In this document: piece after piece, positions 1 to 64,000 of the stretch
Layout: each line of letters opens with the position of its first letter
Position numbering within the stretch: position 1 is the stretch's first letter
Assembly: GCA_964019415.1 (NCBI GenBank)
Contig: OZ025888.1
Coordinates: 1,951,045 to 2,015,044, forward strand
DNA length: 64,000 nt
Direction: 5' to 3'
From: Ianthella basta
Taxonomy: Eukaryota > Porifera > Demospongiae > Verongiida > Ianthellidae
Position numbers and translations under genes: made by a program
The notes under the pieces: model-generated
The model's input: only the letters and a program-made list of their open reading frames with translations
Told to the model about the DNA's origin: nothing
Database searches by the model: none

Positions 1-44
1 GCAAAGTTGTGTGTGTGTTTGCTCCCTCCACCTCTATGCCACAG

Positions 45-289
45 GTGACTCTGTTAAGGATACATCACCACCGGAGCTGCTCAGTGCTCTGGGGAAGATG
101 CAACATGCCTTGTTAGAAGAGGTTGAAGGAGACACATGCTTGCCTCACCAAAGAGAAGAGGGAGAGGGTGGGGAGGACAGCAGCAAAGGTGTAGAGACGA
201 ACTCTACTCTGAAGGAGCTGAGAACAGTAGTCAACTCTCTTCTGGAGATCTTACAACCTCTTGAGTCTAGCACAAATGTATCCGTTTGA
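45..289 (+). CDS. 3'-terminal exon of an unrecognised gene
   Basis: An open frame follows a pyrimidine-rich stretch ending in CACAG at 44 and runs to a TGA at 287-289. It encodes about 80 residues that are acidic and polar, with a Glu/Gly-rich middle (EEGEGGED) and a leucine-rich end (TLKELRTVVNSLLEIL) that could form a short amphipathic helix or coiled coil. There is no transmembrane segment and no motif I recognise. The rest of the gene lies to the left of the window. A possible poly(A) signal (AATAAA) occurs near 783, which would give a 3' UTR of about 500 bases. The splice acceptor and open frame support a real terminal exon; its function is unknown. Confidence 0.5.
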
Positions 290-896
290 AATGTAGAGAC
301 ACATAATACATAACTGTGCATGTACTGTTGCTACTATTTCCATTATAGCACACTAGATAGACTGTTAGTTGGTGACATCTTTGGCATATTGGGCTTGATG
401 TGTGATCATTAGCTGCATACTGCATTATTCTACATACTGTAATAATTGTTATAATTATAGAGACTACAGTCTCAGACCTCCATGTATTGCAGAGGAGAAC
501 CTTACATTGCTAGAGATGCTGAGTGGTAAACTGATTGTTCGAACATTATTGACCATGCAAGCTTGTGCACCTTGGTACGCGATGTTGTTCTTGCACAGGA
601 TCAGATAACAAGGAGTTGCATGGATCTATACCTGCAGCTGCCCGGGACATCGTCACACTAGTCATGTTGTGGAATTATATAAGTGCAGCGTACCACTACA
701 TACACACTTAACTATGCAGCTGCTGATGGGCATGTCAGAAATCATTGTTGCTATAGAACCATATTTGTTGTGTTAGTAGAATAATAAATCATGCATGCAC
801 TTGAAGAAAAATTAACATAATTGTCTACAAGGATACATCAGATTCTACCCTTCCCTATATATCAAATCAGGATTGCATGCAATTATGGATGCGCGC
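290..896. other. Intergenic / 3' UTR stretch
   Basis: AT-rich sequence after the stop codon of the upstream gene. It holds no convincing exon. An AATAAA near 783 may end the upstream transcript. Confidence 0.4.
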
Positions 897-1150
897 ATGC
901 AACAGTCAATAGTCAATAAGGGCAGCCCATCCCAACACTGCATGACGCTGCAATCCCTTCTGTACTGTCACCACCACCCTCTGGAGGAGGTGTGCATATG
1001 ATGTGGTCTCCCGATGTCCCCTGGACACACTGGCCATAAAGGCCTCTGCCTCAGGGCCAAACACACCGAGGTCTCCACAGCAATTGTGACAAACTCATAT
1101 GTTGCAGGCAGGTCCTGGTACTTGCTCCTCTTTCTCACTTCGCCAATTCC
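897..1150 (-). pseudogene. Retrotransposon pol C-terminal fragment, frameshifted
   Basis: On the minus strand a segment reads KYQDLPATYEFVTIAVET. After a frameshift near 1075 it continues as LGVFGPEAEAFMASVS, then TTSYAHLLQRVVVTVQ. From memory this pattern (AVET-LGVFGPEA, then a YLxQR-x-VAVQ-type end) resembles the C-terminal region of reverse-transcriptase polyproteins common in marine invertebrate genomes. The reading frame is broken and no other part of an element is visible nearby, so this is a relic, not a gene. Confidence 0.45.
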
Positions 1151-1464
1151 AATCAATTTAAAATGAAACATTACAATAATCATCACTCAAGTAATTAAGA
1201 ATGAAATTTCATTCAGAAGGTGACCATTAATAATACACGTGTGCATGTACTTGAAGCAAATTATATGCATACAGTATGCTGATCATGATAATACTATTAT
1301 AACATGTATGGATAATTATATCTTACTACAGTTAATTATACCATGATATTTAAATGAAGCATGCATGCACAAAGTGACCTATAGTACTTGAGTTGCTATA
1401 ATTATGTATTTGTATGTAGTGTGCTTGCAAAGTCAGTTTATGTACGCCATTTTCTCATGAGATG
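1151..1464. other. Intergenic, downstream of receptor gene A
   Basis: AT-rich stretch between the retroelement relic and the stop codon of receptor gene A. It probably includes the 3' UTR of gene A. No feature seen. Confidence 0.4.
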
Positions 1465-4400
1465 TTACATTTCTCCTTTCTCTAGGCGTTTGGCAAGTTG
1501 AGCAACTGAAACCTTCCCTGGAGCTGATCCTCCACTAACTACATTCTTTGTAGCAGCCTTATGCTGCAAGGATACAGGGACGCTGAGAGGCTGCTTCTTT
1601 TTATCAGTCTGTTTGGCTTCAGTGATAGCCGGTGGTGGTACACTGCTCATGCCACTAGATGTGGTGGTGGAGACAGCGGACTGGATGCATGAGTCTTCCT
1701 TCTTGTTGGGAGTGGTAGGGTTAGGCACTGCCGGAGGGGTTGCTTTTTTGCCTCCAGGTGCTTTAGGCAGAAGGGCTTTCTTCTTCCCAGCTTTCTTGTC
1801 TTTCTGGGCTACCTGACCAACTGGAACAGTAGTTTTACCAGTGATTGCAGATTTACTCGATGCCCCAATTGTAACAGCCCCTGTTTTTGCTGTATCACTA
1901 GATACATTTACTGGTTTGGGGATAGCATCGGGAGGCAGAGTATATTCTCTGACAGAGTTGGCATCTTCTTCCCATTTTGGTTTTGGGCCTGCATACGTCA
2001 GACTGGTATAACCCTCACTGCCTTCAACTGTTCCTATATCCAGTGCAGCATAATGAGGATCCTTAATGTCCAAGACCTCCTCTGCTCTCTCAACTCTAGG
2101 GACCAGAGAAGGAACACAGTTATGGTGTCTGCCTAATACATGGCTAATTGTTCCACGAAATATATATTATAGGTATAATCCAGTATTAATTTCCTCTCAA
2201 AATTGAGCAATTTCTGAGTTCAAATACTGCAATGTACATCACCATTGTTGCACACATTTCGTCCATCTTATTGAAATGGCAAATAGGTAATAACTCCTCC
2301 CCTTTCCACACCCAGACATCAATTTGCACTCACTTCTTGGTGACAGTCTGCTTTCTCCTCTTCTTCCTACACTTGCAACTGCAACCAATGACTACCAGAA
2401 GGATCACCACTGCCACTACCGCAATCACGAAGGCACTTCCACTGCCTATTATAATGGTAACCATTTCTTTATCCGCTGCAGAATCAAGATAGGTAATAGC
2501 ACACTCAATGAAGATGACATATAGTTATTTAGATCAGTACACTTTCGAATTAACACTGGAAGTACGTATGATACTTTATACATAGTTTAAGCATTAAACA
2601 ACACAAATATATTGCAGAGCACTTTAATTGCATACTTATAAACAGCAGTTCAATAAAAGATATAGCTTGATATTGCTTGTACGTACTTGACTACTACTTA
2701 CACTGCACCATTACAGGCTCTGAGTAAGGTCCAATGCCAACACTGTTCTCCGCAGCTACTTGCAATGAATAGACTGAAAATGGCATTAGGTTGTCAAGGA
2801 TGTAGGCAGTAGCATTGTCAACCGTTTTGAATGTGTTGAATGTATGGCATTTGGGACAAGTGGCCAAACGGAGGTGATAGTAGAGAATGGAGTAGTGGGT
2901 ATCCTTTGTTTGTGTCCACTCCACTGTAGCACTTGTGATTGTCTTACTGGTTACTTGAATTGAGTCAGAATCCACAGCCTCAGGAACATCTGAAGCAAAG
3001 AGATGTATATAGACAGAAATGTTAACAATAGTCGATACATAGTGAGTCCAAATGTGAGATGGATACAGATCAATTTAATGAGGTGAGTAAAATTCAACGC
3101 TAATAACAGGGAAAATACTTTGAATTGCATTAAACAGCATGAATATTCCTGGATAACTATAGCTAGTCTATACTATTAGCTATAGAATGCTTTGAGCTGG
3201 CTTCTACATGGCAGAACATTACTGAGCATGCAATTTTAATCCTTCTGCCATAGATGCAAGTTTCTGCTTGAAAGCTATATCCACTACACAGGTGATCCAG
3301 GAATACCAGGATGAACAAACCAGATCACTATCTCATAGTGCTGGAGTATAATTGCTGGAATGTAAACATCACAATTAGCATTGATGGTACTAATAATAGT
3401 CAGTACACTTACAGTAGATATTCAGGGAGATGGTCCTATTAATGATTCCAACTCCAACATCATTCACAGAGCAGGTAAAGATGCCGTAGTGTTCTCTCTT
3501 TGCTGTGAAAGTAATGCTGCTCTGATATATATCATAACTTGTCATTCGAGGGGCAGTTTCCACTGAGTGATATGAAGGCCCTGTCCAAGTTACTTGTGGG
3601 AATGGGTCAGGGTCTTGTGGGTCTTTGAAGAATACACAACTCATTGTGACTGAAGCATTTTCCATTCTTTCAAGACTTGCTGTGCTAGAGATTGCATGGA
3701 TTGGGTCTGGCAGAAGAAGCATGAGGACAGGTTGTGATTAACACATGTACACATCATGCATCACACAAGCACATCCATAGAGACATTATATTCATAACAT
3801 CAAATATGCAAATGTGAAACTTATTATAATTTTGTAGAGGATGAATCTACGTCATTCCCACAGCTCATTCTACTGAATAGATTTACATGCACTAATTTAT
3901 ACAGTTCTATAATAATTATTATAATGTTATGCATTCATGCATGGCTCTTTCTATAATTCCATTTTGGTATAGAACACTTTTTATGGCATAATCAAGGATT
4001 ATCGTGCAGAACACACTGCACATTATACTGTACCATGGTAACATGTATAAATGTGTACAAGGCCAAGGTTACCACATTTGCAATTGCATGAAAATATGAA
4101 TTAAGCAAATTGAAACTTAATGGGCCATTATCATAGTTCTATATATATGTAAAACACTCACCATATACTTGTACAATCACACTGTACTGGTCAGTTAGAC
4201 CCTCTGGTCTGTTTTCCACAATACAGGTGTAATTGCCTTCATCTCTGTGAGTTAGCTCTAGCATCATGTTGGCTGTAGCCAAGTATGTTGTGTTTGTAGT
4301 ATCAAGTGATATGAACCAAGTGGCACTGAGGGGATATGATCCACTGGCAAGGCACTGAAACTGGCTTATTGTACCACTTAGAGCCCGAACTACTTGATTT

Positions 4401-7246
4401 ACTGGTGTGCCATTGACGCTGACATTTGCAACAGGAGGGTCTACAGTTGAAATATAGATATAATCGAGAAGATCAATGATAAAATATAATAGTTGAGAAT
4501 AGAGAGATTGTTGTCTATAGTTATAAGTGACCTCACAAGAACACTAACATACTGTACTGCAAATTTATACACAGGTAATATAGCGAGGGCAAATTAACAT
4601 GTAGCAAATTGCCGATTAAGGAATCCTGTTTCACATACACTAAAAGTACATAGCATGACATTGTACTATGCTGTGTTGCAGTATATGCAACAGCAACCAG
4701 CATTACAAATATGCCATGGTTTGTAGAGACCAGCAGAATATACCATTTAATGTTCAGAAAAGCACAATGTGTAAAATTGTGATTCAAGTGACCAACATAC
4801 CAACAACAGTGACAAGGATTCCACTGGAAGAGTGTCCAACTGTGTTTTGAGTTGAGCAAGTATATTGTCCATTGTGAGATGGTGTGAGTCTGGAGATGTG
4901 CAATTGACCAATGAACTCATTGCCACTGGAGCGGGTGGAGGTAAAGCTTCCTTGGACACTACCTCCATTATGCGACCACTGGAAGGTGACTGGGTGGCTA
5001 CCTCTGCTGACTGCACACTCAATTAAAAGAGACTCAGTCCCTGTTCTAGGGAGGATAACCTTGTTGCTTAATGCTGAGGAGGTCAGACTTGTAATGGTTG
5101 GGATCTCTGCAAGCATAGTAAAGGGAATGCCTTATCATATAGTTGTGGAATGATTCCACGCAGTTTAGCTAATACAATATCACAAGAATTACGTTCATAA
5201 ATGCTTACAAGCATACATTACTACCCAATGTGAATACCTGAAGTTTTACTCGGAGTACATGCAGAAAAGTGGACTGTATCGACAAGAGGTGTTGCTTATA
5301 TAAAATTAAGTTATTATTATTGCTGTGGTGGAATTTGTTTGCAAGCTATGGTGAGTTGGTAGACAAAAAGCAGGACAGTGTTGCCCTTACAAATAAGCCA
5401 ATTCACCACTTAAAACATTAATCCAGACTGCGGAGTGAATCGTAATATGAATGGGCTGAGCCAAATGCAACTTTGCAATAATAATAACTTCTGAATAGCT
5501 GCCACTCTTCCAATTATAGGGCGCTTTTCTCCTTTGTCTTTCAAAGGCAGTGCTCAAACAACATATAGCGCTATAATGGTAAGAGTAATATAAACCGTAT
5601 CATGAATTTGTAGATTGGTGCAGCAGACTTCATATAATATGGTGAGCGCATTTGACAGGAAAAGAGGAGGATTTAACATAAGCTCTCTTGAATTCTCTCT
5701 CAGTCATCGACTACTGCAACAAGACCTTGTATGACTTTACATTCACTTGCAATTCTGCTCATTTGCCCTTTCATCAGTGCTATATAGCTCATAGTTATGG
5801 GCACTCTGACAGCCAATAGATAACCTCTCATTCATGTTGATGAAGTGGAGATCTCACCATTAGACAGAGTATGGGAAGACAGGAAACTCATTAACACTGC
5901 ATTAGGTTGTTTACATTCAGTTATATATGTATCAGCAATAAATTACAGATGTCTATAGTAAACAAAAGATGGAAGCCCATCAGGTAATAATAAACAAGAC
6001 CACCCCTCAATGCTATGTACGTACATAAATTTAGCTCATGCAGCATAAACACTTGCCAGTTCCTCACTAGAGCCAGTAGAGCTGTAGGCCATGTGTACTG
6101 TGACATGTTCAAACTGGCATAACACATACATAATTTTGAGCCTTCATCAGTTATGTAGAAACACTACATAGAAATTTCATATTTTTGGTTTCATGATACA
6201 AAGTGTTAATACAAAGTGTAATTTATATAGAAAGTGAATATGTAGACTGTGTCAACCATTACCTTGTACTTTCAGTGTGTATGTTCCACTGCTCCTCCCT
6301 GCCCAGTTGGACACCTCACAAGTGTACACTCCAGCACTGCTGAACTGGACAGAACTGACTGTGTAGGAACTAGATGTGGCACCTGATATGGTTGTACCAT
6401 TGTGGTACCACTTGTACTGAAGGGGGGCAGTGCCAGAGGCAGAACATGACAGAGTGGCACTGCGACCAGGTAGCACTGTATTTGAACTTAGGCCTGAGGA
6501 CTGCACAGAAATGCCCACACTGGAAGGAACAGCTGCAAGTAAATTGAAAATGAAAATTAAGGACTAATGAAAGTAGAGTAATCCACTACTCTTTATACAC
6601 CAAGGAGACATGACAGCAACTGTCATCAACATCTTTCCAATCAACAAGGCATAATACAGTGTCAGTAGCGATATAGAATTGTACTGTAGGTATTAGTTTG
6701 CGCTTACTGAAGACTTTTACTGAATAATAGATGCAGGACCCATCCCCTGTGGAACAAGTGATTCTAGAGTCTGAGCTTGTTGCACTTCTGTATATCAGCC
6801 AGGACCTCTGCTCTCCAGCATTATTGGATGGGTTGGTGATCACCTCCCTCTGACTGCTAACAGTAGTATAGATAGACCAGCGTACTGGAGCAGTGCCCGC
6901 ACATGCCAGGACCAGATCACTGCCTTGAGCTACATCCACATAAGTAGTAGTGGTAGTAATGCCTGCAGTCAAGACAATATGTAAGTCACAAAATGTAAGT
7001 GCGCACAGGCTCTGTACAATAAGATTATCTATAGAAAGATGATAGAGTGGACTGTTCACATGAACATTTCACACACTGACAGTGTGTGCTGTTCATCCAC
7101 TGAAACTGGACTGTAACATACAGGTAACTGCTATAATATGCATTGTAGTGTGGCCCTCACTTACATGTCTCACTCCTGATCACCAGCACAGACAGCAACA
7201 CGATGCCTCCCCACCATCGACCAAAGGCCTGCCATCTGCTCCTCAT
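1465..7246 (-). CDS. Receptor A: five Ig, one FN3, membrane helix, ITAM-like tail
   Basis: Spliced model of nine exons: 7246-7165, 6962-6708, 6532-6263, 5106-4801, 4440-4162, 3706-3413, 2989-2702, 2475-2334, 2095-1465. They join in frame to 848 aa. Exon 1 is a signal peptide (core GGIVLLSVLVI). Exons 2-6 each hold one Ig domain with the Cys-Trp-Cys pattern (for example ATLSC, YKWYHNG, GVYTCEV). Exon 7 is an FN3 domain. Exon 8 has an uncharged membrane helix followed by a basic stop-transfer (CRKKRRK). The tail contains DPHYAAL, ten residues later GYTSL, then REYTLPPDAIPKP, a Lys/Pro/Ala-rich stretch, and a conserved end SVAQLAKRLEKG. All extracellular exons are phase 1-1. It is probably a cell-surface adhesion or recognition receptor signalling through phosphotyrosine. 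The ligand is unknown. It is a close paralogue of B and C. Confidence 0.82.
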
Positions 7247-7635
7247 ATTGTAGTGTACAATGAACCTTTACTTCGGCAAAACTCCCCAAGCTTCTTCACT
7301 GATTGTCTGTTATTCTGCAACACCCGACCACAACAACAGTCAGGGACTACACCTTACGGTATAGTTTGTCATTTATACAGATTCAAATGCCTAAGCCTAT
7401 AGTACAGATAGTACATTATACATATTACTTCCTTTAGAACCCACTGAAGTGCCAGTGAGATAAGCAGTGCTGCCAATTAGATCCTGTCAGAGGTGCATTG
7501 TATGATATAGTGTATGCATTGTACAGATATACACTGACAGAAAACTGTGTCCATTAATTTAGTCAATGACAATTGACTGTAAACTGTTAGTGTACATTTA
7601 TTGCCCATCCATGCATATTTTATCTTTGTCTAGTT
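7247..7635. promoter_or_regulatory. Upstream region of receptor A
   Basis: Sequence between the start codon of receptor A and the importin-derived relic. The promoter of gene A should lie here, but I see no clear core-promoter motif. Confidence 0.3.
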
Positions 7636-8770
7636 CACTCAGAGGCTGAAACCACCAATGGGAACTGCAGAGATGACTGAAGTGGATGGAATCCTCGATC
7701 CTGCAGTGTCATTTGGAATCATTTTTTGGTCCTTGTCCTCCGGTACCATTATGTGTGCATTATGTGTGCATCCATGGATGGACACTTCCATACAGTGGAA
7801 AATGACTCATGCCTATAACAGAACACAGGTTCACAAGGATATGCTTGTACTATTCTCCAATATACGAAACCTTGCAGAAACACACCCTTACCGAAATCCC
7901 CAAAGTCATGATGCCATACTGGTACGCCTAGGTATACCACGTCAGCTGAGATCACTACCAATTAGACTTGATTCAGCCATGCCCATGTGTACTCTTGGTG
8001 TGTGCACATTGCACAGTACGTACTGTTGCAAGAGGGATTGGCACTACTGACTACTTCATGCGCACTATCATGCACTAATGCTTATTATGTACTGCAATAC
8101 AAAACAATAAACAAGTTCAGTTTCCTCTCTTTCATCAAATACAGTTGTTCACTCATACCTACTGCCTCAATCTTCCACCAAAGGCACACTGGTCATGTGA
8201 TGTTCCAACATTATCCTTCAGTCAACACATATTATACACTCACATACAACAGCAAAGACAGCATTGCATGTGTGCATATAATTGTACAAGTTACAGTAGT
8301 TAACACTGTCATATGGTATGTACGTATATGTTATGCTATACATACTAATATCTCCAATCAGACTGTACATGTGAGTACAAGTGTGTTATACATACAAAAT
8401 GTTGCCTCAAAGAGAGCCAGTACTATCTGCAGAAAGGACATGGGTTATCTATTATCAGCAGAGTTGTATATAGATAACTAATTGGGCAGCCCCTCATGAT
8501 GCCAGCTCAGCCTGTTGTGGGAAGATCTATGAAGCAGCACCCTACAAAATTCCCTAAACTTCCTGCAAAACAGAATACTTACAAGTATGCCTTGTGAAGA
8601 TGTGCGCATCATTTCTCCATATGAGGGACAGAAGGCTGTTAAGAAGTGTCAGAAGCATATAGCAGTGGCATCTTTCAATTGAGCAGAAGGGAAGGGCATC
8701 ATTAGCCTTAAGCTCATCTCCTTCCATGACATTTACACATGTAAGAAAGTGCTATAGATTGCTCCTAGGC
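7636..8770 (-). pseudogene. Decayed copy of importin-alpha 3' end (between A and B)
   Basis: On the minus strand, 7636-7745 reads as the last exon of importin-alpha: it ends AVPIGGFSL-stop, against AVPIGGFNF-stop in the intact gene at 22864. Further right, 7866-7915 matches intronic sequence at 23735-23780 (shared GAAACCTTGCAGA). The block at 8490-8600 (GGCAGCCCCTCA, then CCTGCAAAACAGAA) matches 15840-15940, which in turn matches 24328-24440 of the real gene. Order and orientation are conserved, introns are present, and exons are degraded. It is therefore a DNA-level duplicate, not a processed pseudogene. Confidence 0.7.
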
Positions 8771-9340
8771 CTTGGGACATATGCAACTTGTCTAAGATGG
8801 CCACTGTGCAGTCTACCTCTGTATAGCAGCCACTTCTCGATCTATAATGGTCAGTTAGGCCCAATGGTGGCCATCTGAGACAGGGTTCACATTATACATA
8901 CTACTAATTTGTAGCAATTACCTAACCTTTTTCACACCAAGATATATCATTCAGGAGTGCATTTAATATAGTTGTTGAGGTACTGTATGCAAGATTGTGT
9001 GTGTATTAATATTTATGCACATAGCTGGACTAGCTAAGTATAATTTCATATAGGATGCCTCTCAGCAGCCACATGCACTCAAGCATTTCAGCAATTGTAA
9101 CGAAGTAATCATCGCTATATAAAGTCAAGACTAAGCAATGGTCGTTGTACATATGAATTCAATGCATGACACTCTTTACATAGTAAGTGCTCCATACAAT
9201 GCACATGCAGCTAATATACCATACATACCTAATATGAGAGCTACATGCATGCAGATAAGGAACAATACATGATGGTATACCACTTGCAGTGTTTTATATT
9301 TGCACACTGATCGTTTCTATGGCATTTTGTGTTAATTTTA
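8771..9340. other. Intergenic, downstream of receptor B
   Basis: AT-rich sequence between the importin relic and the stop codon of receptor B. No exon, RNA gene or clear repeat was seen. It probably includes the 3' UTR of B. Confidence 0.4.
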
Positions 9341-12300
9341 CTAGTGAGCAGGTTCTATTGTTCTTTTCTCTAGGTTTTTGACATGTTCAGCAACTGATAA
9401 CTTCTTTGGAGTAGCTTTTATGCTATCTGCACTTTCAGCAGCAGACGTGTCCTGTGAGGGCACAGGGAGGCTGAGGGACTGCTTTGCTTTTTTAGGGCTT
9501 TCCCGTTTGGTTGCAGCAGTGGAGGATTCAACAGTAGCTGGTGGTTGTACGCTGCTCATGCCAGTTGATTTGGAATTGGTGCTTGTGGACTGGGTCAGTG
9601 GATCTTCCTTCTTGTTGGAAGCAGTAGGGTTAGATAATGCCAGAGGAGCTTGTTTCTTGCCTCCAGATGATACTTTAGGAAGCAATACTTTCTTTTTTCC
9701 AGTTTTGCTCTTCTTTGAGCTTGTTTGAGCAACTGGAACAGCCATTATACCAGTGTTTGCAGGATTATCCACACTCTCTAGTGGGGTAGTGACTCCCGCC
9801 GGTTTGCTTATAGCATCAGGAGGCACGGCATATTCCCTGGTAGAGTTGTTGGTGAATTCAGTAAACTCTGCCTTTGAACCTGAGCACTCCAGATCAAGAG
9901 CGGCATAGGGACCTTGTGGTTCAACCTTTCCCACATCCAGTGGGGTATAATGAGGGTCCTTTTCATCTAAGGTCACCTCTTCCTGCCCCACACTGAGGAC
10001 CAGATCAGAAAAGGGAGTCAGTTACAGTATCTGTCTAATGTACTTGTGTATTATACTAGTCATAATAATCATAACAAAGACCTATTGACTACTGATTTCA
10101 AAAAAATTACATTATAAGAACCAAAGCTATAGATATAAATTTGACTGTAGGAATGTTAAAATGATAACCAGGTATTACTAATTTTCTAATCTTACACCTA
10201 TGCATGTGCACTCACTTTGAACTCATCTGTCTCCTTTTCTTTGTTCTCCTCCAAGTGCAACCAACCACCACCAGAATGATCACCACTGCCACTGCCACCA
10301 ACACCAAGGTACTGGTAGCTATAATGATGGAAACCAATTCTCCATCAGCTGCACAAGGAAATTTGCATACTTTGATATACGTATACTTCACATTTGGCCT
10401 TTTACGCAGGCAGCAAAATCATTAGTAATAAGATGGTGCAAGTGCTACTCAAAGTCAGTATAATATTTCCTAACAATAACACATGCAGGCTATGCTATAG
10501 TACAGTTGCATAGCAAACAAGCTATTACTAGCTATATGCTATATACAGACACAGTGGCAAGTTTACAAAATACAGTGTATGTGTAAGTTGTGCTGCAACT
10601 TACACTGCACCATCACAGGCTTTGAATATGGTCCAATGCCAACACTGTTCTCAGCAGCAATTTCCAAGGAATAGACTGCAAATGGAGTGAGGCTGTCAAG
10701 CGTGTAGGCAGTAGCATTATCAGTGGAGTTGAATGTGCTGAGCAGCTGGCATTTGTCATGGCTGAAATCTCTGTTACAAGTGGCCAGATGGAAGTGATAG
10801 TAGAGAATGGAGTAGTGGGTATCCTTTGCCTGTGTCCACTCCACTGTAGTACTAGTGATTGTCTTACTGGATACTTGAATTGATGCAGAATCCACTGCCT
10901 CAGGAACATCTGAAGCAAAGAGATGGTGACCTTAGCTACTATTGCATTATGGCATTATTGCACTAGATGCATGCACACTTTGGTAGTTAAAGTCGTGGTA
11001 AAATCAGGTAACACAGAACTGAGAGTGTACAGGTGAGGTGCACATTGTAAACTGATATATAAGAGAAATGGCCATGCAATAACAGCGTGAAAAGTATGTC
11101 TTCGTCTAGTTGAACTCTACAATATAATTCTACTTGTCAACAGTTTTCAATTTCTGCCATTCTTTACTGAAACCTATGGCAAACCATCCTAATGCCTCTA
11201 TAGTGACTCATACAGTTGTAACACACTTAATTCAATATCTGAAGTAGTTTCATGAATGACTATATACGTCACATAAGATGAACGTCTCTTCACTGAGTTC
11301 ACAGCACTTCATATATAATGTACATATACAGTACATACTTACAGTATACAGTCAAGGAGATGTTCCTTTCAATGGTTCCAACTCCAGCATCATACAGAGA
11401 GCAGGTAAAGATGCCGTAGCTGTCTCTCTTGGCTGTGAAAGTAAGGCGGCTCACATGTGTATAGTAGCCATGAAGATATTGTATAGTTGCACTTCCTGTT
11501 GAGTTGTATGAAGGTCCAGTCCAAGTTACTTGTGGAAAAGGGTCAGGGTCTTGTGGGTCTTTGTAAAATGCACATGTCATCCAGACGGTGACATTCTCTT
11601 TACTTTCAATGTTTGCACTGCTTGAGCGAAAACGGATTGGGTCTGTGCAGATGATGCACAGATAAGCCTTAAATCACAAAGTACATGAGATACATGCCAA
11701 TTGTATTGCAAAAGGGGTACATGGTTTGAAGACATGTTGAAACTATCTTCAACAGTTGTGCAGCCTGCAGTAGGATTTGCTGTGAGCAGAATAATATACT
11801 TTTCATGCATGTACACTTGTATACTTGCAGTGTACATCCTACAAATTACATATAATTATACTGTAATTTCATTTAGTCTGCGTGGACAATTGTTTCCATT
11901 GAATGTTGCCAGCCATGGGGGCAGTGCAATTAGGTAACATGTACATAAGCTTTGTTTGACATTATCTTTGATTACCATTCTATCGATAACAGTCTGCACT
12001 GTGCAGCTACATTGTGGCCTATTGTAATACACTACATATCTATTTCAATACTCTATAGTGGCACTCACCATACACCTGTACAGTCAAATTGTACTGGTCC
12101 ATTAGTTCTTGCTCTGATGTGTTGATCACAATACAAGTGTAAGTTCCTTCATCTCTGTGAGTTAGTTGCAGCACCACATTGGCTGAACCTGTGTAGCCAG
12201 ACCAATAGGCCTTGAGAGGAAGTGAGCCACTCGCGAGGCACTGAAATTGGTGTGTTGTGCCATTTAGTACTTGGACCACTCCACCGTCGATTTGCTTGCC

Positions 12301-15153
12301 ATTGACGCTGACTTGTGCAACAGGAGGGTCTATGCGTGTTGGAAAACATAGTAAACTATATACATAGACAACAGATTCAGCTACAATAAGTGAAGTTTAT
12401 ATGTATAGCTATGTGTATATATGCACCAACACATGCTGCGCAGTGTGAGGCTACATTTCTATAATACAAAACTTATTATTACAGAATATAGCACTAGCTA
12501 CGGAGGGGTAGCCTGCAAATTATGCAAACATGAATTACCTAATACATTTCAGCTGGCTAAAAGTACCTAAATGCAAGTGAACATTTTCCAATTGAATCTT
12601 ATAATGTGTAGCGCCAATGTGGTGTATAGCTGCTCTGAAGTGCATTGTGCAAAATTCTGTTTAACTGCATGAGTCCCATACATACCAATTACAATGACAC
12701 TGAGTGAACTGGAACTGGATCCAACTGTGTTCTGGGTTGAGCACACATAACGTCCATTATGAGATGACGTGAGGTTGGAGATGTACAAGCGACCAATGAA
12801 CTCATTGCCACTGATGTAGGTGGAGGTAAAGCTTCCTTGGACACTACCTCCATCATGCGACCACTGGAAGGTGACTGGGTGGCTACCTCTATTGACATTG
12901 CAGTAAATATTGAGGTATGCAGTCCCTTTTCTGGGGAGGATGACCTTGTTGTCTGTAGCTGAGGAGGTCAGACTTGTAATGGCAGGCCGAGCTGAAAGGG
13001 AAAAAACAGACATATGGCCTTACCCACAAAATACTGCTATTGCTATGGCAATGGGTACTAGTACTAATATAGCATAATTATTACTCAAAATCGTCATAAT
13101 GGAGCGTATGCAAAGTTTAATAGAAATTGAAGTAAAATAAATTGAAGTCCCACATGTGACTGTGTCATAGCTACGTAGCTACACATTCTTGAATATTGTA
13201 AGAGCACTGTGTACAACAGTTAGCTATAGATCTGTCATACTTGGAAATTGTACTAGACAGTTTCACTCTAAGCATATATGAGTGACTACAGTTACAAACC
13301 TTGTACTTTCAGTGTGTATCGCCCTCTGCTCCTCCCTGCCCAGTTGGATACCTCACAAGTGTACACTCCTGCACTGCTAAACTGGACAGAATTGATTGTG
13401 TAGGCACTAGATGTGGCACGTGATATGGTTGTACCATTGTGGTACCACTTGTACTGACGGGGATGAGTGCCAGAGGCAGAACAATACAGAGTGGCACTGT
13501 GACCAGGTAGCACTGTATTTGACCTTAGGCCTGAGGACTGCACAGAAATGCCCACACTGGAGGGTACAGCTGTGTGTAGGTGTGAGAATGAACATTAGGG
13601 ACAGTATGGTAATGGCAGCATTGCAAGACTTAACAGAAGTATTCTCAGCAAGTTATAATCATGACATACGTAATGTATAATGGTATTTTATGTGGTTATA
13701 TAGGGTAAAGAAATCAAAACTACAATATAGTACACCATAGCAATTGACAGCAACAATGAGCAGTTATGTGTGTCAAAATCGTCCAGATCCACACATTGCG
13801 TGGATCTGCCCGGTTCACAAGAAAAGTATGTATAATATTGTATTTCATAGAAATAATATTATTATATAAGGATGCATATGTATAATTATATGTACAAGTA
13901 TGTACTATCCATTAGTTTGCTGAATAAGTTCTACTCGAACCCTGTGGCATAGACCTTGCACCGCTTGGGCAAGCAATTGTGATTTATATAGGATCCAAGG
14001 AGAGAGAACCCAAGGTGCCATCTGAGCCAAACTATCAAGTGACCATAAGACTGGTCTCTCTTCCTGGCTATCAGGGAGACAGGCATGTGTTGGTTTGCCC
14101 AAAACCTTTGTGTCTCATTGTAATTACTCATCTTTCACTATTAACGTGTACTCAGTCTGATTAAAATTAACTAATGTGCAAGGTGTGCATGGTTGTTGAT
14201 TGCTATTTTATTATGATTAGGTGTCTATTTAGCAAATAATTAGATGAGCAATACTGCAGCTTGAAGAAAGGAGGGTCGCAGGAGTTTCGGCTTGAAAGCC
14301 TTTGTCAACTACGAGCCGAAACGTCCTGCAACCCTCCTTTCTTCAAGCTGCAGTATTGCTCATCTAATTATTTGCTAAATCTACAATCACAGCTATGAGC
14401 CTCTACCGAATCATCGTTAGGTGTCTAGTTTATGAATGTTTCCTCTTGCTCAATTAACTAGTTCTAACTAGTATACAATGCATGTGCACAGACTGTAATT
14501 ATTTTACTGGCAATAATTTAATTCAGTGATAAACAAATTTCAATGGCACAGATTTATAATCACATACTAACTTACTGAAGACTTTTACTGAATAATATAT
14601 GCAGGACCCATCCCCTGTTGAACACGTGACTCTAGAGTCTGAGTTTGCTGCATTTCTGTATATCAGCCAGGACCTCTGCACTCCAGCATTATTGGATGGG
14701 TTGGTGATCACCTCCCTCTGACTACTAACAGTAGTATAGCTAGACCACCTTACTGGAGCAGTGCCCTCACATTCCAGGACCAGATCACTGCCATAACTAA
14801 CACTCACAGAAGTGACTGTACCTGAGCAACAAATCAAGTAGAGGTTCTTTCAGTACACATACTGCAAGTACATATAACATATACATATAATGTATAACAA
14901 TGTACGATATAATATATAATGTATAACAATGTATATTAACCTCTGCATATTTACATTTAAGCTAGTAAGAATTAGATTATAGATTGTAGAGTGTGGCATA
15001 GAACAATCCATAATTATACAGTTCTCTTCATCAGTGTGGACCATCACAGCCAGTTAAGGTCTTACAAGCTTCACTCTTGGTCGCCAGTACAACCAGCTGC
15101 AGCAACATTGTTCCGCCACAGATTAAACTGAAGAAGTGCTTGCTGATCCCCAT
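9341..15153 (-). CDS. Receptor B: five Ig, one FN3, membrane helix, ITAM-like tail
   Basis: Nine exons: 15153-15066, 14821-14576, 13569-13300, 12991-12686, 12329-12069, 11642-11343, 10909-10604, 10348-10216, 9992-9341. They join in frame to 853 aa. The architecture is identical to receptor A, exon for exon; Ig2 (270 nt) and Ig3 (306 nt) have the same exon lengths. The signal peptide core is GGTMLLQLVVLA. The membrane helix is TLVLVAVAVVIILVVVGC, followed by RRTKKRR. The tail carries DPHYTPL, ten residues later PYAAL, then REYAVPPDAISKP, and ends SVAEHVKNLEKR. The Ig2 donor (AAG|GTTTGT) is weak, so that domain might sometimes be spliced differently. Intron 2 contains a large palindromic repeat (14227-14380). 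The role is inferred as for A. Confidence 0.82.
14227..14380. repeat. Fold-back repeat with hammerhead-like core
   Basis: Arms of about 64 bp (14227-14291 and 14315-14380) are near-perfect inverted copies, for example GCAAATAATTAGATGAGCAA on the left and its complement on the right. It lies in intron 2 of receptor B. The left arm read on the minus strand holds a complete hammerhead-like fold (14277-14313). The right arm has only the 3' half (GCCGAAACGTCCTGCA). Confidence 0.75.
14277..14313 (-). ncRNA. Degenerate hammerhead ribozyme-like fold
   Basis: Minus strand: stem I CGTAG (14313-14309) with CTGCG (14281-14277), one wobble pair; core TTGACAA in place of CTGANGA; an unpaired A; stem II GGCT/AGCC with a four-base loop; then GAAAC. 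The G of the expected GTC cleavage triplet is missing. The stems are kept but the core is damaged, so self-cleavage is unlikely. Confidence 0.45.
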
Positions 15154-15542
15154 GTTCAGATTTGTAAAACAGATATCATTGAATTGAGAAGATTCCCATA
15201 GCACATTTACTATACTCTAGTGATCACCACAAGCTGGCTAGCTAACCACAACACTATACACAGCATGTGTATAGGGTTCTCTGACTAGTAAACTAGTTAG
15301 TGAATCCTGCAAAGGTCTTGGTGGTAAGCATGCATGCGTGCTATATATACATACATATAGCTTCAGCAGCCTTAGCTATATCATGTGGTGTACAATTATC
15401 CATGCATAGAGGTGGACAGTGGAAGTATATGCACAACATGGCAATTGCAGTGCTATTTCAACAGCTGATGATGGAGTGTTCCTGTGCTGTAACAGTCCAG
15501 ATACATATTAACTCAGAAAATGAGTTCACTGATGGGAAGTGA
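15154..15542. promoter_or_regulatory. Upstream region of receptor B
   Basis: AT-rich sequence between the start codon of receptor B and the second importin relic. A promoter is expected here; no clear core motif was seen. Confidence 0.3.
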
Positions 15543-16100
15543 TTGAATTGAACTGGAATCTTCAATCAGAGGTACTTTTGGGGTCACTTACTGGTTCAGA
15601 AAAGTCTGTAAGATTGGAACACAATGGCTACATATAACAACCTGTATCCTCGGTAAAAGCACAAGGTCACACAATGTTCAATCTAATAGGAAACAGTTGG
15701 AAGTGACCACATGTAGACAGGTTGCATGAAAGCTGTAATTGCTTACTTTCATGCAATGTATGTTAGTAATCTGAGGCACACTGAAATAGGGGTTTTACCA
15801 CTCAAAGGGGTAAAACCCCAATTAAAGGGGTAAAACTGGCAGCCCCTCAAGCTGGGATATGCCGGCTGTGGGAAGAAGCATGAATGCCACCCCCTACAAG
15901 TGTCCCCCTCCTCCTGCAAAACAGAACACTCTCAAGTGCATGCTTGTCTCTGTAAAGATAGGCACTTTCATGTCATCTACAGGTGGCATGTCACAGAGGG
16001 GCTTCAGGGCACTGGACAAGCTAGGGATGGCTCATTTTGAGAGCAGGAGAGGCATTAATGAGTTATTGCCTTGCATGCATGAATTCTATAAACCATATAC
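15543..16100 (-). pseudogene. Decayed copy of importin-alpha 3' end (between B and C)
   Basis: 15543-15590 (TTGAACTGGAATCTTC, then TTTTGGGGTCAC) aligns with the last importin exon at 22910-22945. The block 15838-16070 aligns with 24328-24590 of the intact gene. It includes part of exon 17, where GCATGTCACAGAGGGG at 15987 matches 24494. A deletion removes the middle of that exon and no frame is kept. It has the same order and orientation as the real gene and as the relic near 7636. Confidence 0.72.
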
Positions 16101-16235
16101 TAGTTCTTCTCAGTAACTGGCCATATACTGAAGCTCTCTCATCAGCCAGCATCTTTCGCTCTACGTAGATAGAGAGCTGTTTTGCACTCACAATGTATTG
16201 TGCTACTATGAACAACATCACTACCACATACTTGC

Positions 16236-16637
16236 TAACACACACACACACACAACACACACACACACAACACACACACAACACATGCACACACAACACA
16301 CACACACAACACACGCACACACATGCACACACACACACAACACACACACAACACATGCACACACAGCACACACACACAACACACGCACACACATGCACAC
16401 ACACACACAACACACACACAACACATGCACACACAACACACACACACAACACACGCACACACATGCACACACACACGTGCACACACACACACAACACACA
16501 CACATGCACACACACATACACAACACACACACAACACACACACACAACACATGCACACACAACACACACACACACAACACACACACACACACATACACAC
16601 ACACATGCACACAACATGTGCACACACACACACACAC

Positions 16638-16676
<39 letters not shown>

Positions 16677-16686
16677 CACACACAAC
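16236..16686. repeat. Compound (AC)n minisatellite
   Basis: About 450 bp of CA repeats broken by AACAC and ATGCAC interruptions. Within it a longer unit of about 80 bp recurs about three times (16260-16490). Long open frames in all phases here are low-complexity artefacts. Confidence 0.95.
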
Positions 16687-16978
16687 AGATCCAAACATAA
16701 TTCTTTGCACATACATGTGTGTATGAGAATGCATGAATTGCAATCTGATCACCACAAAATTCAGCACCCACAATATATATATTATACACCATTTAATGGT
16801 CTCTGTTTGGAGCCAGTACAGTTCTGTGCACACTTTAAATAATCATTACTTTGCCAGTTAGCATCAATTGTTATGGATAAGCTACAATATTATAACTTTA
16901 AAGAACATTACAAAAGTAACACTTGAATATAACAGCATAGGCTTTACTGTTAAATGCAAGACACTGATGAGCAGGTGT

Positions 16979-19900
16979 TTACGGTGCTCCTTTTTCAAAG
17001 CGTTTGGCAAGTTGAGCAACTGAGGTCTTCTTCCCAGCTGGATCTGTCCCTCCTCCAACTACATTCATTGCTGCAGCCTGGTGCTGTGAGGCTGCAGGAA
17101 GACTGAAGGACTGCTTTCCTTTCCCAGTTTGTTTGGTGGCAGCAGACAAGACATTAGTGGTAGCTGGCGTTGGCACACTGCTTGCGCCCCTTGATGTGGT
17201 GGTGCGATTTGTGATCTGGATCGGTACAGCTGGTGCTTTCCTCTTAGGAGTAAGTTTACGCACTGAGTGAGTAGCTGGTTTCTTGCCATCAGGTGGTACT
17301 TTAGGTGGCGCTGTTTTCTCCTTTCTGGTACTGCTAATCTTTGAGCTCACTTCACTGACTGCCATTGCAGTTCTACAGTTTGCAGATTTACCAGAATCTC
17401 TTAACGCAGTAGCCGCTGATCTTGCAGCTGCATCCTTGCCATTAAACACATTGGACTTGGGAGGAAAGGTAGAGGTTAAGAATGCCGTAGGAGATGGTTT
17501 CTTATCTCCCAGAGCCACTTTAGGTGGCAATAATATATTCTTTCCAGCACTGTTTGTCATTGAGCTTGCTGTAGCAGTACTCGGGCTTGCAGCATTACTC
17601 ACACTATCCAGTGTGGTAGCCACTGGCTTTGCTGTATCACTGTCAACAAACCCACCAGACACTCCTACCGGTTTGGGGATAGCATCGGGCGGCACCATGT
17701 ATTCCCTGTAAGAGCTGTCGCTGTCAAAGCTGTAGGTGTCTTCGTTCCACTCCACCTCTGTACTGGTGTACCTCAGAGAGGCATAGGGACCACGCGGTTC
17801 AACCTTTCCCATATTCAGTGCAGTATAATGATCGTGGTCTTTATAGTCCAAGTCTAATTCTGGATCCCGAATGTTGTAGCTACACAGACCAGAGAAGGGA
17901 CACGCACATGTGCAATATGGTGTCATTATTCTTAAAATTATTAGCATATCATAAGGGTATTAACTGACTTCTGACTCTGAAAAAGTTATACAGTATGTAT
18001 AGCACTGAATTGCTGTAATTTTAATTTTCAAAGTAAAAAGTCACACATTGTTGTCTGTTTGTGCACATTTTGTTTATGTGACCAAATGAATGATTGATAC
18101 CAATTTGTGTAATTATAAATTATGAAAGTTGGTACTCAGGTGGTATATGGTGAGCCCTCTGTGCAGGTGCATAACTAACAATTATATTCAATCCACAGTT
18201 GATTCAGCTATATAGGCTTTAGCTTTCTTCAGGGCACAGAAATTGACTTCAGTTAAAATATTATCGCCCCCTGCCTGGAAATATGTGGCAAAAATTCTCT
18301 CATGGGCAGATATACTAAAACCATAATAGTTACTCTCTCTGAAGAAATATTCAAGAGTCACTGCGATTAATGGGCATACCAGCACACTGCTAGCTATCCC
18401 ACAACAGCACTACAGCTATGTACTACCGCATAGCATTAATAGTAAAGACTATTTCCAGTACAGCCTAAGTTGCATCATAGTCATTTGCTCGCCTATGCAG
18501 TCAAGGCAGCTCATATTTGCAGCATACTGTTTTAGCATCAATTAGGTATATATATAACATTATAAAATATTATGTTTATTTCCCTCAAATTTCAGCTTGA
18601 TTTATATACAAGTACGTACACAATTGCACTCACTTATTTTGAATCCTCCTCCTATTCTTCCTCCTTTTGTAGATGCATCCAACCACAATCAGAATGACCG
18701 CTAGTGCCACTCCCACCAACACTAAGGTACTTCCAATACCACTTATAAGGGTAAACATTTCTCTGTCCGCTGCACAATTAAGATGGAAATACGACAATCA
18801 TTGAAGAGCGATGAAACTATTAATATTGAATGTACATGATCACAAATATACATGCTTTATACAATACTTGTATTAGAGTCACAATGCATAATTATAATTA
18901 AGGTAATTTGCATTATAAGGTAATTAATTTGCAGATTATCACTATACCACTTAAATTTCATAATATTATAATCAACTTTCAATTTACCATTATTGCAAAG
19001 AGAGGCTCACATTATAAATTCTTTGATTCATTTTGTATAATCAATTCACATAATTTATCACATTCATTATATTTTGTATCTCACACATGACGTTGACTAA
19101 CCACTGTCACCCTGTCACCTCCATACAATTAACATTTGCATGCTGTAAGCCACACCATTAAAGAAGACAATTAACAGGTCACTGTCAAATGTTGATAAAG
19201 TGTAATAAAACCCTTGGCTATACATTCTGCAAAGATCTCTGCGCAAAACAGCATATAGCTAGCTAAAAGCCGTATTGTATTAGAATGACTATAGTACAAG
19301 CAAACAGCAGCAAATGAACTTTATCCTCTGTGTACAGCTGTGGAGTGGCAGTCAGCTATAGTTAATATTATTATAACGGCATTGTGTAGCTACAGTACAT
19401 GTTACTTGACCATGCATGACTGCATGCTGCTTACCCTGCACCATCACAGGCTTTGAATACGGACCAATGCCAACACTGTTCTCTGCAGCAATTTGCAAAG
19501 AATACAGTGAAAATGGAGTTAGATTGTCAAGGGTATAAGTGGTAACATTATCACTCGTATTGAGTGTGTTAAGAAGTTGGCATTTATCGTGGCTGGAGCC
19601 ATCACAAGTGGCCAGACGGAGGTGATAGTACAGAATTGAGTAATGGTTGTCCTCTGGTTGTGCCCACTGCACTGTAGCACTTCTGATCATCTTGCTGGTC
19701 ACTTGAATTGAGTTGGAATCCACTGCCTCAGGAACATCTGAAAAGGGTGATGAGTATAATTATACTACAGTAATTGAAGTGAGGGCTTCTCAGCTGGCTC
19801 AGGCATCAGAAAGGGTTGGTTCTCTAATACCAGCTTCACAACAGGGTTGAAAACCTTGCAAGGTTTTCAACCCTGTTGTGAAGCTGGTATTAGAGAACCA

Positions 19901-21734
19901 ACCCTTTCTGACTACAGTAATTGCAGCAAAATTGCTTGAACTGTCACTTCAGTATATGTGCATATATGCATGTTTGCAAATTGATGGATTAGGCACTGTA
20001 TACTTAATGTATACGTAGTATAAATGTAATGAATAAACTTACACACTACATCAAATGAACCTATACATTTTTGACCAAGGATTTAGAGTTTGAATAAGCC
20101 ATGGGGCTGCATTTGCCTAACAGTAGTTACACACACAATTGTCACGCAGTCCTAAGAGCACTCACTATACACTTGTATGGTCACACTGCACTGGTCCTGT
20201 AGTTCCTCTGTGCTGTTGCTCACAATACAAGTGTAAATATTGCCATCATCTTTGTGTGTTAGCTGTTCATGTAGTGCCTCCTTGGATATATTCATTGTGG
20301 TCGTTGTATTTATTTTAGCATAATAAACAGTCCAATGTGCAATGAGATGTGGTGCTCCTAGGCATTGAAAGAGTCTGGTTGTGCCATTCAGAACCTGGAG
20401 CACTCCACAGGGAATTGATGTACCATTGGCACTGACATTAGCGACAGGATGGTGGTCTACAAACATGTGAAAGAGGCATAATTATACAATTGTTATAATC
20501 AAGCAATCATGCCAATTCTGCCACAGGTTTGTTGCTAGATACTAACACATCTTGTAGGGTGACGGTATACACACATACATACATGGAGTGATATAGAGTA
20601 CACCTAAATCTACTGCTGGTTGACAGCTAATATACAGCATGTTCAGCTGCAGCCCAAAATTGTAGAATACATATCTGAATCTTGGCTGGCGTCCGGATCC
20701 TACCACAGTAGTTGAATACATTTTGGATTTTCTATATTCATATACGCTAGCTTGCCACCGGGCACTGCATGGGCTCCCTCCTATGTCCTTGTACATTAGG
20801 AAGTTAACCCTCGTGCAGGCATTAAGTGACGTGTAAGTATGGACAATGGAACGCAGGGGCAATTGCAATTGGAACACCTTTCAGCTCATGACAGTGAAAT
20901 GGGCAATTGAAAGATCTGTGTTGTCTTAGCTACCTCAAGGCTACAAACGTTAAAGTGGTAACTGAATTTAGCGTTTGATAATTCCAGGACTTGGCAGGTA
21001 CCGATCGATTTTAGCAATTTTTGCACTACTCGCAAAATCGCTAAAATTACTATGTACCTGATACACATTATTACTTGGCAACTGACATTCGCTGTGTGGG
21101 CTTCTGGCCTCGATCGGTGGGCATTTGTAACTTAGTATGCGTAGTATATGTACAACACCCACGCAAGCGACAATATGAAAGCAAGCAGGCCCCTCTGACA
21201 GCGCCGTCTCCGTATTACTCCGTATACCGTGCATGGCCTCCTTACTATAGGCCTACTAACATAACATGGCGATCGATAAGCGGTCTACAGCCTGGCGTCC
21301 CTGGCAATAGTGCAGAAGCACGAGCTAGCGTTACTTATCCAGGTCATGTCTACGACTACATGGGTAAGGTGTTCCTCGATCGTTTGTCCGCCAACACTCC
21401 ACGGTGGACATAGGTATTCAGCAAAATTCCTCAACTGAGCGTGCGTAGGCATGCAAAAACTATTTTGTTCCAAGATAGAGCCGATTAACCTCTTGACGTG
21501 TAAATTACGTACGACGACATTCTATTACAGCTAGGAAGGTCAGACAGTGACGGTGTGAAAGCGCTCGCGAACGGTGGACAGAACTGTGTATACAAAAGTG
21601 TACAGTTACATGTGCTTGAGCTCTTTACAGCTTTACATACCCCTCCACTTACTAGCTTCACTCCTGATCACCAATACAGCCAGCAGCACCGTGCTTCCAC
21701 AGATTAGACCAATGAAGCGACGGCTGATCTCCAT
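16979..21734 (-). CDS. Receptor C: one Ig, one FN3, membrane helix, ITAM-like tail
   Basis: Five exons: 21734-21653, 20456-20166, 19737-19435, 18769-18634, 17879-16979. They join in frame to 570 aa. The signal peptide core is ICGSTVLLAVLVI. The single Ig domain corresponds to Ig4 of A and B (shared NVSANG, VLNGTT, FQCL, YTCIVSN). FN3 and the membrane helix (TLVLVGVALAVILIVVGC) follow. The tail is longer than in the paralogues: HYTALNMG, ten residues later PYASLRY, then REYMVPPDAIPKPVGV, an extended Ser/Ala/Pro/Lys region, and SVAQLAKRFEKGAP at the end. I found no trace of exons for Ig1-3 between 20457 and 21652, or of Ig5 between 19738 and 20165. Because every domain exon is phase 1-1, losing them keeps the frame. 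It is the copy nearest the intact importin gene. Confidence 0.8.
19777..19923. mobile_element. Snap-back SINE-like insertion with 13-bp target duplication
   Basis: The 13-mer ACTACAGTAATTG occurs at 19764-19776 and again at 19911-19923, flanking a 134-bp insert. Most of the insert is a perfect palindrome of 106 bp (19806-19911, no spacer). The left part has tRNA-promoter-like stretches, TGGCTCAGG (box A-like) and GGTTCTCTAATACC (box B-like). A retroposed SINE that copied back on itself would explain this. It lies in the receptor C intron where the Ig5 exon is missing. Confidence 0.6.
20680..21590. other. CpG-rich block in intron 1 of receptor C
   Basis: CpG dinucleotides are frequent here (for example CCTCGATCGGTGG, GCGATCGATAAGCGG, GCGCTCGCGAACGG), while flanking introns have almost none. 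It contains a hairpin at about 21008-21052 (ATTTTAGCAATTTTTGC against GCAAAATCGCTAAAAT). It replaces the interval that holds Ig1-3 in A and B. It could be a CpG-island-like regulatory block or an inserted foreign element. No convincing coding frame was seen. Confidence 0.5.
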
Positions 21735-22863
21735 TTTGTGTTACAATAAGGTATAACACTGACTGGAGCTAGATTCGCTTGGCTTCTATTTCCTGCAAGA
21801 TCGACAACAGCTGACCACAATTCAATATGAATCCTACAAATTAGGGCATGCACAGTTACGTAGGGGATAGCCAATGATCATGCACCCATATAATTATTAT
21901 ACGTAACTAGTGTCACGTGCATGCATGCTGCTCGACTGTGAGGCTGAGTACGTGCAGCTGTACATGTGTATAGCAGTAAGTACATACCATGCAAAACAAG
22001 CTTAAATTATAGCTAACTCCCTTTAATATAAAATAATTATAATAATATTTCTGTCCGCAGCTTGTACCAACACTAGTATTTTGTAATGCAACAGATCCAT
22101 GTGGTGTGCCCGTTTTGGTCTATAACTTTATATCATTCATGTACGTATCGTAGCAACCTCCTTCACATGCATATGTCCAACTTCAGTCTATGCACCGTTG
22201 TGATAGTGCTACATTAGACCTATCTGTGTCCAAGCACATTCTGGTGCAGTGCACTATAGCTGATTGATTGATTTAACTATTAATGCAGTACGTGTATTTT
22301 ACACCCTGAGCCCTGTTCGAGGTCTGTTTTATAAGTTATCATACCATTATGTGCCACCTGAACATTATCATTGCTTACCAATGTACTTTCATTAATTTGG
22401 TTGCAATTAGTAATGATATGATCTCCTAGCTCTACTTTATGCAAGCTATAAGTATCATTGAATTTAAAGCAGGATTTATGCAGCATGCATGGATTGTACA
22501 TTATAGCTAGTGTAATATAATGCAAGAGCTAGTGCTACGCGCTTGCAGCGTGGTGGCAATGGTATTATGTACCTAGATCATTACGTACAGTGCATAATAC
22601 ATTTAACCAGCAATGTTGAGAACCTCCTAGCTAAATGGTAATGAAATGAATGTGCAAAACTCAGTACATCATGATCAAATGTGGAATGAATGCACTATTA
22701 CAATACATGGGTATTAAAGGGAACACTACTTTAAACTAAATCACACGATTCATTTAAACATTACAGTCAATGGCAGTTGAAAATAATGCACATGGCAATG
22801 ATTAACCTGTAGAAGATGGACAAACACCCAGATAGTTCCTTGTGGTATCCCTGTCCAGTTCAC
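21735..22863. other. Interval between receptor C and importin-alpha
   Basis: About 1.1 kb of AT-rich sequence. It must hold the promoter of receptor C and the 3' UTR of importin-alpha, both on the minus strand. Nothing else was recognised. Confidence 0.4.
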
Positions 22864-23278
22864 TCAGAAGTTGAATCCACCAATGGGAACGGCAGTAGTG
22901 ACTGGAGTGAACTGGAAGCCTCCTGCAGTAGCACTTGGGGTCACACCTTGATCCTCATCCTCCTGTGGCCAGGTGTAGCATGACAAACACACACAGTCGA
23001 AAGTGTTACAGTTTGATGAATGTGCTAATATATAGACAGGTTATCTGAATACTTGCACACAGAATTGGAGGACCATTTATATGTTACTAATCCAAGACAG
23101 AATCTCTTGTGGAATAACATACTATACCCTCTGTTTGTAATTTTAATGCGTGTGGAAATGTGCATATGAAGTAGGCAACATCAAAGGCTAAATGTTCAAA
23201 TTGCAGACTGCAGGTTGAACCCACCTGAAGGGTGGGTATTCAGCTAGTATGACAACATGCACAAATTATTGTGTGTGT

Positions 23279-23309
<31 letters not shown>

Positions 23310-26071
23310 GGGGGCAAGGCCCCACGCACCATCTTGTCCTGAAGCCTGCCTATGTTACATATTCTTTGTACACTAGTGTATGTACGTATGAGCCACTCAC
23401 CTCTTGAGAGAAGTACTTGTCAATGATGCTGAGTGCCATCTGGTAGACCTCATCATTCTCGTGCTGCTGCAGCGCTTCGATCTTGTCAAGACCTAAAGGA
23501 TAATATATGGGTTTAACGAAGCAGTTACACTCAAGGAAGCAATGACATCAGCTTGTCTAGGTCTCAAAGTAAGCCTTCATCCTTACAGATTTGGCCAACC
23601 CACAATTGCACTATCCCTTAGTCAGGCATGGAGCTTATTCAAAAGTTTGGTGATGTAGCCACTTCAAATGGATCATTGCGTACATGTATGGGAGAGGGAA
23701 GGGCAGGGGAGGCCAGCAACATCTGTAGTTCATGAAACCTTGCAGAGCACATCCTCACTGAAACCCCAACAACATGATCCGCAATGTGAACCTAGATGTT
23801 TTCTTCCATAAAAGGTGATATGTATAGATTTGGCAAAAAGGCAAGCTCAGCATGTGCTCTGAAATTCATCTGTGCCGTGGGTCGAAGGGCTAGTGAAAGT
23901 GCTAAGAAATTGACATCAAGGCTCACCTGTGTATGCTTATGCACATACACACATATGTACATACCTCCTGTGCATATGCAAAGTACTGTAACACACAACC
24001 ACAAACAGATCAAGCTGCAGTACATAGGTAGGTAATCTGTACGTACCTCCTGCCTCTTCCACCAAAAGACACACTTGGTCCTGATGGCCCAGCTTAGCCG
24101 CAGCCTGCAGTCAACACATGTACACACACCAATAGAAGTGACTTGCACTACACTGTCGTGAATACCCCCATATAGTGCGAGTTTGAGCATGTTACTACCG
24201 TGCTTACCGACAGAATGTTGCTAATGCCATCAAGAAGAACCATGATTATCTGCAGAATGAGTGCACACACACACACACACACACAGTAGCTCATCATGGA
24301 ACAACAAACAAAGATAACCAGTTTACTGGCAGCCCCTCAAGTTGGGGTCAGGTACCATCTAACTGCGGGAAGACGAATGATTTCAGCTATACCCTATAAG
24401 TGAAAATCTCCCTACTGCCATTCACAACACAACCAAGTGTCTCTGTGGAGAGTATGTGTACATTGGTACGTACCTTCATGTCCTTGACAGACAGCATGTC
24501 ACAGAGGGGTTTCAGGGCACCAGCATCAACCAAGTGGACAATCTATGTAGGGATGGTTCACCAGAGAGACCATTAATGAACAGTACACACCACTTGATAT
24601 GCAATGGGCAGCGGAGTCTCCAGTGCACACTCTCAGCAATTGGCCAACTTATTGACCAATGCTGTACACTTGGGTTATCAAGTGCACGTGCATATTGCTC
24701 TTGATGGAGTAGGAAATTTTTGGCTATTGCTGATCAATTTGTATTTACAGTACACAAGCATACAGTAAATGTGGTCAACCTTTACAGGGCTACACTAGTG
24801 CATGAAACACTAAGAATAGAGGCAAATACTAGTGTTTGACTGCACTGCACAAGGTACGTAAGTGCACCATAATGAAGACAACTGAGACTGGAGGGAATGT
24901 ATGCTCATACGTACGTACTTGTGCTCTGAAGAAAGCAGTTTGAATCCGGGGCTAGCAAAACTGACAGAAGTATGCCCATTTAGTTGTACCTTGTGCACAC
25001 ACACATGCACACGCACACACACACCTGTTGCACTGTGCCTCCAGCTGTGAGGTTAGTGATGGCCCAGGCTGCCTCCTTTTGGGCACGGTATTCACCCTAT
25101 GCGGATGGCATGGAGTGAAAGGTGAATTAAGTTTCAACAACTCTGCAACCGTACAGATAACAATGGTACAGTACAGTAGATGTGTAAACACTAATGTACA
25201 CTGTCTAGCTTGATTTGAGTCTGTTACAAGAGCTGCAATTCTATTCTACTCCCACGAACACATACTGTACACACATGTGCGTACAGTGACACACACACAC
25301 ACACACACACATACCTTTGCCAGAATGTTAATGAGTGGTGGGATGAGTCCTGCCTCTATGGTTGCCTGTAAAACAGAACATCCTCCATTACAGCATTACT
25401 GGTAATCACATTTGTTATAATAAGGTAAGGCCAAAACATCACGGTGCACCCCATAAAAGGTTAGCCATTTGGTATTTTGTACACGTTCTGTCATGATGTC
25501 AGGGAGTACATGTATAAGAGTAGGAAGGGAGCTGTGTGTGTGGGGGGGGGGGGGGGAGGGATTGTCTTGGTGGCTGACCTGAATCTGCTGTGGCTGTCCT
25601 GCAGTGATATTGGACACAGTCCATGCAGCTTCCTGCAAGTTAGGTACATAAGATAATGCACACTATGTACACAGACACACACACACACGTATGTGTAAAC
25701 ATACACACACAACACTGCACACACCTTTTGCATGTTGGGTTTAGGGTGAGTGAGGAGAGGGAGAATAGGGGGAAGCACGTTCTGGTCCAGCACATACTGT
25801 GTCTGCTGGTCTGTCCCAGTGACAATGTTGCCCAAGGTTCTCAGAGCTGGGGTCTGCAAAAGAAGCACGCTTAATGTCACATTTACCAATACACATCATG
25901 GATCTACAACAACACATGCCACATTGGTGGTGTGCTGTGTGAACCATACGTATGTACACTGCCAAAACATGTAGGTATATGTGTATTGTTTGAAACACAT
26001 TCTACTGGCAAACAGTGAAATGGGGCTAACAAGTTGAGTTGTGTTGATGTCTATGGCTGTGTACGTGTGTC

Positions 26072-26156
<85 letters not shown>

Positions 26157-29100
26157 CTGAGTGCACTGTTTGCATGAACGAGTGTTAGCTTATTAGTATG
26201 TGCCTTTACATCTATCACAGCACTTAGCAGCCAGCCTGACCTGAATGGGCAGGTGCCCACTACCCAGCAGGTTGACAAGTTTGGGGACAATGCCATGTTG
26301 GATGACAGCTGCAATGCGGTCATTTGGACCATCAGTAACATAAGATAGGGCCCAGCAGGCATCACTGACAACCTGCAGGAACACAAGGATGGAGCATGGA
26401 GTGACAGATGGTCTCCAGCAGTACAAGTCCCAAGATACGTACATACAATATACATAAGAAATAATTCTACTGTATAGTGTAAGGAAGAAGCAATAGAAGC
26501 TGGTTATCAATGTGCAAGACTATGTCCATTTAGGGTCATGTACTGTACAGTTGTATCTTTACTATGGCAGACCACCACCAAGAAGTGTTGGAAATTTCAA
26601 CTAATGAAGGTGTGTCCTGAAGGTGACCCTCTTGCTAACCTCTTTGTCACTGTTGTGGATAAGCTGTGATAATGCAGGAAGAACCTGGAGAGGGTAGCAG
26701 AGAGAACACAACATACACAGAGTATACAAACTATACCACGTGACATTATTGCTATGTTATGTATAGGCAGGTCAAGTTCAGGAAGTGGAAGACAGGAAGT
26801 ACGCTAAAGTTAGGAGTGAATGCTTATCACAGAGTTGGCTGTTATGTTGTAACGTCAGTGCTGGCCGTCACACGATCACTCATGGGTAGCACTGTAGTTG
26901 TGTAGTGCTGTGCTCTGCTGTTCACACCTGTAGGACAGCCTCCAATGGAGGAGGGGGGCTCTTATTTCTGCAGAGGTTGGAGAGGGTCCAGGTGACATTC
27001 CTCAGGAAGCCCACCTAATGGAAGAGGAAGCAGTCTGAGACAGGCGTCATGCACTCACCACTTGTCAACAGCTGCAAACATGAACTACGTAAACACGGCA
27101 CATGTGGGACTAGGAGTGAGCGTGTGTATGGCCAATATTTAGGGCCAATTCCTGATTGACCAAAATACAAGTGTCTCCTTGGGCACTTACAATACTTGGA
27201 AGAGATCGTCAAACAATCTAACCATACTCTAACTAGTTTCAATCGGTTTCATCCAAAACATGTGTAGTAAAAGTAAAATACATAGCCAAGTAGCAGTGAG
27301 ACCCAGCCCACTACCATAGAGTAGGCATGGCCCTGAAATCATACAAGACTAGCGGAAAGCCCACCAATGGCAGGCTTACCTGCTACAGTGAGTTGTACGC
27401 CACTCACAGCAGTGAGTAGAGCACCTACACGTACACGTACTAGAGTAGGATGCAATAGAAAGTAGTCGCCAATAGAGAGCTGAGAATTTGAACATTGGAT
27501 GACAACAAATCAAATCATCCAACAGGCTGAATAGACAGATCAATATTTAAAAATGGCATTTGGTCACGAATGAAAATCAGAAGCAAGATGAAACGTCCCC
27601 ACAACAGCAAGTTGTGCAATTTTAGCAAAGGGTTGATACTTTCAAGTCTGTTTATTGTAATCATAGAGCATGTGGTGGTGTTTAGCGTTGTAGTAGCCTG
27701 AATCACAAACAAAAACCAAACTTTAATGCATGTACATGCATAGATTAGAAATACATTTCGCAAAATACGTAGTTCATACAGACAAACATACACATGCATT
27801 CACAGAACAAAAAATGTCCACCAGAAAAAATAGCTGCAAGTACACACACTGTAGCACTGTAGGTACACACAGTATGAGTGCACATAGGTACGTATCTAAT
27901 CACACACAGTATGCTAGCAGGACAAACAGTGCGATGAACTGTATCGCTGCTCACTGGCAGTTCAGAGCGGGTGAGTTGGATTAGGCTTGGGATGATCCCC
28001 GCCTGGATGACCATGTCCCTCAGCTGGGGGCCATCGCCTGAGAGAAGTTGAAAGAAACAGGTGAAAGACATTACATGCACAAATATGTACATGTGCATAG
28101 ATTACATAAGTAACAAAACAGGACAGAAATTGTACACAAGAGATCAAACAAGATGTTAACAACACATCACTATCCACTCAATGGGCTAGAGAGCCTACAG
28201 TACTGCACACGCTGAACATGTGCACTGACATCACTGCACACAACTGCAACTGCACCAGTGAGTGCTGTCACACAATGCATGTAGTGCTATTGATTGTTCA
28301 CCGGCAATGTTTCCCAGTGCCCAAACGGCTTGGTCCACTGTGCGTGGCTTCTTGGATGACAAGAGATGCAGTAAGTGTGGAACAGCACCTGGATGGACCA
28401 GACCAGGACAAACATGCCTCATTGCTAAACACACGTACTGTAGACATACCAAAGGTCAGTATTAAGTGACAGGTTTGCAGAGGTCACATTACGTCTACAA
28501 GACAGCTGACCTGACTGCACAACAGTGTGGGTCTGCTCGCTAGTTCCAGATGCAATGTTGGTGAGAGCCCAAGCAGCCTCAAACTGGAGTTGTTCACTGC
28601 AGGGGAGGGTACGAGGGAAGAGGGCGTGATTTGATTTGCAGAAAATGAGAGAATGAGAATTGCATTGATCAAATAATAAAAACTTATGATGTCAGAGAAA
28701 GATTACTTCTCTAAATATGTACAAGCTCTAACAACAGGTCATGTTGTCCTAGGAACAACCAATGTCCATTACATTTACCCACCTGGCATCCATAGAGAGG
28801 AATGCAACCAGCTTAGGGACAATCCCTGACCTGATGACATCATTGACAAGTGGTTCCTTCTCTCTGGACAGCAGTCGTCTGCACATAGCCACCAAGGGAA
28901 GAAGATGAGTGAGTCTCATGAACATACGCATGCTGCCTATGGTCAAGAGCGAGTCATTTCCTTTCACAAGATGGGAGGCGTACCACAGTCAACCAAATAC
29001 ACCTCACAAGGTACAATTTCTCAGCTTTAACAAAGTTTTAGGACTACAAGGTGAGGCAAAGGGTGTAACAGTGTGGCAGTTGGTTTGTGCACACACTGAT

Positions 29101-29763
29101 GTACAGCATAGAGGCTTGTATCAGAGGAATAATGTGTTGGTACTGTCACTTTTCTGGTAACGTACATACATACATACATACATGCGTACATCGTAAGCAT
29201 GCAGATCTCAACACAGATTGAAATTTGAAAAGATGTTCTTTAGTAGCAAGTTGACACTTGTTGCTTAGACAAGCACTGTACCTTGCTGACTGCACTCCTC
29301 TCAGCTGTAGCACAGGGTCACTGCTATTGATGTTCTGCAGACAGACAGACAACACTGTTAATGAGATGCTTTGCTTGTAGCTGCTCAAACGTCACTGTAA
29401 CATCATCACTGAAGTGACAGGTAATGATGAACACCCTTGATGACAGCACATACCATGGCGATAGTTGGCAGGTCGGTGTCGAGAGGCTGTGTGCTCTGAA
29501 AACACAACAAAGAGTAAAATGTGATGTGAGACACACTTTCACAGCTACACTTCACACAACACTCAAAGAACATCACAAATGAATAGAAAAGTAACACAGA
29601 AACAATCAGTGTGCGTGTGTGTATGTATGCGCGTGAGTGTTATGTGTGTTTGTATGTTGTATGTGTGCGCATGTGTATGTGTACATGTGCACATGCATGT
29701 GTGTATGTTTGTGCATGGAATGAGCTAGCTTGCAAAAGTTAGCATTGTAAAATCATGTGTGTG

Positions 29764-29812
<49 letters not shown>

Positions 29813-30167
29813 TGCAGTGGATGCTCACGGCCTTCTGGTTAGCTTCGACCAGTGGCTGAGGCTCCACAGGCTCAATGTTTCTGCGCTTCAACAAATGGTC
29901 GTCTTTCTTTGCCTGCAAATGTACAGTCACATGTAATAAAGCCATAGGCTACATGTGCAACCCTCAGACTCTACCGCAAGAGTCTCTTTACCTTTCTTAG
30001 CTCCACTGTAACATCGTTTCTCCTCCTGCGCATATCCTAATGAACACACAGAGGTGATGATTACACACCGGACAGTATGTGTATGGCGCGTCTTGTGCAC
30101 TCACTTCACTATCGCGTCCCTTCAGCTTGTAGTTCTTCAGACGTGCGTTCTCCTTGTCCAGAGGCAT
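22864..30167 (-). CDS. Importin subunit alpha (karyopherin alpha)
   Basis: Twenty-one exons: 30167-30105, 30036-29992, 29912-29829, 29495-29454, 29334-29282, 28878-28783, 28596-28511, 28388-28302, 28037-27955, 27014-26928, 26684-26640, 26372-26241, 25853-25725, 25632-25579, 25365-25315, 25096-25025, 24542-24474, 24249-24208, 24104-24047, 23492-23401, 22962-22864. Phases agree throughout, giving 522 aa, the usual family size. The N-terminal importin-beta-binding region has MRRRR and [15 protein letters not shown]. Armadillo repeats follow with the NLS-binding Trp/Asn ladder: [67 protein letters not shown]. The acidic C-terminus ends GGFNF, like the KPNA2 (alpha-1) class. It carries cargo with classical nuclear localisation signals into the nucleus together with importin-beta. 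A 5' UTR intron (donor near 30290) is likely. Confidence 0.94.
23273..23314. repeat. (GT)n followed by a poly-G run
   Basis: A short GT repeat runs directly into about 22 consecutive G residues, in an importin-alpha intron. A G run of this length could form a quadruplex on the plus strand. Its length may be affected by sequencing error. Confidence 0.8.
26078..26154. repeat. (GT)n microsatellite
   Basis: An uninterrupted GT tract of about 77 bp in an importin-alpha intron. Confidence 0.95.
29755..29811. repeat. (GT)n microsatellite
   Basis: A GT tract with one T interruption, close to the donor side of importin-alpha exon 3. Confidence 0.9.
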
Positions 30168-30512
30168 GATTCCTTTTCTTGTTGGCAAATGAGCACAGCT
30201 AGAGTTGGACAGAAGAGTCGCTGTCACCAATCACACAGCTTAATCTGCTAATAGAAACTAGTACACACCGCGCGCAGTTAAGGACTTACAAGATATTTGA
30301 GCAGACTGAGAGTTCTCGTTTTGCAAGCACGCGCTTCGCGAACAGCCGCTTTCGTATATAGCCCGCGAGAAATTCAAACGGCGCTAGTTTGTGAGTGGCT
30401 GTGACGTCACTTCCTAGCGAGCATGCTCAGTTTTGCAGAAAACGGCGAAGAAGCGACAATAAACTCGGCGGAAAATGGGTGTGGCTAGTGCAGTTAGTGG
30501 GCGTTGACCAGT
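30168..30512. promoter_or_regulatory. Head-to-head promoter with CRE and ETS-like sites
   Basis: 345 bp separate the divergent start codons of importin-alpha (minus) and the espin-like gene (plus). The region is CpG-rich (CCGCGCGCAG, GCGCTTCGCGAAC, GCCCGCGAGAA) and carries a full palindromic CRE, TGACGTCA, at 30402-30409. This overlaps an ETS-like CACTTCCT at 30408-30415. No TATA box is near either gene. This is the usual make-up of a CpG-rich bidirectional housekeeping promoter. Confidence 0.65.
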
Positions 30513-38913
<8,401 letters not shown>

Positions 38914-39175
38914 AAGCAGCTGCAAGACCCTCTTTGCACATACATGCATTCCTACATCACTTTAATACACTGTAGCTAGTTGTACTTCCATACAGAGCAC
39001 TTCACGTGCATGCTCGCTTGATGTAGTATATAATTATAATTTTATATGAATCATACTGTGTAGCTGCATGCATGATTTTGTGTACGTACATTAAATGTAC
39101 CGCGCGTGTTTTATTGTAGAGCAGTATTATACAACGAGTACTGCACTGATTGGTTGCCATAGCGACGTGGTGAAA

Positions 39176-44169
<4,994 letters not shown>

Positions 44170-44329
44170 TCTCGCATGCAGTGACTTCCGGAGTGTGCTC
44201 AGCTGTATTCCCATCCCTTTTCATACTGTGCTGTTCTGTGTTGCAGTTGCTAGCAGCATGGTGCTGCCTTTAGTCAGTATTACTTGTCTTGGACAGACTA
44301 CTGCATCCCACCACATGTTACAGTTGACA

Positions 44330-44560
44330 TTACAGGGCTTGCTTTATCGACAAACAGACCATGAATAGGGAATAATACAGCATATTAATGACATCATCCT
44401 GGCTGGGTTGAATCATCCTCGACAATGATTCTCGCTGGCTTTTCCATGTTGGACACCTCAAGAGCCAATGTGCAACATCTTCAATTTCACTGGTCCGGGA
44501 GTTACACTCTTTGCAAGTCCTCTCTTCCTGTTTCACTCCCCGCCATCTTCCCATCTCTGC
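44330..44560 (-). pseudogene. LINE ORF2 C-terminal zinc-finger fragment
   Basis: The minus-strand frame reads CKECNSRTSEIEDVAHWLLRC with CPTWKSQRE after it: the Cys-x2-Cys ... ED-x2-H-x3-x-CP pattern at the C-terminus of many non-LTR reverse transcriptases. It is truncated at the 5' side and stands alone. Confidence 0.6.
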
Positions 44561-45074
44561 CTAAAATTGTTTCATACAATGAATGAAATAGGATAATATT
44601 ATCTTTAAAAGGACACAGTATTAAATTTATGTCATGCTATCAGTTAGCTAATAATTAAATACAAAATATATAATTATTCATTAATATGAAATTACTTATG
44701 CATTCAAGTCATTACAATTTGCAAAACATGCAGCTGGAATAAAGCAACATAGGTCAGAAACACTGTTACATGCATGCACTAATGTATGCACATTGCATGC
44801 AATATATACTATCATTCTGATATTCAAGTAATTGTTATCTCATGCATAATTTTATGCACACATTTGTTGGAATCATTACTGGTCCAGAAACTCTTCTGCA
44901 TGCTGTGAATTTTCTTAGCAGCTTCTTCCTATTAATTCTCTGCCCCCTCATCTTTCCGACATATCAGCACTGAGATGTCCTTATAATTGCAGCTGCAAAA
45001 AGTGGTATTGCAACCAAGGCTGCAAGCTGTACATACGTATCTGCTGTGTATATAGAAGCCCGTTTGTTTTTGGT

Positions 45075-45515
45075 GTGGGCACCCGCCACCCAAGAGTGTC
45101 TTTGTTGTGGAAGCTGGGAGATGTACCAGTGGTTTGGCTAGCCAAGCTCAGATGTGTTGTATTTTGGTTCAAGGTCCTCACCAGCCCAATGTATGACAAG
45201 AGGTTGCTCACCAGCCCAATGTATGACAAGAGGTTGCTGAGGAGGATGGCAACAGAGTCAGTACAACATGGCAAGGGCTCATGGGTGAGGAAGATGGCCA
45301 GCTGCTGCCGGGATTTTGACTGGGAGAATGTGGGGCAACCGCAGATGCAGAATCTGTCAGAGACAGAACTAAGAGGGATGCTGGAGAGTGTAGCGCAAAG
45401 AAAGGTAAAAGGAGAAGTGGAGAAAGGAATTGGAGAGGAGACCGAAGTTGTCGATCAACTATGTAGACCATCATCATGGAATGGGGGGAAGAGTCGTAAT
45501 GTGCTGGAATAAAGA
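45075..45515 (+). pseudogene. LINE-like post-RT fragment, opposite orientation
   Basis: The plus-strand frame includes LLWKLGDVPVVWLAKLRC and WFKVLTSPMYDKRL, resembling the region after the reverse transcriptase domain in non-LTR elements. A 30-bp segment (CTCACCAGCCCAATGTATGA plus ten bases) is duplicated in tandem at 45178-45237. It faces the LINE fragment at 44330-44560. Confidence 0.4.
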
Positions 45516-46740
45516 TGAAGAGCGAGAAGAGACTGATGCATAATATTATGCTTAAGTTGGGAGGAGGCACTGCACCCCTTAAGCAAAACACTTATATATA
45601 ATTATACATGCATACAGGATAATCTACATGTGCAAGCATGGTCCCTATAGAACAGCATGCATACATGCAACAGTGTTGCCTCACTGAAGGGCCACGTAGA
45701 TCTACTTCACAGCATTAGCATTTTATGGTTATTGTGGGTGGCTGCATGCACTGGATTCGGCTGCCAATGTAGAAATACTATAATGGATATTATAATAATT
45801 GTAGCATGTAATTACAGCGAAATCTTGCTACAGCTTCACTAGAGAATCCATACACTAGACTGCAAGGTTATTCTAGGAAAACACTAACCAGCTGCATGCT
45901 GCAGGAAAACTATTCCTTATGAGCAGGTACATGTGACTTTATTAGCTTCCTATCAATTTACATAGAGTCATTTGCAGATTCCCACTGGAATGTAATATTT
46001 TCAGGTGTACCCAGCCATAGCTAAGCACTAACTATATGACTATTATACTAGTCGCAACATCAGAATCGTCCATTTGCCAAAATAAGCATTATGTAAGCTA
46101 TAATACTGTACATGCATGTAATTCATAGCTCCCATTTGACGCGACCATATTGAATCATCCTTCAGCTGCTATTTCTTTTTCTCAGCTGACAGTTATACCC
46201 CGTCATACAACAGAAACTGTTCTGAAGCGAACCGAATGCTGCACACAGATTTTTGTATACTATACGTACATTGCTCACCATAAGAATGGCAAAATGAGTG
46301 GGGTGATCACAACCACAGTCCACTTTCCCAGCAGTCTCTCTGAGAACCCGGCAGTTGCAGCTGTCTCAGGCACCAAAAACATCTACAGTACAGCAGACAA
46401 CATGAAAGGTGAACACGAAAATGTAAATAGAAATGCTGTATAAAGTACCAAGTTATACAGTCAGTGTATAGCACAAGTTAATCACGAGCAGCGGCAGGAG
46501 GATTGACCCCTCCCCCCCCCCCCAGGGGAGGATCCAGGGGTGTTTCCAAGGTTTCCAGAAACTGGTCAGATCACCTCTGGCTAGTATTTGCAGGTATCAG
46601 TCTTATAATGTCTATGCTTCCTTATAGCTATACCTTTATGCGTTGAAAACCAGTCATAAAAGTTTCTCGATCCGCCCTAGCCCCCCCCCCCCCCCCCACA
46701 CACACACTCTGAAGCTCGAGCACATGCAACCCCAAAGTGG
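45516..46740. other. Intergenic before the ROS1-like gene
   Basis: AT-rich sequence. It has two poly-C runs (about 46506-46523 and 46680-46697). An open segment at 46293-46410, followed by a GTGAAC donor-like site, encodes MSGVITTTVHFPSSLSENPA and a little more. I cannot tie it to a gene; it could be an unassigned exon or chance. Confidence 0.35.
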
Positions 46741-46869
46741 GCGTAGTTTATGCATTTCCCCTATTTATATGGTACGAAGCAGCCGTGCTTCGTATAATAC
46801 ACATGTCTGTGAACGAGGGAGACGTTGATTTATACGGTGCTTTGTGTGCGTTCGCTTCTCAACAGGAGA
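46741..46869 (+). promoter_or_regulatory. Upstream region of the ROS1-like gene
   Basis: Contains an AT-rich CTATTTATATGG near 46761 that could act as a TATA box. An 8-bp inverted repeat, TACGAAGC (46773-46780) and GCTTCGTA (46787-46794), follows it, then the start codon at 46870. Confidence 0.35.
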
Positions 46870-49800
46870 ATGGCGCCAAATAGTCAGAAGAACGCGGCGG
46901 TGAGCCGTATCTTTCTAATGCTCGTTCTTTGGAGTTCAAGCAACACGCTGAGAGCAGTGGACGGCAGGTTTCTCGAGGTGAGATGCATGCAAGCATGCAT
47001 TAGCGGGTGAAGCCTTGTTATATTGTGTAACTAGTTGTAAGCTAACTCAGGAGCCTCGCGAAGTGAGCTATACCCCCTAAGTGAATAGCTAGTGGTAACG
47101 AGCAGAGATGTGTGAGATGTCATGGAATCTTGCTGAACACAGATTGAGCCCGTAGAGTCAATTGCTGTAGACTTCAACTACAGGGGTCGAGGACTAACTG
47201 ATATGGCGGCAATTATTTAAATTGGCTTGGATCGCAGTACTTTCTGCTGAATCATGTTTGTAGTTGTGTACAAGGGCTCACTGGCTTGCCCCCGATAGAG
47301 GGCCATTGGGCGCCGCTAAACCGGGCCGCTCCATATCCAACCGCGCTTCGTGGAAGTGCGCACTGCATGCTGTGTGTTGTCGGCCCGGAAGTGTAAGGAG
47401 ACCCGTGTGCATGCGCGTTGTCCCCTGACGGCGGCAGCTGTGCCATTGGGAAGTGTAGCGGCGATAACGGTCCCCCCGGTGTCATGAAGATATGGGGACC
47501 CAGTAGATTTGGGGCCCCCGTTCCCTTATCTACGTAGAATAGGTGACCCCTGCGTTGAATTAGGGACCCCCTATGCCGGTCGTCCGAAAGGCATGTTAAT
47601 TGCATTTAGCTAGAAAGAGTGCGATTCGTCGACGGATGAGTAAAGGAGGGGTAGTAGGGAACGTCGTACGTCGCATACCGACTCGCTTGAGATAAAAAAG
47701 ACTGGCTAACTATAGGAATGATCAAAATTATAGGCGCGCTTCGAGATGAAAATGCGAGACTGAAGTGCTATTAAAGGTAGCTCGGGATTGGAAGGAACTG
47801 TTTGAAAGCAATCATAGAAGTACAAGACGAGGGAAATTAACGTACGACCAAGTATATTCATATTTTTTTAGTGCACCATGCCCTTAATAGGGCACTAGGA
47901 CCACTGCACAGTCCCATGTAGCACTGATTACAAAAATGACATAAGCACCAGACGAATCGTAAACTGCTATATCAAATACAAGTAAATTACTCATCAGTTG
48001 GAAACAATCTCGAATCTACGATTTGTCTCTAATCACCTCCTCACATATCGGACAATCGTACGAACAGTTGCCACCTTCCTTGCTGTTCGCAGTTTGCCGA
48101 GAGAAGGGTGCACAATCTTCGTTCGCGCGCCTTTCCTACCCGCCGCCATCTTGTCCTAAGCTTCATATGTACGAGCACAACACCGCACTTGTTGGCAGTA
48201 TGTAAAGTTTTTGTAATATGCAGTCAACAATGGGTCAGCTATAGACATATATAACTGCCACAGTGTTTGGTGAGTTACTACTGACCTGGCAAACAGGAGG
48301 ACTCAGGAGCTCAAGAACCAAAGTCTGAGTGAGTGCCATCTTTTTGTGAAGACATCCATTAAGGTGATGCTATAAGCATTTGTGACATGCACTAGTACTG
48401 ACCAATGAGCACGCCACCAGGTTCTGTAGGAGGTTCCTCATTCTACGAGGGCTTTTTCACATGAAAATTGGACCCCCGTGATATATGTTCCCCCTGGTCC
48501 AAATATTTCAAAATATTTGGACCACTACAACACAGTTTACAGTTTCTATAGTTGTTATATAAACTCCACTACATTGCACCATAGATATTATATACTACGC
48601 GTGATTGCACACATAAAAATGGCGGGCGGGCGAAATAGCTGGTCACACTCTGAGTGAGATTGAGATGGAGCAGAAAGAAGAACCTGTTACCAAAGGAGAC
48701 ATGATACTGGAGCTCGCTATTGAGTACGCACTGAGTAATGGCTACCTCCTACCTCCTCAGGCTCGATCATAACATAGCTCTATCTGCGCGGTCTAAGTTA
48801 GCTCAGGAAAGTTTAATTACTGTGCATGCACAGTCTGTTTTTGAGTCACTGAAAAGCCTTCTACACAATTGTTGTATGAAGTAGGAAAGGGAAGTTGATC
48901 ACTGAACCATGTCCACATTACATTAGCACTTCCTAAAACAACATGTTCATGCATGTTTTGATGACTCTATATAGCTAGTCCATCATGTTTCCACACAGCT
49001 ATTGTGAGGGAAGTCTTTCAGTATACAAATTTTTTGAAATATTTGGACTGGGAGAAACCGTTTCAGGGTGGTCCAAATTTTTCATGACAGGATGCTTTAA
49101 GTCTGGTGACCTCAGTTTCAGACAGGCATGCACCTAACTCTCACAGCAGTTAGATCTATGCCTTCTTTAAGAAATACCCTACTTTCGTCACAATTCGTTT
49201 GATATCCACTGAATGAGACCATGACGAGCCGAGTATACTCATGTACTCACGTAGAAATATTCTCTGCGTGTGAAAAAATGGGATAGGTGCAGCTAGCTGT
49301 TTCCCTGTGAATACAGAAAGTATTGAATTCCGACCAAGACCGAAGTGTAGCGCTGTTGATGCTTGCTTGGTATACTTACAACAAGGTAGTGACATTTACA
49401 TTTCGCAAAGAACGAGCGATGTATCTGAGCGTCATGGAATGTTATCAGAAATGGAATACTTTAATTAGAAATGGGATAGAGAGTTTAGTGCATTCAGTTT
49501 AGGACGAAGACGTACTCAATTCTCACAGGAGGTAGCTCTATGGCTCCTCTACAAATTATCCTACTTTCATCGAAGACCGTTGAATATTCACTGCATGTGA
49601 CTTGGATAAGCCTAGCAAACACGATGAAATTAGAATGGGATACCTCTTTCTTGGCGAACACTCAGGCAATTCACTTCCAACTCACGTCTAGAGGTGGCCC
49701 TCCTGAAGGCTACTCGGCATACTCACAACAGAGTGGGTGCATTTCCATTTTGAGAAGAATGAGCAGGTAAACTGCATGCAAACCTTCAAATGCGACCATG

Positions 49801-52781
49801 ATTGGTGGTAAATTGAAGGTAATAATTTGCGGCCGTAAATTTTCCAATACAGCAGGTAACTGAGGCCTCCTTTAAGACTGAATGCACAGCTTAATACAGT
49901 TTTAATTATTATAGAGAACTGACACTGCCTATAGTTATGTGTAACCAGCATTATACATTTCAACTTCAGTTTATACAAGCCTAAGACAAATTACAAGCAA
50001 CTTCATTTAACAAACAAGCAACTGGACAACTGCAGGGCAAAGACATCCTAGTTCACAAAATGTGATAGAATTAGAGGAAGTAGCTATATAATCAATGCTC
50101 GGACACAATGCATTCTTAGATTGCCATAAAGATGTCTCAGAAGGTGCTTAATTTGTGAACGTCTGCTTGCAGATTATGCAGAAGCAGAAGTCATTTCATT
50201 GTGCAGCAGCCACAGAGCAGCGTATTGTGTTTTCTGATGTTGGACAGCACGTATTTTAGCACACCTTGCAAGTTTGTACTGTTTGACTAGAACATTGAGC
50301 CTGAAATTTAGATGTCTTGCTTTGATCATAGGCACTTGTAACCAAAGATTCTCTTCCCCCTAACATCCTACAAAGATGGCAAGCCACAGACAGCTGTTTC
50401 ACCCACAACGCCTTTTGAACAACCCTGACTCCAGCGCCTTTTTGGCTGAGATTTCCCCTAATTTTATGCTGCTTCCATGTGTTGAAACCACAAGTGTTTA
50501 GCTTCTGGTGGATGCATATGGAGGTGGCATATATCCTATTACCATCCGTATGCCACACTGATGAACCCCAATCAAGGCAAAACAGCTGTCTGTGGCTTTG
50601 TAGGATGTTAGGGGAAGGGAATCACTGGTATCCAACTTAATTGGGTCTTTTGGGCCTCCCAGCTAACTGAAACACCAATACTGGTGTATGGATGGTGGTG
50701 TAAACCCAGTGATCCTCCAAGCACAAACCCAGCCTTTGCAATAGCCTTAATTAACTGCAAGAGTCACCTTTTGAACAAATTGTAACCGAACTCTGTTTTT
50801 GTACTGTTTGTTTGGTGTATTGAGCTAGGCTGCCTCCAAATGTCAGTAATTAACCCACTCTCCCAACAATACATTAATGAGTCCAAGAATTGAATTTCTG
50901 GTCACCAAGCTAATGAGTCCAAGAATTGATTTTCTGGGGACCAAGCAGGAAGTGGCTTTTCGGGCGCAGCAAGGAATTACCCTGACATGTCAATCTGACA
51001 GTATTCTGGAGTCAGCAAGATGTCTGATTTCAAAGACAGTTAGCACAGCACAGCCCATGGGTCTGTGTACCTGATACACCACATATATGCAGCATCATTT
51101 GTACAGTGTCTGTTAATGGTACAATGACTTCCACTACAGTCCACGTGTGTATGTCAGCCAACAATGTGTGTTGAGTGGTGGCTGGTGTACAGTACGACTG
51201 TACAGTGGAACCTGTCTGAGATGGTCACTGTGTTAGGCAGCCACCTCTCTAAAACAGCCAGCCTTGCTGGTCCTGAGTAGCACTAAAACGTTGTAGCCTA
51301 CTGCACATCTGTTGAGCGGCCACCTCTCTATAAAAGTCAGTAAGAGCTGGCCCACAGGTGGCTGTCTCTGACAAGTTTCACTGTACAGTATACATATGTA
51401 CTTATGCTTGCATTGACATGATGATGGTGTAGTTGGACCAGATCTTATGTAAATGATGGTACCTTGTGTATTGAGGGTGCTGTGACCTCATGGCCACAGA
51501 ATGTACCACACCTATCCACCCATAGTCAGCACACATGTGCAATTATCTACACAATCTATACCACCGACCATACCCTATTTATTTGCTCTTTTTCATGTGT
51601 TAGTAGTGCACATGGTCACTTTAGTAAATCACTAGAGAGTGATGTATATCATCTATAGTTAGACCTTACAGCATTGCCTGAAGCCAAGGTCATGACCAGT
51701 TTCATAGCAATGCAGGCTTGCTTGTATTCATAATACGAAGCCAGATGCCTTGAAATTTGTCCTACAGCCAAGTAAACTCCAGTTAGGCCTCTGTCTGGTT
51801 CCTGCCATGTCAGTGAGTTTACATAATGGTCATCATTGAGCGTGCTTCTTTAATTTGTATTGCCAATTAGCATAGTCTTTATCTCTCTTACTGTATGCTG
51901 TTGTACGTTTTATCAATGCACTGAACTTGCTTGCCAATGTCTTTCTCCTTGTTTTGTTAGAATGCTGATATTTTCTCTGTTCCCTGTTGTGCTGTGTAGG
52001 TGTGCTCCTGTTCTGGTGTGTATGCACCTTCTAATGTGCTTGACAACTGTGCCAACTACCTTGTGAGCCCCAACTGCCATCCACACCCATCTCCCCCCCA
52101 CCTCCACACCCGCCTCCCTACTCACACCCTGCCCCCAACCTGGCTTCTCCACTGTGTAGCCCATGCAGTTACCCTTGTTCCACCATCCAATGTCACTATG
52201 TGTGTACGTACTACACCATGCAGGTCACCCCGTGTCCTTGCCCTGGAGAACCACAGTCATCAGAGGAAACCAAGTTTCAGCTACTTATTATCCCTTCTAA
52301 GAACAATTTTTTTGTCCGGTGGTCTCAGTTGCCAATGGAGGGAGTGTCCTACAGTTTTAGAACTGCATCCACTAATGCAGCAATCAGTGACATGCAAACA
52401 GTAAGCACTTACGCACTTATCCATTTATACATGTTTGCATTCTACATGTGTGTGGAGTGTTCTGCTGTGTTGTTTAGCAGTATCCATTGTTTTTATCCAA
52501 ATCACAGTCAGGTACTGACCACATACTTGCTGGCCAGACAGAACAAGAAATAGCATCAAATACTATGTACACGGTTAGTGCCACAAACGGATATTATGGC
52601 ATTGTATGAAATATTTTGATGTTTTTGAATTGTTTATTTCTCTAGCTCACGTTCTGTGGCTTGTCAAATTCTACTGAGTGTGGGTGTTCAACTATTGACA
52701 TAAGTACAGGTATGTACAGTATACATGCATGAATTGTACTAATAGGTTAGTCACACACATATACATGCTCATGCTTGCACT

Positions 52782-52859
<78 letters not shown>

Positions 52860-55800
52860 TACACATTTGGGTGTACATGTGCTGCCATGTTAACCATTGC
52901 ACTGCCTCTTTTGCAGTTAATGGCTATACACCATCAGGCTTTCAAGTGTTTGATGTCGCTAGCACTGGGTTCCGAGTTTCATGGGTGGCCCCAAATGATG
53001 GTATTCCTGCACAGTACAATTTGATGTATCGTGCAGTGGACTCACAGAATACAACTGTGAAGATGTTCAATGGTGCAATCCTGCCCAATCCTACCATTGG
53101 CAATCTGCTTCCTCAAACGACATACTCTGTACAAGTGGAAGCAGTGTTTAATCCAGCTCCACCACAGTCCAGCACCACAAATGAGTTTATTGTAACAACT
53201 TTACCAGGTACGTGTATGTTGTGCACTTACTGCTTCACTATTGGGACATGCAAATCCATGTGTACAGTAGCTGCGTGATTTCTTGTGCCCATTGCACAAT
53301 GCACAACTGTTCACATGTGCTACAGTACATGTTATCCTTAATATCACTTAGCGCACATTGCCCTCTTTTCACTCCATGTTTCGAGAGAGAGTGACTCGGT
53401 TAAAGAGCGAAGTGATATTAAGGATGTCATGTAGCACGTGCATAGTGTACTATCATACTATCAGCATTGAGCAAACTATGGATATCGTGCAGCTACGTAC
53501 ATGCTGTAGTACACCTTGGGACAGTGCATTGGCGTCTATCTATTCCTTAGCTACACTCCATTTGTGTGAAGCTGCATGCCACATCAACAAAATGGTGGCA
53601 CACTGTGAGATGTACAAGTGTGTGCATTTTGGTAGGACCAGGAGTTAGAGCAGGTGCAAGTGTATTGCATTAATGTCTCTTCAAAGTCTCTATGGGAAGT
53701 CAATATTCTACAGTTGTTTCCATACGTACATACACTTTTTCACATACAGTGTATGTACTTGCTACAGTTTCCTGGCTTTCATTGGCATATCTGTACTTGG
53801 TTTGCAAACCGTAGGCAACACTTTTAAGCTATCTCTCACTTGAGTGTATAGTACATTGTGGCTGTATGTGCATAGGTGAAACAAGCTCTGTACAGAAACT
53901 CCTGGAATCTTTCCTCCCTACTAGCTAAATACCTGCCCTTTGGGTGGGTTCCCAGCATAATTTTATTGTTTGAAATTTGAGTGTTGAACCAATGGAAACT
54001 GTCTAGTTGGGAGCATTCCATAGACTCACTCCGTGAAACTCTATGCGCACAGAATTTACTTATGTTAATCCATTTGTCTAAAAGAGTCCAGTGGCGAAGG
54101 CCCTACGTAACTACCTTAGGTCACCCCCCGTATTACCGTGATATACTCTTCCAAGTTTGGTGAAGAGTAGTAGAAAATTGAAGAAGGAGTTCACAGCAAA
54201 CACAATCTTTTCTCTATCTCTTAGATAGGGCGGCGACTGTAAAAGTGGCAAGAACTTGGATGGAATGACTTTAATCCACATTTTGGCTCGACCAGATTAC
54301 TCTCACTACACCTCTTCGTAGTCCTAACATGTTTTGTGAAGCTCCATCCAGAATTGAAGGAGTAATTCCTGAACATTGAAAAGTGTGTTACGTTAATTAT
54401 AATAAAATTGTGAATAGTGAAAATGGAGGAATGGGTCTGGGCTACATGAGACTGGCTACATACAGATGTTCATATTGTAGTAAAGAGCATTCATGCAATC
54501 TGGGGTATCCATGGTAATGTTGTGTATTTATGCCTCCTTCCCCATAGATGGACCTCTTGCCCTACAACTGTACCAGAACCAACTGTCATCCTTCGAACGT
54601 CCTGAAGATATTACTGCTTGTGGAACTGCTTTTACAGATGTAATGCGGAACACTCTGTTCTTTGGTGATTTTGGAGTTCAGAATGTGAATGGCAACCTGA
54701 CAAGTACGTGTACTGCACTAAGTCTTGTTGAATTGTTGCATTTTGTGATAATTGCAGTTCTCTCTACATGCAGGTTTCAGTTATAACTTGCAACTGAGGC
54801 AGATTTATTACACAACCACAAATAGCTCCATTTTCTCAATGTCATACTCTGTAAGAGAAGGCTCATTACCCCTTGTTGAAGTTGAACAGGAACAGAGGAT
54901 CCTGGATCGAAGTCAAGCTCTGCGCTCTCTGCAGTATGATTGGACCAGTGGCCGACTGTACTGGATTGAGGATGAGACTATGGTAGGACCCTGTAGCTTT
55001 TATACTGCAGTAGTCCATCTCCTTCTTTGCACCTGTACCTACCACACCCGCTCATCTTTCCTTGGGCCTCCCAATTCTCTGTCCATTTATTGTCTTCCAC
55101 TTGAATTTCCACCATGAAGCACATATTGGCACACAACTTTCGTGATCTGCTCCTATTTATACAGTATGTATTGCTATGTATACTGTAGTCTTCTACTGTA
55201 GCTATTGCATACACATTTTGTGATCTGCTCCTATTTATATAGTATGTATTGTATGTATACTATAGTCTCCTACTGTAGCTATTGCATACAAATTTTGTGA
55301 TCTGCCCCTATTTATACAGTATGTATTGCTATGTATACTATAGTCCATGATATTGTAGAAGCTCACAGTTGCGTTGATGATACACAGATACGAGATTCTT
55401 GAGCAAGACACAACTGATAATGATAAATCAATCAAAGCAGGACGTTTTGACCCAAAGGTCTTTGTCAACTGCGTACAGGATTTGATCAATTTATCATTAT
55501 TAGTTGTGTCTTGCTCAAGAATCTTGTATCAGTGTATAATCTAGTCTCCTACTGTAGCTTTTGCATACACATTTTGTATCAGCTCATATACATGTACGTA
55601 TACAGTATGTATAAATTGTGTATACTTTAGATTGCAACCAGTCAGGCAAATGGCAGTGGCATCCAGTCTGTTCTTGTTGCGGGTTCCGTTGTGGAAGACA
55701 TTCAATTGGACCCAGCACATGGGTTAGTGAAGGAAGGGAGGAACTAGTAAGAAAGGGATGATTGGTGGTCCATGCTGTGCAAGTATGGAACATGTGTGTG

Positions 55801-58800
55801 TTAGTACACAAGATTGGAAGCTTTGCTTTGGATGAATCATAGCCAACAGCAAGTTCTTTTGAGTGTAATGCTGATGTTTCAAGGTAATTCGTGTAGCTTT
55901 CATGGAGTCTTGCACAAGAAGGAAGATAATGTAAAGGAAAGGGACCAGTACAGAAGCTTCACAGAGATAAATTGTTGATACTGATGCTGGATTACTAGCC
56001 ATTACCACTAAACACGGACTGTTGCAAGTGTGTCTAGCTCCTGGAGCCTTCTAAAAGCATGAGCAGTGACGCACTGGGATGACCATTACCATCTGAGACA
56101 ATTCACAGTCTACCTACATATCTTGTTGCCCAAAATCTCAGTACACGATAGCTAGGGATCACAATGTGTTAGAGATACAGTACTCCATACCCGCAAGTGT
56201 TGCTGTCTGCCTCTCTTCTCTCAGGTACCTTTACTGGTTGTCAGGTGGTCAGGTCAGAAGATGTCCCCTTAACCTTGCCGTTGACTGCCTTGCCAAGGCT
56301 GAACAGATCCCAACATCTCTTAGTTCTGTCAATGACTTTGCTATAGACACAGCATCTAATGACACTGTGTTGTACCGAGTTACTAGTAATCAGCTCTCAG
56401 TTAGTGGCCCTGCCGGTGACTCCGAGATGGTAAGTTTGGCTACATAGTGTGGTACACGATTTGTGCACTCTGTGTGTACACTTTCTGTAGTAGAGTCAGT
56501 GAGACATCAAGAAATTGCTATATGTTGTGTGTACTGTATATTACACTATGATGGTACATATGTGCGTGGCTCTGACAGAGTCACTAGTGAATGATGTTAT
56601 TACATCAAGCATTTCAACTGCTGATTGCTGCCTTCTTCAGTGGTGTTAGCTGCCAAATTGTAGCACAAGCAAATTTTAGTAGCCTATGAAAGTCAATCTG
56701 AAAACTTTGGAAGGGATTTTATGCTGTTGCAAATTGCAGGTCTACAACAATAACCTATATGCTGTATGTATATACCTACACTGTATGCCATGCTGTTATA
56801 GTAAATGTACAGTGGTTATCTGTTTGTGTGTGTATGTATGTACATACGTATGTACATGTATGTATGCTTCCAACAGATATTGATCCTAAATGGGAGCAAT
56901 GCCCAGACAGTGCTGGTAGCAGGTGTGAACATCATTATTCTGGAAGATGGTACACCACTCGATGTCAGAAACGAGAACCTGGACTTGTTATGTGCCAAAA
57001 ACACTAGTGGCGGTGGAGAGTCTTATGTATCAGTGTTGGACTCACAAACTCAGATGCCATTCCGTAAGCCCAACTTACCCTATACGCAGTGTGTAATGTA
57101 CATCTAGATCTTGTATTCCACACAGGCTTTCTTGTATGTGCGTTTGGCTGTAAGGTGTCTTGGTCGTTAACTGTGCCTGTGGTGGTTTGGAGTGTAGTGT
57201 GAGATAACTTATGCTCTGTTTTCACATTGTAATTCTTTCGTTCATCTACAGGACCACCGAATCCACCAACTGGCACCACTTTTATCATTACCGGCACTAG
57301 TGTGAATGTTACATGGCTCTCGCCCAGCAGAGGTACAGTACTGGGGTGTATTTATGATATGGCAATCGTGCATCCAGCCGCTATTACATCAAGAGCTTCT
57401 TACTGCACAGTTGTGTAGAATTGATACCTTCTCATTGCCACATGCGTTCACACCTCCATCCCATCTTCTCAGGTGCTCCTACTTTCTCTGAGTTTGCCCC
57501 ATGGCGATACACTGTAGAGCACAGCATTGGCATTGGTGTGCAACAAACTACTGTCACAGAAGACACATTCTTCTCCCTTTCAAGCCTGAATCCCGGTGAC
57601 CCCGTTACCATACGTGTCATTGCTGAAGGCCAACCTGACTTCAGCAGCACAGCACCGAGGTTCACTGTAGTGACTCAGAATGAAGGTAGACATTCACTGA
57701 ATACTGTAATGTATGGTGTGTGTGATTTGATACAGGTTCATTGGTGCATGAGTAACTGAGGTACATAAAGAGTTTTTTAGTATTAGCTCAGCCATTGTTT
57801 GTTCGATTGTTGTGAAATCCAGTGGCTGTGCTATTGCTCAACAGCTTTCTACATCAGTATCGTGCTGTATGTGTACATGGGAGTGTTTGCGTGTTGGCAT
57901 TCTCTGCTAGTACTGTATACGTATGTGGGATATACAGTAGTGTACATGACAGGGTGTGTGCTATTGAAGCCTTGGTATTGTATGCACAAGTGTATCACAT
58001 CTTCCGCATTCCCTTTCATTTACAGCTGACCAGATGCTAATGCCTTTGCTGCTGGGGACTGTTAGTGGACTGTATCAGTTTGAGTTTGAAGGCCAGTCAA
58101 ATGAGGTTGCTAACCCCCCATCACAAGTTGACAGTGAGTAAAGCTAACTTTGTGAAAGTAATGCAACTGGTCTTAATGGTATGACGTGCACGTGTTGTAT
58201 GTGTAGATGCTATATATGAGTAGCTGTCACCGTAATGCTTTCTTACCAACAGGTGTGGCTCGGGACGTGTTACGCAATGTGACTTATGTATTGCATAATG
58301 GCAACCGCATTGGTATGGTCAACAGTGGCACCTATTCCTTCCTGTTTCAAAGAAGCACTGCAAAGAGCCTGACAGTGGACTGGGTTGCTAATGTGCTGTA
58401 CTGGATGGAAGGAGGATCAATGGTTAGTAAATGGTATCTGGTTTGACTGTGTGGACGTGTGTGCTCAAGCTGTTATGTGCAGTATGTCTGTGGCTGTCAT
58501 TGTGTGTATGCGTTCATACAAGAAAGTGTGTGTATTGTTTTGTACATACTGTCTGTCTTTACATACACATCTTGTGTAGATCATGAAAAGATCTACTGAG
58601 AGTCAAGATGTGCAAAGTGTGGATGTATCTGGCTCCTTTACTCACCTCGCTATTGATCCAGTTCTTGGGTAAGCTCATATCATGCATTCACATGCACACA
58701 TATACAGTGCATATTGGTACCTTACATCTCATATGTAGATATATATACATTAGCACTTGTTACAGTTTATTCAGCAAATGTACAGTGTATTCACCATTCG

Positions 58801-59157
58801 TGCCTCCTTCCCTGCATACATAGACTGCTGTTTACCTCCAATGGCTCTTATGTTACCTTCCACAAAGTTAATGGACAGCCGGTGCAGGGCAACACACAGT
58901 GCTCTTCGAGGCTTGACCCTGTTCTGGCCATGGAGGCTGACCCAAGCAGCAGGAGGCTATTTTGGGTGTCCTTGAGATTTGGTCATCTCGTGCTGAACTG
59001 GGCAAACTACACTAGGGAAATGTGCAGCAACAGGTGTGTGTGCTGCACCACACGGATGTGTGCTTGGGTGTTTGTACACTGCTGTACAGAGTAGTGCTGT
59101 GCCTGTGCAGGTGTGGCTGCAATGTATTTTGTGGTACACTGTATCTATGGTGTGCAC

Positions 59158-59246
<89 letters not shown>

Positions 59247-62200
59247 CGTGCATTTATGTATGTAAGTATGTGTCAGCTTTAAGACGGCTCTTTTGTCCTG
59301 CTTTTTGCAGTGGAGAAACTGTGATGCCTGAATTGGAACTTGGGTAAATAACACGCTTTTTACTCACTGTGCACATGCCCACATATTGCTGTATTGTATA
59401 GTACGTGTGGGAGGAAGTATGCTTGAGATATGTCAATGTACATACATGTACTACATAGGAGTGTATCCATGTGTATGTGAATGAATGCCCAGTGAGTGTA
59501 TGTATGTGCCTAATGTGTTGTACTGTATGTGTCCCTATCCGGCAGCTCATCTGTGCCTCGATGTGCCCTTTCAGTCAGTAATGGTGTCCTTGCAATGAAA
59601 GTGGGGAATGTGAACGAGATATGGACTGTTCCGGTAGCTGTCTTCAGCTTCCTTCAAGTGGACAGCTCCCCAGGACTGAGACGCTCCAGTTTGCCTGCTG
59701 GAATGGGAAGTGGAAATGAGATATATGACATTGCATTTCAGCAGTCTGATGCCATCGGACTGGTGCCAAGTAGGCTACAAGCACAACTTGTCTGCACAAC
59801 TAGGCCATAACCCAAGTGATCATGTTAGATTTGTTCTCATTCACATACACTCTGCCATGCACTGAGCTGTCTCGCTGGGTGATTTATACACTTGCACTAC
59901 CAGCAATACTGTACAGTTTCTATAACTTTGTATGTACTGTACCTTTGTCTGAGAGTGATAATCCACCCATTTCAACATGACCAAGAAGGCAGCAGCAGAG
60001 CAGAGTAGGCCTAGGTGATGTCAACTGTTGACACATTTATGACAGTACATGAGATCAACAGACACCAATCTGACCAGTGTAGAAGTACTATTAATTGTGT
60101 AGTCCTGTTGTTTGTTCAGTCTTACTCTGATGAAGGCCAAAGAATTGTGGCCGAAACGTCAGTAATCCTTTTTGAATTATTGCATGGTTCTACATTATTG
60201 ATCACTTGGAGCAAGCTAAACCGAGGACAGCCTACAAGCGGAAGAAGTACAGGGAGAGACTGGCCAAATTGCTTGACCGAGGCAAAGAACACCGCAGAGA
60301 GGACCAGCCGCAAGGGAAAGGATTGGAAAACAGTCAGAAGGTGATGCTGTCACAGTGTACCATGCAGCAGGAGGGAGATCTGTCCCAGTCCAACCAGTGG
60401 GTCAAAGTCAGCAATATTTACGAAGAATTTACCCCCCCCCCCCCTCCAACCCCACTATTTTCTTTTCTTTTTATTGGTCACACCCCCTGTACACATAACA
60501 ATGTTTCTGATTGGCTAAACACATGTACACATAATCCTAGAATTTGATTGGTCACACAGTCACCCATAGCTATATAAACCAGTCCCACACTGTACATTCT
60601 CAGTTTTGTACGCAGCTGACGAAGGCCTTCGGGCCGAAACGTCCTGCATTCAGTTGTTGAATAATCTGCTACGTATTGCCCACAAACTATTCGCTTACAA
60701 ATATACGTACTGCTGTAGCATGCTATGTCATTGTCTATTGTGAGGTGCGTGCAGTGTATGTATCTGGGCTTGGATTTCTACTTTCCCTCTTCAGGTTTGA
60801 GCCCTGCTTCATCGGCCATACCTGGAGCACCTATCCCTAATGCAACTGATGGGAGTGCAGCACTGGATGTCATCACAATTCATTGGTCTGCTATAGAGTT
60901 TACTCTCTCCCCTGTCATGTACAATGTGATGTACACACTGATTAGAACCAGTGGCAGTGTGGATTCTGACAGTGAAATGGTGAGCTATTTGACAGTGTAC
61001 TGTTATGTGAGAAACCTAAGCCTTGCCGACTATCTGGCTGATGAATTTACTTCTGATGTTTTATGGCATAGTCTAACAGACCTAAGCTAGTACTGTACCT
61101 ACTGTACATGCAGTAGTAGTGTGACTCACTGACAATGAGACTAGTGGATATAGCATGCCATCAGGAACTTGAGATAAGAAGAGGAAGATGCAATTAGCAC
61201 TGTGCCAAAGGAGTGGGAAGCCTTACTGCAACACTGAAGAGAGAGACAAAGAGGGCTGTCCTGTTTCTTGCTCTGTTGCCAAAGGTTCCCCACAAGTTAC
61301 TTATGTACACACAAACACTGATCAGAACAGATGAATTGGGCCCGTGTACAAGATGATAGACTGCCACCAGTTGCCTATTTGGCCACTTTGGACACCTAGA
61401 TTGTAAATTATTAACAGATAAACTTTCAGCAGTGTTATACACATTCTGTCAGGATGAATGCATTACTTCACTAAGTACCTACTGTAAGCCAAGGTTGTTT
61501 ATATTTCTTCTGTAATGGGCTCTGCAAGGGTGACAATAGAGTGAGGGCAATGTCCACTGTCCATTGTCAAACAACTATGCATGTGTGAAGCTACTGTACA
61601 TATTGACAATTGTAGTGATTGAACAACTTTAGCATACAACCTCTGCTGGTGTATTACGTACATACATACTAGTGTGCATACGTATGTAGCAATGGCTTTG
61701 TTTTCATTGTGTCCCCTCTCCATTTCCTTCTCTGTTCATCCTCCAGACAACAATAACATCGATTGTCCTTGAGAACCAGACCCCATACACCAATGTGGAA
61801 GTCACTATTAATGCTATGTCCTACTGGGGCTCGTCAGACAGCCGCACTTTCACCTTCTGCTCAACCTCTGCAGGTCAGTTGGATGTTGCACATAGTAATA
61901 TACAACATACCACATATTATCGGCTATAGGCAGAACATTAGAGTGTTGTGACTTGAATGTAGCCAACTGACAGGCTGACCAGGACCTCTCTGTAATAACA
62001 CTTGCTTAGAAGGCTATACGAATGTTGGTAAACTTATGTAGAAACTACATGTCACTTAATTGTGCACTAGTTTGTGTGTGAGGAAACAACTGGAAGCTGC
62101 CGAAATTAGGGAGGCTCCTGTTGAACTTTCAGCACATACATTAACAGATGGTGATGCAGGTTACAGCTTTATCAATGTGGTGTGTCAGATACTTTTGTGG

Positions 62201-64000
62201 AAGTTATTAGGCATGCTGAGTAGGTAATAGCTTGATTCTTCTTTGGACAATTGAGCACACCATGAACACTAGACAATTCAACGTTTCGCCCACCGGGCTT
62301 CGTTAGACATACAAACATACAAATGTTGTGTATGCCTAACGAAGCCCCGTGATTGTCAAGTGTTCGTGGTGTGCTTGATCATCCAAAGAAGATCAAGCTA
62401 TGGTGTGTCAGATGCCAGTGCACATTGTATACAAGTCTGGATAATGAGAGCAGTTGATGTTGTTGCACTCCTGTGTCCATGTGCTTCTTCCTTCCAGCCC
62501 CCACTGATTCTCTCCAAGATGTGACTGCGTCTGTCTACCGACCCCGCCGAGGGTTAGATGCAGTGGCTGTATTGGTGCAATGGGGCCAGCTAACGTCAGA
62601 ACAGCTACGAGGCAGACTAGTAGAGTACAGGGTGGAAGTGTCTGAGCAAGGGCAGTCAGTGAGAGTGAGTTGGTGTGTGTTGTGCATGCAATGTAATATT
62701 GTATAGTCTTAAATCATATGCTTATAATTATGTATGTGATGCTTTATATGCATAATGTATGACTGAGTGGCCAACTAATACATGCAATTTAATGACATTG
62801 ACAGTTTTTCAATCCCTGCTGTGCAAAATGAGCAAACATGTACACAGTGTTTTGAGTAATCTTGCATTCTCTTCCCTTGCATTCTCTCTGTGTAGAATGT
62901 ACCAGTTCCACCAAACAAGCTGTTTGACTTGTTGGAGATTTCTGATTCCTCCAATCTCACTAGCAATGTTCTATATGAAATACAGGTACAGTCTAAGACT
63001 TCAACTTAATGTAAACCTGTGCACTTTGACCTTGTGCAACAAAAGCACATACTGTATATTCATTTGTAGGTAGTGACACACAAGCTCCATAGCACCTCAT
63101 ACTTGATCATACCCATATGTTGTTCCCAAAACCAGTACTTTGTACAGTGGAACCTATCTAAGATGGTCACTGTGTTAGGCAGCCACCTCTCTAAAACAGC
63201 CAGCCTCCCTGGCTCCAAATAGCACTAAAGCACTGAAATCTGCCTCCATTGAGCAGCCACCTCTCTATATAGGTCACTTAGAGGGGGCCCAAAGGTGGCT
63301 GTCTTAGACAGGTTTCACTGTACATACGTACTTTTCTCCCACTGTTTGCCTTGTCTGTGTAGGTGTATGCAGTAACTGAGTTTCCTACAGTGTCAGGTGT
63401 ACAGACTGGTTTCTCTCCACCAAGTGAACGGGTGCAGTTCAACTCCTCAGGTAAGCAGTGAAGCTGAGTGATAGAGTCACTTGTGTGATGATCACAGTTG
63501 TTAATGATCACAATGGCTGTACACCTAGTATGTAGGCTGCTTGGCCTGTTGCAATCTTAGCTTTGATTACTGTGGTCATTCCATCTGGCTACAGACATTA
63601 GTCCTCCCTTAGAAGTGCTAGTCAGCACAGCAGCTGGCAGTGTGTTGGTTGGCAACCAACAGACACCACTTAACCTGAGTGGGCCAGTGGAATATGATGC
63701 TTTGCTTCACACTTATTACGGCTTTATGGAAAAAAATGGGATGAAATTTCTTTCTAGCCTTTCTGTTGGTGTTGGTGAAGAAGTGCAGGTGAGGATTGGA
63801 ACTGTGCTGCAGTGTTTGATGTATATAGTGTAGTGGATGGTGAGGGTTTGCCTATACAGTATTGGTACACCTATATTGCCTCTATTGCAGGAGCTCACCG
63901 TTATTCCCAGTGGGGCACAAGTGATGTCTCTTGTACTGGACTGGATCTCAAAGAAGCTCTACGTGCTGACTCGGCAAGGTGCTCAGCTGGTTATCCACTC
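46870..64000 (+). CDS. ROS1-type receptor tyrosine kinase, extracellular part (3' end outside window)
   Basis: Exons: 46870-46977, 52000-52062, 52224-52400, 52508-52573, 52646-52709, 52917-53207, 54548-54703, 54774-54982, 55631-55722, 56225-56429, 56740-56763, 56877-57063, 57252-57332, 57473-57685, 58026-58133, 58253-58422, 58580-58668, 58824-59033, 59311-59343, 59546-59769, 60795-60979, 61747-61873, 62498-62664, 62896-62985, 63363-63450, 63595-63788, 63891 on. All phases agree; about 1243 aa so far. A signal peptide (IFLMLVLW) and a Cys-rich start (VCSCSG, PCPCPG, CGCS) are followed by FN3 twice. Then come a YWTD-type propeller (YDWTSGRLYWIED, GYLYWLSGG), FN3, a second propeller (VDWVANVLYWMEGG, RRLFWV), FN3 twice, and the start of a third (LDWISKKLYVLT). 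This order is that of ROS1/Sevenless. The kinase is not in the window, so the identity rests on architecture. Confidence 0.78.
48460..49086. mobile_element. Candidate TIR element with internal palindrome
   Basis: The left end CATGAAAATTGGACC (from 48460) and the right end GGTCCAAATTTTTCATG (to 49086) are imperfect inverted repeats. A tight palindrome, GGTCCAAATATTT (48496-48508) and AAATATTTGGACC (48511-48523), repeats the same motif inside. A 35-codon frame starting at an ATG near 48666 (MEQKEEPVTKGDMILELAIE) is unassigned. Confidence 0.45.
50335..50630. mobile_element. Fold-back element with hammerhead relic
   Basis: Arms of about 55 bp: TTCCCCCTAACATCCTACAA with CCACAGACAGCTGTTT on the left, and the complements AAAACAGCTGTCTGTGG with TTGTAGGATGTTAGGGGAAG on the right. 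The right side contains a full hammerhead-like fold at 50552-50596. Confidence 0.65.
50552..50596 (+). ncRNA. Hammerhead ribozyme-like fold, palindromic stem III type
   Basis: Stem I GCCACA (50552-50557) pairs fully with TGTGGC (50591-50596). An intact CTGATGA core occupies 50558-50564. A weak stem II (CC/GG) follows, then AAA where GAA is expected, then the self-complementary ACAGCTGT and a C, giving the cleavage triplet GTC before 50591. The G12 position, which is required for catalysis, reads A (a CpG-decay type change). Likely inactive. Confidence 0.5.
51203..51383. mobile_element. pogo-like MITE, copy 1
   Basis: 181 bp flanked by TA. The terminal inverted repeats are CAGTGGAACCTGTCTGAG and, inverted, CAGTGAAACTTGTCAGAG. 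It matches the element at 63146-63320 over its whole length (for example AGCCACCTCTCTAAAACAGC). CAGTG-AACCT ends with TA duplications are typical of Tc1/mariner-pogo derived MITEs. Confidence 0.8.
52783..52855. repeat. (AC)n microsatellite
   Basis: A pure CA tract of about 73 bp, upstream of exon 6 of the ROS1-like gene. Confidence 0.95.
53208..54547. other. Intron 6 of the ROS1-like gene with a small fold-back
   Basis: 1.3 kb intron. ATCCTTAATATCACTT at about 53333 and its complement AAGTGATATTAAGGAT at about 53411 bound a 95-bp fold-back element. Nothing else was recognised. Confidence 0.5.
55143..55600. repeat. 77-78 bp tandem repeat split by a fold-back insertion
   Basis: Units starting TGATCTGC(T/C)CCTATTTAT occur at 55143, 55221 and 55298. 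The third unit is interrupted near 55345-55381, and its remainder (TAGTCTCCTACTGTAGCT) resumes at about 55543. The insert is a fold-back with arms 55381-55436 and 55481-55536. Confidence 0.7.
55437..55472 (-). ncRNA. Degenerate hammerhead ribozyme-like fold
   Basis: In the loop of the fold-back above, minus strand: stem I GCAG (55472-55469) with CTGC (55440-55437), core TTGACAA, an unpaired A, stem II GACC/GGTC with a TTTG loop, then AAAACGTC. Compared with the copy at 60612, stem II carries a compensating A-U pair. Core positions are mutated, so it is probably inactive. Confidence 0.5.
59160..59241. repeat. (GT)n microsatellite
   Basis: A GT tract of about 80 bp ending in GCGCGCACG, between exons 18 and 19 of the ROS1-like gene. 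Confidence 0.95.
60122..60165 (+). ncRNA. Hammerhead ribozyme-like fold with intact core
   Basis: Stem I TTACT (60122-60126) pairs with AGTAA (60161-60165). The canonical core CTGATGA is at 60127-60133, followed by one extra A. Stem II is GGCC (60135-60138) with GGCC (60149-60152). GAAAC comes next (60153-60157), ending in GTC at 60158-60160, the expected cleavage point. Stem III would form only between two molecules through the palindrome ACGT. It lies in an intron of the ROS1-like gene, on the coding strand. Confidence 0.6.
60166..60430 (+). other. Unassigned Lys/Arg-rich open segment
   Basis: Directly after the hammerhead-like fold a frame from about 60206 encodes AKPRTAYKRKKYRERLAKLL followed by basic, Gln-rich sequence. 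It lies inside an intron with no splice-compatible role. It may be a fragment of the retroelement that carried the ribozyme. No family was recognised. Confidence 0.3.
60430..60720 (+). mobile_element. Promoter-plus-hammerhead repeat unit
   Basis: After a C run (60432-60446) come three CCAAT-type boxes (TTATTGGTCACA near 60470, GATTGGCTAAAC near 60510, TGATTGGTCACA near 60547). A TATA box, CTATATAAA, lies near 60571. About 40 bases downstream is the hammerhead-like fold at 60612-60647, then a tail shared with the copy at 36180-36310. This order looks like a retroelement terminal repeat with its own promoter. Confidence 0.55.
60612..60647 (+). ncRNA. Hammerhead ribozyme-like fold with intact core
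   Basis: Stem I GCAG (60612-60615) pairs with CTGC (60644-60647). The core CTGACGA (60616-60622) fits CUGANGA. After one extra A, stem II is GGCC (60624-60627) and GGCC (60632-60635) closed by a TTCG tetraloop. GAAAC and GTC follow, with expected cleavage after 60643. Stem III would be the intermolecular palindrome ACGT. It is the best-preserved member of the family in this window. Confidence 0.65.
62230..62405. mobile_element. Fold-back element with partial hammerhead core
   Basis: The arms are inverted copies: CTTGATTCTTCTTTGGACAA with GCACACCATGAACACT on the left, and GTTCGTGGTGTGC with CCAAAGAAGATCAAG on the right. The left arm on the minus strand reads CTAACGA, A, GCCC-GGT-GGGC, GAAACGT at about 62306-62281, a hammerhead-like core with one core substitution (G5 to A) and no clear stem I. 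Confidence 0.6.
63146..63320. mobile_element. pogo-like MITE, copy 2
   Basis: 175 bp bounded by TA. Ends CAGTGGAACCTATCTAAG and, inverted, CAGTGAAACCTGTCTAAG. It is homologous along its full length to 51203-51383 and lies in the intron before exon 25 of the ROS1-like gene. Confidence 0.82.

Follow-up and report, generated by a model that had tools for sequence, protein, structure and literature searches.

Hammerhead-like motifs with an extra core adenosine in Penelope-like elements of the sponge Ianthella basta

The hammerhead-like motifs described here, which lie in a 64,000-nucleotide stretch of contig OZ025888.1 of the sponge Ianthella basta (hereafter the window), are, judging from their own sequence and that of their carriers, hammerheads of Penelope-like elements (PLEs), an already known kind. 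Their core departs from the consensus in two respects, an extra A that is nearly fixed and a U3-A8 pair found in hundreds of copies, and both departures are real. As an explanation of the whole, I hold it likely that these are minimal type I PLE hammerheads that cleave as dimers, in elements that prime cDNA on two strands and in part from cleaved templates. In the families examined, a PLE unit would comprise, in this order, a TATA box, a start site 9–14 nt before the motif, the motif and a tail of about 55–90 nt, within which reverse transcription would start. Two RNAs would pair over the 4 bp of ACGT, and the resulting dimer would be cut after GTC (or GTT). The element protein would prime cDNA on both target strands, from two start sites about 31 nt apart, and the two cDNAs would meet head to head, leaving inverted repeats. 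The cDNAs would often reach the transcription start or beyond; in a minority of cases both templates would already be cleaved and both cDNAs would stop at the cleavage site.

Minimal type I PLE hammerheads reportedly have as their primary papers Cervera & de la Pena 2014 and Lunse et al. 2017. They are described as lying in pLTRs and lacking helix III (PMC7761336, PMC6155905), as do the motifs found here, and one of these sources mentions the proposal that they cleave themselves through dimers (PMC7761336). The present set differs in that A10 is almost fixed and that several families have U3-A8, a difference for which novelty in PLEs is not claimed. A 2020 review calls the in vivo activity and role of PLE hammerheads a mystery (PMC7761336).

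Intact and decayed motifs in the window

The F3 motif at 60612-60647 reads GCAG-CTGACGA-A-GGCC-TTCG-GGCC-GAAA-CGTC-CTGC. The letters and the extra A given for it by the initial annotation hold at every position; the core is intact, and stem III amounts to 2 bp without a loop. The motif and its surroundings comprise:

60612..60647 (+): hammerhead-like motif of family F3; an identical core is found elsewhere in the genome
60612-60615/60644-60647 (+): stem I
60616-60622 (+): CTGACGA
60623 (+): extra A between A9 and stem II
60624-60627/60632-60635 (+): stem II, with loop TTCG
60636-60643 (+): GAAACGTC
between 60643 and 60644 (+): predicted cleavage
60313..60697 (+): F3 PLE promoter/pLTR-like unit around the motif, from sequence similarity
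60571-60577 (+): TATATAA of the F3 unit
60602 (+): A of the initiator-like TCAGTT of the F3 unit, 31 nt from TATATAA

The F3 unit resembles locus L061 (91%) and, from 60380 on, also L085; its tail extends 46–57 nt past the cleavage site. Alignments of short F3 copies start at 60600-60603, 31 nt after TATATAA, on TCAGTT, and these two elements (60571..60602) would form a promoter. A second motif with an intact core, whose stem II is GGCC/GGCC, was overlooked in the original list of copies:

60122..60165 (+): motif of family F4; stem I TTACT/AGTAA, unrelated to that of the 60612 motif
60127-60133 (+): CTGATGA
60134 (+): extra A
60153-60160 (+): GAAACGTC
59972..60189 (+): 3' end of an F4 PLE, 98.6% to L042

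In L042 the motif lies about 110 nt downstream of a reverse-transcriptase (RT) reading frame. A search of the window with three PLE proteins returned no RT-like stretch. Four of the five window reading frames scanned match Ig, fibronectin III or ankyrin domains, as in animals.

The initial annotation had united the 60612 copy with three others, at 36192 (+), 55437 (-) and 14277 (-), in a four-copy family. All four exist, and the stem II arms given for the other three are right (GTCC/GGAT, GACC/GGTC and GGCT/AGCC, respectively), but only 60612 has an intact consensus core, since each of the others carries C3>U, G8>A and one further lesion: A9>C at 36192, G12>A at 55437 and the loss of one G from GAAACGTC at 14277. 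Their cores read TTGACAA or TTGACAC, a U3-A8 arrangement that had gone unnoticed, while the extra A that the annotation pointed out is both real and almost fixed. The copy at 36192 belongs to the following feature:

36169..36327 (+): decayed F3-like copy; core TTGACAC, stem II GTCC/GGAT

The hammerhead covariance-model search that had been suggested was run with Rfam. RF00163 matched at 18 places in the genome, 13 of them over the cut-off, and the eight inspected lack the extra A. In the window, Rfam gave no match at the gathering level, and around both intact motifs (60050-60750) it gave no hammerhead at E<=5; an Rfam hammerhead match is a detection threshold rather than a functional criterion. 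A strict pattern, CTGANGAAGNCN{4,24}GNCGAAACGTC, has 1184 exact matches in the 209-Mb host genome, against 0 in the reversed control and about 0.03 expected by chance genome-wide with equal base frequencies. These and the other genome counts given below are copies, not independent events. Chance is thus ruled out genome-wide as the origin of the motif; in the window alone the descriptor is weakly above, and near, chance level (3 matches, mean 0.57, with 3 reached in 2 of 100 shuffles). A related pattern in which stem II does not start with G has 42 matches, against 7 in the control. Matches in viruses or prokaryotes (6 IMG/VR stretches, 56 in the prokaryote collection) were treated as chance, about 39 being expected in the prokaryote collection with equal base frequencies.

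Core departures and stems

CUGANGA, stem II, GAAA and NUH with A15.1-U16.1 are present in type I order, and A10 is the one departing insertion. The base after A9 is A in 1184 matches and another base in 9, one of which is really a deletion. A looser pattern without the extra base found 10 matches, against 4 in the control; inspected by eye, they comprise one true deletion, and in most of them the extra A has become G. Position 17 is C in 1184 copies and another base in 497 (95 T, 3 A and 2 G in the first 100 non-C copies listed). At L160 (G000:C1:15530171-15530299) stem II would begin with a U-U mismatch (TACC/GGTT), a feature reported for some natural hammerheads in PMC3088659.

When the extra A was sought alongside a stem III lengthened by four bases (GAAACNNNNGTC, the one longer form searched for), the genome gave 0 matches, in contrast to 360 for hammerheads that lack the extra A and have a stem III lengthened to the same degree (control 0). 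Within the tested range, therefore, the extra A is associated with the loop-less stem III, element type being confounded with both. The 360 hammerheads mostly contain, among the matches listed, an ACAG/CTGT palindrome (ACAGCTGT), and some occur in tandem 368–374 bp apart or as inverted pairs. They are likely, by their sequence, a retrozyme population in the same host, where a retrozyme-like set was observed (G000:C3:1345739-1346519 and similar; L001-L005, L151-L156). The non-LTR retrozymes of metazoans, described in PMC7229834, have type I hammerheads like these 360; they are a separate element type without the extra A, unlike the window motifs, which carry it. A retrozyme identity of the window motifs was rejected, their type being that of PLEs and not that of short tandem noncoding units with a full type I hammerhead.

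One extra A at the same place, between A9 and G10.1, is described for the CChMVd (+) viroid hammerhead (PMC3705267), where it moderately lowers the rate of trans-cleavage and a U is faster. CChMVd (+) is a viroid ribozyme; here the insertion occurs in a PLE motif with a loop-less stem III. I take this family of PLE hammerheads for a new variant or, failing that, for an unusually large collection of one that is rare elsewhere.

The second departure concerns the pair between positions 3 and 8, which is part of the three-dimensional hammerhead core (PMC2837043, PMC3088659). C3/G8 occurs in 1184 copies and C3/A8 in 42 (control 1). U3 is found in 354 copies, and the first 100 of these in contig order comprise 89 with U3/A8 and 11 with U3/G8. 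From 1184, 42, 89 and 11 the Fisher odds ratio is 228, a value that applies to copies and to the 100 listed of 354. The core tertiary pair of a type I hammerhead is thus kept, and U3-A8 is shared by three or more stem II families and is present at both ends of L233. Natural hammerheads in which C3 and G8 covary to U3 and A8 are described in several examples, with variants active in vitro (PMC3088659, Perreault et al. 2011); U3-A8, A10 and a loop-less stem III are combined here, a combination absent from the section of that paper on U3-A8. Near fixation of A10 beside a loop-less stem III, and U3-A8 in natural copies, offer hundreds of copies for tests of core tolerance.

The initial annotation had proposed that the stems covary, and had named genome-wide copies without stem covariation as one observation that would count against it. 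Stems I and II both covary genome-wide among 39 family representatives, which were picked by their 5' strands only from 66 distinct core contexts, at loci found with a fixed core pattern, and whose families share ancestry. In stem I, 3.10 of 4 pairs are kept, compared with 1.64 (maximum 2.33) when the 3' strands are exchanged among representatives; for stem II the values are 3.44 of 4 and 2.69 (maximum 3.00). Neither observed value was reached in any of the 10000 permutations (0/10000 for each stem). Compensatory changes are thus present in both helices, as in type I hammerheads. Stem III consists of two pairs, A-C/G-U, without a loop. Since ACGT cannot close on itself without a loop, stem III would form only between two RNAs, and a dimeric hammerhead is a plausible fit to the loop-less ACGT. 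In a computed two-strand fold the hammerhead dimer did not stand out.

In the minimum-energy monomer fold of both window motifs, part of CTGANGA pairs with CGTC and competes with the hammerhead. This fold lends itself to another interpretation, in which the motif would be a conserved extended hairpin, with GANG paired to CGTC, that has no ribozyme function and serves for instance in protein binding or as an RT landing site. Such a hairpin requires an N7-G16.2 pair, yet N7 is A in 14 of the 39 representatives. It also requires a G8-C15.2 pair, which the A8 families break while position 3 changes with them, and tertiary pairing of 3 with 8 belongs to the hammerhead and is no part of the hairpin. 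G at position 17 is, moreover, rare (2 of the 100 non-C copies listed). I consider the hairpin distinctly unlikely.

Penelope-like carriers

The motif is carried by four divergent RT lineages, represented by L039, L040, L042 and L233. RVT_1 is matched in the motif-adjacent frames of L042 (above the Pfam cut-off) and of L039 and L040 (just below it), and also in L233, which has an open frame of 804 codons with both RT and GIY-YIG. GIY-YIG scores are 24.3 bits in L040 (above the cut-off), 20.4 in L039 (below 22.6) and 22.6 in L233 (at the cut-off); the domain search reported no GIY-YIG in L042. Identity to L040 is 44% for L039 and 52% for L042, that of L233 to L039, L040 and L042 is 40–43%, and the overall range is 40–53% where lineages were compared. 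Of the 130 genome loci sampled, 17 contain RT-like sequence, most copies being short. The assignment to PLEs, which are defined by an RT with a C-terminal GIY-YIG endonuclease, follows from these four lineages, three of them with a GIY-YIG match. Spread by retroelements, as originally proposed, agrees with these carriers. The other hallmark of PLEs, inverted copies with a 31-bp tail on one side and short target duplications, is also found here.

The architecture of the insertions was already known from the descriptions of rotifer Penelope elements and of PAc, a Poseidon PLE of Anolis. The former have two inverted pLTRs, one of them with a 31-bp tail, as well as 8–10-bp duplications and a TATA/Inr in the pLTR (PMC3846280). 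PAc, like the present elements, has a hammerhead in its pLTR and two sites where reverse transcription starts, the 'tail' being the stretch between them, and both target strands are cleaved and extended (PMC11167929).

Palindromic insertions and cDNA ends

Two of the window copies, at 14277 and 55437, are the centres of inverted repeats of 61–62 bp. The initial annotation rightly placed them but did not recognise the palindromes as insertions of two inverted cDNAs. The palindromic features of the window are:

14227..14416 (no strand): palindromic PLE insertion of the U3-A8 GGCT family; inverted repeat with family tails
55376..55541 (no strand): palindromic insertion of the U3-A8 GACC family; degenerate minus-strand motif at its centre
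55313-55325/55599-55611: candidate 13-bp target duplication TATACAGTATGTA of 55376..55541
19775..19911 (no strand): F1 tail-to-tail palindrome, motif gone; each arm stops 1 nt before the predicted cleavage site

The first has a short tail (55 nt) on its left and a long one (91 nt) on its right, a degenerate motif on its minus strand and a partial motif on its plus strand, and is flanked on both sides by TTAGGTGTCT (14217-14226, 14417-14426). The plus arm of the second starts at tail position 5 and lacks the motif; with the candidate duplication its tails measure 115 and about 123 nt, without a short/long pattern. The third is flanked on both sides by CTACAGTAAT (19765-19774, 19912-19921); with the boundary set 3 nt further out, 7 shared flank bases are counted. 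At 53326-53433 there is a 27-bp inverted repeat with a 54-nt centre, without a visible hammerhead core, that belongs to another kind of element.

The F1 family, to which the last palindrome of the list belongs, has 1559 exact tails in the genome. A junction search with exact anchors and gaps up to 30 nt found 25 tail-to-tail palindromes. Of the 21 palindromes examined, the window's own included, two share their flanks and count as one, which gives 20 separate sites and, with four loci whose flanks were unchecked, 24 loci. Relative to the predicted cleavage site, 25 of their 48 arms end exactly on it; 9 stop 1 nt and 7 stop 2 nt before it, and the remaining 7 extend beyond it. Both arms lie 0–2 nt from the site in 19 of the 24 loci (18 of the 20 separate sites), and both are exact in 8 loci, with 1–20 nt in between. 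An arm runs past the site in 5 of 24 loci, three of which are flank-unchecked. At 17 of the 20 separate sites the outer flanks have at least 8 nt in common, a level reached by 2.1% of mixed flank pairs, and all 20 have one short (42–57 nt) and one long (84–89 nt) tail, the maximum of 89 being that of the window's reference locus with 3 nt of flank included. Motif-bearing F1 pairs, a few of which share an arm, have a short (35–57) and a long (83–88) tail in 21 of 22 cases and at least 8 nt of shared flanks in 16 of 22; the exception in tail length, L036 with a gap of 90, probably reflects wrongly paired arms at a locus with three copies. F1 tails are mostly about 53–57 nt (short) and 86 nt (long). 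The idea that the palindrome arms are copy-specific flanking DNA was rejected, the arms being family tails.

Palindromes could also arise by self-priming of one cDNA, or from an antisense template, instead of by priming on two strands. Such an origin was proposed for rotifer Penelope elements, whose description in PMC3846280 is matched here by head-to-head palindromes with short overlaps. A snap-back copy should, however, have identical tails at its two ends, and here one tail is short (35–57 nt) and the other long (83–89 nt) in 41 of 42 pairs (counted after removal of one duplicate site, some pairs sharing an arm); direct target duplications are present as well. In addition, work in vitro showed the PAc protein to cut both strands and to extend them (PMC11167929). 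Self-priming thus appears unlikely as the source of these insertions.

Priming on both strands would account for the pairs, and the positions at which the cDNAs end fall into two classes. A sample of F1 tails, made up of the first 100 listed of 1559 and tails from the earlier intact-motif loci, gave 132 tails, or 91 distinct contexts, once tails running off short loci were excluded. In 46 of the 91 the match has a length of 40–45 and stops shortly before the motif, 44 being the mode (24 tails). An end exactly on the cleavage site was seen in only 3, and two of these are arms of one tail-tail locus. The peak at the cleavage site is therefore confined to tail-tail pairs in F1, the family tested, and cleavage-site ends are unsupported as the main class, most F1 ends lying upstream of the motif. 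The mode at 44 is the A of ATCTTCGCC, 30 nt after TATAAATA, a TATA box present in all five F1 copies inspected with upstream sequence; in L233, TATGTAA lies 31 nt upstream of the A of TTTAGTTTTG. ATCTTCGCC is the likely F1 transcription start. At L050 and L057, inverted F1 pairs are joined as GGCGAAGATCTTCGCC: each cDNA stops at ATCTTCGCC, and the two overlap by 2 nt (AT). I interpret the main class as probable run-off at the transcription start of uncleaved RNA, which was also the conclusion drawn for PAc in vitro (PMC11167929), and the tail-tail class as probable run-off on cleaved RNA.

The tail-tail junctions are consistent with a genomic footprint of in vivo cleavage, by a minority route. 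For PAc, public RNA-seq gave no ends at the cleavage site (PMC11167929); here inserted copies end there. In the literature, no account was met of insertion junctions at a hammerhead site, in searches not aimed at such junctions. That both arms stop together would fit either two RNAs cut in one dimer or one cut RNA used twice.

The motifs might instead be remnants of a ribozyme that was active in the past and is now copied as an inert portion of the tail, with the GGC junctions produced by microhomology or by stalling of the RT. Most 5' ends do lie elsewhere than at the cleavage site, and a GC overlap can join 4 of the 25 junctions, with six more ambiguous, having a one-base gap. Yet microhomology does not explain the 8 loci with both arms exact and 1–20 extra bases between them, a stall at stem I should presumably fall before GGC is copied and not after it, and the covariation of the stems and of pair 3-8 spans families. 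An inert motif is in my estimation improbable. RNA ends produced by an alternative transcription start or a nuclease site at G1.1 are very improbable: the alternative would need to match the predicted ribozyme site to the exact base, and the F1 TATA box points to a start 42 nt further upstream.

A more specific proposal, which I put forward tentatively and hold to be rather doubtful, is that in PLE particles the dimeric A10 hammerhead, with C3-G8 or U3-A8, would co-cleave two RNAs and that the same pair would template cDNA from both target strands, so that cleavage and insertion would form one coupled machine with the palindromes as its footprint. A DNA footprint makes in vivo cleavage testable, and insertion junctions could reveal cleaved germ-line RNA in any genome that carries PLEs.

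A motif like CTGCTACGTGATTGCTCA occurs about 20–45 nt past the cleavage site in L031, L178, L188 and L233 and in the window at 60666-60690. It is common to several families with different stems and may mark the start of reverse transcription.
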